This document shows positions 1 through 64,000 of a DNA stretch of 64,000 nucleotides, piece after piece. Every line of letters starts with the position of its first letter. Positions within the stretch are counted from its first letter, which is position 1. The stretch is from Tribonema minus. Its lineage: Eukaryota > Sar > Xanthophyceae > Tribonematales > Tribonemataceae. The DNA lies in assembly GCA_017506865.1 (NCBI GenBank), contig JAFCMP010000490.1, forward strand, positions 186,001-250,000, written 5' to 3'. The notes beneath the pieces are model-generated. The model searched no databases. It was given only the letters and a program-made list of their open reading frames with translations, and was not told the DNA's origin. A program made the translations under genes and the position numbers.

Positions 1-3000
1 GCCCAGGACAGATTCGGGTACAGTGTGGCAGTAGACGGATCCTACGCAGTCGTAGGGGCCAGACAGAAACGCTTGCTCGTCGGAACGCAAGCGGGCGGTA
101 TGTACGTGCTGGAGCTGAACGGGTCGACGGGAGAGTGGGAACAGAAATCGACACTGATATCCACCAATGCCGCTCCGAATGATTCATTTGGAACCACTGT
201 TACCATCAGCGGTACATACGCTGTGATTGGTGCTCCGCAATCCGACCCAGGAGGAAAATTGAACGCAGGCTCCGTATATGCATTCGAACGTAACTCATCG
301 ACGGGCACGTGGGAACAGAAGGGTCAAATGGTCGCGAGCGATGGGTCGCCAGGTGATGCATTCGGCTCCAGTATAGCAGTCAGTGGAACCAATGCGGTCA
401 TCGGCGCGGCATCACGATACCAGCTCGGAGTTTATCAATCTGGAGGAGCATACATCTTCGAGCGCAACTCAGGAACGGGTGCCTGGGAGCAGAAAGCAAT
501 TCTCTTTCCGAACGACTTTCCCAGTGGTGCAGTTTTTGGATGCTCTGTCTCAGTTTCTGGCACGTACGCAATTGTGGGAGCGTACAACAGGAGCGGAGGT
601 CGCGCCGGGTATGTATTCGAACGCAGTGCGGGTTCGGGTGCATGGGAGCAGAAGGCGGTTCTGACGTGCCCCGATTCAGCGATTGCGTTTTTTGGCACTG
701 CTGTCTCTGTCAGCGGCACGTACGCGGTAATTGGAGGGCCAAACAAAACTGTTAACGGCCTTACCATTGCCGGGGGGGTGTATATGTTCGAGAGAGTCGC
801 AGGCGCTTGGACTCAGACGACGATCGTCAACAATCCGGATCCTGTGACCAACGATGGGTTCGGAAGTGCAGTGAGCATCAGCGGTGCATACGCGGTTGTA
901 GGCTGCTCTGCAAAGGATCCGTCATCGAAGTCTGGCGCTGGATCGACATACCTGTACAAGCGCAATTCGACGACGGGAGTGTGGGAGAACAAGATCGAAT
1001 GGGTCGCGAGTGATGGTGCAGCGAACGATATGATGGGGCTCAGTGTCTGTATATCGGGTACACACGTATTTTCAGGCGCCATCCTCAAGACGGTGACCGG
1101 ATTGGCAGCTGCAGGAGGAGCCTACGTGTACGAGCTTCCACCTTCAACTGTGACGCTCGTGACGCCATCCGCATCGTCCGCGGCGGTAGGATCGGGCACA
1201 GCCTTTGACACGGCAGCCCGCCTGAGTGCAAGCATCTTCACGTTTGGAACGGATGCCACTTATTCGTACGTTTTGAGTTACTAGAGTGGATCACAGTCGA
1301 CCTCAGCTATGGTAGACTGTGGGACATGGGTTTCTAACGGAGCGTGGATCATCGCCACAGGCCTTACGCCATACACTCAGTACTTTTTTGGGGTACGTGC
1401 CAAGGTCGTCAGTTCCTCGGCGTACACGGTGATATCTGATTACAGCATGATCACAACTGATACGGCACTGACGGGAGGCACATTGGCATTCTCTGCCATC
1501 ACGCAGCTCGCCGCCACCGCGACTGTGACGATGACGACAGTGGGCAACAATCCTGCCTACTACAGTTTCTTCGTGTCAACATCTCCCACCAACTCTACAG
1601 CAGGGGTCATGACCGATGTCAGGGCGCTCACAGGCCAGACAACTTCACAAGGTGTCGCACTCTCAGGCCTTACTCCCAACACAACACTGTACGGGTTTGT
1701 GAGGGGGCAGCACGTTATTACATCGGCCTACACGTTTATGACTACGACGGGGGTGGCGCTGACCACGACCTCCGGAGTGGCGCCCTCGGGTAGCACCGCG
1801 GGCACGCCATCATCGGTCACATCGATCTCCGCGACCGTCGCCATCACCATGACAACCCTCGGAACCAATTCCACCTACCTCTACTTTCTCAGCTCGTCAC
1901 CCACCAACTCGACGGGGGGCACGATGACAAACCTGGTGTCACTGACAGCACAGACCGCTTCTCAGAATGCATCACTCACACTCCTCGCGCCCTCTACCAC
2001 CAGCTACCTCTTCGTGCGAGCGCAGAACGTGATCGCGAACACGTACATCTTCATGACGACTGTCGGCGTCGCGCTCACGACTCTGGGAACAGGGAGTGCT
2101 CCGACAGGAAGTTCCATCTCCATCATATCCGCAGCGTCCACTACCGCGGTGGTCGCGGTGACGATGACGACCCTCGGGACCAATGCCAACTACGACTACT
2201 ACGTCTCGTGGTGTGCCACCAACAATGTTGCAGGCACGATGGCCAACGTGTGCCTGCTGACGACCCAGACAGCGTCTCAAACTGCGTGTCCGTCGGGATC
2301 GCCAGCTGGGACATCCCCTTGGCTGTTTGTGAGAGCGAAAAATGTGATTACAGGCGCTTTCACGGTCATGAGCGCATCAGGAACGCAGGTCAACTTGTCC
2401 GCTGCGAGTATGTACTACGAGGCAGCGGCGCTCACGGCGAGCGATCCTGCAGGTGATTTCTTCGGGTTTACAGTAGCAGTTGATGGGAGCTATGCAGTGA
2501 TAGGAGCAAATCGGAGGGATTCGTTCTTGCTATTTGATGCAGGAAGTGCGTATGTGTTTGAACTCAACGGGGCGACAGCAGAGTGGGAACAGAAATCCGT
2601 GCTGGTACCGAGCGACGTTTTCTCGAAGCGATTTATTCGGTTACTCTGTGTCGCTGAGCGGAACTTACGCGGTGATCGGAGCAGCTTACGCAGACTCTGG
2701 AGGTAAAAGCAACTGTGGAGCAGCTTACGCATTCGAGCGCAACTCCGGAACTGGTGCATGGGAGCAGAAGACAAAGATGGTCGCCAGCGACAGCTTGCCC
2801 AACGATAATTTCGGATGGTCCGTAGAGGTGAATGGTACGTATGCGATCGTGGGGGCCCAAAATCGTTACCAGTGTGGACAGAACTATTCGGGGGCCGCTT
2901 ATATCTTCGAGCGCAATGTCGGAACTGGAATTTGCGAACAGAAGAGCATTCTCTTCCCCAGTGACTTAACATCCGGCACGAGGTTCGGAACCAGCGTCGA

Positions 3001-6000
3001 TGTGTCTGGGACATACGCCATCGTCGGTTCGCAAAGTGAGAATTCTGCTTACATCTTCGAACGCAACACTAACTTGGGCGTGTGGGAGCAGAAAGTCAAG
3101 TTCACTGTTACCTCATCAAAGTTCGGCATCAGTGTATCCATCGACGGTTCGTATGCCGCGTTCGGTGCAGATGTGAAGTCAGTGAACTCAATATCCAGCG
3201 CTGGAGGAGCTTACATTTATGAACGTGTATCGGGGACCTGGACGCTGGCTGCCACTTTTAATAACCCTGATCCCGCCTCCGGAGACCAATTCGGCGGTGC
3301 AGTGAAGTTGAACGGAATATACGCAGTCATCGGGTGCTCTTTGAAGGATCCTGCATCGAAGAGCAATGCAGGATCAACGTACCTGTACAAGCGCACTTCG
3401 ACGACAGGGGCATGGGAGAGCAAAGTCCAATGGGCTGCTAGCGACGGCTTCGCAGGTGATAAGATGGGATGTTCAGTTGGCGTCTCAGGGACACACGTTG
3501 TTTCAGGTGCGTATGTCAAGTCGGTCACGGGTGTCGCAATTGCAGGCGGAGCCTACGTGTACGAACTACCTTCGACCGCAACCGCGCCTTCGGCAACCAC
3601 CTCCACCGCATCCACATCGTCCACAGTGGGCACGGGAACTGCGAACATCACGATCGGAACGTTGGGCACAGACGCTACGTACACGTACGTCATCAGCTAC
3701 AGCACGACCAACTCGTCGGCGGCGACGATGGTGGATTGTGGCACGTGCATCACGCAGACTGCATCACAGGACGTGGCACTGACCTCGTGGCCGATCAACA
3801 CCATCATCTACCTGTGGGTGCGGGGCAAGGTTGCGAGTACCTCGGCGTACAGTATCATCTCGGCGTCGTACATGTTGCTCACGGCGTGGTCATCGATCAC
3901 ACTGTCCGCCATCACGCAGCTGACGTGCACCGCGACGGTCACCATGGCCACTCTCGGCGCCACTGGGAAATTCAACTACTTCCTCTCCAGCTCGCCGACA
4001 AACTCGACAGGAGGCGTCATGACCGACGTCATGGGGATGACGCGGCAGACAGCCTCGCAAGCGCTGTCTGTGTCGGGTCTGTCGCCAAACACAACACAGT
4101 ACCTCTTCCTCCGTGCGCAGAATGCAGTCGATTCATCGTACACATTTATCACGACGACCGGGGTGACGCTGACGACACTGGCAGCAGTAGCGCCGGCCGG
4201 AGGCACTGTGGGCACGCCATCATCTGTGACATCTATATCAGCGACTGTCGCGGTGACCAGTACGACTTTGGGAACGGACTCCACCTACCTCTACTTTGTC
4301 TGCTCGTCGCCCACCAACTCGACAGGGGGGGTGATGACCAATTTCGTGTCGCTGACTGCGCAGACAACTTCGCAGAACGCATCGCTCACACTGCTGGTTC
4401 CTTCGACAACGAGCTACCTGTTTGTGAGCGCGCAGGACGTGAAGGCGAACACTTACACCTTCATGACCACTGTCGGTGTAACCCTCACGACGCTGGGAAC
4501 CGGGAGTGCACCGACGGGAAGCACCATCTCCATCACCTCTGCAGCCTCCACTACAGCGGTGGTCGCGGTGACAATGACGACTCTGGGCACGAACGCCAAC
4601 TACGTCTACTACCTCTCGTGGTGCGCCACGAACTCTATCGGCGGTGTGATGGCGAATGTCTGCCTTCTCAACGCACAGACAGCATCACAGACAGTGTACC
4701 CCTCGGGCTTGCCTGCAGGCACCTCACCGTACCTGTTTGTGAGGGCGAAAGACGTCATAACGGGTGCATATACTGTGATGAGTGCTTCTGGTACCCAAAT
4801 AACCTTGGCTGCTGCGAGTTTGCACTATGAGGCTGCCGCGATCACGGCGAGCGATCCTGGGGTTAGTGGTAACTTCGGCTTCAGTGTAGCAGTAGACGGA
4901 AGCTACGCAATCATCGGTGCCTACAAGAGAACAGTGTTGAGCATTGCCTCCGTGGGATGTGCTTATATGCTCGAACTCAACAGCAGCACCGGGGAGTGGG
5001 AGCAGAAAGCCACGGTCGTGGCAAGTGACGCTTATATTAGCGACACCTTTGGCGCTTCCGTCTCTGTGAGTGGAACGTATACCATCGTCGGCTGTACAGG
5101 CTCGGATCCGGGAGGGAGGGTAAATGCTGGTGCCACGTACGTATTTGAGCGCAATGCAGGAACCGGTGCATGGGATCAGAAAGGCAAATTGCTCGCCACT
5201 GATGGCTCGCCGAGTGACGGCTTTGGCCAACGCTTCTGTATCGGTGAGTGGAACGTACGCTTTTGTAGGAGCCTACACAAAATGCATGTTGGGAGCTGTT
5301 TCCTCGGGAGGAGTGTACGTGTATGAGCGCAACTCCGGGACGGGAGTGTGGGAGCAGAAGGCGAACTTGTACCCGAGTGATCTACCCTCAGCGGCAAGTT
5401 TCGGGAAGAGTGTGAGCGTCTCCGGCACATATGCCATCGCAGGGGCAAGTAGCAAGGCCGGAGGCGGCGGTGCATACATTTTCGAGCGCAATGCGGGTAG
5501 TGGTATCTGGGAACAAGCAGCAATCCTCACATGTTCGGATTTTACAACCGCAGCGTTTGGCCTCAACGTAGCCATCAGTGGCACTTATGCAGTGGTTGGC
5601 GCCAACAACAAGACTGTAAGTTCTCTGTCCAGTGCCGGAGGAGCTTACGTCTTCGAGAGAATCTCGGGAACATGGACTCAGACGGCAGCGCTGGACAATT
5701 CTGATCCAGTAGCATCTGACCGCTTTGGCAACTCTGTGAGTGTCAGTGGCACATGCGCAGTCATCGGATGCTCTGGGAAAGATCCGTCCACAAAGAGCAA
5801 TGCGGGCTCAACGTATTTGTACAAGCGCAACGTGGTAACAGCATTGTGGGAGAACAAGATGGAGTGGACTGCGAGTGATGGACTCGCAAACCATTTAATG
5901 GGTGCTTCTGTTGCCATCTCGGGAACCCATGTGTTTGCAGGAGCGTACAACAAGTTAGTCACAGGCCTTTCGACTGCAGGAGGAGCGTACGTCTACGAGC

Positions 6001-6486
6001 TCCCGTCCACCGCCACCGCTCCCCCATCAGCAGCGACAATCTCGGCGCCCTCGACCCTCGCGGACACCGCAGGGGGAGGCACTGCGACAGTGTCCATCGG
6101 GACTTTGGGGACGGATGCGAACTACACCTACGTCGTCAGCTATAGCACCACCGATGCGTCAACGGCGACCATGGTGGACTGCGGGACGTGCGGCGCGCAG
6201 ACGGCATCACAGAGCGTGCCACTGACTGGACTGACGGGGACGGCGACTTACTACCTGTGGGTGCGTGCAAAGATCCCCATCTCCGGCGTCGCGACAGTGC
6301 TCTCATCCAGTGCTGTGATCACGACACCTGACTGGACGCCGTTCGGAGGATCTATCGCGTTGTCGGCGATCACGCAGTTGACGTGCACTGCGACGGTGAC
6401 CATGTCATTCCTGGGCGCTGCGTCGACGTACAACTACTTCCTGTCCAGCTCACCCACGAACTCGACAGCAGGTGTGATGACTGACA
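1..6486 (+). pseudogene. FG-GAP / fibronectin-like repeat surface protein, broken, both ends missing
   Basis: The reading frame is open from base 1, so the 5' end lies outside the window. The protein alternates two modules. The first is a propeller-type block of about 390 residues, made of FG-GAP-like blades carrying 'FG.SVSVSGTYAVIGA', 'GGAYVFERNSGTGAWEQK' and 'ASD'. The second is a run of about four fibronectin-III-like units of about 100 residues ('SSPTNSTGGVMT', 'YLFVRAQN'). Propellers cover roughly 1-1140, 2400-3590 and 4830-6000; the fibronectin-like runs lie between and after. FG-GAP propellers occur in integrin alpha chains and secreted adhesins, so a cell-surface or extracellular adhesive role is inferred. 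Lesions are an in-frame TAG at 1282-1284 (paralogous units have Ser there), 1-nt frameshifts near 2625 and near 5228, and truncation at 6486 by an LTR element. Without these it would be one continuous frame. A paralogue lies on the other strand at 9185-16503. Confidence 0.75.
37..6486 (+). repeat. 2.4-kb higher-order tandem repeat inside the FG-GAP gene
   Basis: The start of each propeller block ('GSYAV.GA' after 'FGFSVAVDG') recurs at about 37, 2487 and 4897, a period of about 2.41-2.45 kb. Each period holds one propeller and one set of fibronectin-like units. The copies differ at many positions, so the duplication is not very recent. Confidence 0.7.
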
Positions 6487-7008
6487 TGTCGGAATATGGT
6501 CATGTACACCCTCACATGAGTCTAGTGTAGCATACCGCAGCAGCTGTAGCAAGAGCTGCTGTCATCCTAGTGTGTGCGCAAGAGCGGTGAAATGCCCCCA
6601 TCCCCAGGAGAGTCATGACTGGGTGCGCTATCCTGTAGCGTAGCGATGCTCAGCAGTAGCAGGGTTCACCAGCAGGTTGAACTGTACATGTTGAAGTTTG
6701 CTGGTCAACTTCAAGTACATGTTGAAGTAGGAAGTTGAACTTGAGGTTGTGACATCGGCCACTTGTAGTTACAGTTCGGCCTGTCGGCACATCGGCCAGT
6801 TGCATCAGGCCGGTTCTACAGAGTTCTTGAGTTCTCTGGAGTTCTCGGCTTCTCTGGAGTTCGGCACTTTGGAAGGTCGCCTCACTCCCATCAATTCACT
6901 CTCTCTTCTACACACGGCCAAGCCGGAGTTTCTCTTCCTCCTGCCTCGTGCCCTTGCTCCTGCCTGGTCACTTGCTGGAGACTCCTGCTAGATCCTTCGC
7001 TTCCGACA
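6487..7008 (+). repeat. 5' LTR of the gag-only element (family A)
   Basis: 522 bp, matching 8663-9184 almost base for base. It contains a cluster of AACTTCAA/TTGAAGTT motifs around 6690-6750. The same family is present as a solo LTR at 24198-24738. Confidence 0.93.
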
Positions 7009-7020
7009 TGGTCACACCGA
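7009..7020 (+). other. Primer-binding site candidate, family A
   Basis: TGGTCACACCGA directly follows the LTR end. The same 12 bases follow the 5' LTR of the second copia element (10959-10970), as expected if both prime from the same tRNA 3' end. Confidence 0.6.
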
Positions 7021-7746
7021 CAGCTTAGGAGCCATCAGCGAGGGAGTCCGCACAGCACCAATGCGTCATCAAATCTGCACAGTCAAGTGCACGGCTTGGA
7101 GCCGGCTCAATCCGCACAGCACCAGTGCGAGAACAAATCAGCTGCATCGAATCACTCTACAGGTGAGCAGCTTGGCCTGGACTGCAACCATCCCGTGGTA
7201 CGTCCAATACTGGCATTTGCTGCCTAGCTCCACAGAGTAGTGTGGTGTGGGTTCACAGAGCGCGGGCAAACCACGCAAGGGCGGCACTGGGGTTCGAAAC
7301 CTGTCAAGTCCCCCTTGGTGAGACACTGCTGCGGCTCTCCACACGCGCACTGCGACTGGTGCGAGTGTGCGCCTTAGCGCGAACGGCTGCGAACCTGCCA
7401 GGTTGGAGTAGGTCGAACACCTTGCAGAAGGCGGCGTAGCAGAACGATTACGAGATCTGGTAGCGCGTATACGGGAGCTGCAGGGACAGTACTGCGCGCA
7501 TCCTCGGACAGGAGCAGCGGGAATAGGGAAGGTCTGACCTGACCTGCGAGCGTCTCAACACGGCAGCAGCAACGAGGTCCTACACAGGACTCCTACGTCA
7601 CAGGAGTGGCCTATACAGGACGCAGCGGAGGCTCTACACAGGGTTCGGCCTACACAGGGGAGCAGCTAGCGAGATCTTCGGACAAGACTCCATACAGTGC
7701 TCGCCCTATACAGGTGGACGCCTAACGGGCTTCGTCAGCGAGCGAC

Positions 7747-8586
7747 ATGGGAGATAGCGGGGAGACTTCATCGGCACCGGACTTCAAGAGCCTTGCGAGA
7801 ATCCCACGACTACCATTCGACGGCAAGAACGAGGCATGGACGCCTTGGAAACTACGCTTCACAGCATGGATGAAGCTCATCGACGTGTACGACGTCATGG
7901 TCGGCAGGACAGCGCCACCCTCTGAACCAAGTGCACGAGCCAGCTTCGACACCAAGAACAGCACCGCCTACACGTTCATCATCACCAACGTCAGCGACGC
8001 AGCTTTCAACGTCGTCTCACAAGCACCTGAGGACCAGGGCAACAAAGCTTGGCAGCTACTTCTCAACAGGTACGAGACCAAGACCAGAGCACAGAAAATA
8101 CAGCTGCTCAGCGAGCTGATGCGGATCAAGCTCACCCCTTCTCAAGACCCAGAGGAGCTCTTCACCAAGGTCAACGAAGTCGTCAAACAGCTCTCTTACT
8201 GGGAAAACCTCCGCAACATCGACGATGACTGGCTCATCGGGATCGCCATCAACGCCTTACCGGAGGCCTACGCCGAGCTCACCACTGTGCTCGACTCCGC
8301 CGACAACCTCACCTACGAAGAGACGAAGGACAAGATTCGGGCGTTCTACAGCCGGCGTATCACCACCGCACCGCCACCCGACGACGCAGCACTGCTCGCC
8401 ACCGGCAATCCTGTCTGCTTCAACTGCAAGAGGAAGGGGCACAAGGCCAATGCGTGCCCACTCAGGTCCAGACCATTGGGAGACAAGTGGTGCGAATACC
8501 ACAAGTCCACGTCGCACTCTGATCTCGAGTGCCAGGCTCAGGGCCGCACACCAGGTACGAAGCCTAGACCGAACGTAGGCTTCTAG
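7747..8586 (+). CDS. gag: Copia-type Gag polyprotein (UBN2/gag-like) with zinc knuckle
   Basis: A 279-residue ORF starting with ATG after a roughly 740-nt leader and ending TAG. Residues about 20-200 resemble the UBN2/Retrotran_gag nucleocapsid-assembly domain of Ty1/copia elements ('PFDGKNEAWTPWKLRF', 'AWQLLLNRYETKT'). A CCHC zinc knuckle of the CX2CX4HX4C type (CFNCKRKGHKANAC) lies near residues 220-235, followed by a second Cys/His cluster. It would package RNA into a virus-like particle in the cytoplasm. No protease or pol follows, so this is a stand-alone gag of a non-autonomous element. The frame is intact. Confidence 0.9.
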   Translation: MGDSGETSSAPDFKSLARIPRLPFDGKNEAWTPWKLRFTAWMKLIDVYDVMVGRTAPPSEPSARASFDTKNSTAYTFIITNVSDAAFNVVSQAPEDQGNKAWQLLLNRYETKTRAQKIQLLSELMRIKLTPSQDPEELFTKVNEVVKQLSYWENLRNIDDDWLIGIAINALPEAYAELTTVLDSADNLTYEETKDKIRAFYSRRITTAPPPDDAALLATGNPVCFNCKRKGHKANACPLRSRPLGDKWCEYHKSTSHSDLECQAQGRTPGTKPRPNVGF

Positions 8587-8653
8587 CGTGAGCCACGTCA
8601 GAGCCAGAGGGGGCTCCAGGATATGTGCAGTAGCCAAGACTCATGCTGAGTGC

Positions 8654-8662
8654 GAGAGGGGG
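8654..8662 (+). other. Polypurine tract candidate, family A
   Basis: GAGAGGGGG abuts the 3' LTR. The identical tract abuts the 3' LTR of the second element at 14236-14244. It is the expected plus-strand primer for reverse transcription. Confidence 0.65.
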
Positions 8663-9184
8663 TGTCGGAATATGGTCATGTACACCCTCACATGAGTCTA
8701 GTGTAGCATACCGCAGCAGCTGTAGCAAGAGCTGCTGTCATCCTAGTGTGTGCGCAAGAGCGGTGAAATGCCCCCATCCCCAGGAGAGTCATGACTGGGT
8801 GCGCTATCCTGTAGCGTAGCGATGCTCAGCAGTAGCAGGGTTCACCAGCAGGTTGAACTGTACATGTTGAAGTTTGCTGGTCAACTTCAAGTACATGTTG
8901 AAGTAGGAAGTTGAACTTGAGGTTGTGACATCGGCCACTTGTAGTTACAGTTCGGCCTGTCGGCACATCGGCCAGTTGCATCAGGCCGGTTCTACAGAGT
9001 TCTTGAGTTCTCTGGAGTTCTCGGCTTCTCTGGAGTTCGGCACTTTGGAAGGTCGCCTCACTCCCATCAATTCACTCTCTCTTCTACACACGGCCAAGCC
9101 GGAGTTTCTCTTCCTCCTGCCTCGTGCCCTTGCTCCTGCCTGGTCACTTGCTGGAGACTCCTGCTAGATCCTTCGCTTCCGACA
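8663..9184 (+). repeat. 3' LTR of the gag-only element (family A)
   Basis: 522 bp, essentially identical to 6487-7008, which suggests recent insertion or gene conversion. It ends TTCCGACA, and the next base is already minus-strand FG-GAP coding sequence. Confidence 0.93.
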
Positions 9185-10232
9185 GGTCATCGCAGCCGCC
9201 GTCGAGTTCGTGGCAGCGGAGGAGATGAAGTAGTTGTAATTGCCTGAGGTTCCCAGAGTGGTAATAGTCACCGCAGCGTTGCATGTGAGCGGGGTTATGG
9301 TGTTGACGGAGAGCGTGCAGCCCGATGACGGCGTCACGGTCGTAATCGCCGACGACGTCGACACCACGGTGTACACCCCGGAGCTCGGAATCTTTGCGCG
9401 TACAAAGAAGTAATATGTCGTGACCGCAGTCAGGCCCGTGAGCACCACTGTCTGCGATGCGCTCTGCGCGACGCATGTCCCGCAGTCGGTCATGGCTGCC
9501 ACCGAGGAGTTGGTCAAAGTCCAACTCACCACGTACGTGTACACTGCATCTGTACCCAGTGTGAGTGAGACAGTGGCAGATGCTTTCGTATCTCCTCCAG
9601 CCACGTAGATCGTCCCGCTGGGCAAGACGGTCGATGTCGGTAGCTCGTACACATACGCCCCCGCAGACGCTAGTCCCGTTACTGTCTTGTTGCTAGCACC
9701 ACAGAGAGCATGTGTTCCTGAAATTCCCACCGCATTCAAGTTGCCCATGTTGTCATTCGCGAGCCCATCGCTCGCAGTCCATTCTATCTTATTATCCCAC
9801 GCCCCCGTCGATGAGTTCCGCGTGTAGAGGTATGCGGACCCTGCAGCACTCTTCGACCCTGGTGCTTTTCCATTGCACCCGATCACTGCGTTGACACCGC
9901 TGATGCTGACGCTATTTCCGAAACGGTCAGACGCAGATGGATCCGGGTTGTTCAGTATTGCAGTCTGTGTCCACGTTCCTGAAATCCGCTCGAACACATA
10001 CGCACCTCCAGCAAGTGTGAGCGCCCCCGCCGTCTTGTTGCTTGATCCGATCACAGCATACGATCCGCTGATGGACACTCCACTTCCGAACGAGAAAGAC
10101 GCGCCGGCATCAGAAGCTACAAGTATGGCTTTCTGTTCCCACACTCCCGTGCCGGAGTTGCGCTCATACATATAGGCACCGCCGCCTCCCGCCTTTGCAT
10201 ACGCGCCCACAATGAGATACGTTCCAGACACT

Positions 10233-10237
10233 GACCC
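10233..10237 (+). repeat. Target-site duplication, left copy (GACCC)
   Basis: GACCC immediately before the LTR matches GACCC at 14966-14970 immediately after the other LTR, the 5-bp duplication typical of copia integration. Confidence 0.9.
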
Positions 10238-10958
10238 TGTCGAGACATTGTGCTCAGATGCAGTCCTTCAGAGGTCTTGTCACCTATCGAGACTTGCAGC
10301 CTGAAGCAGACATCCGTAGTGTATGCGCAAGAGTGGTGAAATGCCCCCATTCCCAGGAGAGTCATGACTGGGTGCGCTTTCCTATGCGTTCAGTAGAACA
10401 GCATTGTTCTGCAGTACTATACTGCCATAGTTGAAGTTGACACTCCTACTTCAACTTCACAGTTGAACTTGAAGTTGCGCATCGGCCACATGTTGATTGG
10501 GGTTCGGCCCATTTGGGCTAGGTCTCGGCCCTTCGGGACATCGGCCCATTGTATCAGGCCGGTTCTATGGAGTTCGGCTTCTCTGGAGTTCGGCACCAAG
10601 CAAGGTTGCCTCACTCTCACCAATTCACTTCCTTCAAAACACGGCATAGCCAGAGTCTCTTCTTCTGCCACGTGTTGCCACTGCACAAGGCCTGCCAACA
10701 CAAGACTGAAGCACTTCCAGCCTAGCTCCACAGAGAGGTACGTTAGGGCACATAGAGCACGCAAGCCACGCAAGGACTGGTACTGGGGCATACGCCTGAC
10801 ATAGTCCTCCTTGGTGCGATACTGTTGCTGCTCTCCCCTACTCACCTCGTTCGTGTGAGTGTGCGCCTTTGCGCGAACGGCTAGGAACTTGCCAAGTCTG
10901 AGGCAATCGCAACCTGCAGAGAGGCATCCGCGCTCTTGATTCTGCAACGCTTCCGACA
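10238..10958 (+). repeat. 5' LTR, family B
   Basis: 721 bp. It carries four or more TTGAAGTT/AACTTCAA motifs around 10430-10480. Its final A forms the first base of the gag-pol ATG at 10958-10960. Confidence 0.93.
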
Positions 10959-13900
10959 TGGTCACACCGATAGAGAGCAAGGATGCACTCAAGCTGCCGC
11001 CCTTCAGCGGCAAGCAAGAGCACTGGAGACAGTGGTCCGCGAAATTCGCGTCGAGGGCTGCGTTAGTAGGGACCTATGAGGCCCTCACCAGTCCCATGGA
11101 GCCGTCGCAGCGGGAGAACCTGGCAGCAGGCGCCAAGGCCAAGCGCGACAGGCTGGAGACGCAGGCGTACGCGGAATTACTACTGTGCTGCTCGGACCTG
11201 GCCTTCTTCATTGTCGAGGGCACCGCGTCAGGCAACGACCGACCGGCGCGAGCGTGGGCAGCGCTCAACGACAAATATGAGGTGAAGTCATCTGCGCGCA
11301 AGACGGAGCTGCGCAGATTATTTTCAACTACCGTCATGTCAGCGGACCAAGATCCGGACGACTTCATCATGCAGCTCGACTACATCCGTCGGCAACTCAA
11401 GGACAACGGCGTCAACATCAGCGACTCCGACTTCGTCACCGACATCGTCGTCAAGCTCCCCATGATCTACTCCGAGCTCGTCACCCTCGTCGAGCAAGAT
11501 TTGGACAACCTCAGCCTCAGCGACCTGCGGATCAAACTGCGGGCGTTTTATCGGCGCAAGATCATCACGTCTCCCAGCGCGGACCCGTCGGAGTCCGCTC
11601 TTGCCGCTCATCATGCGCAGCGCCCAGGTGGCGCTAGCGGAGTGGCCCCCGCTGGTCGCGGAGGGCCCGCGGCAGCTGGTAGTAAGACAAGATGCGCGCA
11701 CTGCAACAAGCTGGGACATACCATCGACAAGTGCTTTGCATTGCACGGCAAGCCCCCGGGGTGGACCCCGAGGAAGCACGGCGGCCGTAGCACCTTAAAG
11801 GGCAAAAACAGCGGAGGTGGGAGCGACGACCAGAGCAGCAATGGCGACAACACGCCAGCTAACGTGGGCTTCATGGCGATCAACGCCTCATCATCAGCCC
11901 CTACAGCAGCCGAGGAATGGATCATCGACTCTGGCTGCACCAGTCACATGACCAGCTCGACCCAGGGCATGGTAAACGTTCGCCCATTCAAGACTGCCGT
12001 AACATTGGCAGACGGCAACCTGGCGCAAGCTACACACATTGGCGATCTTCCCGGCTTCATCGGCGACCAAGCAGTCACGCTCTTCGACGTCGCCATCATT
12101 CCCTCTATGGGCACCGCCAACCTGCTCTCAGTCACCAAGGCGGTCAGCCGCGACATCAAGTTCGTCTTCGACGGCAAGGAAACTGGATCAAAGGCACTTT
12201 ACGCCAATTCTTGCTTCGCTCTCGACAGAGACGCTCGAGGCCTGTGGACCTTGCCTATTCCGCGTGCCAACAGCACGTCGACCATCAACAAGCCGGCGGC
12301 AAACACCAAACCCGGCCAGTCCATCGGAGTGCAGCGGGAGGTATGCTCTTTCGCTAGCATGGCGGAGCCAGGAGGAGGGCATCACATCAAGCTAGAGGTG
12401 CACCTCTGGAGTCCAGAGCCGGAACGCAGTCTTGCTGCTGAATCGGGTAAGCAGCAACTGCTGGAGCCGCACTTTATCAAGGCTGCAGAGTCGGCTATGC
12501 AGCACATCCCGGAGCCGTACAGCCAGGCAGCCACAACAGCTAGCCAGCTATACAAGGAGCCGCGCACTGTTTCCGCTACCAAGTCGGCTAGGCAGCGAAG
12601 CGCGAGCACACTAGAGCCAGAGGGGGCTCAACTCAAACTAGCACGGCAACCACTCAGGGCGCTCTCAGTGCAGTCTTCACAACACGTCTCGGACGCAACA
12701 AGCCATCAAACGCAAGCGAGCGACGCTAGTGCCAATATCGGAGGGAGCAAGGAGGCGCAAGGCGATAAGCGACTTATGCCGCCACCTGGAGCACCACCGG
12801 CACCCCAGAGCGGGACCGGCGACCGCGGCGGGCTTCTCCGGTTCTTCTCCCACGCGCAGGTCGAAGGCAGTGACTTCTTCGAGACCTACGATCCAGTAGC
12901 AGCCATCACTACGGTCAGGACCCTCCTTGCGACAGCGTCATACTACGACTGGGAGCTGGAGCAAATGGACGTCGACACAGCCTTTCTCAACGCACCTGTC
13001 GAAGACGAGATCTACGCCGCTATACCTCCCGGCTACCATGAGACCTTCTCCTCAGGCGCATCACATGTCTACCGGCTTCGGCGCAGCCTATACGGTCTCA
13101 AGCAAGCTCCCAAGAACTGGAACTCAGTCCTCAACCAGTGGCTGGAGCATGACTTCGGCTTCAAGCGGTCATCAGTGGACACGTTCCTGTACACCTGCTT
13201 TCAGGAGAACCACAACCTCTTTGTGGTCGAATACGTCGACAACATCATCCTCGCGTCCAACAGCAGCGGTCTACTACAAGCGTTCAAGGACAGCATCAGC
13301 CAGACCTTCAACGTCAAGGAACTCGGGCAGCTGGAGCACTTCCTCGGCATCCACATTTGGCGAGATCGCACCAAGCGACTACTCACCATGGACCAGACTA
13401 CCTACATCAAGACCATCCTCGAGAAGTTCAGCCTTGGGAGCAGCAAGCCCGTCATCACGCCCTCTGCCGATGGACCACTCTCCAAAACAATGGCTGCGTC
13501 TACATGGACAGATGCATCATTCATGGCATCAATACCATACCGGAGCGCCGTCGGATCACTGCTCTACTTAGCAGTGGTTACCAGACCGGACATCAGCAAC
13601 GCCGTGCGCGAGGTATCTCGCTTCATGCACAACCCTGGGCGTGCGCATTGGCAGGCATGCCTGCGCGTTTTCAGGTACCTCAACGGCACACGAGAGTTCC
13701 GGCTTCGGTACGACTTCTCCATAGCCGACAGCTTCCACCTCAGCGGCTACTGCGACGCTGACCACGCTGGAGACATCGACACACGCAGGTCCACCACAGG
13801 TTACCTGTTCACTCTTGGCGGCGCGGCCATTTCTTGGTGCTCAAGGCTGCAAGACACAGTGGCGCTTTCATCAACCGAGGCGGAATACATGGCGCTCACA

Positions 13901-14193
13901 GAAGCATGCAATGAAGCCATCAACTACTCAGCAACCTCGGCATACCTCAAACCAAGGCGACCACCATCTTCGAGGACAATCAAGGAGCCATCAAGCTGGC
14001 GTCCAATCCCATGCACCACCGCCGCACCAAGCACATCGACCTCAAGTATCACCACATTCGTGACCACATCGCCGCCCGGACCATCCAGCTGGAGGACGTC
14101 AACACCAAGAAGCAGCTGGCGGACAGCCTGACCAAGGGCGTAGGCAGCAGCACGCTGCGGGAGCTTACCTCTGTCATCTTCGTCGAGGCATGA
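10958..14193 (+). pseudogene. gag-pol: Copia Gag-Pol polyprotein lacking integrase, RT active site altered, frameshifted 3' end
   Basis: ATG at 10958, straddling the LTR end. In order: gag domain (residues about 10-200), zinc knuckle CAHCNKLGHTIDKC near residue 245, aspartic protease active site (WIIDSGCTSHMT) near residue 320, reverse transcriptase from about residue 640 (DFFETYDPVA, 'LYGLKQAPKNW'), and RNase H (DADHAGD, 'STEAEYMAL') from about residue 930. Between protease and RT are only about 190 low-complexity residues where copia elements carry the HHCC/DDE integrase, so integrase has been lost in frame. The RT box, normally YVDD, reads YVDN (AAC at 13241-13243), which removes a metal-binding Asp. 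A frameshift near 13930-13960 separates the RNase H tail, whose frame ends with TGA at 14193. This copy cannot encode a fully active enzyme set. Confidence 0.88.
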
Positions 14194-14235
14194 GGTAATC
14201 GGGTGTACATAACAGCATCAGACCTCGTTTGGCCT

Positions 14236-14244
14236 GAGAGGGGG
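14236..14244 (+). other. Polypurine tract candidate, family B
   Basis: GAGAGGGGG directly before the 3' LTR, identical to the family A tract. Confidence 0.65.
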
Positions 14245-14965
14245 TGTCGAGACATTGTGCTCAGATGCAGTCCTTCAGAGGTCTTGTCACCTATCGAGAC
14301 TTGCAGCCTGAAGCAGACATCCGTAGTGTATGCGCAAGAGTGGTGAAATGCCCCCATTCCTAGGAGAGTCATGACTGGGTGCGCTTTCCTATGCGTTCAG
14401 TAGAACAGCATTGTTCTGCAGTACTATACTGCCATAGTTGAAGTTGACACTCCTACTTCAACTTCACAGTTGAACTTGAAGTTGCGCATCGGCCACATGT
14501 TGATTGGGGTTCGGCCCATTTGGGCTAGGTCTCGGCCCTTCGGGACATCGGCCCATTGTATCAGGCCGGTTCTATGGAGTTCGGCTTCTCTGGAGTTCGG
14601 CACCAAGCAAGGTTGCCTCACTCTCACCAATTCACTTCCTTCAAAACACGGCATAGCCAGAGTCTCTTCTTCTGCCACGTGTTGCCACTGCACAAGGCCT
14701 GCCAACACAAGACTGAAGCACTTCCAGCCTAGCTCCACAGAGAGGTACGTTAGGGCACATAGAGCACGCAAGCCACGCAAGGACTGGTACTGGGGCATAC
14801 GCCTGACATAGTCCTCCTTGGTGCGATACTGTTGCTGCTCTCCCCTACTCACCTCGTTCGTGTGAGTGTGCGCCTTTGCGCGAACGGCTAGGAACTTGCC
14901 AAGTCTGAGGCAATCGCAACCTGCAGAGAGGCATCCGCGCTCTTGATTCTGCAACGCTTCCGACA
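14245..14965 (+). repeat. 3' LTR, family B
   Basis: 721 bp, same length and nearly identical sequence to 10238-10958. It is followed by the right target-site duplication GACCC (14966-14970). Confidence 0.93.
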
Positions 14966-16503
14966 GACCCCCTGATGCCGAATAGTGACCCGATGGGAAG
15001 GTCGCTCGGAGAGAGCACAGCCTGCTGCTCCCAAGCACCTGTGGTCGGGTTCCGTTCGAACACATAGGCTCCTCCAAACTGGTTGGCTCCCAACTGTATG
15101 CGAAAACCTGCACCGACCACTGCATACGTACCACTTACAGATACAGCTGAGCGGAAATTATCAATTGGCACTCCATCGCTCGCAACCATTCTCGTCTTCT
15201 CCTCCCATGCACCTGTGCTCGAATTGCGCTCGAAAACGTACGCAGCACCAGCATCTTGAAGCCCTCCTGGATCAACACCGTACGCTCCAACGACAACATA
15301 AGTCCCACTCACGGATACGCTATAGCCAAACGCGCTATTGCCGTAGGTAGCACTTGGTATCAGAAAGGACTTCTCTTCCCATTCTCCTGTTCCTGTGTTC
15401 AATTCCAGCATGTAAACACCTCCTGCGCCACTCAATCCAGAAGGGGACTTGTTTGTCGCACCGACAGCTGCGTACCTGCCGTCCACTGCCACACCAGCCC
15501 CGAAGTTATTTCCAGCTGTGGCATCACTCGCTTTCAGTGCAGCCGCCTCGTACAAGATGCTGGGGACACCCATGCTGATTTGAGTACCCGTCGCACTCAT
15601 CACCGTATAAGTGTTTGTAAGAACGTCTTTCGCTCTCACGAAAAGGTAAGGCGACGTTCCTGCAGGTAAGCCTGAAGGGTACATAGTCTGAGATGCTGTC
15701 TGGCCCTTCAGCAGGCACACGTTTCCCATCGTGCCTGCCGAAGAGTTGGTCGCACACCACGACAGGTAGTACACATAGTTGGCATTCGTGCCAGGCGTAG
15801 TCATCGTCACCGCGACCACCGCCGTCGTTGACGCTGCAGAAGTGATCGATACAGTGCTCCCACTCGGCGCACTCCCGATTCCCAAAGTCACGAGCTGTAC
15901 TCCTGTCGTCGACATAAAACTGTACGTATTTGTGTTCAAGTTCTGCACTCTAACAAAGAGGTTGCTCGTCGTAGAGGGAGCGAGAAGTGTCAGGGACACG
16001 TTCTGAGAGGCGGATCCTGTGAGGTACGTCAAATTCGTCATCACTCCTCCTGTCGAGTTGGTGGGAGACGAACTGAGGTAGCGGAGGTAAACCGAGTCGG
16101 TACCCACAGTCGTCATCGTCACTGTGACATTCGCCGAGGTCGAGGTCACCGATGTAGGCGTGCCCACAGTCCCGCCTGCCGGTGCGACACCGGCGGTGGT
16201 GGTCAGAGTGACCCCTGTCGTCGTCATGAACGTGTACGTTAAGTCGGTGATGTTCTGGGCGCGTACAAATGGGTAGAGTGTCGTTTTGGCTCTCAGTCCG
16301 GTCAACGAGGGAACCTGAGATGCCGTCTGCGCCGCGAGACCATACAGATTCGTCATCACCCCTGCTGTCGAGTTCGTCGGAGAGCCCGACAAGTAGTAGT
16401 TCCACTGCCCCACAGCGCCGAGCGTGGTCATCGTGATAGTCGCTTTCGCGGTCAATGGCGTGATCGACGAGACCGCGATGGACCCTCCGTTGGGAGTGGC
16501 CAT

Positions 16504-16788
16504 TGTAGGTTACCTCCGTTACTGAACATGATTCGAAAATAATGCTCAAAAAGGTGACAATCACCGCTCTCGTACAATGCGTATCGCAAGTCACAGGTGA
16601 CCCTCCACGCACGCGATGATGACTGCGAGCCGCACCTGTTGCATTCAGTGTAGTAATACATTGCGATGAAAAGCGCAGTTGAGCCAGGCAGTCACAAGTC
16701 AGTCGCGCCAGGCACATAATCTTAGCGCTCGTTCATCGGCAGTGTTTTATTTACAAAGTCGGCCTCGAGACTCAACACTACCGTACGG
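16504..16788. other. Spacer between FG-GAP gene and MULE-like element
   Basis: No convincing coding region. AT-rich stretches such as 'GTTTTATTTAC' near 16742 could be 3'-processing sequence for the minus-strand transposase that ends at 16789. I found no terminal inverted repeat by eye. Confidence 0.4.
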
Positions 16789-19700
16789 TCACTGTCCCTT
16801 TGCCCGGCCCGTCTGCGCGTCCTGAGGGCGCATTACGTCTGTGACATCAATCTTTGCCTGCTTCCTCCTGTAGGCTCTCCCCGCTCCGGGCTGCCGCGCA
16901 TCAGTGAGCTGGCTCAGCATGGAGGGCATGTCACGACGCTTCGTAGGCACCACCGGAATCACCACGAGCGTCCTAGCCACGCTCTCGTCCAGCAGCTGCA
17001 TCTGCGCTGTCGTGGCAGCAGCGTCCGAGTCCACAACAGCGCTGCCGACCGCCAGGATGACGTCGTGCGGCAGAACGTCGCGCGCGTACCGCAGCGGTGG
17101 AGTCCACACGCTGCCCGTTATGCAGCCGCTCGCGATGCTGTAGGAGTTCTCCTTGAGCCCGAGGTTCTCACTGACCAGAGAGGGCACGCGCCGCAGGTTG
17201 ATGTTGCACGCCACGCCCACGCCCAGAGTGACTCTGTACGCGATGGGCTCTGACTGCGTACCTGCATCCGCGGCTGAGGCCACCGAACCCCCAGCCGCGG
17301 CAGCGGCGTCGGGCGTGCTTGTCGCAGGCGCGCTCGTCGCATTGCCTTGCGCATTGCCTTGCGCACGCGACTGCAGCCGCGCCTGCACCTGCTGCCAAGT
17401 CGAGTTGAGGTCGTACAGGACAGCGTCTCTGGCCTCGCCGACGGACTTCTTGCGCTCGATCTGGTACAGGTACGCCTTGATGCGACTCTGCTGGTTGCAC
17501 GCGCTGCCGTACACACCCGTGTAGGCCTGCACCGCATGGATGTGCTTACATCCATCGCGCGAGTTGCCGCGCCACTTGAAATCGCCACAGAGGTAGCAAG
17601 TGTTCGCCACCGGATCGACGACGTAGTAGCCGTCCCGCTCGTCCGGCATGTCTGTGGGCTTGAGCATCTCATGGCGACGGTCGAAAGCCGTGCCCGCCGT
17701 CTGTTGCAGGCGCGCTGTGACCCTAGCCCCCTGGCTCTGAGCGTCAGTCGTTACCCTCGTCACGCCCGCCCTGACGTGGTAGTACTTGGGCACCGTGATG
17801 ACGATGGCTGACTTCTCGCCCGGCTCCACGCCTCCCGTCAGGTTGACCCAGCGCCCTTCGATCGAACGCGCAAGATGTCACCGGGCAGCCGCGCACCATC
17901 CTTCTCACGGTCTAGGCGCTGCATGACGAAGAAGCCGAAGTAGGTCATGCGGTTGGACGCTGTCCCGCGAGCAGTCACGCCAAGGACGATCTCCGCTAAG
18001 TCGACAAAAGAGCCAACGAGTATGCCCTGAGGCAGCGGTCGATGAGCTGAAAATGGCTCTCAGAACTGTTGTTGGTCGACTGATGACCGCGCACGGTCCG
18101 GCTCAGGTAGTCTCCCATCGTTCCCTCCCATGGCGTTCCCGCCAGGCCCAGAGCCTCCTGGAGGTAAGCCACGACCGCATCAGCATCAGCATTGCCGAGC
18201 CTCCCCTCGATACCACATTCCTCCACCATCGCCAGCAGCTCCACCAGCATCTGCTGGTACAGAGCCGCCGTCTGCGCTCGGAACAGCAGGTGCAGCGCCT
18301 GCTCGAACACAGCAAGCATCGCCCGCGGCACGCGCTTGCTCACTTGAAGGTTCTGCGACGACACAGAAGAGATGAGAGCGTAAATCTATTGCGTGTACAG
18401 GAAACATGTGGTCCGCAGAAGCCGCACGCCAGCTCTCAGAGGCTAATGCCGCGAAGAGCATGGATAACGTTGTGCGTGATGCTGTACAAGGGATGAGATG
18501 TACCATCGGACTCCAGGCAATGGCTGGAAAGCGGAGTGCTGTCGGTTACGTGTTCAACAACGACGACTACGATGCCCTTGAGGTCGCTAATGCTGCGGCC
18601 GAGCAAGTACGCGAGAGAGGTTTCGATGTCGATGTACGGCGCGATGAGTACTTTGACAAGGTCATCCTCGAGATCAACTCGTAGCTCACCTTTGTGATGG
18701 ATTGAAAGTTGTGGAACACGCACACGCTCGTCTTCATTCCCGCCCTCGCGAAGGCGTCGCGCGATGTTGATGATTTGTCAATGCCGACCATCGGTTGAAA
18801 CAGATCCTTGGCCGCGCACGGGCGCCACCGACGGTACGTGGATCCGTCGGCACTGAACTCCTCGAGGAAGGGGTGGGTGCACAGCGCGTCGGCGCACGGC
18901 ACCGCCGCCTGCAGTGACTCCGCCATCTGCTGTGTCGTCGCGCCGCTCTCCGTACTCGAGATGGACACTGCGAGCGGCAGCGTTCCGCCCCCAGGCGGAG
19001 AGCATAGCATCATCGACCATGGGCTGTGGGTCTCACTGGTGTCATGCTTGGCGTCAGAGCAGCAGAACGCCCGTCCGTGCTCGCTCGCGTGCCCGAGGGC
19101 CTCAAGAGTCGTCACCATGAGCTGCATCGTCTTGTCCGCTCCGCTCTGGTAGAACAGCACAGCAACGCCGTTGGGATTCAACGCTTCCGGCAGAGGGTTG
19201 CTCAGCGACAGGTGCCTGCCGCGTATCATGCTGTCGACAGCAGTGAAGCCGCCGGCGACATCGCCCCTCGCGAGCCGCGATGAATACGCCACGAAGTTTG
19301 ACATCTGCGTACGAGCAGGGACGAAGCGCGAGGTCGCCTCGAGGCCCTCCGGAAGTGAGGCCGCTGCCTGCGAAATGACAGACGAGCGCTGCAGCGGACC
19401 AGCAGCGGCGGCGCTGATGATGCTGTCTCGCACTGCCAACGACAGATTGAGCTTGTCGCCGTTGACGGGCTTCCACGTCCTGTCGTCTCGCGTGTGAGCG
19501 CCTGAGATGCGCAGTTGAACGACGCCTCGCCGAACTTGGCTGACGGTGGCAGAGATGATCACGCGCAAGCAGCAGAGATGCTGCGGCAGCCCTTTGCGCT
19601 CCTTCGCCGTCAGCGCTGCCCACGCGCACCCTAATGCGCAATCACCTGTCGTAGACGAGCACCATTTACCTCCACATGAGTTCCGTGCGCAATTGGCTCC

Positions 19701-20102
19701 GCTGCCGGACTTGCCTCGACGATTCGCGCCGTTGCAGTGCATCACGTAGTGCATGACCTGCAGGTCCTTCGGCGCTGGGATCATTGCGTACTCCGCATGT
19801 TCCAACAGCTTTGCGTGGTGCTTCTCGCCCTCCTCAGTGAGAAAGAAGACGTTATCGGGGCGATGCCGGAAAGAAGCTGTTCCTGCTCGTGTGCCATGCA
19901 GGGCGTGCTCGGTCACCAGCTCTTTCTTGAGCTCAAGCTTGCCAAACAAATAATTGGTTTGAGTGATTGCATCAGGACCAAAGCGCTCGATGAAGGCGAG
20001 CACAGCCGAGCCTTGGCTGATGACATAAGTGTCCGGAGCAACCTGCTTTACCGCCTGCAGCGCCAGCCTCTTGCAGCGGTCAAACTCGCTATCTGCGTTC
20101 AT
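16789..20102 (-). pseudogene. MULE-like transposase with SWIM zinc finger (copy A), decayed
   Basis: Chosen start is ATG at 20102; residues upstream look non-coding. Order on the minus strand: an N-terminal domain ending 'FRHRPDN', a Cys/His-rich finger region (around 19620-19730), first DDE aspartate in 'SDAKHDTS' (about 19050), second in 'GIDKSSTSRDAF' followed by 'VCVFHNFQ', intron 18353-18689, glutamate in 'NNSSESHF' (about 18055), then a SWIM-type finger (Cys...Cys...CKHIH, about 17540-17600). This D-D-(CxxH)-E plus SWIM order is that of MULE transposases, which act in the nucleus at terminal inverted repeats. The intron is phase 0 with GTGAGC donor and GCAG acceptor. Frameshifts near 18005 and 17850 break the C-terminal part. 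Copy B at 48-52 kb is homologous along its length. Confidence 0.75.
18353..18689 (-). other. Intron in MULE-like copy A
   Basis: On the minus strand the donor is AAAG|GTGAGC and the acceptor GTCGCAG|AACC, 337 nt, phase 0. It joins '...QSITK' to 'NLQVSKR...'. Copy B has an intron at the same protein position (49980-50204), which supports both models. Confidence 0.75.
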
Positions 20103-20520
20103 GGCTGCGTGGTTGTGAAAGCTGGAGAGCCAGCAGTGTGCAAAAAGAACGTGTCTGTGAGGCACGGAACATGATCTAGAACAAAACGATGTTTCATCTC
20201 GGCCGCGAGCGATCAGTGGCATCGCGGCCCAACATGTTGGCCGCGATGCACTCGCGGTAAGCAGCATCATCGGCAAGCGAAACCAACATGTCAACATGCA
20301 TGCACCGGCGAGCAAGTCAGCCCAGCGTGTGCGAACAGCACTCATGAACGCCGGGCCTGCTTTTTTTTGTAGTACAGTACACATCAAGACCTTCGTCAGT
20401 CGTGACCACGAGGATGCGCTGCCACGCGTCCTCGTGACCCTGTGTACCACACCCCTCCTACACATCCGCACTTTGATCACACCCGCTTCATGAATGCACT
20501 CGCTGATTTAGCCACCAGTA

Positions 20521-23500
20521 CTACACCCTCTGTTGTTTTTTTGAACTGCGCTGTTCCGTCTGTGTGTCTTCCATGAGTGTTGCATACTTCCGTTTGCGAG
20601 CGTCATCATCCGTTGTCACGTCTTCGGCGGCAGCCAGACACGCTGCCACCGCTGTTCTGGCTGCCATCCATCGAGCATTGGAGGCCTCCTGTCGCAGTTC
20701 GACATCACAATCGGGCCCAGCGAGCGGGATAGACAGCAGCCCCTCCAGCTCTCTCAGGCGTGCCAACCGCACATCAGCGCTCTGTCCCGCCTCCCGAGCG
20801 GGCGGAGCGAACGCGGCTGGCACGGGCAGCTCTCGACCATGACGCAGCTCGTACCAATCCTTCGCGTTCAGCTCCGGATACAACTGCAGCATAGCAGCAA
20901 TCTTAGGCTGCAGCCGCAGTGGACAACCTTCCTTGACAATCAAGCCGAGGTTCCTGTCCAACACGTCGTTCAGCACTTTGATCGACGCCGCCGCCGCACG
21001 ACACAGGCCCACAGCGGCCATCTCGCTCAGCACGTCACGCGCCGAATGCGCCCTCATCGCACTCGCGACGACGGGCGTCTCCCTGTCGTGTACGCCCTTC
21101 AAACCCATCGCCACACACAGCCGATCACACAGCGCTATGACGTGCAGCGCCGGCGCCCTCACCAGCTCGATCCCCCGGCTCGTATACACCCTATACGCGT
21201 CGTCTAGGAGTGCGATTTGCTTCTCGTCGCCGCATCCCTCGTGCTGTATGATGCGCTGGCACATGATCGCCGTCTTGTTCGAGTCCACCACAGTCATGAT
21301 GTCCAGCGTCACCTCTACGCCCGGTAGCATCGCCTGAGTGCGCGCCTTCAACGCCGCGTCCTTGACGTTGTCGCGCGTGATACCCAGCGCCTCCAGCTCC
21401 AGCATGAACGCATCCATCTGCTTGACCTTGGTGCCCGACGCTACCCTTTGAAGCTTAGTCCACGTCTCGTCGTCCTGCAGCACGGGCTCGACGTTCATCG
21501 CCGCCACCTCCGCAGCCCTGGCCTCTCGCCTCTCCTCTCTCACCTCCTTTATCGATGTCTTCAGCTGCTTCTCGTCCTCCTTGCACAACTCCTGCTCGTC
21601 CACGACCCAGTCGTAGCCTTTGAGGTCGGACATGCTCTTGAAGTACGAGAGCCATCTGCCGCCCGTCTCGCAGAAAGACCGCTCGACCCGATCGTAGGCG
21701 ATATTAGTCTGCATCAGCGGCGTCGTCCTGTACACCACTCGAGCGACGGACGACGGGTCCACGCACATCTCTGCAGCCAGCCTATCCTTCGTGTCCTCGG
21801 TGAATGCGGCAGCCGCACGGACGCCGAGCTCCATGCGATGCATCTCCGCAGTGTACGCTTCTCGCAACGTCTCCCCCGTCACGCCCTGCGTGTTGTCCAC
21901 CGCGGATGCGTTGACGCCGAGCCACACCTCGTTGCTCCTCACGCTGCGGAAGCGGCCTATCATCTGATGAGTGTCGCGCGGGGTGCTGACGCCGATTATC
22001 GGAAACACGAAGACGGCCTCCACCTCCGCCTCGTAGCTCGCGCACGCCGTGATGCACGGCGTGAATATGATGCACTGGTACCGGTCCCAGACCTCGTTGA
22101 GGTTGCGGATGTCGCTCATGTTCGCCGAGCCGCTGTGATAAAGCACTGCCCCCCCACCCCCGGCGGGACACGCTCCCTGTAGCAGCCTGTAGATATCGTG
22201 CGCCTCCGACTTGCTCAGGCAGCAGACGCCCAGACGCAGCCCCGCCGCTGCCTTGTCCAGCATCTGCTGTATCGCAAACTTGCGGTCCGACTGCCGCACA
22301 ATGCGCTTGATCTTGCGCTTGTGGAACACAATCTTCTCCAGCACGCCCGACACATCAGCATCGTCGATCGCCTTGCGCGTGGCGGCGGCGCGCTTCAACG
22401 TTTTGGTCGCCTCCTCCTCCGCGCCGGTCTCGGCCAGCTCTGTCGCTCTGCGCAACTCATTGTCGACATCGTGCGCCATGCTCTTGAGTGCGAGTCGCTT
22501 CATGATGTCGTGCACGGCGCCGTCCACGCCGATGTCAGCGTCCATGCCGATCACCCTCCTGCTGTTCACGACCAACTCCTCCGCGCGTGAGAGATTGAAT
22601 TGACGTTCGCTGCCGTCCTCCCCATTCGTCGAAGAGTTCATGGTGCTCGCTGTGCTGCGCACCTCGTCGAAAACGATCAGATCGTACACGCCCCTGACGC
22701 GGCGGATGCTCTCGTACTCCACCATGACATGAGGGTGATCGTCGGGCGTGATGAAGCCCTTCCCCGTGCCGCCGAACTCAGGCGACATGTCGTAGCGCAC
22801 TGCTCCGATGTTCTGAAGCGCCAGGCGCTCGCATGGCGCACTTGTTCGTGATGTGCAGCACAGTGGCCCCGTTGGCGCGCAAGTGCTCCACAAGCTCGAT
22901 CAGCCTCTCCGTCTTGCCGCTGCCCATTCCCGCTTGCAACAGGATGAACTTCTTGGTCAAGTTGATGAAGACACCCGATGGCAGGTACTCGTCGCCGCCC
23001 TCCGTCTGCGGGACAACGGGTTTCACGACGGCAATGCCCGCCGCAGTCGCCTCGGCGCGCACGTCCACGAACGGTATCGGCTCCTCAATCACACGCACCA
23101 ACGTGAAGCCGGTTTGTACATGCACAGCAGCGGTCAGGGCCTCAGCGAAGCCCTCGGGCACGTCGCCTCGAGACATGAACCCGTCCAGCATCAGCACACA
23201 CGCTTCCACGCCCAACTCCTCAGCCGTCTCCACCATTACCTGATGCGCGCGCAAGCGAGACAGCAACCTCGTGTTAAATGGGAGATTGATGGAACACAGA
23301 GATCGGCCGCTGGTGTAAAGGTGGTGGAAGCGTCTGAGGGGATCGATCGGGCGCACTGACGACTCGTCAGAGAGTTTGTTTAGGAGCCTAAAACTAACTG
23401 GGAAAATCCGAGTTCCAGCGATGAGTAATCCCTCAGTTTTCCCTGGGAAACGCCATCGCATCACTCGTCCTCGTTATACGGGCTGGCTAAACACGCGCCT

Positions 23501-26500
23501 GTGTATTAATAACCGGCGATTGGAAGAATTGGGTTCACCTCGTGAACCGGATTTCTCCGAGTTCACGGAAGTTGTAATCCCTCATCTTTTCTCATCCTGA
23601 CCACTGAACACATCTCGCCCTCGTAAACGTGATCTTGTAGTTGAGTGAATTGTGATCGGATGCAGGATTTCTACCAAATCGGGCACGCCTCGTGGCCTAG
23701 GACCCAAGTCAGTGAGACCGTCACTGGTGCCAGGGTGGTGAAAGCGTCTGGAGGGAATCGATCGGGCGCACTGACGACTCGTCAGAGATTTTGTTAAGGA
23801 GCCTAAAGTTAACTGGGAAAACCCGAGTTCCAGCGATGAGTAATCCCTCAGTTTTCCCTGGGAAACGCCATCACATCACTCGTCCTCGTTATATGGGCTG
23901 GCTAAACACGCGCCTGTGTATCAATAACCGGCGATTGGATGAATTGGGTTCACCTCGTGAACCGGATTTCTCCGAGTTCACGGAAGTTGTAATCTCTCAT
24001 CTTTTCTCATCCTGACCACTGAACACATCTCGCCCTCGTAAACGTGATCTTGTAGTTGAGTGCATCGTGATCGGATGCAGGATTTCTACCAAATCGGGCA
24101 CGCCTCGTGGCCTAGGACCCAAGTCAGTTAGACCGTCATGCCTCGTGTTAACTGGGAGAGTGAGTGATCACACAGATCGGCCACTGGTGCCAGGGTGTGT
24201 CGGAGTATAGTCATGTACACCCTCACATGAGTCTGGTGTAGCATACCGCAGCAGCTGTAGCAAGAGCTGCTGTCATCCTAGTGTATGCGCAAGAGCGGTG
24301 AAATGCCCCCATGCCCAGGAGAGTCATGACTGGGTGCGCTATCCTGTAGCGTAGCTATGCTCAGCAGTAGCAGGGTTCAACAGCAGGTTGAACTGTACAT
24401 GTTGAAGTTTGCTGGTCAACTTCAAGTACATATTGAGGTATGAAGTACATATTGAGGTATGAAGTTGAACTTGAGGTTGTGACATCGGCCACTTGCAGTT
24501 ACAGTTCGGCCTGTCGGCACATCGGCCAGTTGCATCAGGCCGGTTCTACAGAGTTCTTGGGTTCTCTGGAGTTCTCGGCTTCTCTGGAGTTCGGCACATT
24601 GCAAGGTCGCCTCACTCCCATCAATTCACTCTCTCTTCTACACACGGCCCAGCCGGAGTCTCTCTTCCTCCTGCCTCGTGCCCTTGCTCCTGCCTGGTCA
24701 CTTGCTGGAGACTCCTGCTAAATCCTTCGCTTCCGACAGGGTGGTGAAAGCGTCTGGAGGGAATCGATCGGGCGCACTGACGACTCGTCAGAGATTTTGT
24801 TAAGGAGCCTAAAGTTAACTGGGAAAACCCGAGTTCCAGCGATGAGTAATCCCTCAGTTTTCCCTGGGAAACGCCATCGCATCACTCGTCCTCGTTATAC
24901 GGGCTGGCCAAACACGCGCCTGTGTATCAATAACCGGCGATTGAATGAATTGGGTTCACCTCGTGAACCGGATTTCTCCGAGTTCACGGAAGTTGTGATC
25001 CCTCATCTTTTCTCATCCTGACCACTGAACACATCTCGCCCTCTTAAACGTGATCTTGTAGTTGAGTGCATTGTGATCGGATGCAGGATTTCTACCTAAT
25101 CGGGCACGCCTCGTGGCCTAGGACCCAAGTCAGTGAGACCGTCATGCCTCGTGTTGGAGAGTGAGTGATCACATAGATCGGCCACTGGTGCCAGGGTGGT
25201 GAAAGCGTCTGGAGGGATTCGATCGGGCGCACTGACGACTCGTCAGAGATTTTGTTAAGGAGCCTAAAGTTAACTGGGAAAACCCGAGTTCCAGCGATGA
25301 GTAATCCCTCAGTTTTCCCTGGGAAACGCCATCGCATCACTCGTCCTCGTTATACGGGCTGGCTAAACACGCGCCCGTGTATCAATAACCGGCGATTGGA
25401 TGAATTGGGCCCACCTCGTGAACCGGATTTCTCCGAGTTCACGGAAGTTGTAATCCCTCATCTTTTCTCATCCTGACCACTGAACACATCTCGCCCTCGT
25501 CAACGTGATCTTGCAGTTGAGCGATATGTGCTCGGATGCTGTTTTTTTACCAAATCGGGCTCACCTCGTGGCGTAAACAAATTGCTCACTGGACGACCAA
25601 CCTTCGATATGTGTGCATCGACCCGTGTGTGTGACTGGACGACATGTCAATCGCTTCGGATGTGAAAAGTACCACACCAGACTCACCTTGAGAACGCCCG
25701 CCATGTACGTGGAGAGGATCTCGGCCACCACCTTACCGCCCTTGTTCTTTTCCCCCGTTTTCTTCTTTGCCTCCTCCGGAAATGCCTTCATGAGTGCCCG
25801 TGCCATTTGCTGGCACTCGTCGGCGAATGCATTCAAGAACTCATCGTCCTTGAGGCTGTCCCTCGAGTAGTTGTACAGCCCGTCCAGCAGCGACAACAGA
25901 AGCGTCTTGCCCTCGTCACGACTAATACCGAGCCGATCCTGAAGGCGCTGCAGCGTGGGCTCGCGGTCGCTGACATACGCATCGATCATGGGGCACGGGA
26001 TGCCGAGCCCCCGGCACACATCGCTCGCGATGCACATGTACGCGTTCACTATATCCCAGTCCCGCAAGATGCCGTGGCAGAGCGCATGGCGTACGTAGCG
26101 GGGCAGGCGAGGGATGCTGCCGCTCGTCCTGGAGTAGAGGCAGCCCTTGTCACGTTTATGCCCGTACGTGTACTTGGTGTTGCGGCCTCCGCCGGGGAGC
26201 ACGTCACGAGCGCTCATGTCGGCGACAGCCTGCACACCATTTTCATGATGACGCTCCTTGCGCTGGGGTTTACTGGGGCTCTTGTTCTCAAGCAACCGCG
26301 TGCAATCGGGGTTTGCGTTGAGAAACGCGAGAACATCCTCGTTCACGTACTCAGCACGGGAGTGTGGCTGCGTGTCTGGCAAGAACACGGGCTTTGACAG
26401 TGACATGTTCTGAGCAGGATACCAGGCGTCCAGATAAAAAAGGCGCGTCCCGCAGCGCGGACCGAGCATGAACGACGAGACGGGTGCAATCGAGACGCTC

Positions 26501-26502
26501 AT
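20521..26502 (-). CDS. Replication protein: polymerase-palm-like domain joined to SF2 (Herpes ori-binding type) helicase
   Basis: Start ATG at 26502. Exon 1 (26502-25687) contains a motif-A-like 'DWDIVNAY' and a motif-B-like 'GISRDEGKTLLLSLLDGL'. A 2447-nt intron (23240-25686; GTGAGT donor, CATCAG acceptor, phase 0) splits one long helix. Exon 2 resumes 'VMVETAEELG' and gives motif-C-like 'VLMLDGFM'. Then come Walker A 'GMGSGKT', DExD-type box 'LIVFDEVRS' and a motif VI-like 'HQMIGRFRS', as in SF2 helicases of the herpesvirus origin-binding family. The C-terminal part (to 20521, TAG) is helical and ends with basic residues. A 1-nt frameshift near 22835 lies between Walker A and the DEVR box. 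The palm assignment (distant family-A/TV-pol-like) is inference; the helicase is firm. Such proteins replicate large DNA viruses and related elements. Exon 1 lies only 25 nt downstream of the MYND gene on the same strand. Confidence 0.7.
23275..25559 (+). repeat. Four tandem copies of a ~455-bp repeat
   Basis: The shared marker 'GACTCGTCAG' occurs at 23361, 23776, 24782 and 25237. Spacings are 415, 1006 (460 after subtracting the solo LTR and its duplication) and 455. The copies are about 95% alike by eye. Each holds a 74-codon ORF on the plus strand (starts 23376, 23791, 24797, 25252), but with copies this similar an open frame is weak evidence for a protein. The first copy ends inside the helicase gene intron and the last ends just before exon 1. 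Confidence 0.9.
24198..24738 (+). mobile_element. Solo LTR, copia family A
   Basis: 541 bp starting TGTCGGAG and ending TTCCGACA, clearly the same LTR as at 6487-7008. The extra length is explained by a 19-bp tandem duplication near 24425-24465 ('AAGTACATATTGAGGTATG'). The flanking duplication GGGTG (24193-24197 and 24739-24743) is intact, so the element left by LTR-LTR recombination after inserting into the third repeat copy. Confidence 0.93.
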
Positions 26503-26527
26503 AACACGAGGTGAATGATGTATTTTG

Positions 26528-27145
26528 TCACGTAGAGGTACTTGTCTTGCAGGCGCCCTTGTGATTCCTCCAGTGCTGCACCTGACACTCCTTACAGCAG
26601 TAGTAAACGAGGTGACATCTGGCACATCGCTTTCCGGCGAGTGCATGACAACCCTCACTCGTGCACTGGCGCGTCGCCGAGCCCTTGGCGGTCGCGCCCC
26701 CAGTGCTTGTCGGCAGGCCGGTGGCATAGCTCTTGCGCATCATGACGGGGGGGCTCTTGCCAAGTGCAGCCCGCTTGCTGCTGATTCTTTCCCAGAATGA
26801 TTCGGCGTTGGCTGTCATCGTGCGTGACTGCTCTGCCGTCACGGCATCGGCGATCTTCCTCCATGCACGGAACCTTTCAAGCGTGAAGTCGCGCTTGTCA
26901 TCGACCACCATCGCTCGGCCGTAGACAGCGTTCGCGTTTGGACGGTCGAGGAGCATCCTGCCCTTGTGATAAAGGTCGGACGCCAGCATGTTGACGTGTC
27001 CATCCGGCGACCATAACATCACGAGATCAAACTCTGGTTTGCCGGCATGAAGTGCTGCGGACTCGTGTGCTGCCATCGCGTCGCGCATCGCAACGGCATC
27101 ACACTCGCTGACGCGCCCGTCGGTGTCGATGACGATGGCCTTCAT
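26528..27145 (-). CDS. MYND zinc-finger protein
   Basis: 205 residues, ATG at 27145. The N-terminal 150 residues are of unknown function ('MKAIVIDTDGRVSECDAVAM' opening). The C-terminus (about 160-200) is a MYND finger with the ordered Cys/His pattern 'CTSEGCHALAGKRCARC', 'YYCCKECQ' and 'HWRNHKGAC'. MYND fingers bind proline-rich peptides and serve as protein-interaction modules; expanded MYND families are seen in large DNA viruses and in many protists. It ends 25 nt before the ATG of the replication gene on the same strand, an unusually tight spacing for a nuclear eukaryotic gene. Confidence 0.8.
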   Translation of the reverse strand: MKAIVIDTDGRVSECDAVAMRDAMAAHESAALHAGKPEFDLVMLWSPDGHVNMLASDLYHKGRMLLDRPNANAVYGRAMVVDDKRDFTLERFRAWRKIADAVTAEQSRTMTANAESFWERISSKRAALGKSPPVMMRKSYATGLPTSTGGATAKGSATRQCTSEGCHALAGKRCARCHLVYYCCKECQVQHWRNHKGACKTSTST

Positions 27146-27409
27146 GTGTTTGCTGGCAAGAGCCCACTATTATTTTCTGCTGGCGCGCAGCGCACGACAT
27201 CATGGCTGCATGATCGAGCGTGTGTAACTTTAACACGCATGTGTCGGTATGCCGCGAGTCGGAGAGATATGCAGGGCCACGTTCTGAAAAAGAACATGCA
27301 AGTCTGAAGAACACACAAACACACACAGCGCGCAACTTGCCACAACCTTATTATCTACGCTCATAACACAGGCACCGGTCAGTGCATCGCTGCCTGCAGT
27401 GTGCGAGCC

Positions 27410-28615
27410 ATGCCGAGGCCGGCGAAGAAGCAGAAGGTCAGGCGCACGCTGAGCACATTGGAGCACTTGAACGGCCGAGATGCACAGGTCGTGGCCATCG
27501 AGCACGCCGATGACGTTGCTGCACAGGAGATTTTCGATGCCAACGAGAACATCCTGTGGCTCGGCGTCAGCGGCAGCAGCTTCGTCATAGAGTTCAACAG
27601 GCTGCAGGAGTTTGCGCCGTTCGCAAGGCGGTACAGCACGGCAAAGAACATCGGCCGCAGGCAGCTACGTGATCTGCGCGAGTCGACGACTTGGGAAGCC
27701 GTGTTTACCCGCGATATCGAGGTGGTGGAGCCACCGTACCGCGACGGCTACTTCAACTACTTCTTGCAGGGCAGGTGGCGTCAGGTCGATGCCGTCGAGT
27801 GGACCGTAGGCATTACGCTTATGAACATGGCGGGCAACTCCAAACACCGCACACACGACTTTAACAAGAAGTTGGCTGCCATCAACCTGCGTGCTGCATT
27901 CACGAGGTGCCTGACGACGGCTTGCAACTGCGGCCTTGTCAAATGCGAAGCGATCATGGTGCTGCGCGGCATGCACGCAGCGTCGCCGGACCGCGCCGAC
28001 AACACGTTGGGGTACTGCCATCCTGGGCAGGTGCTCACGATTTTATCCGAGTGTCATAACACTGCCGTCAAGCCCGACGCAATTCCCGTGAAGCGGGAGA
28101 AGCCCGTGCACTGGCTGAGGGCGACAGTCAGGAGCAGGGTGCAATCCACCAGCAAGAGGATGAACCTGTTGATCAAAAAACATCAAGGACGAGCACCGCA
28201 CGGAGGCGGAGCGCAGCCAGGTTGTGCGGTTCAACGGGACGACACGCAAGCAGTTGCGAAAGCATACACTGCGGTGTTGGAGCAGATGTCACGGAGACGC
28301 TTTATGCACTGCCCCAGTTGCGACTCGCTGCTGGACAAGGGCGACGTGCGGGGGATGATGCATTTTACCAACGTGCCCAACCAAGCGTCTCCCGACCGCA
28401 TCGACAACAGTAACCCGTTCTACGACCTCGATAACGTCCGCCTGGTGTGTCAGTCCTGCAACTTCTCGGAGAACGACTACGTCCGCGTCCACGTCGAGCG
28501 CCCGTCGGTCAACAATCCGGCAGAGTACCCTCTCGACATCCCCAAGGTGATCGCGTACCTGACGAGCGTCATCGCAGCGGAAGAGGCGAAGGAGCGTAAG
28601 CAGGCCACAGCGTGA
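27410..28615 (+). CDS. HNH-endonuclease-like protein, copy 1
   Basis: The first ATG is at 27410; ends TGA. About 401 residues. The N-terminal two thirds ('AQEIFDANENILWLGVSG', 'EWTVGITLMNMAG') are shared only with copy 2 at 46.4 kb. The C-terminus has a zinc-binding HNH/McrA-like arrangement: 'CPSCDSLLDKG', 'MMHFTNVPNQASPDRIDN' and 'LVCQSCN'. Such domains nick or cut DNA in homing endonucleases and viral genes. Compared with copy 2, an extra A in the run at 28177-28183 and a lost base near 28265 put about 30 residues in another frame, after which the frame is restored. It is divergent from the MYND gene (264-nt gap). Confidence 0.7.
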   Translation: MPRPAKKQKVRRTLSTLEHLNGRDAQVVAIEHADDVAAQEIFDANENILWLGVSGSSFVIEFNRLQEFAPFARRYSTAKNIGRRQLRDLRESTTWEAVFTRDIEVVEPPYRDGYFNYFLQGRWRQVDAVEWTVGITLMNMAGNSKHRTHDFNKKLAAINLRAAFTRCLTTACNCGLVKCEAIMVLRGMHAASPDRADNTLGYCHPGQVLTILSECHNTAVKPDAIPVKREKPVHWLRATVRSRVQSTSKRMNLLIKKHQGRAPHGGGAQPGCAVQRDDTQAVAKAYTAVLEQMSRRRFMHCPSCDSLLDKGDVRGMMHFTNVPNQASPDRIDNSNPFYDLDNVRLVCQSCNFSENDYVRVHVERPSVNNPAEYPLDIPKVIAYLTSVIAAEEAKERKQATA

Positions 28616-28848
28616 GGCCACAAGACACACTCTTTTTAAATAAAATAAGCATGAAAAGAACAGTTTGTTATACAACCCTGTGTTTTGTTGCTGTTGAATC
28701 ACCCCCTTGTCGCGGCTCCGGCTTGCATCAGATGCCTGTGCACGCGAGTCGATGCCGCAAAGGTGCCTCGCTGAGGTGCCTCGCTGAAAGGAGCCTCGCT
28801 GAAAGGCGCTTCGTTCCTTGCAATGCCTTGTCAGACACCACCTCAATC

Positions 28849-29574
28849 ATGCATGGAATAAGGTCAATGCAACGGGCGCATGCCCGAGAAGTCGAAACGG
28901 GCTGGGCTGCCGATCGGAAGGCGATTGTTGCCAGGCACGCTGCTGATAAGGCCAAGACGGCAACGGGCGCACACCTCTGTTACCTGCTGCCCCCTGCCAC
29001 TGTTGTCAGACACCCTTGGGGACTGCTACAGGCGGCCGGCCCGGGTGTCGTCGCTCTTAAGCGAGCGGCCAGCCCGTGGTTCGGTATGCAAATCGAGTAC
29101 GTGGCTCGTCAGGCGTCGTGGGGTGTCGAGTCCAGCCTGCGCTTCGAGCGGAAGGGCAAGTTGATCCTGAGGCTGCTGTGTTTCAAGCACATCAGCAATG
29201 CTTTGATGACGCCGAAGATGGATGTCAGCCTCGTGCCCTGCAGCTCGATCACCAGCATCTGCAAGGAGCCCCGCTACACCTCCACGAGCGTGGAGCTCAC
29301 CAAGAAGCTACCGAACGCGTCAGACGACTTTGGGGAGGTGTGGTTGAACATTCCCGCGCATCTTGAAGACGCTGCCGTCGGCACCGGTGCGGTCGTGTGC
29401 AGCAGGAGTGAGGACGAGGTTATAATTCGGGGCAAAGCGAACAAGGGCATGAATGAGGCGCTGCGTCGCTACTTCGCGCAGCATCACAACGCTGTCACCC
29501 TGGCGCTCAGTAGCGGCATCTTGGAGAGCATTCGATCCTTTCTTGTCGTCGACGAGGATGATGAGTCGGACTGA
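28849..29574 (+). CDS. Unknown protein, tandem paralogue 1
   Basis: About 241 residues from ATG at 28849 to TGA. No recognised domain. It aligns end to end with the next gene: 'HLCYLLPPATVV' against 'HRSHLLPAASVI', 'AGPGVVALKRAA' against 'AGPGVIGLQRDA', 'RQASWGVESSLRFE' against 'YQATWGVAASIRYE', 'ALMTPKMDVSLVPC' against 'AVMTPKTSANLVSC'. The C-terminus is acidic. An in-frame ATG further upstream (28651) is possible, but the paralogue supports the later start. Tandem duplication of an unknown single-domain protein fits a viral or recently acquired block. Confidence 0.6.
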   Translation: MHGIRSMQRAHAREVETGWAADRKAIVARHAADKAKTATGAHLCYLLPPATVVRHPWGLLQAAGPGVVALKRAASPWFGMQIEYVARQASWGVESSLRFERKGKLILRLLCFKHISNALMTPKMDVSLVPCSSITSICKEPRYTSTSVELTKKLPNASDDFGEVWLNIPAHLEDAAVGTGAVVCSRSEDEVIIRGKANKGMNEALRRYFAQHHNAVTLALSSGILESIRSFLVVDEDDESD

Positions 29575-29854
29575 TTCGTGCGCGCGAACGTGCGCAGTCA
29601 GCCTGTGAGAAGGCGGTCGCGCAGTGTTGTCAACTACATCAATGTCACTCGGTCCGTATGTGTCGTGTCTTCTTGTGATGTTTACATGTGCGCGAGTTGT
29701 TTGTGGTGTTTGCACATTTGTCTACTGCTGACTATATGCCGGCGACAAGTATATGTCGGGTTTCGCTAAGTTTGTGCAAATTGACAGAAGTCACGTGCCC
29801 CACTGATGCCCTGCAGTCCAGCACCGATCTGTTCATTCACAACTCACCTGCAGC

Positions 29855-30532
29855 ATGAAACCATGGCTCCGGTCATTTCGAGGCTTCGAAGTGCAACGCA
29901 ACATCTATCAGGCACAGTGCAAGCGCGCTGCTGCTGCGGCGGCAGCCGAGAGAGAGCTTGATGCGGCCATCACAGCCACTGGTGTTCACCGTTCACATCT
30001 TCTACCTGCAGCGTCCGTGATCAGCGACCCGATGCGCATCCTGCAGCGTGCTGGTCCTGGTGTGATCGGTCTTCAGCGCGATGCGTTGCGCGCAATGACT
30101 ACGCACAAGGAATTGGAGTACAGAGTGTATCAGGCGACGTGGGGGGTGGCCGCGAGCATACGTTATGAGAGTCGCGGTGCACTGCGCGACCGTCGCCACG
30201 TGTTCGACCAAGCCGCGACAGCAGTGATGACGCCCAAGACATCAGCAAATCTGGTATCATGCGTTGCGACGACAAAGCTACGCAAGGTCTGCGGCTTGGC
30301 GCAGCCGCTGCACGCATACAAGTCGATATCCAACGAGTTCGACCCAGTCGGCGAACAGGTCTGGCTGAGTCTGACGCTATGCGTGGAACAGGACGCGATC
30401 GCGGCGGGCGCTGTCGTGCATCACAGATACGAAGGCTGTGTCGTAGTCAGGGCAAGGCTCGACGAACAGATGCAAGAGGCACTGCGCTCGTACTTCTCAC
30501 ACGGGCGATGTGCGCAGTTGCAGCTGACTTGA
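29855..30532 (+). CDS. Unknown protein, tandem paralogue 2
   Basis: 225 residues, ATG to TGA, no known motif. It is paralogous to 28849-29574 over its whole length, with an alanine-rich helix at residues 20-35 in place of the paralogue's charged helix. The 280-nt gap between the two has no other ORF of note. The conserved core (residues about 45-210) includes a repeated 'A..V..GAVV..R.E..V.VR' strand-rich ending. Confidence 0.6.
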   Translation: MKPWLRSFRGFEVQRNIYQAQCKRAAAAAAAERELDAAITATGVHRSHLLPAASVISDPMRILQRAGPGVIGLQRDALRAMTTHKELEYRVYQATWGVAASIRYESRGALRDRRHVFDQAATAVMTPKTSANLVSCVATTKLRKVCGLAQPLHAYKSISNEFDPVGEQVWLSLTLCVEQDAIAAGAVVHHRYEGCVVVRARLDEQMQEALRSYFSHGRCAQLQLT

Positions 30533-30693
30533 GAAGTCCTCGTCTGCATTCAAGCCTTCCTTGTAAATGTATTGTGATTCATTTGATCCCGTCTCTGTTC
30601 TCCATGCTTTGTGCACAACAACCCGAGTGATCAGTCGCGCATTTGATGTTTCGCATGCTTTGTATTGGCGTCCCCGTCGACACTGCTGCATCG

Positions 30694-31797
30694 CTAGTTC
30701 AGCGACTCGCAGACACGCTTGTGCTCGGCCCAGTGACCTGCTTGACAGGTTTTGCTACAGTACTTGACGACGCGACAGCGTCCACACCTCTTGGTGCCCG
30801 CAGCGTCGCAGCCGCGGGCAGCGCATCGGTTCGACGTATGGAGGGCTGCTGCGGGCGGCAGTGACACGAGTCCGGACGCGTCCACCTGGGCGACTAGGCG
30901 AGGAAACGGTCCCTCGATACCCAAGTTGCCGAGTGCTATCTTGCCGAATGTTTGTACGGAATTTTCCGAAAATTGAGCGACGGCTGCCTCGATCAGCTGC
31001 CGTGCCCCTAAGGCGAGCAGTGTCTCCCTGTCCTCTCCATCCATCGCCAAGTTTGCGACAGCCGAGCAGGCAGCCCCCTGTAGGACGGTGGAGTTCGAAA
31101 ACGCGGACATCGCCGCGAAGATGACCTCGCGGCCTTCGACCGAGCTGAGCAGGACCCGAGAGTCGCGGAGCTTCGTCAGGAGTGCCAGCGAGCAGGTGCC
31201 GAACGCTTGGATGCTCTCAATGGACGGGTGCGCCAGCATCGTCTTGACGACGGTTGCGTCAGCTCCGGCGCGGTGGATTGACGTGAGGTTCTCCTCCTCG
31301 CCTGCGAGTCTGCAGATAGCAACACAGCCGCTCTACTGAAGTAGTTGCATGTGTGGGAAAGCCAACATCGCTGCGGAAAGTCTCTGGCAGGCCCCGCCGT
31401 CGATGAGTCTGACTCTGCACTCATCGTGCATGACCCACTCTGCCATCTCGTAGCACCCCAATCGTTGAAGTTCGGCACTATCCGAATGTGTCGCCATCGC
31501 CTGAATGAGCACTTCGCATCCACCAGCCCGGGCGATCTTCGGCCAGCTCTCCGGGCAGTGAGAAACGAAGCTGAGACGGGACATGCCTGAGAACTGCATG
31601 TTGAAGTCAGAGGGCATGCGCCGCATGCACTCAGCGACAGCATCGATGTCAACTGAGGCCATCGCTGAGGGCGATAGATCTGGTGTTGCAGCAGCAGCAG
31701 ATGCAGCAGAAGCAGCACAAGCAGCAGGTAATAAGGGGGTGAGAAGTGGAGACGACCGACTCAGTTGTTTGCTGGTAATCAAGTGATTGGCAAGCAT
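30694..31797 (-). pseudogene. Armadillo-like repeat protein with C-terminal MYND finger, one in-frame TAG
   Basis: ATG at 31797 (an alternative ATG at 31662 would skip an alanine-rich leader). Helical armadillo-type units of about 42 residues ('AGGCEVLIQAMATH', 'GCYEMAEWVMHD', 'AACSAVANLAMDGEDRETLL') lead to a MYND finger: 'CAARGCDAAGTKRCGRC', 'VKYCSKTCQAGHW', 'HKRVC'. The frame is interrupted only by TAG at 31333-31335; downstream codons continue in the same frame with good armadillo sequence. Such proteins are protein-interaction scaffolds; armadillo-MYND fusions occur in many algae and protists. The stop could be a mutation, a sequencing error, or unspliced sequence. Confidence 0.72.
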
Positions 31798-31892
31798 CTG
31801 CTGACGACTTTGTGTTTATCTCACCGGGTCTTGGTGCTGTTGGTAGGTGCTGCACGATGCGAACCTCGCTATCAACCTCCTGTTTGGTAGAA

Positions 31893-31958
31893 CCGTGTCG
31901 TCACAGAGGTGTAACCGTGTCGTCACAGAGGTGTGAGCGTGTCGTCACAGAGGTGTAG
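31893..31958 (+). repeat. Three copies of a 22-bp repeat
   Basis: Unit 'CGTGTCGTCACAGAGGTGT' plus a variable 3 nt, starting at about 31893, 31915 and 31937. It sits between the armadillo-MYND gene and the unknown gene at 32.15 kb. Confidence 0.85.
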
Positions 31959-32150
31959 TTGCTGTGTGGTGCCTCGCTCAATGTTCAAGTTGAAGTTATG
32001 TCGCAGAGTGACAGATTGCAACGATTTTTTCGGTGTATTCAGCAGCACCGCAGAGACATGAGCTGCTGCCATAATGACGACGACAGCATCGCTTACGATC
32101 ATGCTAAATCCCTTCCTGATTCCTGGCGTCGTGACGCGTGACGGCACGAG

Positions 32151-33502
32151 GTGGACATCGATGTGAGTGCACCACTTGGGTTCGAAGATGACGAGGACGA
32201 CCTGTATGAGTATCCCTACGGATTGAGGAGCGAGTGGTGGGCACATAGACGACCCGGCGCACCGGTTGGAGCTCCCGCCAGGGTTGGTGCAGCGGTTCGA
32301 GCTCCCTTCAGGTTTGGCGCAGCGGCTGGAGCTCCTGCTGGTGCAGCCGGAACTGCTTCGATCGGATCAGCTGCGGCTCGTTTGAGGCGTGAAGCCGAAC
32401 GCAGACAGGAAGCACTGAATGCCGCGAAGATTGCTGCAGCTTATTATGCCATGCGTAGCGTTAACCAGCGTATTGGTAGCCCACCACCGCCTGGTGCAGG
32501 AGTAACTGCGCTTCGACCAATCCCGAATAGCCCACCGGCCGCTCCTGCGACATCGGCGGTGTTGCCCGCGAGAGCTCGCCTGCGACCGAGAGCTCGCGCA
32601 GTGGGCGCCTGCCGAACATTCTCGGTGGGGGCACTGTGGAGCGGATGACTTCCGTGCCTTCGGCGATCGGAAACGTGGTGCTAGTGCAAGGGTCGGACAC
32701 GATTCTTGTGCGTGGCAATTTGCCGGCGACCCGCGATGACAAGAAATGGAACGGATTGGAACCCACCATCAAGGTGTTGAAAGCGCCTGTTGATACAGAA
32801 GTAGTACCCCTGAACAGGTATCTGAGCACGACCGACCCGTACCGCCTGAGAGCTTTGATACACACACCAGGTTCTAGCAGGTCTGAGATGAAACGCGATG
32901 CGGTTCGTGAGAGACTCAGGATTAACAAGGACGTCAACTTCATGACTGCCGTGCCCTGTGCGTTTCAGCTATGGGATCGGACTAATCACCTTCCAACGAC
33001 GTACAAACCGACCGTGTTCGCGGTGAGCGAGTATCCGTTGGTTTTGAGTGGACGGCTGGCCCCCGAAAAACGGTGGCAGGCCAGTCTCGCGTTGCATGAG
33101 CCCATCCGAATCCTGATGCCTTTTCTGGCTGATGCGCTCGGCGAGCACGTCGGCAAGGAGTACGAACTGATAAACAACGTGGTCGCGCCGGCTGGATGGC
33201 GTGACGCAGTCAAGGCGGTCAAGTGGCCAGCGAGTTCCGGCAAGACGCTGGTCACGAGCCTCGTTGACGTGTTAGAAGAAGCTGTACCGGCTTGGGTGGT
33301 GTTGTCTCTCGCCGATTTCACATTGTCTTCAGAGAGATGGAAGAGCAGCCTGTTGCAAGGCGTCGAGCTCGCGCAGCCGATTGCGTTGTTGACGCGACAG
33401 CAACTCGGCATGCAAGCAGTCGACATCTACCTCGACAAGCCGTGGGAAGAAGTACGGGAGAATGTCCTACAAGCATACCACATGCAGCTGGCGCGTGGTT
33501 GA
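32151..33502 (+). pseudogene. Unknown two-part protein (Ala/Pro-rich head, conserved-looking body), frameshifted
   Basis: Frame 1 (32151-32648) lacks an ATG near its start and encodes an acidic opening ('FEDDEDDLYEYPYG'), 'GAPVGAPARVGAAV'-type repeats and a helical 'RLRREAERRQEALNAAK' segment. Frame 2 (ATG at 32645, TGA at 33502) encodes about 286 residues rich in strands and hydrophobic helices ('RLRALIHTPGSSRSEMKR', 'PIALLTRQQLGMQAVDIYLD'). Just before 32645 frame 2 is open and reads plausibly ('SGRLPNILGGGTVERMTS'), so the two probably form one gene with a 1-nt shift near 32580. No family recognised. Its position in the block would suit a structural or DNA-associated protein, but that is a guess. 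Confidence 0.5.
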
Positions 33503-33518
33503 GAGTGACAGGTGTAGT

Positions 33519-34505
33519 TCACTCGTCGATGCTCTGTGTTTTGTGCTGATCGGCGAGTGCTGCCTGTAGAAGTTTGTTTCCCGCTACCGCCGCATACACA
33601 GCGTCTGTCATCCTCTGGACGTAAGGAGGCAGATTTCTGCGCTTGATATCCAGGTACAACACGGTTCGCCGCGATCGGCTGGGGTTGATAACCGAATGTA
33701 TGAACGTGTCATCGAACAAGATGCCTTCGCCGGTCTTCCACTCATATCGAATGCCGCCACACGTGATGCTGGCGGGGGCGTCTGTGGGCGCTTCGATGGC
33801 CAGGTGGTATCGTATGAATCCTTTGAAATATCCGCGGTGTGCTGGAATGACGGTACCAGGGTCGAGCGACGAGATGATTGCATTAGCGATGCAGTCTTGC
33901 TCGAGCAGGTCGAACAGCGCAGGGAAATGCGTGCGGTGTTTCTCATCCAGTTTGCCCAGCTTCTTAAGCGGCAGAAACCTCCAGCACTGTCCTCCCTCTC
34001 CGACTGCTGAGCTGATGCGGATGTCGGGCACTGTCTCGTGCAGACAGGGTACAGTTCTCGAATCGAGGTAAGTGTTGACCTCCGCCCTGATCGCGGCGAA
34101 CGTGGCCGGCGCCTCGAAACCGTTGGCCTCTGGGAAGTATTCATATCGGTTGAGGCCCAGTGGTGGGTTCCTGCACGACAGCATGAGCACTCCGTTCCAG
34201 AGGTTCATGATGAGTATGACGAGGACGACGTTCAGCGAGAGCAGCGCCATCGCTGCTGCAGCCCTGACCTCCCTCGTTGCCCAGTCGCTGCGATGAATGC
34301 GCAGCGCGCCGCCGGTGGTGAGCAAAGTGAAATACAGCCACGAAACGTTGTAACTGTAGTACTCGTTGTTCAGCTTCCGAATGAGCTTGCCTGCGCGAGT
34401 GGTACCGAAGTTGTCTTTGGGTTTCTTGAATTGTAGTGCGACCGTCGGTAGCAGCTCGATGGACGCCAGCACCGCTGTGGTAATCAAGAAAGGCTTAGTG
34501 TCCAT
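33519..34505 (-). CDS. Aspartyl/asparaginyl beta-hydroxylase-like 2-oxoglutarate oxygenase with membrane segments
   Basis: 328 residues from ATG at 34505 (the frame is open further upstream without ATG). Hydrophobic segments at about residues 5-25, 52-66 and 85-110 suggest membrane anchoring. The C-terminal half has the Asp_Arg_Hydrox signature: 'IPAHRGYFKG' (His 223), 'YEWKTGEGILFDDTFIH' (His 270) and 'RRTVLYLDIKR' (Arg 280). The two histidines would hold Fe(II) as in human ASPH, and the arginine would bind 2-oxoglutarate. The family hydroxylates Asp/Asn side chains in proteins or lipid-linked substrates. It overlaps nothing and ends 17 nt from the convergent gene at 33502. The domain has the usual length and the frame is intact. 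Confidence 0.8.
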   Translation of the reverse strand: MDTKPFLITTAVLASIELLPTVALQFKKPKDNFGTTRAGKLIRKLNNEYYSYNVSWLYFTLLTTGGALRIHRSDWATREVRAAAAMALLSLNVVLVILIMNLWNGVLMLSCRNPPLGLNRYEYFPEANGFEAPATFAAIRAEVNTYLDSRTVPCLHETVPDIRISSAVGEGGQCWRFLPLKKLGKLDEKHRTHFPALFDLLEQDCIANAIISSLDPGTVIPAHRGYFKGFIRYHLAIEAPTDAPASITCGGIRYEWKTGEGILFDDTFIHSVINPSRSRRTVLYLDIKRRNLPPYVQRMTDAVYAAVAGNKLLQAALADQHKTQSIDE

Positions 34506-34619
34506 CGCGTGTTCGTTGAGCGCGACATTATTGTCTGCATCGTCAGCGTTTGACGTGTGACATCGCGGCGAGAGACATCGACGGCAGCATTGCCAATGTC
34601 CGCATTGCGAGCAGTCCAC

Positions 34620-35843
34620 ATGTCATGATGTTGAGGAAACGTAAGCTTATTAGGAGCGATCACATATCACAATGGCATGGCCGGTATCAGTGACGGCAAC
34701 CGCTCCACTCATCGGCCTTCGTTTGGTGGATGCCACGGTGGACATTCGCGCCGTGGCGGGGGCGCTGCACACTTTTTTCTGTGAGGTGGCGTAGCAGCAG
34801 GCACGCGAAGCGTGGTGGAATGGCATTTGCCATCATCAGTCGGGCTTCGCCTTTTTTCAGTGTGTCCGGGAAATACACTCATCGCGTGTACAGTTTGCGT
34901 ATGAGATTTTGGCAGGGTGGAGACGCATACAGGTGTACGTGTCCATTTTCAGGCACATGATCAGCGATGAAGGCATCGACAAACAAAGACTCTTTTGACT
35001 GCTGCCACTGGTGTTTGTGGTTCATCATGGTCATGCCTGACTTACATGATGTGTTTTTTTTTTTCTTGAAATAGTTAATGGCTAGAACGAGTAGTTGACT
35101 ACTCAAAAAATGATCCTCGGGGGGTCGTAATCGTCGCCGTCGTCGCCGTGATCGTGGCTTCCATATATGTCGAACTTGAACATGAACCCGTGCCTGTGGA
35201 AACTGTGACCAGTGCAGAGAATATGCCCTTCGCGCTTCAGTGTGCGAAGGGTTTCGTAAACCGTTGAGTCCGCGTCGTACGGAGCAGGCAGCAATCTGTT
35301 GAATGGCGCGAGAGAGGCCATCGCCGCATCGTGTAACGGTCAGAACGCTTGCACATTCCTCAATTCTAACACCGCATGGGGCGGCAATCCCGCACCCCAT
35401 GAACCAAAATCATCCACTGTCACGTGGACGTGCCGGTGATTTGCATGTGACTCGTCTTGTGTGGCCATGGCCTCGACATGCTCTGTGTCTACCAGATGAC
35501 ACGAAATGAGTCAAACAGAATACAGAGTCGACCGCACGGCCACGCACACTTGCGCCGGACTGTTCAGAGTACCTTCATGTGTACGATGACGTTACATCCG
35601 TCTTCGCACGGTGACCGACACCTTCTTGCACTTCGACATGACCGTCTTCTGAAAGTCGCCGTCGTTGAAGCCGCTGTTTAGAGGCGTCATGTGCAGACGC
35701 ATCCGACGAGATCACAGGTCAATGACGTACATGCTGATGACATGTCCAGACATATTATCGCCGCTGTATGGCTGCGATCCCTGCTCGGCTGTCGCGTTTG
35801 CGTTTGCTGGTGATCACTCTTTGTACCATAATGTCGCGCGAGA
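34620..35843. other. 1.2-kb stretch without a supported gene
   Basis: Short ORFs on both strands show no convincing composition or motif. A T-run lies near 35052-35065. The stretch separates the hydroxylase from the QYQP-repeat gene. Confidence 0.5.
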
Positions 35844-36791
35844 TCATTGAGCTTGCATCACGAGCCTCGTGGTCCAGGCGATCAGCGCCACAACAGCAAC
35901 TCCACCCAGTCCGCGCTGCATGTTCTGCATCTGCCCGGCTTTCTTGATATCCTCGCGTTCCTGCTGGCGCCAGTACTCGGCGGTTTTGGGACGCTGGTAC
36001 TGAGGCTGCTGAGGCTGGTACTGAGGCTGCTGAGGCTGGTACTGAGGCTGGTATTGAGGCTGGTACTCAGGCTGGTACTGAGGCTGGTACTCAGGCTGGT
36101 ACCAATGAGGCTGCTTAGGCTTGTACGGAGTCCGCTGCTGTGGCTCGGGCTCTGGTGCCTCCGGCTGCGCGCCGTAACCGGTGTTGCTATCGTATGTCCA
36201 GGGAGTCTTCGAGCGCCGCCCCTTCTTCCTGCCCCCGGTCCACGAGTCGTCGGCTTTCTGTGCCTGAGGGGGCGTCGGCTCAGTTTCGGCGACGCACTCC
36301 TGCATGCAAGTCTGTAGCTGGCGATACGGGCCGCCAGGTGTTCTCTCGCACGCCTGCACACGCTCCCTCTTGTACTCCCGGCGCTGCGCCTCCGATATGT
36401 CTTGGTCCTGTGGGTTGTGACTCTTGAGGTACGGGCGCATGCACGCGTAGCCGTCTCTGGCGGCAGCGGCGCCCTCGTCTTCTAAGAGCACGGGGCTGGC
36501 GTGGCCGTAATTGACGAGGGACGCAAAGTACTGCTCTGCGTTATTGCCCACGACATAGCTCGGCGCTCCGACGTCGACTCCTGCGCCGCCCTCAGAGAAC
36601 GCGAGGTTATCGAGTCCGACGAGGACCTCGATCGCACGCAGGCTGAGCCGCTCGTACTCCGACGGTGTGAGCGTCGGCGCGGCAGCCTCGAAGGTCTCTG
36701 CGTTGAAGGTGAGGTATGCTCCCCTGAAGTCACCCCACTGCAACAGCTCTGCCGCTTTGTCGGCTCTCCTGTGCAAGGCTTCGAAGGCCAT
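35844..36791 (-). CDS. QYQP-repeat protein with C-terminal membrane anchor
   Basis: 315 residues from ATG at 36791. The N-terminal 110 residues are helical and TPR-like in feel ('ADKAAELLQWGDFRGAYLTF', 'LSLRAIEVLVGLDNLAFSEG'). A Cys-containing linker and a basic 'GGRKKGRRSKTPW' segment follow, then about 70 residues of Pro/Gln/Tyr repeats (units QYQPEYQP and QYQPQQP, DNA 35995-36110), and a single hydrophobic helix at the very C-terminus ('GGVAVVALIAWTTRLVM'). This is the layout of a tail-anchored protein whose N-terminal domain faces the cytosol or a virion interior. The function is not recognised. The repeat tract is DNA-level unstable. Confidence 0.65.
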   Translation of the reverse strand: MAFEALHRRADKAAELLQWGDFRGAYLTFNAETFEAAAPTLTPSEYERLSLRAIEVLVGLDNLAFSEGGAGVDVGAPSYVVGNNAEQYFASLVNYGHASPVLLEDEGAAAARDGYACMRPYLKSHNPQDQDISEAQRREYKRERVQACERTPGGPYRQLQTCMQECVAETEPTPPQAQKADDSWTGGRKKGRRSKTPWTYDSNTGYGAQPEAPEPEPQQRTPYKPKQPHWYQPEYQPQYQPEYQPQYQPQYQPQQPQYQPQQPQYQRPKTAEYWRQQEREDIKKAGQMQNMQRGLGGVAVVALIAWTTRLVMQAQ

Positions 36792-37141
36792 GCCAGATCC
36801 TTTCCTGATGGCACCACCTATAATATTCCAGCGCTGTATACAGTGATGTTGATGTCGCAATTGGCTCGCGGTTGATGTCAATGACAACCTATACGCGACA
36901 TCATCACAAACTCCAGCATCGCTGCACTGCGGTGCGCCCGCTGGTTGTGTGGTGGCAAATGTCCACACGGACTTCAGCGACAGGGAAGCGCCCGTCGTCT
37001 ACTCCATTTGGTCTGTGTCAGACAACCAGAACGACATGATGAGAGAGATGATACTTTCGAAAATAGCAGATATCTGCTCGGCTGTCGCGTTTGCTGAAGG
37101 TGCGGTATTGTCGCAAGCATCAATCACCGGACAAGCACACG

Positions 37142-38144
37142 ATGACGGCCTGTGTCGATGAGAGGATGATCGCTTTTCCCCACATATACGTTTTCGATAG
37201 GTTCGTGCGCAAGCACGAACGGCGTGTTGGCGGAGAGGATGCGGTTGTGGTAGGCACGGTGAAACTACACGGCAGTCATGGTGGTGTGGTCTCACGGCCT
37301 GGGTTGCAGCTCCAGGTCCAGTCGCGGAACAGGATCGTCACAAGAGAGAAAGGACAACCTCGGATTCGCGCACTTCGTGCTCGAACGCGCAGATGTGTTT
37401 CAATCGCTGGTCAACGCAGTGCGACGCGCCGTAGATGACGAAGACAGTGTCGTGTTCTTGGCCGGTGAGTGGTGTGGCGACGCCATTCAAAAGAACGTGG
37501 CTCTGTGCGAGCTGCCTCGCATGTTCATCGTCTTCCACGTCAGCGCGAACGGCGGGTACCAGCCCTTGAGTGTGTTGGACGAGGTGATGTCAACTGAAAT
37601 CACGAGGAGCAACAGCGTTTACTGCATCACGCTCGTGACCCCGTATGTGGTCACAATTGACCTGCGCGACACTGCTGCAGCTGCCGCAGCGCTGGGAGAG
37701 GTCACGGAGGCAGTGGACGAGCGATGTCCGTTCGCGGCGGCATTGGGTGCTGTCGGTCACGGCGAGGGCGTGGTCTGGAAGATGGCGCGACGGCCACAGT
37801 GTTCATCTCTGTGGTTCAAGACGAAGGGAGCGGCTCACGAGATGCCAGCACGCGGCGGTGGAATCAAGCCTGTGAAGTTGGCTTCTTTATCAGACTGCCG
37901 CGCTGTGAGGGAGTACGTCGCTGCAGTCTGTACGAATCGGCGACTCGAGCAAGGCTTGGAGTATATCACGGAGATGTACGGGGCCCACGACATGCGAAAC
38001 GTCGTCGAGTTCGCAGAATGGGTGGAGAGAGATGCGCTGCGCGAACACGACTGCGGTGATGTCGCGGCGGCCCAGCTGTCGAAAGTGATGAGGGCGACTG
38101 TCATACCGTGGTTTAACCTGCACATCGAGTCGTGCTGCATGTAG
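37142..38144 (+). pseudogene. RNA ligase (Rnl2/DRB-type nucleotidyltransferase), one frameshift
   Basis: ATG at 37142. All five nucleotidyltransferase motifs are visible in order: motif I 'VKLHG' (Lys 41, the AMP-accepting lysine), the 'SRNRIVTRE' strand, then after a 1-nt shift near 37350 'DNLGFAHFVLE', motif III-region 'GEWCGDAIQK' and 'MFIVFHV', motif IV 'GEGVVWKM', and motif V 'LWFKTKG'. The helical C-terminal region ends with TAG at 38144. These enzymes seal RNA nicks by ligase-AMP and RNA-adenylate intermediates and are typical of phages, large DNA viruses and kinetoplastids. The shift sits in a GAGAGAAAGG run, so a sequencing error is plausible. Confidence 0.78.
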
Positions 38145-38318
38145 AATCGTCTGGTGCGCGACAAACACTGCTTGTAGTGCAGTATCGAGCGCTGTAGTCA
38201 GCTGTTTTGTGTTGTACACAGTAGCACAGCAGAGAAGAAATCTGAGGTTTCATCACGGGTGTAGAACATGGAATGCATTACTAGGGATCAACACCTGAGT
38301 AATATACATCACCGGAGC

Positions 38319-38990
38319 TTAAACCAGAGAAGCCTCGATGTACCTCATCTTCATATTGGAAGTGATGTCCTGTGTCAGTGCCTCGGTAAGCGAAGCTTCT
38401 GTGAGAATGCTCTCAGGTATGGACAGAAAGTGCTGGTACTCGTCCAGGATCCATTGGCTGCTAGTGACGAGTACGGGCCCGTACACACCGGGCAGGCGCT
38501 CGTTCTTCTGCAAAGTTGCGAACGCAAAACGCGCCTCTCTAACAACACCGTTATCGCAGCCTAGGAAAAACTCCTCCGTATCTTCGAAGCGCGACTTGAA
38601 ATTGTAGCAGTCAAGGAACCCGGCGAACATGAGGCTATCGCCGCTGATGTACTTGTTGATGTCCTTGCTCGTGGTCCTCCTCATGTCGGCGGTGGCATGC
38701 GCGACGCATGACTCGTAGTCGCCAGAACCGGGCTTCGAGTAAAGGAAGTGCAGCACGGCGGACTGCAGTGCACTGGAGCCAACGTCGCACAGCTCGGCGA
38801 TAGCCTCAGCATCACGACGCTGCAGCGCATCGGCACCCCCGACCTTGGTCTCAAACGCCTTCAGGGATACCAGCTGCAGGGGCTCCTCCTTGTGCACTGG
38901 GTAGTACAGCGCCGTGAACTCGGGGGTGATGGGCACCTCATCTACCTCTGCGCAAAGGCGAGAGGGAAGTTCCGGGCTGGCAGCTGCCAT
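38319..38990 (-). CDS. Unknown protein, 223 residues
   Basis: ATG at 38990; ends just before 38319. No domain recognised. It has mixed helix/strand composition with segments such as 'LVSLKAFETKVGGADALQRR', 'GDSLMFAGFLDCYNFKSRFE' and 'ALTQDITSNMKMRYIEASLV'. Its promoter and first codons are duplicated 128 bp upstream as part of a tandem repeat. It converges with the RNA ligase gene (174-nt gap). Confidence 0.55.
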   Translation of the reverse strand: MAAASPELPSRLCAEVDEVPITPEFTALYYPVHKEEPLQLVSLKAFETKVGGADALQRRDAEAIAELCDVGSSALQSAVLHFLYSKPGSGDYESCVAHATADMRRTTSKDINKYISGDSLMFAGFLDCYNFKSRFEDTEEFFLGCDNGVVREARFAFATLQKNERLPGVYGPVLVTSSQWILDEYQHFLSIPESILTEASLTEALTQDITSNMKMRYIEASLV

Positions 38991-39200
38991 CGTCACACGT
39001 TGTGTGCTTCACCTGTGCCATCATGCAGCAACACGTGCATGAGGTGATCAGCTGGAAGTCAGCTGTCAGCTATATGTGCACAAAGGCGAGAGGGAAGTTC
39101 CGGGCTGGCAGCTGCCATCTCACACGTTGTGTGCTTCACATGTGCCATCGTGCAGCAACACATGCATGAGGTGATCAGCTGGAAGTCAGCTGTCAGCTAT
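38953..39200 (+). repeat. 128-bp tandem duplication over a gene start
   Basis: The segment from 'CAAAGGCGAG' at 38953 recurs at 39081 with a few substitutions and one deletion. It includes the ATG and first codons of the minus-strand gene at 38319-38990, so an extra truncated start lies upstream of the real one. Confidence 0.85.
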
Positions 39201-39312
39201 CGTGAAAGCATGCACATCTCAATGCTTACTGACCTGGAGTCTTGAGCTGCCATGCAGGAGGCGAGGGTGTGAGAGCGAAGGGCAGCAAGCTGAGAGTGGC
39301 AAAGATAGAACA

Positions 39313-39399
39313 GCCATTCCGAAACTGTTCTATAACTCTCGCCATTCCGAGCCCGTTCGATACCTCTCGCCATTCCGATACCGTTCTATATCTCTACCA
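39313..39399 (+). repeat. Three copies of a 28-29-bp repeat
   Basis: 'GCCATTCCGA..C.GTTC.ATA' units start at 39313, 39342 and 39370, slightly diverged. No gene overlaps that I can support. Confidence 0.8.
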
Positions 39400-39587
39400 G
39401 AACAATCCGGGATTCATGCTGAATGCCTGGTGGGGGTCATTGGGCAAAACCACTCGTAAAACAAAGCAAGGTTTGAACCCGTTTCCCTCCAAGCTTTCCG
39501 GCTGTTAAATGCGCAACGACACGCAGAGCACGCTGCGCACAGCGGACTTGGAGCAGTAGTGCACGCTCAGAGCGTCAGGTGCTTGGG

Positions 39588-39962
39588 TCAAACGACCTCA
39601 GGCGGAATAACCACTCCCGCCTCGCGCGCAGCCTGCAGCGCGGAAGACACCATGTGCCAGTTGGCGATGCGCTCAGGTGCAACAGGGACGAACATGCTCT
39701 CATTCGCCTCTCCAGGTGCGTGTCTGGTGCACCGTTCCAGCATCACTGAAGAAGCTCCGCAGTTCAAGCAGAAGACTTGTAGTGCGGGACCCAAGTCTTT
39801 GCGCTCATATTTATGCGAAACTATGCCAAAACGCAGAAGGTCACCTCCGTGCAGGTCTATGGGCTTGTCTGGTGCGCTAACGTCGCCAACGTTGAACTTG
39901 CTGTACATTGGAACTGACGCAGCGAACCCACACACCATTTGTACTACAGGCTGGCTGTGCAT
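39588..39962 (-). CDS. Small unknown protein, 124 residues
   Basis: ATG at 39962. It contains 'KYERKDLGPALQVFCLNCG' and a later Cys, so a half zinc ribbon is conceivable, but no family is recognised. It opens with 'MHSQPVVQMVCGFAASVPMY' and ends 'AGVVIPPEVV'. Flanked by short repeats on both sides. Confidence 0.4.
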   Translation of the reverse strand: MHSQPVVQMVCGFAASVPMYSKFNVGDVSAPDKPIDLHGGDLLRFGIVSHKYERKDLGPALQVFCLNCGASSVMLERCTRHAPGEANESMFVPVAPERIANWHMVSSALQAAREAGVVIPPEVV

Positions 39963-40046
39963 GACATATTTTCACAGCTTTTGCGTGTGCCACTGTACGC
40001 ATTCTGAAGGCTCAATAAAATCTGTTGCACAGATGGAAGCAGCCGC

Positions 40047-40118
40047 TACGTCAGCAGGCAGAGCAGTGCTGCGCGCAAGCCCTGGATACGTCAGCAGGCA
40101 GAGCAGTGCTGCGCGCAA
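40047..40118 (+). repeat. Two copies of a 40-bp repeat
   Basis: 'TACGTCAGCAGGCAGAGCAG' plus 12 nt starts at 40047 and again at 40087 with no visible mismatch over 32 nt. Confidence 0.8.
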
Positions 40119-40189
40119 ATGCACGAACGCAACAGGCCCGGATGCGAGCGCAATCCTCCAGCCCAGAGATGATGAAGTTGCCCAGTAGT

Positions 40190-40702
40190 CTAAATTAGGT
40201 TTCTAGTGCTGGCTCCTGATCTTGAGTTCTCAAACGCTTGACGCACATCCTGAACTATCATTGCCCTTTGCCTCTGCAATTCAGCTTCCATGAACTCCTT
40301 GCTCGCCAACAAGCGCTGACCAGCAAGCAGGTCATTCTGTTGGGTTGAGAATGCAGCCTGTTGCATAGTGAACGCAGCCTGTTGCGCAGTGAACGCAGCC
40401 TGTTGCCTAATGAACGCAGCCTGTTCGGTCAAGAGCACATCTTGCTTGGACAGCAGCTCTGAGACGGTGACCATATCCACTATCTCCACGACAAGATAAT
40501 AAACTAGGATGGGAATGGCGGATACGTATACCAGTGTGGCGAACTCCACCGCGATGGCCACCTCGTCCCTCTTCCACCTGCACCGACATGGTGCTCGTGT
40601 GCATACTGCACCATTTAATGAGAAGCATACTGCTGTGGGTGCATACCAATGATACGTACTCGGCACATGGGTTGCATCCTGATAAACATGAGGGCGGAGC
40701 AT
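40190..40702 (-). CDS. Membrane protein with QQAAFT heptad-like repeat
   Basis: The frame is open to 40738 but the first ATG is at 40702 (170 residues). One hydrophobic helix near the middle ('FATLVYVSAIPILVYYLVVE') is followed by four copies of a 7-residue unit (QQAAFT/I/S variants, DNA 40345-40430, 21-bp period) and a charged helix. A single-pass protein with a C-terminal coiled coil is the simplest reading. No family recognised. Confidence 0.5.
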   Translation of the reverse strand: MLRPHVYQDATHVPSTYHWYAPTAVCFSLNGAVCTRAPCRCRWKRDEVAIAVEFATLVYVSAIPILVYYLVVEIVDMVTVSELLSKQDVLLTEQAAFIRQQAAFTAQQAAFTMQQAAFSTQQNDLLAGQRLLASKEFMEAELQRQRAMIVQDVRQAFENSRSGASTRNLI

Positions 40703-40709
40703 GCGTGCT

Positions 40710-41066
40710 TCAACCCGCCGTTCCGGCGATCTGCCCAAATGGGTGACCCATGGCTGGGTTGTATATTAGCTGAAACAGTTCGGCTCTGTCTTGTGTAAAA
40801 ACGTGGTCGATGATGTCCTCCTCTGACACACAGACTCGACCAACGTGATCATCAATCAACACGTGATATCCGGTCGCCCTGTGTCTAAGCACGATGCAGT
40901 ACACGGAATTCGGTTCATCTGATATCAGCGGCAATGAGCTGCTAACCAGAGGGGTTAACCAGATCCGATATATATCGGTTCTACGTACTTCGTACGTACC
41001 ACCGATAACATCCGAACAGTTCGGTCCGAACCCTTCGCGTAAACATGTGAAAAGACTAGGCACCAC
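40710..41066 (-). CDS. Possible partial ORF, 118 codons, no ATG
   Basis: The frame is open from 41066 to TGA at 40710, without an in-frame ATG before the last residues. The part below about 40920 has a protein-like look ('SVYCIVLRHRATGYHVLIDD', 'EEDIIDHVFTQDRAELFQLI'), while the upstream part runs through the palindrome cluster. It may be the 3' remnant of a host or viral gene cut by the insertion of the CRESS-like unit. Confidence 0.3.
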   Translation of the reverse strand: MVPSLFTCLREGFGPNCSDVIGGTYEVRRTDIYRIWLTPLVSSSLPLISDEPNSVYCIVLRHRATGYHVLIDDHVGRVCVSEEDIIDHVFTQDRAELFQLIYNPAMGHPFGQIAGTAG

Positions 41067-41092
41067 GAAACGTTTCGGTCACGAACCGTTCG
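40953..41092. other. Cluster of five or more palindromes at the left side of the CRESS-like unit
   Basis: Within 140 bp: GGTTAACC; CCGATATATATCGG (40965-40978, perfect); TACGTAC-TTC-GTACGTA (40982-40998); CCGAAC-A-GTTCGG (41012-41024); CGAAACGTTTCG (41066-41077, perfect); CGAAC-C-GTTCG (41082-41092). Such density is unusual and marks either a replication/recombination region or the insertion border. Confidence 0.75.
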
Positions 41093-41215
41093 GGTCACCG
41101 ACCCGTTCATTTAAAACAAATTGTAGGTGTTTATCATTACAATAACCTCCTACTTTTCAATATCAATCTCACGTTGTGAGAATCTCAGATCGGTACCATT
41201 CAGATATTTTGCGGT

Positions 41216-41240
41216 ACTTCAACTTGAAGTTATAAAATAT
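41216..41240 (+). promoter_or_regulatory. Promoter candidate: inverted ACTTCAA motif plus TATA box
   Basis: ACTTCAA-C-TTGAAGT (41216-41230) is immediately followed by TATAAAATAT (41231-41240), 19 nt before the ATG at 41259. The same motif occurs in LTRs in this window. Confidence 0.5.
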
Positions 41241-41258
41241 TGCGACCGTTCAACAGTT

Positions 41259-41684
41259 ATGAACCGTCAAGTGCGCGTCAACAAGGCACGAGCGTCAGCC
41301 CGCCTTTGGCGTATGCTCACTGCAACGCTACGCAAACAGTCATACCACCAAGCACAACACGCTGTTACTAACAGCGAGCACCACTATTACACCTGGAAGG
41401 TACAACAACAGAACGCGCGTAAGCTATTGTTCCGCCTAGACGGTAGATGGCCGGCAGTGGACGACCCCTGTCTACACTGGCTACCAGCCCGTAGGCCGCC
41501 ACCACCCGTCTTTGGCCCCAACAGACCACGCTTCTGGACCACAAACATCCAAAACGCAGCACGTTTTGACCCAAACTACAGACATCTTAGATTCTCAGGA
41601 TGGAATTACAACCCAACCCCACCAAACACCCCACGCGCAGGGCGTGTGTACGCTGGTGGAGGTAAGTACCGACGCACCAGCTAA
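41259..41684 (+). CDS. Small basic protein of the CRESS-like unit, 141 residues
   Basis: ATG at 41259 after a TATA-like box. Strongly basic N-terminus ('MNRQVRVNKARASARLWRML'), several Trp/Tyr, and a Pro-rich middle. Ends TAG/TAA region at 41684. The composition suits a nucleic-acid-binding or minor structural protein. No family recognised. It converges with the small minus ORF. Confidence 0.55.
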   Translation: MNRQVRVNKARASARLWRMLTATLRKQSYHQAQHAVTNSEHHYYTWKVQQQNARKLLFRLDGRWPAVDDPCLHWLPARRPPPPVFGPNRPRFWTTNIQNAARFDPNYRHLRFSGWNYNPTPPNTPRAGRVYAGGGKYRRTS

Positions 41685-41946
41685 TCCCACAGGAACTGTG
41701 AGCACAGAAAACAGTGTGGACGCCATCCATCCATACAAACATGCAATGTAGGAAAACCCTATATGTGTATAACCGGAGTAATCCCACGGTAAGGCCCGCG
41801 AAGCGGGGGTGGGTACTTCATAGATAAAACAAAGGACACAGCCGCAATGTAATAGCAAATATAAGCTGATGAAGCTTACAACATCATCTAAACAGCACAA
41901 CACCGATGTGCAGAGTCAAATAGAACGCCGTGTGCCGAGATTTCAT

Positions 41947-42231
41947 TTAATCACGGACACAGCACAGGCACTGCCTGTTGTAGGCGCGCCACGCGCTTGG
42001 GCTGACCTTCAGTTGCGATTGTAAAGTGGCCCCAGTCCATGTCAGCATATCCGCCCTGTACGCCGCCCTGTCAATCCCCCCCATACACCAGGAGGAACAG
42101 CCCTCGTTCGCCCATTGGATCAACCTGTCCCGCACAGGTTTCCATAGTCGCAAGCCCACGGTAGTGAAGCAGAACTCCTCCTGGAACCGCTCCACCAGCT
42201 CATCATACTCCGCTTCCGTGTGCTCTGCCAT
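41947..42231 (-). CDS. Small acidic-to-neutral ORF divergent from Rep, 94 residues
   Basis: The first ATG is at 42231 ('MAEHTEAEYDELVERFQEEF'). It contains 'LWKPVRDRLIQWANEGCSSW' and four cysteines. It shares an 80-nt divergent promoter region with Rep that contains GAACTTCAAC and an AT-rich box. Function unknown; its conserved-looking placement next to Rep suggests a regulatory role. Confidence 0.5.
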   Translation of the reverse strand: MAEHTEAEYDELVERFQEEFCFTTVGLRLWKPVRDRLIQWANEGCSSWCMGGIDRAAYRADMLTWTGATLQSQLKVSPSAWRAYNRQCLCCVRD

Positions 42232-42311
42232 ACCTCCGGAAGTGATGTCAAGATTCCTAATTTTAACTACGAACTTCAACTATTTACTAATTAAAATATT
42301 GGGTTGAAGAA

Positions 42312-43391
42312 ATGAGCGGAAGTATCAGAGACCATGTGTTTATCACGCAGTCACAGACACAAATTACAAAGGAACAGTTCACCGCCATTGTTATGACAGC
42401 CAAGCCTGTCGCCGGCGTCATCGTCCAAGAAGAGCACGGCGATGGCGGCGTTCACTTCCACACTGCCATATTCGGAAGCTTCAGAGCCGATCGGCTCGCG
42501 CAGAAGCTCCGCAAGCAACTCTACGAAGGTGCACACCTACAACTAGACTACCAGCACCCACCAAAGAAAGGTGCGAAGAAAGGCGCACCATGGTACTTCC
42601 CTGCCATGGTACAGTACGTTATATGCCCAGCGAAAGACAAAGTTTTGGATGAATATCCAACCTACATAAACTCTGAGTCATACGATACATTAATAGCAGC
42701 ATATACAGCATACGATACAGATCTTGACGCATTCGAGAAGCTGCAGCAGCTAAAGGATGCTGGTGGCTGCACAAATGATGCAATTATTATGATCGCGTCT
42801 AAGTTAGACCGCGAGACGTCTTATTTATACAGGGTACAGATGGATTTCTGGGCCAATCTGTCATGCAAGTGGCCCAGGATGCTGCCCGCCGACGCCAAAC
42901 CACGCGATTGGCAGAAGAAAGCTATGGACTTCGCCTTCGAACCGCGCACACACGACACAAACAACGTGGGCCTTTGGTGCACGCGGTGCACTGGCGATGG
43001 TAAAAGTTTTCTATGTACATATATGACTGAGAACCACCGCAACGACACCTACTACCCGGGAGTACGGCCCAGCGGCTCGCACGACTTCAATTCCATGATG
43101 GGATACACAGGACAGCGCGTCATCATATTTGACGACGTGTCGCCCGGTCAGGTTAGCACATACGCCACCGTCGTCGTTGAACACTGGAAAAACTCGTTTT
43201 TAGACCTAATCAAGAAACTATGCGATACAACACCTATATCTGTTGACTTCGGCGGTGTGCACCGCGAAATCCCTATATTAGGTCGCATCATTATCACCTC
43301 GAACTTTGGTCTCCCTAAGGGCAGAAACGCACAGGAAACACAAGCCATAGCGCGCAGGTACCTGTTAGTCGATGATGCCTGGGGCAAGTAG
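42312..43391 (+). CDS. rep: CRESS-DNA-virus replication initiator (HUH endonuclease + SF3 helicase)
   Basis: 359 residues, ATG to TAG. The N-terminal HUH domain has motif I-like 'VFITQSQ', motif II 'GGVHFHTAI' (His 48, His 50 for metal) and motif III 'VQYVICPAKDK' with the candidate catalytic Tyr 102. The C-terminal SF3 helicase has Walker A 'CTGDGKS' (residues 226-232), Walker B 'VIIFDDVS' (270-277) and motif C 'RIIITSN' (325-331), with 'ARRY' near 347 as arginine finger. Rep nicks the origin, covalently joins the 5' end and drives rolling-circle replication in the nucleus. The length is typical. Divergent from the 94-residue ORF; 3' end faces the hairpin array. Confidence 0.9.
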   Translation: MSGSIRDHVFITQSQTQITKEQFTAIVMTAKPVAGVIVQEEHGDGGVHFHTAIFGSFRADRLAQKLRKQLYEGAHLQLDYQHPPKKGAKKGAPWYFPAMVQYVICPAKDKVLDEYPTYINSESYDTLIAAYTAYDTDLDAFEKLQQLKDAGGCTNDAIIMIASKLDRETSYLYRVQMDFWANLSCKWPRMLPADAKPRDWQKKAMDFAFEPRTHDTNNVGLWCTRCTGDGKSFLCTYMTENHRNDTYYPGVRPSGSHDFNSMMGYTGQRVIIFDDVSPGQVSTYATVVVEHWKNSFLDLIKKLCDTTPISVDFGGVHREIPILGRIIITSNFGLPKGRNAQETQAIARRYLLVDDAWGK

Positions 43392-43512
43392 TCCCTGGGT
43401 GGTACTTGGGTTAGAAATATCAAGAATGTTTAGCATTTTGGGTTTTTATATTGCACAAATTGTGTTCCTGATAGTTCATTAGTGTTGGTTTTCAAATTTC
43501 AACCCAAAAATT

Positions 43513-43612
43513 AGCATGACATTACTCTAGAATTGGTCATGCTACCCCATACATCGCATGGGGTAGCGGCTACTGGCTCCTCTGGAGACATTAGCCAGTA
43601 GGGCTTTGCCCT
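43513..43612. other. Array of four hairpins between the convergent rep and lipase genes
   Basis: In order: AGCATGAC/GTCATGCT (43513-43520 with 43536-43543, 15-nt loop); GCTACCCCAT/ATGGGGTAGC (43541-43550 with 43558-43567, 7-nt loop); CTACTGGCT/AGCCAGTAG (43570-43578 with 43593-43601, 14-nt loop); AGGGC/GCCCT (43600-43604 with 43608-43612). Neighbouring stems share bases, so they are alternative or linked structures. Possible roles are replication origin, bidirectional 3' processing or a packaging signal. No canonical NANTATTAC nonamer lies in the loops. Confidence 0.8.
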
Positions 43613-43766
43613 ACGTTTCCATTAACTTGTTAATTTAGTTGCAGCTCCTCGTGCCTATAGCACAGTGAGTTCGCATCGCCTGCGATGTACCTGCAACTTT
43701 AGGTCCAGTCTGCTTCGAGCATGGTGCAAACGGCTGAGCGTAGCGAAGGAACAGCACGCGGAGACG

Positions 43767-44408
43767 CTAATAATACCTATCATGCACATTAAACACTCCC
43801 GGTCTGTCGTAGTAGGTGTGCCTACCGCTAGACCAACGGGCTCCACCACTAACAGGGTCCCTCCTGTTAAGGTAGTCCGTGTAACGGCTGTATCTGTTTT
43901 CTCCGTACTGCGGGCCCAACCTGTAACCAGTGTTGAAGCCAACAGCGAGAGAAACCCTTTGGTTGTTACTTACTGCTCTAGCAGTAGAAGCACCCAAGCT
44001 GTGACCTGTCACAACCACCTTCATGTTGGAAGGAATTTTGTTTATCATACGGTTTAAATCTGCAACACGGCGATCATACCGTTGCAAACCATGTGCAATC
44101 ATGTAGTCCGAAGCTAAATCTTCGACACGCGTGACTGAAGTTCCTCTTGCAGCGAGCACCATAGTGTTGCTGCCAGGTATTGCGAACGCTGTCCAGCGTC
44201 CATGAGAGTCAGAGTATTCGTTGACCTTGCGGTAGAGGTCATAGCCTGTAGTTGTGGGATTGTATGCATGCCCAGACAGGCGGGACAACGTCTCTGCGCT
44301 CGGGGCTTGCCCACGATCCCTTTCCTCGCGCGCAGTTGGTTGTACGTATCGAGTATTTCCTCGATAAGCACTAACTGCGTTAAACATAGACTGTCCACGC
44401 ACATCCAT
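43767..44408 (-). CDS. Class-3 (alpha/beta-hydrolase) lipase-like protein
   Basis: 213 residues from ATG at 44408; the frame is open 18 codons further without ATG. It shows the class-3 lipase landmarks: 'VLAARGTSVT' (oxyanion strand, residues 84-93), 'VVVTGHSLGAS' with nucleophile Ser 137, 'NRRDPVSG' with candidate Asp 184, and candidate His 197 in 'GRHTYYD'. The family cleaves acyl esters of glycerides or phospholipids. No signal peptide is visible. Its 53-nt divergent spacing from the capsid-like gene and intact frame show it belongs to the viral unit. To my knowledge a lipase is not a standard gene of described CRESS-DNA viruses; it could aid membrane passage. Confidence 0.8.
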   Translation of the reverse strand: MDVRGQSMFNAVSAYRGNTRYVQPTAREERDRGQAPSAETLSRLSGHAYNPTTTGYDLYRKVNEYSDSHGRWTAFAIPGSNTMVLAARGTSVTRVEDLASDYMIAHGLQRYDRRVADLNRMINKIPSNMKVVVTGHSLGASTARAVSNNQRVSLAVGFNTGYRLGPQYGENRYSRYTDYLNRRDPVSGGARWSSGRHTYYDRPGVFNVHDRYY

Positions 44409-44461
44409 GACTGTTGCACACAAACATAGATAAAAAATGTTGGATATTGTGTAATCATACA

Positions 44462-45097
44462 ATGAGCGGCTCTATGCAGCATGGTAAGCCTACAGGCAAT
44501 AAATATTTTGACGTGTGTAACGACCCCTGGAATGCACCACCGAGCTCTACCCGTGACACGTACAGTGGAGGCACAATCCCTCTCAAGCTCCGTCAATCCG
44601 CAACATTGGCACCGTCTGCTACCAACGGTCTGGCAGCCTACAACTTCAGCCCAACCTTCAGTGCCCCCATGAACGGGTCAGTTATCACTGGCGCACTCAT
44701 CTCCTCGTGGGGTGCATCAGTCGCCCTCGACGACTACGCAGCACTCCTACTCCAGTTCAAGCTGTTACGCTGGGTTTCTGTGGGTGTGTGCGTTTCGTAC
44801 ATTGGCCAGGAGAGTACCGCCGCCGGCAAAATTCTCCTTGTGCCTCTTACATACATTTCAGCTCCAGCTGGAGAAGTCAGCGCCACCATCAGCGACTGGA
44901 GGGATTACGCAGGCGCTAGCTCTGTTAGTGTTCCGCTTATGAGGCAAACTATCTGTGCAGCATCCAACAACTTCGATAAACCGGTATTTCTCCCGCTAAC
45001 CTCCTCTCACGGATCAACGTTCCCATCGTTCATCGTGGGCACAGTCAGCGCCCCTAACTCTGCTTGCATTAGGGTTGACATAACCATGAACGTTTAA
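44462..45097 (+). CDS. Capsid-like protein of the CRESS-like unit, 211 residues
   Basis: ATG at 44462, TAA at 45097; an upstream ATG at 44414 is less likely because it would overlap the lipase start. After a short Gly/Lys N-terminus, the protein is strand-rich with small polar residues ('GASVALDDYAALLLQFKLLR', 'WVSVGVCVSYIGQE', 'KILLVPLTYISAPAG', 'FIVGTVSAPNSACIRVDITM'). The pattern 'F..LR..SV.V.Y' followed by a Gly/Lys loop recalls single-jelly-roll capsids of small icosahedral viruses. It has no catalytic motif. Its position next to a basic protein gene and its compact size support a capsid, but fold prediction is needed. Confidence 0.6.
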   Translation: MSGSMQHGKPTGNKYFDVCNDPWNAPPSSTRDTYSGGTIPLKLRQSATLAPSATNGLAAYNFSPTFSAPMNGSVITGALISSWGASVALDDYAALLLQFKLLRWVSVGVCVSYIGQESTAAGKILLVPLTYISAPAGEVSATISDWRDYAGASSVSVPLMRQTICAASNNFDKPVFLPLTSSHGSTFPSFIVGTVSAPNSACIRVDITMNV

Positions 45098-45121
45098 GCC
45101 ATTCCGTTCCCTACTTCTCCC

Positions 45122-45412
45122 ATGCACCAAATGGCGAAGTCAACACTCCCGAACCTTGTGCAGATGGACTACACCGCGCGCAGGCTCCCCGCCGCTCGCG
45201 TGTCCAACGCCGGAATGGAGGACGTCATCGTTAAGTCGGCCATTCGTACTACCACTGGCCGTGCTGGCACCCTTAAACGTGCCCGTGCGCGCCCCGCTAA
45301 GTCCACAGCCAGCAAATACAGCAAGTACAAGTACGCACGCCCGACTTCTACACCTTCCGCATGGAAGAAGTATTCCACCAAGAAGTTCACGTACACCAAG
45401 CGCCGCCTTTAA
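45122..45412 (+). CDS. Small highly basic protein downstream of capsid
   Basis: 96 residues (ATG 45122; second ATG four codons on), 25 nt after the capsid stop. The C-terminal half is almost all Arg/Lys/Ser/Tyr ('RARARPAKSTASKYSKYKYA', 'KKYSTKKFTYTKRRL'). Such arginine-rich tails bind ssDNA inside capsids and act as nuclear localisation signals. In many CRESS viruses this stretch is fused to the capsid N-terminus; here it is a separate ORF, so a two-part capsid is possible. Confidence 0.65.
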   Translation: MHQMAKSTLPNLVQMDYTARRLPAARVSNAGMEDVIVKSAIRTTTGRAGTLKRARARPAKSTASKYSKYKYARPTSTPSAWKKYSTKKFTYTKRRL

Positions 45413-45561
45413 AATACAACTCTTTTTAAACATTTCAAACACCCCAACAGCGACTGTCCACCTCCCGTGCCCCACTTATGACATTAAGCCGAAACGTTTC
45501 AAAGTCCGACCCTTTCACTGAAAGGTCAAGACCTTCTGGTTATCAGCATATGTCACCAACT

Positions 45562-46053
45562 TCAACCGATATCAACCGATATCACCCCTCTGGTTTGCAG
45601 ACCCATGCATATCAGCGGCCACAACGTAGCGAGCCGATACAACATCAATTGAGAGCTGATGTTGACCGCGCCGTTCTGCGCCAAGGAAAAATCATGAACT
45701 GGCTGAACGACCCATGTCGGTTTGGAGAGCACTCTAAATTGAAACCAAATGTAAGGAACGGGTTCCCACTTCGGTTCGACAGACAGTCGAACTGCGCTGG
45801 CAAGCTCCATTTCATGCTGAAAAGCAGCTTGACCTTCCAGATGGCTCAGCGCACCCTCAAACATTGCGCAGTCTACTGGAGGAATGAGCTGCAGGCGCTG
45901 CAGGTCGCGCTGCAGGTCTGCACGTGCGCGCTGGAGCTGTTCGTAGTCTCGCCTGACCTCCAAGACGTACTCGACCATGACAGCCGGAGGCACCTTGCAC
46001 AGATCGTGAGCGGGCATGGTTCCTAGAGTTTGACGCAACAGGGTGCCCTCCAT
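45562..46053 (-). CDS. Unknown coiled-coil protein, 163 residues
   Basis: ATG at 46053. A clear amphipathic helix lies at residues about 28-55 ('VMVEYVLEVRRDYEQLQRAR', then 'ADLQRDLQRLQ'), followed by mixed sequence. No family recognised. It lies just right of the CRESS-like unit, and its 3' end at 45562 overlaps no other supported gene. Confidence 0.5.
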   Translation of the reverse strand: MEGTLLRQTLGTMPAHDLCKVPPAVMVEYVLEVRRDYEQLQRARADLQRDLQRLQLIPPVDCAMFEGALSHLEGQAAFQHEMELASAVRLSVEPKWEPVPYIWFQFRVLSKPTWVVQPVHDFSLAQNGAVNISSQLMLYRLATLWPLICMGLQTRGVISVDIG

Positions 46054-46101
46054 GACTGCCTTACGTTCGTCACATGTTATAATAATCTGACTACAGGCGC
46101 A

Positions 46102-46290
46102 TCAGGGTCGGTGTAGGATTGACTTGGGTGGCGCTTCCTGCAGCATCAGTGCCAGCATGTGCGCGCTGTAAGCGCCAAACTGCATGACCCTGAGGCGCGC
46201 TGCCCGCGCGCGTTTGAGCTCCCTATCAACAGGATGCTCCAGCATGTCCATGTAAGCTGGCTGTGCATGTGGTTCGCGGGTGATCATCAT
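46102..46290 (-). CDS. Possible small ORF, 62 residues
   Basis: ATG to stop, basic and helical ('HPVDRELKRARAARLRVMQF'). It is short and without recognised relatives; listed because it sits in a stretch otherwise free of genes. Confidence 0.25.
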   Translation of the reverse strand: MMITREPHAQPAYMDMLEHPVDRELKRARAARLRVMQFGAYSAHMLALMLQEAPPKSILHRP

Positions 46291-46456
46291 GGTCCAGCCA
46301 CCGCGATGAGGCTATCGCAGCGTGGTCGACACGGAACACGGTGGGGCGCGGAACGTCATGGGCGCGGAACGTCATGGGCGTGAAACATCGTCTGTGTGTG
46401 GAACGTTGTGCGGTTTTTGTAGTGTCATCATTATCTTGTATCACAACAGAGTCGTC

Positions 46457-48067
46457 ATGGCGAAGCGTAAGCGTGGGTCGTCACCTGGTGCGGCGCGCGA
46501 GTGCAGCGGGCAGTTCCAACGGCACATCGACGACGTCAACAACCGTGCTGATGATGGCGTCACAGCGGCCGGTGCTTGCCGGCTTAAGCTGATGACCGAC
46601 GCGAATGTGCGGCGCATGACTGTGCTCGAACGGCTGCTGCAGACAGAGGAGTGTAAATCCGTGCTGGTGAACGTGCTCGATGTACCGGCAGAAGTCGATT
46701 CTGCTCCGTTTGCCGCACTGAAGCATTTGAGCGGAAAATTGGCGCAAGTCGTGGTCATTGAGAACTCGGGCGGTGTCGCTGCTGCACAGGAGATATTCGA
46801 CACGAACGAGAACATCCTGTGGCTCGGCATCAGCGGCAGCAGCTTCGTCATCGAGTTCAACAGGCAGCAGAGGTTCGCGCCGTTCGCAAGGCGGTACAAC
46901 ACGGCGAAGAACATCGGTCGGCCTCAGTTGCTGCTTCTACACGAGTCGACGACTTGGGAAACCGAGTTTACCCGCGAGATCGAGGTGGTGGAGCCACCGT
47001 ACCGCGATCGCCTCTTCAGCTATTTCGAGCACGGAAGGTGGACCCAGGTCGACGTCCTCGAGTGGACCGTAGGCATTACGCTTATGAACATGGCGGGCCA
47101 CTCAAAGGACCGCACACACGACTTTGATAAAAAGACGGCAGCGACCAACCTGCGCGCTGCGTTCAAGAGGTGCCACACGTCCGCCTGCAACTGCGGCCGT
47201 CCCGAATGGACCGTAGGCATTACGCTTATGAACATGGCGGGCCACTCGAAGGACCGCACACACGACTTTGATAAAAAGACGGCAGCGACCAACCTGCGCG
47301 CTGCGTTCAAGAGGTGCCACACGTCCGCCTGCAACTGCGGCCGTCCCGAATGCGACGCGGTCATGGTGCTACGCGGCGTGCACGCGGCGTCGCCGGACCG
47401 CGCCGACAACACGTTCGGGTACTGCCATCCCGGACAGGTGATTTCCGTTGTATCCAAATGACACAACACCCGATTCAAGCACGACGCAATTTCCGTGAAG
47501 CGGGAGACACCCGTGCACTTGCTGCGGCTGACGGTTTGCAACCAGGTGAACAGCACCAGCAAGAGGATGAACAGGCTGATCAAGAACATCAAGGACGAGC
47601 ACCGCACGGAGGCGGAGCGCAGCCAGGTTGTGCAGTATAACGGGACGATACGCAAGCAGTGGCGGGTGCATTACACTGCGGTCATGGAGCAAATGTCACA
47701 TCATGTGCGCTGCCCCAGTTGCAGCAGACAGCTGGACAAGGGCGACGCGCAAGGGATGATGCACTTCACCAACGTGCCCAACCAGGCGTCCCCGGACCGC
47801 ATCGACAACAGTAACCCGTTCTACGACCTCGACAACGTCCGCCTGGTGTGCCAGAGCTGCAACTACTCGGAGAACGACTACAGCCGCGTCCACGTCGAGC
47901 GCCCGTCAGCCAACAACCCGGCAGAGTACGCCTTGGACATCTCCAAGGTGATCGTATACCTGACGAGCGTCATCGCAGCGGAGGAGCGCAAGGAGAACGA
48001 CACACGCAAACGCGCGCAGGCAAAGAAGGCATCGAAAGCCACACAGGACACGCAGGACACAATGTGA
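46457..48067 (+). pseudogene. HNH-endonuclease-like protein, copy 2, one premature TGA and an internal duplication
   Basis: ATG at 46457 ('MAKRKRGSS'). Homologous to 27410-28615 across its length, with a longer N-terminus (about 90 residues more). Codons 47063-47350 hold a perfect 48-residue tandem duplication. A TGA at 47459-47461 replaces the Cys codon (TGT) of copy 1, after which the frame continues unbroken into 'NIKDEHRTEAERSQVV' and the HNH part: 'CPSCSRQLDKG', 'MMHFTNVPNQASPDRIDN', 'LVCQSCNYSENDY'. The last residues are a basic/Gln tail. The HNH half also has its own ATG at 47495, so a separate shorter protein is conceivable. The 3' end overlaps the MULE copy B 3' end by about 100 nt. 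Confidence 0.72.
47063..47350 (+). repeat. 144-bp in-frame tandem duplication
   Basis: 47063-47206 and 47207-47350 differ at one base by eye (A/G in the Ser codon near 47105/47249). The unit encodes 48 residues starting 'WTVGITLMNMAGHSKDRTHD'. Copy 1 of the gene has a single unit, so this duplication is recent. Confidence 0.92.
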
Positions 48068-49267
48068 CGATACGATGGCATGAAATGCAAGCCAGTAACC
48101 ATGATGTGTGTTGTGTGCATTTGTCGGCCTTCAACTGCGCCTTGTCTTGCGCCTTCCCGACAACTTGTGTAGTTTTGGCTTCATGCTGTCGTGATCTCTG
48201 GCCGCGCCTACGCTGCTTGCTGCCTATGATACGCATGTACGGCAAGACCACTATCTCTCTATCGACCGCTACATCTGTCAACAGGCGCTGCGCTGCGCGC
48301 GCGTTAGCATTGCTGTCTACGCGCACCTCCTCCGTGATCACGTCCCCTACGCGTGCCCGTTTGCTAACGCTGAAGACGATGTCGTGCGGCTGCAATTTGC
48401 GCTTGGGCCGCAGTGCCGGCGCCCACTCGCCCTGGCCCGCGATGCCGTCACGCACTGAGTACGTGCCGGCAGGCATATCGAGCTCGGCCCGCTTGTAAGC
48501 ACTGATGGGCTCGAATGCCAAGTCGCATTCTGTACCGGCTTTGAGCAAGACCGGGTACCGCGTCGCTGTGGTGGTAGCGTTGTCGCCGCCAGCAGGGCCA
48601 CGCACGCGGCGGCCCTCGTGAAGTATGGCGCGCACCCGCTCCCACTGCTTTGCATGGCACGCATCGTAAAGCTCGCAGTCCCTCGAGGGGCGCGGCTGCT
48701 GCTTCTCTGTGTGAAAGAAGTAGCTCATGATGTGCTGCTTGTGCTGCTGCAAGATGCGCTGTTTCTACGCACCACGTGTGCCGCGCAGCTCCAAGAACAT
48801 CTGGCTGCGACTGCGTGCTTACAAAGGCTGTGGTTGTGGCCGCGGCGAACGAAGTCGGGGCAGCCGCACGTGATGATATCCTCCCCGCCGTTGGGGTTCG
48901 GTGTGATGCCCACGGCGTAGAAGCCATCGGCAGCCGGGATGCCCGGTGGCTCAAATGCATACATGATGTCGTTGAAAGCGTTATCGACGTCAAACCCCGC
49001 TGGCAAATCGAGGTTCGGTACGTCATCGTCATCATCGCTGTCCCCGTCCTGCTCGGCCTCCTCCTCTGCAGCAGCTGCATCTGAGACTCCGGCTTCGGCT
49101 GCGGCTTCGGCTGCGGCTGCGGCTGCGACTGCTAGGGCTGCGGCGGACGGCGCGGTGGCGTTCTTGATGCCCCGTTTCACGTGTATCCACCTCGTGTTGA
49201 CATCACCTCCAGCGCCCCGCCTGCCAAACTTGGCGTGATTTACCTCCTCAGCACTGAGAATAATCCA

Positions 49268-49462
49268 CCTACGACAGCAACGAGAAAAACAGCAATCTGA
49301 GTGAAGTGCCGCGGCAGCAGCAGCATGGCAGTCTGGCAGCTGTATGTATAACCGCAGTACGTGTGCATGATTTGTTACTCAACATCATCTTCGTCTCATT
49401 ACGGTGTGTGCTGCAAGCATTCACAAAAGCAAAGCATGATAGAAGCTGCGCGTTCACCTACC
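49268..49462 (-). other. Intron 3 of MULE-like copy B
   Basis: GGCAG|GTAGGT donor and GTCGTAG|GTGG acceptor, 195 nt, phase 2. It joins 'RAING' to 'RWIILSAEEV'. Copy A reads 'EGRWVNLTGG' at this point without an obvious intron. Confidence 0.65.
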
Positions 49463-49979
49463 TGCCGTTGATGGCACGATGTAGCTCCTCCGTCTTAGGC
49501 TTTCGCCCCCCCTCCAGCTTCCACCATTGGGATAGTTGCTTGACCATCTGGAAGTACGAGAGCCGCCGCGTGGGCTTGCCTTGTGCATTGATGCCGAGGA
49601 ACAGAGGTCCCAGGTTGGAGAAGGCCATGTTGCGCTTGTTGTAGAGCAGGCATTTCTCGATGACCATGAAATGACTCTCCGTAACGTTGTTAGTGTCGTG
49701 AAGCAGTGAGAGGAGGTGTGCACTAAAGTCGCCCATGGTGCCCTCCCACCCAGTTCCCTCAAATCCAAGAGCCGTCTTGAGATACTTGATGAACTTGGCG
49801 GTGGGTGTGCGCCCCAGCCAGCTGGGGCGCTTGCTGCCCCACGCCGTCACGAGTTCGAGCACCTCGAGGAGCACGAGCTGGTAGACCTCCGCGGTCTGTG
49901 CGCGCATCAGCAGGCGGATGGCCGTTTCGAATTGTGGCAGCATGCCGGCCGCCGTCGGGCCCAACAACTTCTTGAGTTT

Positions 49980-50204
49980 CTACAAGCACAGGCAATCACA
50001 TGGACAACAGTGATAGTGTGTCAGCCCAATGCTTTATCAATGATTGAGTGCGCGTTAGAATGATGACATGACATCACGTACTGCGGGGCGGTGAGGTGCA
50101 CAGTAGTACGACATAGCATCATGGGCATGCAACGTGCACAATGTACGGTGACTACACAGCGTTGTCCAGCCGTCGTCCAAGTACGAAAACAGCAATGCAC
50201 CAAC
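49980..50204 (-). other. Intron 2 of MULE-like copy B
   Basis: AAAAAG|GTTGGT donor and CTTGTAG|AAAC acceptor, 225 nt, phase 0, at the same protein position as the intron in copy A. Confidence 0.7.
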
Positions 50205-51313
50205 CTTTTTGATGGCTCGTATTGAGTGGAAGAAGCAGCACGACACGCTCCACCCCACGGCTCTGAACGCCTCCCTCGACATGGCGGCTTTGTCGATCCC
50301 AACAGTTGGGCAAGGGTGGATTGTCCCTCGAGCAGCTTCGCCACCTGTTGTACACCCCGTCCCGCCACTTGTCCAGCCACGGATGGTCGCAGGTGGCGCA
50401 GCACGGGACAGCTCCTTGTAGCGACCTCGCCACCTGCATGGTGGTTTCGGTGTTCTCCGTGTTCGATATGGAGGCTATGATGGGCTGCATCCCTCCGGCC
50501 GGACCCGGCAGCGGGCACCCCACCGTGGTCAGTACCGTTTTCTCCTTGGCAAGGTCCCAGTTCGAGTCAGAGACAAGGAATTGCAGGCTCTTGTCCCTGA
50601 GCACGTCGAGCGCGTCCTCCGAGGTCAGCACCAGCTGCATCCTGCCGCCTTCGACTGCAGTGTAGTGGAGGGGGATGACGCGGTTGGGCAGCGGTCGATA
50701 GATACGTAGCGCGTGGGTGCGGACCAGGTTGTCGAACGCGCTGAAGGTGCCAGGGACGACGCTGCTGGTGAGCTTGGTGACGTAGGCCTTGGCGTTACTG
50801 TGTCCTACACGGGAGATGCGGTAGCGGCCGCTCAGCTCCGCGCCCTGCGGAATCAGGGCGAACGCGTCCTGCAGCGCTCTGCTTCGGGACGAGGCCAAGC
50901 TGCTGTGGTGGTGGTCAGTGATGACTTGGCTGACTTTGAGGTTGGCGGGGGCGACGGGCACGGCGACGATGCCGTTCTGTGTGTGACTCCCCCTGAATTC
51001 GAGCTGTACCTCCTGCCGCGCCACCTGGGTGACAGTGGCGCTGACGTAAAGGGTGACGCGGCAGTGGTGGTTGTTCTTCTTGATGCCAGGGCAGTCGGGC
51101 GCGCATGTGCCGGTTGTGGAGTCGCACCACTGGCTTTTACGTCCAGGGAACTTGGAGCAATTGGCGCCGTTGCCGTTGCTGCCCCCGGCGCAAAACAGTA
51201 TCATGCGATAAGCACGCCTGCCGCTCGTCTCGCACTTGTCCTCGCTGTGGTCACTCTCGGCAAGGTCCATCAGCTCCTGCCGGGCTGGCTCGAGTGTGAA
51301 GCGGTTATCGGGC

Positions 51314-51495
51314 CTGTGACAAGTCACGAACGAGGAAGTGAAGTTAGCGGGACCCGGTGTAGACAAATGTGGCAACATCAATGCACATTCATAAGGTTAG
51401 CAGTGCCTTGACAGCTGACTGAGCTGCAATGTGTCATACACAAGAGCTTCATCCATACATTTACATCATTGCAGCATGTCAAGAAAGAAACGTAC
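51314..51495 (-). other. Intron 1 of MULE-like copy B
   Basis: CATAG|GTACGT donor and GTCACAG|GCCC acceptor, 182 nt, phase 2. Splicing yields 'KHRPDN', matching the uninterrupted 'RHRPDN' of copy A. Confidence 0.75.
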
Positions 51496-51989
51496 CTATG
51501 TTTGCCGATGAGAGCCAGGTTGGTGGCCGCATGCATCTCACGCACGAGAGGTCGAGGGTCCGCAACGCTGAATTTCTCAATAGTGGTCCTGTCGGCGAAG
51601 GTGTTGTATCCCGACAGCTCGTTGCAGTACAACTCGATGAATGCGAGCGTGTCTGATACGCGCATGGTGTACGTGCGCGGCGCCACCTCTTTGACGTGTG
51701 ATACGCACGCCGCACGCTGAAGCTCGGCCTCGGTCGGCAGCTGTGGCTGCGGCGGCAGCTGTGGCGGCGGCATCGGCTCTGTATCGCTCTCCTCTTCGTC
51801 CTCCTCGTCGGACCCAACGTCGGAGTCAACGGTTAAGAAGCCCCATGCGCCCCGCTCGCTCTGCTCCTCCTCAGTTTCGTCCGCGTCCTCATCCGCTTCA
51901 TCCACTTCCTCCGCTGAGTCACTGTCGTCGTCAGTGCGCTTCGGTGATGGTACTGGGGGGACGAATCTTTGGACTAGCCTAGCCTAGGG

Positions 51990-52488
51990 TCTGTCTGAAA
52001 TATGAGAACCTCAGAGCCTTTGAGCCCAGCATAGAGATAGTACACTTGTCCTGAAGGGCACAGCGCAGACTAGGCTGCTGCGTCGACGCAAGCTTTTCGA
52101 TTGCATAGGCAACCCGGCCTCCCTTGGGCCTTTATAAATACAAGTCCATACGTACACTTGTACCATTACATAACATACGCAGGCACACAAACAATAAGCA
52201 AGATGAAAGCAATGTGCGTTACCATTCAGCTCGCAAGCAAGTCATGCATGCACTCAAGTTGACTCTACCCCTTATTCTGACTTTTGGCTACACTGAGAAA
52301 ATCCTCGGAACTCCCAGAAAATTCTCAACTGCCGTAACATTGCAGTTGAGATAGCAGCTGGTAGGAGCAGGAGATCACACCACGGTCCTTAAGGAGGACG
52401 AGGCGTCCATAATGGACGACGACTATGAGCTCTCGCACACTCTCAGGGACATTTGCTGTATTGCAGTGTTGCTGTGCTGGTAGTCTGC
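51990..52488. other. Spacer without a supported gene
   Basis: AT-richer DNA between MULE copy B and the SprB-repeat gene. Only short ORFs; nothing recognised. Confidence 0.4.
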
Positions 52489-53427
52489 CTACCCATGTAG
52501 CGGGCTGTGTGCAGACCATCCCGTGGGGTGATGATACAGCTTGTGGTGGTGGTGCATGATGAACTTGTGTGTTGCCCCTAGGCCGGCTCCATCAATGACG
52601 GTCAATGTGTAGGGCCCGCTTGCATGCAGTTTGGTCTGCTCGCCCAGCGTGTCAGTTTTGATAGCAGTGCCATGTGGGGGAGATGTCCATGATACCAGAT
52701 AGTTGCCGTCTCCACCGCTGACAGTGCTGGCAGCAATATGCGCAAGGTGTTTGCCATCATGCAAGTATTCGGTTATCTGCCCGGGCACAATTGTGAGACC
52801 CGTGTATGTCTGCACTGCAACAGTGTAGTCGTGGTACGCACTAGCTCCGACGCTGTCCGTTACCGTTATTCGGTATGTTCCTGGAAGCAAGCTTACATGC
52901 GCAGAGGCACTTGCGCCAACGATGGTAGTGCCGCCTGTGGTCGACCACACCACTGTGTAAGGAGTCACACCACCTGTGATTGTGGTGGCATCGATGGCAC
53001 CTGTAGCGGTGTCTTCCTCAGTGGCGCGCGTTATGCGCCCGGCTATCAGGATGAGCTGAGCAGACTGTGTGATGGTATACGTGTAGGCTGCGGTTGCGCC
53101 TACATTATCAGTCACTGTGATTGTGTATGTCCCGGCCTTCAGCGCAGTTTTGGCACCTGCGGTGGTATCACTTATCGCAGTGGCTCCTGTGCTAGATGTC
53201 CATGCATAAGTGTATGGAGTAGTGCCTCCACTAACAGTGGTTGCGCCGACAGAGCCGGTGCTGCCTCCATAGATGCTCACATTCACAATGCTGGTGCTCG
53301 CAACGATAGTAAGGACCATTGTGGGCTGTGTAAACTTGATTGTAGCCACATATAATGTTTTGACGAGACCGTTACGGTAGTTCGCTGTCTTTCGGCAGCC
53401 GCTTGTGTGTCCAGACAGAGGTGGCAT
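52489..53427 (-). CDS. SprB-repeat protein
   Basis: 312 residues from ATG at 53427; another ATG at 53319 precedes the first repeat directly and may be the true start. Three repeats of about 80 residues follow the SprB pattern: 'TVSGGTTPYTYAWTSSTG' then 'KAGTYTITVTDNVGATAAYT'; 'TITGGVTPYTVVWSTTGG' then 'LPGTYRITVTDSVGAS'; and a diverged third ('TVSGGDGNYLVSW', 'ASGPYTLTVIDGAGLG'). The end is His-rich. SprB repeats are immunoglobulin-like units first known from Bacteroidetes gliding adhesins and also met in some protists and giant viruses, pointing to lateral transfer. No secretion signal is obvious at either start. Intact frame. Confidence 0.7.
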   Translation of the reverse strand: MPPLSGHTSGCRKTANYRNGLVKTLYVATIKFTQPTMVLTIVASTSIVNVSIYGGSTGSVGATTVSGGTTPYTYAWTSSTGATAISDTTAGAKTALKAGTYTITVTDNVGATAAYTYTITQSAQLILIAGRITRATEEDTATGAIDATTITGGVTPYTVVWSTTGGTTIVGASASAHVSLLPGTYRITVTDSVGASAYHDYTVAVQTYTGLTIVPGQITEYLHDGKHLAHIAASTVSGGDGNYLVSWTSPPHGTAIKTDTLGEQTKLHASGPYTLTVIDGAGLGATHKFIMHHHHKLYHHPTGWSAHSPLHG

Positions 53428-53555
53428 TATCGCGAAACGTGGCAGTGATGAGCACCAGACTGCAGTGATGAGCACGAGCACACGACAGGTCCCTCCTTAA
53501 AACGAGCACCACAACACACCACAGGCAGCACATTAACACCACGGCGCTGGCGACA

Positions 53556-53985
53556 AGCCCGTAGTGCTCGCAGCAGGCAGCAGCAGCGACAGCGACAGCG
53601 ATAGCAGCAGCGACAGCAGCGATAGCGACAGCTTCAGCAGCAGCGACAGCAATCCTTTCTGCTACTTCACCCGGACCGTGTCAACAGCGCTCCGGAGTGC
53701 TTAAGTCGCAGCAGCAACGAGCCTGCAGTGCTCGCAACAGGCGGCAGCAACGACAGCGACAGCGATCACAGCAGCGACAGCAGGTGAGCGACAAACTTCA
53801 ACAGCAGCGACAGTAAGACCTTCCTGCTAATTTGACCCGGGTCTTGTCAATACTGCTCCGGAGCGCTTTACTTGCAGCAACAACGAGCCTGCAGTGCTCG
53901 CAGCAGACAGCAGCGTTGCAGCAAACTTTAATAGCAGCCACAGCAATCTGTTCTGCAATTGACCCGGATTGCAATTGACCCGGAT
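53556..53985 (+). repeat. CAG-rich tandem array, ~166-bp period
   Basis: The marker 'CCTGCAGTGCTCGCA' occurs at 53722 and 53888, with a diverged copy near 53560. Each unit has a CAGCAGCGACAG tract and an 'ACCCGG..' plus 'GCTCCGGAG' segment. No gene assigned. The array leads straight into the Q-rich ORF. Confidence 0.75.
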
Positions 53986-54028
53986 GGTGTCGCTTACAGT
54001 CCGGAGCCCTTGCTATTGCTTCAACAGC

Positions 54029-55051
54029 ATGCAGCAGGAGTACGATCAGCAGCAGGAGCTGCTGCTGCAGCAGCTGCTGATGACGCAGGAGGAGCATTGG
54101 CCGCAGCAGATCCACATGTACCAGCAACCAGCGCTAGCGGCGGTGCAACCAGGCGTGGACCAGTACTGGCTGGAAGAATACGCGGTACAGCAGTCACAGC
54201 TTTTCCCACATCAGCAGCTACAGCAGCTTCAACCTCAGCAGCAGTTCTTTCAACCACAGCCACACTTTCAACTGCAGCAGCAGCACTTGCAGCCGCAGCC
54301 GCACTTGCAGCCGCAGTTGCACTTTCAGCTGCAGCAGCAGCGCTTGCAGCCACAGTTGCACTTTCAGATGCAGCAGCAGCACTTGCAGCCGCAGCAGCAG
54401 CGGCAGGTCATGCAGCAGCGGCAGGTCATGCAGCAGCGGCAGGTCATGCAGCAGCAGGTGGTCATGCAGCAGGTCATGCAGCAGCAGACAGCGGCACCGC
54501 GACAGCAGCAGCAGCACTTTCAGCCACAGGCACAGGCACAGCCGCAGCGCTTTCAGCCGCAGCCTCAGCCACAGCAAGCGCCGCAGGTCATGCAGCAGCA
54601 GCAACAGCAGCAGGTCATGCAGCAGCAGCAGCAGCAGCAGGTCATACAACAGCAGCGATTGCAGCAGGTCATGCAGCAGCAAGCTGCGGCGCCGCGGCAG
54701 CAGCAAACGGTGCGGACAGCCACTGTGCGCACACAGCCGCAGCAGCAGGTCATGCAGCAGTCGCAGCCCATGCAGCAGCCGCAGCAGCAGGTCATGCAGC
54801 AGCCGCAGCGGCAGGTCATGCAGCAGTCGCAGCCCATGCAGCAGCCGCAGCAGCAGGTCATGCAGCAGCCGCAGCGGCAGGTCATGCAGCAGTCGCAGCC
54901 CATGCAGCAGCCGCAGCAGCCGCAGCAGCAGGTCATGCAGCAGCCTTCTGCGGCGCCGCAGCAGCAGCAAGCGGTGCCGACGGCCGCTGTGCGCACACAG
55001 CTGCATGTGCAGCGGAGGCCGATGCTCGTGCGTAGGGATGGGCACAGTTGA
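54029..55051 (+). CDS. Gln-rich low-complexity protein
   Basis: ATG at 54029 ('MQQEYDQQQELLLQ'). Three frames are open here because the DNA is CAG/GCAGC repeat. I prefer this frame because it carries a non-repetitive stretch ('EEHWPQQIHMYQQPALAAVQ', 'DQYWLEEYAVQQSQ') and a regular 'QVMQQ' unit with longer tandem units near 54745-54935. Poly-Gln/Met proteins are often transcriptional or RNA-granule factors, but no domain is present. The TGA stop (55049-55051) is provided by the first repeat of the adjoining foldback element, so the native C-terminus may have been lost. Confidence 0.45.
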   Translation: MQQEYDQQQELLLQQLLMTQEEHWPQQIHMYQQPALAAVQPGVDQYWLEEYAVQQSQLFPHQQLQQLQPQQQFFQPQPHFQLQQQHLQPQPHLQPQLHFQLQQQRLQPQLHFQMQQQHLQPQQQRQVMQQRQVMQQRQVMQQQVVMQQVMQQQTAAPRQQQQHFQPQAQAQPQRFQPQPQPQQAPQVMQQQQQQQVMQQQQQQQVIQQQRLQQVMQQQAAAPRQQQTVRTATVRTQPQQQVMQQSQPMQQPQQQVMQQPQRQVMQQSQPMQQPQQQVMQQPQRQVMQQSQPMQQPQQPQQQVMQQPSAAPQQQQAVPTAAVRTQLHVQRRPMLVRRDGHS

Positions 55052-56550
55052 AGTTGAATATAATGTACTTGAAGTTTGGTGAATATAAGTTACAGATATT
55101 GGGAGAGCGTCGTACGCTGCCCTTTTTGCTTTCGCGCTATAGAAACTATTTCAGATCAGAAGATTCGGGGATGGGCACAGTTGAAGTTGAATATAATCCA
55201 CTTGAAGTTTGGTGAATATAAGTTACAGATATTGGGAGAGCGCCGTACGCTGCCGTTTTTGTTTTCGCGCTATAGAAACTATTTCAGATCAAAAGATTCG
55301 GGGATGGGCACAGTTGAAGTAAAATATAATCCACTTCAAGTTTGGTGAATATAAGTTACAGATATTGGGAGAGCGTCGTACGCTGCCGTTTTTGCTTTCG
55401 CGCTATAGAAACTGTTTCAGATCAAAAGATTCGGGGATGGGCACAGTTGAAGTTGAATATAATCCACTTGAAGTTGCGCCTAGATAATATAAGTGCATAC
55501 TCACATGATACGTGTTGCCAGTGCAATGAGCCGGAAAATAAACAAGTGAAGGCGACAATAGGACGTGCACTGTGACTGAATTGTGTAGGATATTGTATTG
55601 CAATGTGCCACGCCCTGAGCTCGAAGTCAACCTCACCGCACGTTCAACTATCTCAATGTCACCATGTTTCCCAAGCCCTTGCTAACCTACAGCGCCCCCC
55701 CCTTGCTGCGCGATATTCCTAAGTCAGTGTCACGTAGTGATCAGGAATCGGCCGCCGCCATTCAAAGCCCTGGTGCACTGTTGTTCACGCCCTCACGGTT
55801 GTAGTTGGATATGCCAGTTCCAAGGCTGGTGTGAATGAGGCGCATCTCTTCGGCCAGCATCCTTTCTGCCGCACCGGGCTCCTCCTCCTTTGCCTCCGTG
55901 AGGAGTGAAGTTAAACATGCAGAACGCATCGAGTAGTGGCCCCACCTCGGTATAGAAAGGTGGCACTTCCCGAGCCTGTTGAGCACCGCAGCAAGCGTCT
56001 GCTAATGGAGTACCTCATTGCCGTTGGGCGCCAAACCAAATACACGGTACATGTACCAATCCGGCGATACTCACAAGTTGATTGAGATGCGGGAGGCGGT
56101 GACGTGTGCAAAACACATCTTCCAGCGTGATGCGCATCCTGCAGATATGCGCCAATGCGCTTACTCGGTGTGGCGCAAGCTCAAGACAGCATGTACGGGT
56201 CACCAGCCCATGCCTGTGCGCTGCGATCTGAGAAGCGGCGCAAAGTAAGGCACACGTTGTTTAAGTTCAACTGTGCCATCCCCGAATCTTTTGATCTGAA
56301 ATAGTTCCTATAGCGCGAAAGCAAAAGGGCGCGTGTACGACGCTCTCCTGATTTCTGTAATCCGTAAATATCCGACTTTGAGTGTCAATTATATTCAGTT
56401 CAACTGTGCCTTCCACATCTGAAATAGTTCCTATAGCGCGAAAGCAAAACGCCTCATGTACAACGCTCTCCTGCTTTCTGTGACTTATTATATTAAACTT
56501 CTAGTCTTTTTATAATAAGTTCACCTGTGCCATCCACGAATCTCCTATTT
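55038..56550. mobile_element. Foldback-type element with repeat-built inverted ends
   Basis: The left arm is a 133-bp tandem repeat ('ATGGGCACAG' at 55038, 55171, 55304, 55437; three full copies plus a part, to about 55480). The right arm (about 56262-56550) contains two diverged copies of the same unit in inverse orientation ('CTGTGCCATCCCCGAATCTT', 'GAAATAGTTCCTATAGCGCG'). About 780 bp lies between, with no supported gene. Long inverted arms built of tandem units are the hallmark of Foldback elements. A target duplication could not be fixed because the right border is diverged. Confidence 0.7.
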
Positions 56551-56889
56551 AAAGCACTCATGAACAGCAACCTAGGCTAAGTCACAATAAAGGGCCCTGA
56601 ACTGAAGATATTGGCTATCGATATGGACATGGTGTCCCGAAGGATCTGAGCGCTACGTACTCATGCTAGAGAAAAAGAAATCGTAACAAAGCGAGACTAC
56701 CACCCCTACTAAACCTATGCCCAATTCTGCTTGTGCCAGCGGTACACACCACTCACGCTGCTCTTGCACCCACATGACGAGCACGCCCATCGTTTTCCAA
56801 AACTCCCCAGCTGCTCCCGCCAGCTCCAGCCGCTCCAGCTGCCACAGTGTGCGTCGACCAGGCAAGCCCGCCACCCTCCTGTAAGCAAA

Positions 56890-57199
56890 CGCCAGCACCA
56901 CTCTCCCGTGACTCCCCTCCGACAACACTCCCGAAGAGGTTGTTCAAAACAATCAAGGGCGCCGCGAGGCCCCAGGATAGTGTGTGTCCTTGTGGGGGGT
57001 GAAGTGGGATAAACGCGTACAGGCACTTTGTGCAGGTGGTGGCCAAGCAGGTCCGGTCTCCAGTGTCGCTGTTGCAGGCCCATGCCAGCGCCGCTCTCCC
57101 GTGACCCCTCTTGGACAGCACTCTCAAAGTGGTGGGTTGTAACAATCATTGGCAGCGCGAGGCCCCAAATAGTGTCCTTGTCAAGGGTGAGGTGGGAGA
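56890..57199 (+). repeat. Diverged tandem duplication (~192-bp period)
   Basis: 56890-57009 and 57083-57199 align with many substitutions: shared 'GCTCTCCCGTGAC', 'GCGCGAGGCCCCA', 'ATAGTGT', 'GTCCTTGT'. No protein-coding explanation. The whole 56.55-57.6 kb stretch lacks a supported gene. Confidence 0.6.
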
Positions 57200-57468
57200 G
57201 ATATGTCCCTCCTGTACTGTTGACAAAACACGCCTAGTCTCCAGCTGCGCAAGCTTGCTCGAGCTCCATTCGCCTTCCCCTCTCTACGGATCAGCAGCCA
57301 AAGGCGTGATCAGCAGCCAAAGGCGTGATAATTATAGCAATAGAGGAGGCCAAGCTCCAATGTAGTATCCATGCGTGGGTGGAGGACGCTGGTTGCCAGA
57401 ACCGCGTGCAGAGCTAGAGGTAAGGTATTTTCGGGCTCCAACATCGGTGATGCCGGCGCAGCCATCGT

Positions 57469-57495
57469 CTGCTGCTGCTGCTGCTGTTGCTGCTG
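57469..57495 (+). repeat. CTG microsatellite
   Basis: Nine triplets with one TTG interruption. Confidence 0.9.
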
Positions 57496-57624
57496 AAATG
57501 CAATCGGTGGAGGGGAGGAACTTTTGAAGTGCTGCTGCTTCTGCTCCGTGCTCTACTACTCACACCCGCCTCATAGGCTGCCGCTCGGAGCTAACGAGCA
57601 ACACTACTGCTACTATACTATGCA

Positions 57625-57879
57625 ATGAGGGCAGGCCAAGAAGGAATTTGCCATCATTGCTACCTGAACAGAAAATCTGTGCCCGAGACTCTCGGACACA
57701 GTTGCCCTGTAGAGCTGTGTGACTGTCGTGACAGCCCCGTGCATGGCAAGGGTGTATTAGCCAGTACCAACATTGATCAAGGGACCATTGTGACACTCTA
57801 CCCGGTCAACAAATGGTCTGACAACAGCACAGTCACAGATTTCGTCATAAGTATCGCCTCCTGGAATCAGTTACGCTGA
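57625..57879 (+). CDS. SET-domain-like exon or fragment
   Basis: An 84-codon ORF with ATG at 57625. Residues about 25-55 read 'ELCDCRDSPVHGKGVLASTN' and 'IDQGTIVTLYPVN', which match the opening of SET domains ('S..GrGvfA...I..Gt.v'). SET enzymes methylate lysines from S-adenosylmethionine. The remaining SET motifs (GWxxG, NHxC, Y) are not found downstream in this frame, so this is either a first exon or a fragment. Intron borders were not resolved. Confidence 0.4.
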   Translation: MRAGQEGICHHCYLNRKSVPETLGHSCPVELCDCRDSPVHGKGVLASTNIDQGTIVTLYPVNKWSDNSTVTDFVISIASWNQLR

Positions 57880-58026
57880 TACCAAATTGTGCGCAAAGCA
57901 GCTGCTGCTGCCGCTGCTGCCCACACTGCGCTGTTAATGCTGCTAGCTGCACTGTGCTTCTACTGCTGCTCCCTGCGGATCCACCCTGTGCTTGCTATTA
58001 CACTGTGGTTCTACACCGCCGCTTCC

Positions 58027-58027
<1 letters not shown>

Positions 58028-58066
<39 letters not shown>
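58028..58066 (+). repeat. CTG microsatellite, 13 units
   Basis: Uninterrupted (CTG)13. Confidence 0.95.
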
Positions 58067-58085
58067 ACCCTCGGGTGATACCATG

Positions 58086-58450
58086 AACCATGACACCCAG
58101 GCCCCGACGAAGGACACCCAGACACCCAGACACAGGACACCAAGACCCTAGTCTTATACCGAGGACACCCAGACACATTTATGACACCCGGAAGCATGAC
58201 ACCCACTGGCAGGCCCCAACTGCTGCTGCTGCTGCTACCGCTGCGCGATACGACACTCAGACCCGAGTATGATACCCTGAACCATGACACCCCTGGAGGC
58301 CCCGACGCAGGAGACCCCGACAAAGGACACCCAGATCCAAGTCTTGTACCCTGGACACCCAGACGCAGGACACCCGTTACCCCCGACACCCTGACACAGC
58401 ACACCCAGACCCGAGGCTGACACTCCTGGGAGGCTCACGACACCCGGACC
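58086..58450 (+). repeat. Degenerate GACACCC minisatellite
   Basis: Irregular array of 'GACACCCAGAC', 'GACACCCTGAC' and 'GACACCCGGAC' variants with longer supra-units, interrupted by a short CTG run near 58220. Non-coding. Confidence 0.75.
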
Positions 58451-58627
58451 CGAACTCAGCTCTCCAGACCCGATCCTGACGCCAGACACCCCCCGGGGTT
58501 ACAGCAGCAGCAGCAGTGCTCAGCAGGTACCCCCTCCCTGGTCCCTGGCTGGAGGGCTGTAGTAGACCCCCTAATTCCAGAGAACTTCAGGTGGAACATG
58601 TGACAGTGTGACAGTCAGACAGTCAGA

Positions 58628-58664
58628 GTCGGCGAGTCGGCGAGTCGGCGAGTCGGCGAGTCGG
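58628..58664 (+). repeat. 9-bp minisatellite
   Basis: Four tandem copies of TCGGCGAG plus G. Confidence 0.9.
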
Positions 58665-61191
58665 GTGGGCATTCTGGAAGATGAGACGCGGCTATTTTGG
58701 GGAGGCGCGAAAATCGAATAAAAAACTTGAAGTAAAAGCTTCTCGGCATTGCAAGCAGCGCGCACCGCAGGCACACCGCAAGCATTGATGGCAGTAACAT
58801 AGAGGGCCGGCGCCGGCAACAGCACCTCCTGTACATCTGCTGAAGCCATGAGCACCGCTTGCGCGCCCTCTGGAGGGGCAGCGAGGGACTTCACTCTACT
58901 ACTTCCAGCCTGGAGTTGAGGATGAGCGCTAGCCGTCTGGCGCGCGCACAAGCTGCTATGCTGACGCTGCCGCTGCGTGAGCAATGGTAAGTACAAAGGT
59001 CAAGCACTTTACCGCGGTAGCTGCAGCTGACGTGAGCCAGTTCGCTTGCAAACACCTTTTGGCTTCATAGTGCTGCAGCATCGTCGTCAGGACCCGCTTA
59101 TGAGAAGAAGACGACAGCGATAGGGATTTGAAGTGCATGGCTGATGCATTTGAAGGCGTTATGATTACTTTGCTGACGCAGCCTACTCCGTTTGCGTTAG
59201 CCTGCCTCAGAAAGCCAAGTAAAGCTTACACACACGGCTGCGTTGAGGGAGCCGATGCCATCGATCTGATATTTGCTGTCCAGTGTTAATAAAGCAGTTC
59301 AGCGTTGCAGCTTGTGGGCGCAATTAACTACCATATAAGCATTACACTGCTGCTGCACTTGCGCATGCTGCAGCTGCCACGTGTTGGCTTAGTCCTTCGC
59401 AGAAGCTCCTCCTTACCTTGTTGCAACATGTAACGTGTGCTGCAGGCTCGGCAGCGCATCCAGATGAAGGAGCTTGTTTGGAGCACAGGCGCATATTGCA
59501 GAAGCACTGTACCATGTGACGCGGTGAGCCACTTCACACTATGTATCATCAAATACTTATGCATGCCATAGGTGTAGTTGGGGTCAGACGACCCGCCGTC
59601 CTCATACAGCAGTTTGCTTGGAGCAGTACCGTCAGTACAGCTTCGCACAGTGCATGTCCAAGACGCACTCGCGCATGTGCGTTCTAGGCGATTCAGCAAG
59701 TATTTCACGCAACTTCTATACGCACTGGTCTCATGCTACAGTTGTTGGCATGGACTTAAGGATTGTACTAGCGGAAATTGTGGAGCACGACGCGCGAATA
59801 GTTCACGTTGCTTGAGCTGCCATGCACACACGAGCAAGTATGATCAAGCTATTAATGGAATCGTCCCACATACTTGTGACGATGTTTGATGACTTGCAGC
59901 ACAATCAGTAGACTGCAGCGTGTATTGTTGACGCAACGCACGTGGTTGTACAGTGCATGTTGTCTTCAGGGCCTGCCATATTCAATGCAGTTGAACGTGC
60001 CGAACGGCGTTGCTGCAAGATCATTCAATGATACTTTCACCCTTTCCAAAGTATGATGTTGACTGAACACAGGTATGTCGCTGTCTTCTGATTGCCACCT
60101 TGCAGAAGTACATGATATGTGCACAAACCAGCGGCTGCCGCAGGAGCTGGATGGGAGTTGCGGTGCAGGACACAAGCTGGGGGGGCACTGCAGTGGATGC
60201 TGCTGTAGTGGCTGGACAGGATGTGGTGTTAGCAGCTGTATGGAGCTTTTTATTAGCAGCTACTGGGTGTGGTTATATGGGGCTTAGAGACAGGAGAGTC
60301 TCATCAGTGTCTGTGCAGGCAATGAACTGGGTCCGAGTTGCCGCGACTGCTGCTTTCAGTCCATGACATGCCGATCAATGAACTACTATACTACATTACT
60401 GAAGCTGTCAATATCTCCTTTGTGACCTCCTTGTGGCGCGCGGCCTTTCAAAGTACCACATTGCCTGTCTCAGTGGCAGTTCCTTTGTCACGTCCACGAA
60501 CACAGATGTGCAGTAGCAGTTCAGCGATGTGCCGTATTGCGTCTGAAGTTATGCACATATTGGTGCGATGCATACTCATCTTGCATGGCAACTTGTGTCA
60601 TGCGCAGATTGTTCGTGTACGCTTTTAAGGATGTTTTGTATGCAAACTATAGGGTATCTTGTTCATTGTCACCGCATTCGCTGATTAACCTTGAGTTCAG
60701 AATACTGCCGTCGGGCCTGATCCATACCATACTCAGTAGGCCTTTGCGCGCATCTGTGCAAAATTGCCAGGTACCAAGCACAGACACCTCTACTCTGCCT
60801 GAAAACCGCACTACTACTGTGCAGCAGCCAACAACAGCGCTTTTGCAAGGCTGTTGAGCAAGCTATGTACATAGTGAGACTTGAAGTCTGCTGCGAGGCT
60901 GTTGAGCAATGCGCCCCATGATATGGCAAATGTGCCAGCGGTAACATGAAGCATCACAGCATCTGGCCTTAAACACCAAGTATACAGGTTTAAACCCGTG
61001 TTGTAGAAGCTTGAGTCAAACAGTCCTGGGCATGTGTACGTGCAGAAAGGTGGTGGCAGCACAACAATCACAGGCTATAAGAAGCACACATGTGTCGGGC
61101 CCAAAGGTATATAAAGCCGTGTATGTAATTGACAATGTCACTGCGGTGATTATGTACACAAAGCCAACCAACACGCGTGCGCTGCACTCGA
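58665..61191. other. 2.5-kb stretch without a supported gene
   Basis: Only short ORFs on both strands with no recognisable motif. ACTTGAAGT occurs at 58725 and 60879. It may hold exons of unknown genes that I cannot define. Confidence 0.4.
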
Positions 61192-63835
61192 CTACGCATA
61201 CCCAGCGCCTGGTGCCGCGTTGGCATTTGCGCGGTCTATGGCGCGCTTTTCAACCAGACGCTGCAGCAGTGCAGATGGCACTCTTATTTTTGTAGGCTCC
61301 TGCTTGTTCTTCTCAGCCAGATCGATACCGGGCGTGAAAGTGAACTCTATTGAGTCAATGCCAACAGGGTCGGTCCACCGCTTGCCACCAGCAGTAGCAG
61401 GGTACAATGTCTTATCATACCCAAAGTATGGTGCAGCGTGTGCCTGCTCTGCGTTCTTGACCTTTGGTAATGGAGCTGGAACCCACCAGCACACTGTCAC
61501 CAAAGCCTGAGACTCCTCCTGGTCCAAGTGACTTACATCAACATCAGGAATACTCTCAGGCTCCACCACTCTACGCGCCTCACATATCTGACCCACCCAG
61601 CAGGGCTCCTCCTGCTCCATGTCTGGCATGATGAGCACCCACTTCCCCACTGCATACCTGTCGTCGTTGAGCACTGTCGCCATCTGCTGTGCACTACGGC
61701 GCACGTTGGGCTCTTGCAGCTGCTCGACAGGTATGTCGGTCGCCCATGGGTCAAAGAGCGACCGAGCGCCAAGGCCAGCCTGAGCGTCACCATCAAAGCT
61801 GATGATGTGGTTGGTTGTAGATGTCCAGATCCCAGGCGGATGGCAGTGGGCTGGTCTCGCAGAGCACCGCCAGATCCGCCTGTAGGCTGGCCAGGAAGGA
61901 CTGGCCAACGTCGTTAGGGTAGTTGACCAGGATTCTGGCGCGGTTGGCGTCAATGTGCGCTTGGATGAGGCTCTGCTCCTTTGCGATGGTTCCCTTGGGC
62001 TGTGTGGGGGGGATGCTTGCGAGATTGGGCAGCCTGCCGTTGACGCGGTGGAGGATGACTGCTGGGTGCTCGTTGGGGTGGATAGCGACGCTTGCCGCTG
62101 ACGGTGGTGATGGCCATGCCCCCCCAACGCCTCGTTGAAGAACGGTGCTTCAAGTGCAGCACAACGTCATCCCCCTTCCGCATGAAGCGGAATGCCTGCA
62201 TTATGCGACAAGTGGCACAGTACCAGAACACTATCTGTTCAGCGATATAATGCTACTGCATACCTTGTTAACAAGAGTACACTGTGGCACATCCACACTT
62301 GAAGTTGGGACTTGGTTATGCAGACCTACAGGATTCACCACAGCACACTGCAAAGTTTTTGTATGCACCGTGCAAGAGACATACAATACATGGAGCCAGT
62401 AGCAACAGCTATATAAGGTAAGCCCCCCATGTGTCACCCTCCTCTCCTCTCTATAATGGTAACTTCAAATACAGATCAGGAAGTGATGTGTGTGTGGAAG
62501 CTTTCAGTGAGCTATGGCGTGTAACACATATCGTTCAAGAGTGTTAGAGCTACGGTATGAAGTATCATAGTATTGTCAACTGTGCAACCCGACAATGACT
62601 GCGCACCTGTACCATGCCATGCGCATGTTCATTGTGCATTGCTGATGGTGTTGAAGCAGTCTAGTGTGTTGAAGTGAGCACCCGCACACTCCTGGGCACA
62701 GGCCGTGCAGGCGCATCGTGATAGACTTGTGTTCATTGCACTCTCATGAGGGTGGTATCTGGCTCATCTAACGCATGTGCATGCACTGTTGGCATCAGCT
62801 TGTGACTTGAAGTTGCAGCAAAAATGCACTGATATGTTGTGGCCTCGTACCTGCGGGTATGTGATGAGCGTCACCGGCTTGATGAATGGCTTCAGCAGGT
62901 CTTTGATGTTGGCAATGTTGTCCAGCTTCATGTGGAATACATCCAGCGTTGAAAGTGCCGCAGCAAACGCCTCCCCCAGGTGCTCCCGGCTGATGGCGTT
63001 GGCTCCTTGAAGGAACCCTTTGACACTGCAGAGTGCATTATGCACAATGGCAGATAAGGATCAATGCGGCTGCGCTATACAATGGTAACAACATCATGCG
63101 GCTTGATACTAAGCAGGCTATAGTACTCTGGAGCGCATGGTTGAGTTTCAAGCAACTTCAAGGCGTGTGTTTGTTTGCTCCAGCACAGATGTGACTCATC
63201 GGATGATAACTTGTACTAGATGCTCTATAGATAGCTGCACCACCGAGCACATGCTGAAAACAAGCACCATACCAGTGCCACATTTATACCAGCAATGTCA
63301 GTCAAATGGCTATACCTGTTACAGTTTCAAGTTTGCCACGGTCCACGATGCCGCCGGCACAGGTCAGATGTGCATACAATTTGGACTGGTTCTATGTGGT
63401 AGTTATTGGTGTGATTCTTGTTGCAAGCAGAAGCGAAGTGAGCGTCCTGTCTATGATGCCATGCCCATGCCAAATGCTCAGATCAGCACCCCTCAGCAAC
63501 CCTGAGGCTAACCGTACCGTAACTACAACTACGAACATTGCTGCGCCATCATGGAAGAACATGTCTTTGAGTGCGGTACAACACCACCACTTACGTTCCA
63601 AAGGTGCTATCGATGTCACAGTGCGTGTGCCCGACCAGCAGGAAGTGCAGCTCCACTGTCTGGAACAGCCCCGCCAACACCAGCAACGCGCAGTACGCCA
63701 TCACCGTATGGTTTTTGTTGTCCTTGTTGGTGTTGTCCAGCTGCAGGCGTAGCTGTTTTGGAAATGGGCGGCCCGGGTTCTTCTCGCGGTACTGCTGCAA
63801 CATCTCGTTGAGCGCTGTGCTGGTGAGGTTGCCAC
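61192..63835 (-). pseudogene. DUF7869-type transposase-derived gene, multi-exon, 5' end outside window
   Basis: Exon a 63835-63595 encodes the DUF7869 core: 'QLDNTNKDNKN' and 'FLLVGHTHCDIDSTFG', the RNase H-like transposase signature of this widely amplified family. Intron 63026-63594. Exon b 63025-62851 ('HLGEAFAAALSTLDVFHMKL'). Intron 62196-62850. Exon c from 62195 ('AFRFMRKGDDVVLHLKHR'). All junctions are GT..AG and keep frame. Within exon c the frame changes near 62100 ('VAIHPNEHPAVILHRVNGRL') and again near 61805 ('GKWVLIMPDMEQEEPCWVGQ' follows), ending TAG at 61192. The last part may be a protein-interaction domain. The shifts suggest decay or unresolved introns. Upstream of 63836 is intron and the window edge. 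Confidence 0.65.
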
Positions 63836-64000
63836 CTGCATAAGCAACCGATCAAGTGCATATGATAAGTTGAGGTTGACATAAATGTGGATGGATGGAT
63901 AAGCTGGCACGCACCAAACCCCTACGTACTCGTATGTAGCCCTGCAGGACCCTCATGTACCGGTGAACATTGCTAACTTGAAGTAATGACCTATCATGGG

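What the first reader, a model, noticed from the sequence alone, without database searches (positions are those of the whole stretch)
41060..45500. CRESS-DNA-virus-like replicon with a lipase, a capsid candidate and a separate basic protein
Seen: six intact ORFs in about 4.4 kb on both strands, Rep with HUH and SF3 motifs, a GHSLG lipase, a strand-rich 211-residue protein and an Arg/Lys-rich 96-residue protein. Known: Cressdnaviricota carry Rep plus capsid, and bacilladnaviruses of diatoms have a few extra ORFs. Inference: this is an undescribed lineage, integrated recently (no lesions although neighbouring genes are damaged) or still active as a circular form.
Basis: partly seen in the sequence, partly recalled or inferred. 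Interest (0 to 1): 0.9.

Follow-up and report, generated by a model that had tools for sequence, protein, structure and literature searches.

The report
Transposon-like algal CRESS-virus element with phospholipase
A yellow-green alga carries several copies of a small single-stranded-DNA-virus-like genome (replication protein, possible shell protein, membrane-cutting enzyme) that sit in its chromosomes with the tidy ends and duplicated target sites of a jumping gene, which hints at a virus of this kind that integrates in a regular way.

Summary
Window 40931-45608 (4,678 bp) is one of at least five related insertions in this genome, very probably Tribonema minus. It encodes a CRESS-type Rep (HUH + SF3), a class-3-lipase/phospholipase-like enzyme, a basic ORF1 protein and a capsid candidate. 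The "separate basic protein" is the capsid candidate's C-terminal tail, cut off by an in-frame stop in this copy. The sixth ORF (41947-42279, minus) is absent from the three other long copies.

New: exact ends, imperfect 25-bp terminal inverted repeats, and a perfect 9-bp target-site duplication in 3 of 3 copies that keep both ends. Removing the window copy rejoins a 234-codon host frame. Genes diverged under purifying selection (dN/dS 0.07-0.33 in 14 of 14 comparisons), with silent divergence jumping twelvefold between neighbouring genes, as in recombining viruses. No transposase is encoded. The Rep lacks bacilladnavirus signatures; its only relatives found are three metagenomic Reps (34-42% identity).

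Best reading: integrated copies of an undescribed, bacilladnavirus-like CRESS lineage that inserts by a transposase-type reaction supplied in trans. The capsid fold is unproven.

The parts
40922..40930 (.). left target-site duplication ATATCAGCG
   Evidence: identical to 45609-45617; same arrangement with other 9-mers at C335 and C519
40931..40955 (+). left terminal inverted repeat
   Evidence: 25-bp imperfect inverted match to the right end; left border agrees within about 3 bp in C335, C522, C519 and C46
40965..40978 (.). two adjacent CCGATAT iteron-like motifs (one on each strand) in a subterminal palindrome
   Evidence: 4 such motifs in the element, two at each end; 8 in the whole window
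41259..41684 (+). ORF1, 141-aa basic protein (25 K/R, 5 D/E)
   Evidence: dN/dS 0.10-0.13 against three copies; no family match above a cut-off
41719..42264 (.). stretch found in this copy but not in the three other long copies; it holds most of the minus ORF 41947-42279, which is not part of the conserved gene set
   Evidence: no match in C335, C522 or C46
42312..43391 (+). Rep, 359 aa: HUH endonuclease plus SF3 helicase
   Evidence: motifs, PF00910 E=0.0011 just under its cut-off, fold matches, homologues P0001-P0003
43512..43614 (.). four consecutive hairpins between Rep and the lipase; candidate origin or transcription terminators
   Evidence: perfect arms of 7-10 bp; DNA fold of 43480-43640 z=-5.27, 0 of 200 shuffles as good
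43767..44408 (-). class-3 lipase / phospholipase A1-like enzyme, 213 aa; Ser of GHSLG with candidate Asp and His
   Evidence: PF01764 E=1.5e-5; homologue P0005 (longest contig 4,420 nt) keeps Ser, Asp and His
44462..45097 (+). capsid candidate, first 211 codons, ended by an in-frame stop at 45095-45097
   Evidence: dN/dS 0.07-0.17, the lowest with saturated dS
   Evidence: same frame; uninterrupted at this place in C335 and C46
45566..45582 (+). two CCGATAT iteron-like motifs next to the right inverted repeat
45584..45608 (-). right terminal inverted repeat
   Evidence: its core 16-mer is exact at three places in the genome
45609..45617 (.). right target-site duplication ATATCAGCG
45618..46053 (-). 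5' part of the interrupted host reading frame (from its first in-frame ATG); the 3' part is 40710-40930
   Evidence: joined flanks give one 234-codon frame; six joins shifted by 1, 2 or 4 bases leave 81-98 codons in the minus frames

Best explanation
These are integrated copies of an undescribed lineage of small CRESS-DNA viruses (or virus-derived mobile elements) of Tribonema. Shown: the genome piece goes in as a unit with fixed ends, inverted repeats and a 9-bp target duplication. Inferred: a transposase supplied in trans cuts or joins at the ends; outside the chromosome Rep replicates the element as a circle; the capsid protein with its basic tail packages DNA; the phospholipase opens membranes on entry or exit, as proposed for bacilladnaviruses. 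The selection pattern implies that a functional cycle using all these genes ran between insertions, and that the transposon-type ends belonged to the moving form throughout. Individual copies then decay in the host.
For: Left border agreeing within about 3 bp in 5 copies and perfect 9-bp duplications of three different sequences in 3 of 3 copies with both ends (in the same of 59,991 random 9-mer pairs from the window were equal). Host frame restored by exact removal at the window site. dN/dS 0.07-0.33 in 14 of 14 gene comparisons, while dS between the window and C335 jumps from 0.08 (lipase) to 0.95 (neighbouring capsid candidate), as recombination would give. CRESS Rep by motif and fold. Relatives of Rep and lipase on short metagenome contigs (longest 4,042 and 4,420 nt; whether complete or circular is unknown). 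PLA1 is reported in three bacilladnavirus genera (PMC11903649).
Against: No transposase recognised in the element, and no match to PF10551, PF12762 or PF00872 in the genome. The capsid fold is unproven. All four long copies (window, C335, C522, C46) have lesions, and C46 has no Rep match. Only three copies keep both ends, the C519 ends are rearranged, and no viral protein was found between or near them. The lipase comparison with C335 rests on 12 silent and 12 replacement changes (ratio 0.33). A free form has not been seen.
Confidence: 0.6

Rival explanations
1. The 'inverted repeats' are the two arms of the viral replication origin. Rep nicks the loop of the stem-loop, the genome is linearised there, and the linear form is joined into a staggered break, which yields the duplication. 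Fixed ends would then come from Rep, not from a transposase.
For: Placed end to end (45 nt of each), the two termini fold into a long stem with a short loop (DNA energy -21.5, z=-7.4, 300 shuffles) and CCGATAT iteron-like motifs lie on both sides, the layout of a CRESS origin (the comparison with CRESS origins is recalled).
Against: A constant 9-bp duplication of unrelated sequences is what DDE transposases make; HUH enzymes are not known to make one (recalled). Any pair of inverted repeats folds when abutted. A second hairpin cluster (43512-43614) is an equally good origin candidate.
Confidence: 0.17
2. An ordinary host transposon with these inverted repeats captured a viral genome once and carried it around as passenger cargo.
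For: Two loci, C301 and C479, share the left terminus with the element and about 200 bp with each other (86%), but no viral protein was found in the 10 kb fetched at each. Geminivirus-like and parvovirus-like transposons are published (PMC3198968).
Against: A passenger should decay, but all four proteins were kept under purifying selection while copies diverged, in the capsid candidate to dS of about 0.7 and more. Neighbouring genes have different histories, which fits recombination between co-replicating genomes.
Confidence: 0.15
3. A non-viral host plasmid or replicon with a plasmid-type Rep; the 211-residue protein is not a capsid.
Against: No match to plasmid Reps by tblastn; about 316 codons with a basic tail beside a PLA1-like enzyme and a CRESS Rep resembles bacilladnavirus gene content; fold matches are led by viral Reps.
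Confidence: 0.06

Closest known systems
Bacilladnaviridae (diatom CRESS-DNA viruses)
   Same: Stramenopile algal host, genome of about 3.5-6 kb, HUH + SF3 Rep, capsid gene, and in three genera a derived phospholipase A1 with GxSxG Ser plus Asp and His (PMC11903649).
   Different: The Rep lacks the FP of motif I, the two glutamates of Walker B and the PF of the Arg finger. Here the basic region is at the C terminus of the capsid candidate, not an N-terminal R-arm. Integrated with inverted repeats and a 9-bp duplication; that paper has 0 hits for 'integrat', 'transpos' and 'endogenous'.
ssDNA-virus-like transposons (geminivirus-like in Tuber melanosporum, parvovirus-like in acorn worm; PMC3198968)
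   Same: ssDNA-virus-derived repeats in a eukaryotic genome; the Tuber one with a Rep and terminal inverted repeats.
   Different: The Tuber element carries two damaged transposase ORFs, no obvious target duplication and copies > 95% identical (passages); ours has no transposase, a perfect 9-bp duplication, a capsid candidate, a lipase and diverged copies under selection.
Endogenous bacilladnavirus Rep fragment of Chaetoceros tenuissimus (PMC8613185)
   Same: CRESS Rep-derived DNA in a stramenopile alga, flanked by a target duplication.
   Different: That one is a broken Rep fragment with LINE-type features (passages); ours is a whole gene set with inverted repeats.
Mavirus-type virophages and polinton-like viruses
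   Same: Integrating small viruses of protists (recalled), some with PLA1 (PMC11903649).
   Different: They encode their own integrase and are double-stranded DNA viruses of the PRD1-adenovirus kind (recalled).

Membership tests
Cressdnaviricota | Rep with HUH endonuclease motifs I and II and that fold | tested here: met
Cressdnaviricota | Motif III YxxK | tested here: not met
   All four members have Y-x3-P-x-K-x-K, with Lys at +6 and +8 and none at +3; Tyr is invariant
Cressdnaviricota | SF3 helicase (Walker A, Walker B, motif C, Arg finger) | tested here: met
   GK[ST], DD/NE, TSNF and RRY in all four; the usual first Gly of Walker A is replaced in the window (usual form recalled); PF00910 hit by 3 of 4 members at E<=10, best E 0.0011, the window's score under the curated cut-off
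Cressdnaviricota | Circular ssDNA genome | not testable with these tools
   no reads, no free form at hand
Cressdnaviricota | Jelly-roll capsid protein | tested here: inconclusive
   model pLDDT 34; no profile match
Bacilladnaviridae | FP in motif I, EE in Walker B, PF in Arg finger (PMC11903649) | tested here: not met
   window has VFIT, FDD and RRY; motif strings of the 4 members show no FP, EE or PF
Bacilladnaviridae | PLA1 homologue (three genera only) | tested here: inconclusive
   class-3 lipase with Ser, Asp, His shared with P0005; not compared directly with bacilladnavirus PLA1
Bacilladnaviridae | Genome about 3.5-6 kb | tested here: met
   4,678 bp between the ends
Cut-and-paste (DDE) DNA transposon | Terminal inverted repeats and fixed-length target duplication | tested here: met
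   3 of 3 copies with both ends
Cut-and-paste (DDE) DNA transposon | Own transposase | tested here: not met
   none recognised among the six ORFs scanned
Mutator (MULE) or Merlin superfamily | Matching transposase in the genome (9-bp duplications suggest these; recalled) | tested here: inconclusive
   0 matches for PF10551, PF12762, PF00872 at E<=1e-3; other or diverged families not tested

The most novel reading that the evidence does not exclude
A eukaryotic CRESS-DNA virus with a true proviral stage: its genome ends serve both as transposase-recognised inverted repeats when integrated and as the two halves of the Rep origin (stem plus iterons) when circularised, so integration takes the origin apart and excision rebuilds it.
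Probability: 0.25. Interest if true: 0.9.

Novelty: new variant of a known kind. Interest (0 to 1): 0.72.

Why it matters
Eukaryotic CRESS viruses are generally regarded as integrating only by accident (recalled). A family of copies with exact ends and target duplications, whose proteins stayed under selection between insertions, suggests a regular virus-transposon cycle in the ssDNA world. It would also give the xanthophyte algae a candidate ssDNA virus lineage (I know of no other; recalled), extend the phospholipase-bearing CRESS viruses beyond diatoms, and offer a cultured host in which to test whether the free form exists.

Tried and rejected
Searches without result. Relatives in IMG/VR, queries A1, P0001, P0003, P0005, P0002: none. 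Rep in phages, plasmids and prokaryote genome contigs: none. Capsid candidate against 5.8 billion proteins: none; against PDB and Pfam: none credible (best 0.53). Its single-sequence structure model was useless, so no fold search was run with it. PF00910 in the genome at 1e-3: none, although the Rep itself scores 0.0011. PF10551, PF12762 and PF00872: none. Right ends for C301 and C479: not found in the 10 kb fetched at each. Viral proteins in the 18 kb fetched at C519: none. A Rep tree was not built: only four family members were at hand and no reference CRESS Reps were fetched.

Paper searches: ten in an open-access library. No listed title or abstract start names such an element in Tribonema; three searches returned no paper, long hit lists were seen only in part, and most subscription papers are not held. 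Read as passages only: PMC8613185, PMC6668415, PMC3198968. PMC11903649: abstract, sections 3, 11, 12 and passages. All other listed papers: listing only. Replitrons: the name is recalled; only listings were seen.

Full report
WHAT AND WHERE. The window lies in a 158-Mb, 554-contig genome. The gene-model protein P0004, named Tribonema minus hypothetical protein JKP88DRAFT_280511, maps back to this window piece by piece: 43023-43154 at 98%, 45161-45244 at 100%, and the right flank. So the genome is very probably T. minus (Xanthophyceae), and pieces of the element have been annotated as exons of a chimeric host gene. The element's kilobases have 48-54% GC against mostly 52-65% in the window, though other low stretches exist at 55-57 and 59-64 kb.

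THE CAPSID CANDIDATE. The 211-residue ORF and the 96-residue basic ORF are in one frame; a stop at 45095-45097 and eight codons separate them. In C335 one open frame spans the end of the first and most of the second, and in C46 an open frame also runs across. The natural protein is thus about 316 codons with a basic C-terminal tail, near the 333 and 392 residues of the two bacilladnavirus capsid proteins compared in PMC11903649. Its fold could not be tested: single-sequence prediction gave pLDDT 34 and profiles found nothing. 'Capsid' is an inference from position, size, composition and company.

COPIES. Related insertions: C335 (442068-446581, minus), C522 (from 15332; right end not found), C46 (from 509277, with inserted blocks and no Rep match), C519 (both termini, rearranged, no viral protein found in 18 kb fetched) and a diverged fragment at C517; a weak lipase match lies at C528 (46%). 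All four long copies, the window's included, have lesions. The left-terminus 16-mer is exact at seven places: the left ends of C490 (window), C335, C522, C46 and C519, plus C301 and C479, which share about 200 bp with each other. The right-terminus 16-mer is exact at three: C490, C335, C519. The reversed control patterns gave 2 and 3 matches at up to one mismatch. The left border agrees within about 3 bp in five copies.

INTEGRATION. The ends are 5'-GCA(A/G)TGAGCTGC... and ...CCATGC-3', imperfect inverted repeats of about 25 bp. The 9 bp next to each end are identical in all three copies with both ends: ATATCAGCG, CGCAGGTAC, TCATAGTGG. At the window site, joining the flanks with one duplication gives a 234-codon open host frame; six joins moved by 1, 2 or 4 bases leave 81-98 codons in the minus frames, though plus-strand frames of 148-158 codons then appear. 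The C335 test was not informative. This is transposase-type insertion; no transposase was recognised in the element, and three transposase families were not found in the genome.

SELECTION AND MOSAICISM. Over ORF1, Rep, lipase, capsid candidate and its tail, compared with C335, C522 and C46 where alignable, dN/dS is 0.07-0.33 in 14 of 14 comparisons; Rep is missing from the C46 comparison, only its first half is compared with C522, and the capsid dS against C46 (2.1) is saturated. Silent divergence from C335 is 0.08 for lipase, 0.24 for Rep, 0.40 for ORF1, 0.42 for the tail and 0.95 for the capsid candidate. Such jumps between neighbours are expected from recombination among replicating genomes, not from decay of sister insertions. 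Bacilladnaviruses show similar Rep/capsid incongruence (PMC11903649).

ORIGIN OF REPLICATION. Two candidates: a cluster of four hairpins between Rep and lipase (z=-5.27), and the abutted ends, which would form a long stem-loop flanked by CCGATAT motifs, four in the element, two at each end. The second makes the novel case attractive, but inverted repeats always fold when abutted.

VERDICT. A CRESS-virus-like element of a new lineage, working like a virus-transposon hybrid. It resembles bacilladnaviruses in size, host group and lipase, but the Rep signatures given for them were tested and not met, so it is not filed there; the YxxK form of motif III is not met either, so even CRESS membership rests on the other motifs and the fold. 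ssDNA-virus-derived transposons are known (PMC3198968); one with a capsid candidate, a lipase, a fixed 9-bp duplication and selection-maintained, recombining copies did not appear in the listings of the ten paper searches.

Noticed in passing
window 46493-48064 and 27449-28612: Two stretches (88% and 58% aa) match the part of gene model P0004 that lies right of the element; P0004 carries an HNH domain (PF01844). A 156-bp direct repeat sits at 47053-47352.
   Followed up: no
L050 (C301:877500-887499): A tandem array of about 495-bp units, each holding a stretch of about 120 bp that matches, in both orientations, a place near the left end of the C335 and C522 copies.
   Followed up: no
C301:886607 and C479:832405: Two loci share the element's left terminus and about 200 bp with each other, but no viral protein was found in 10 kb; possibly another element family moved by the same transposase.
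   Followed up: partly
C46:509471-512924 and C519:747049-750499: A 3.45-kb repeat at 99% identity lies right behind the left end of the C46 copy and outside the left end of the C519 copy.
   Followed up: no
C517:304619-305908: A more diverged relative (lipase pieces 58-73%, capsid candidate piece 60%), pointing to a second lineage in the same genome.
   Followed up: partly
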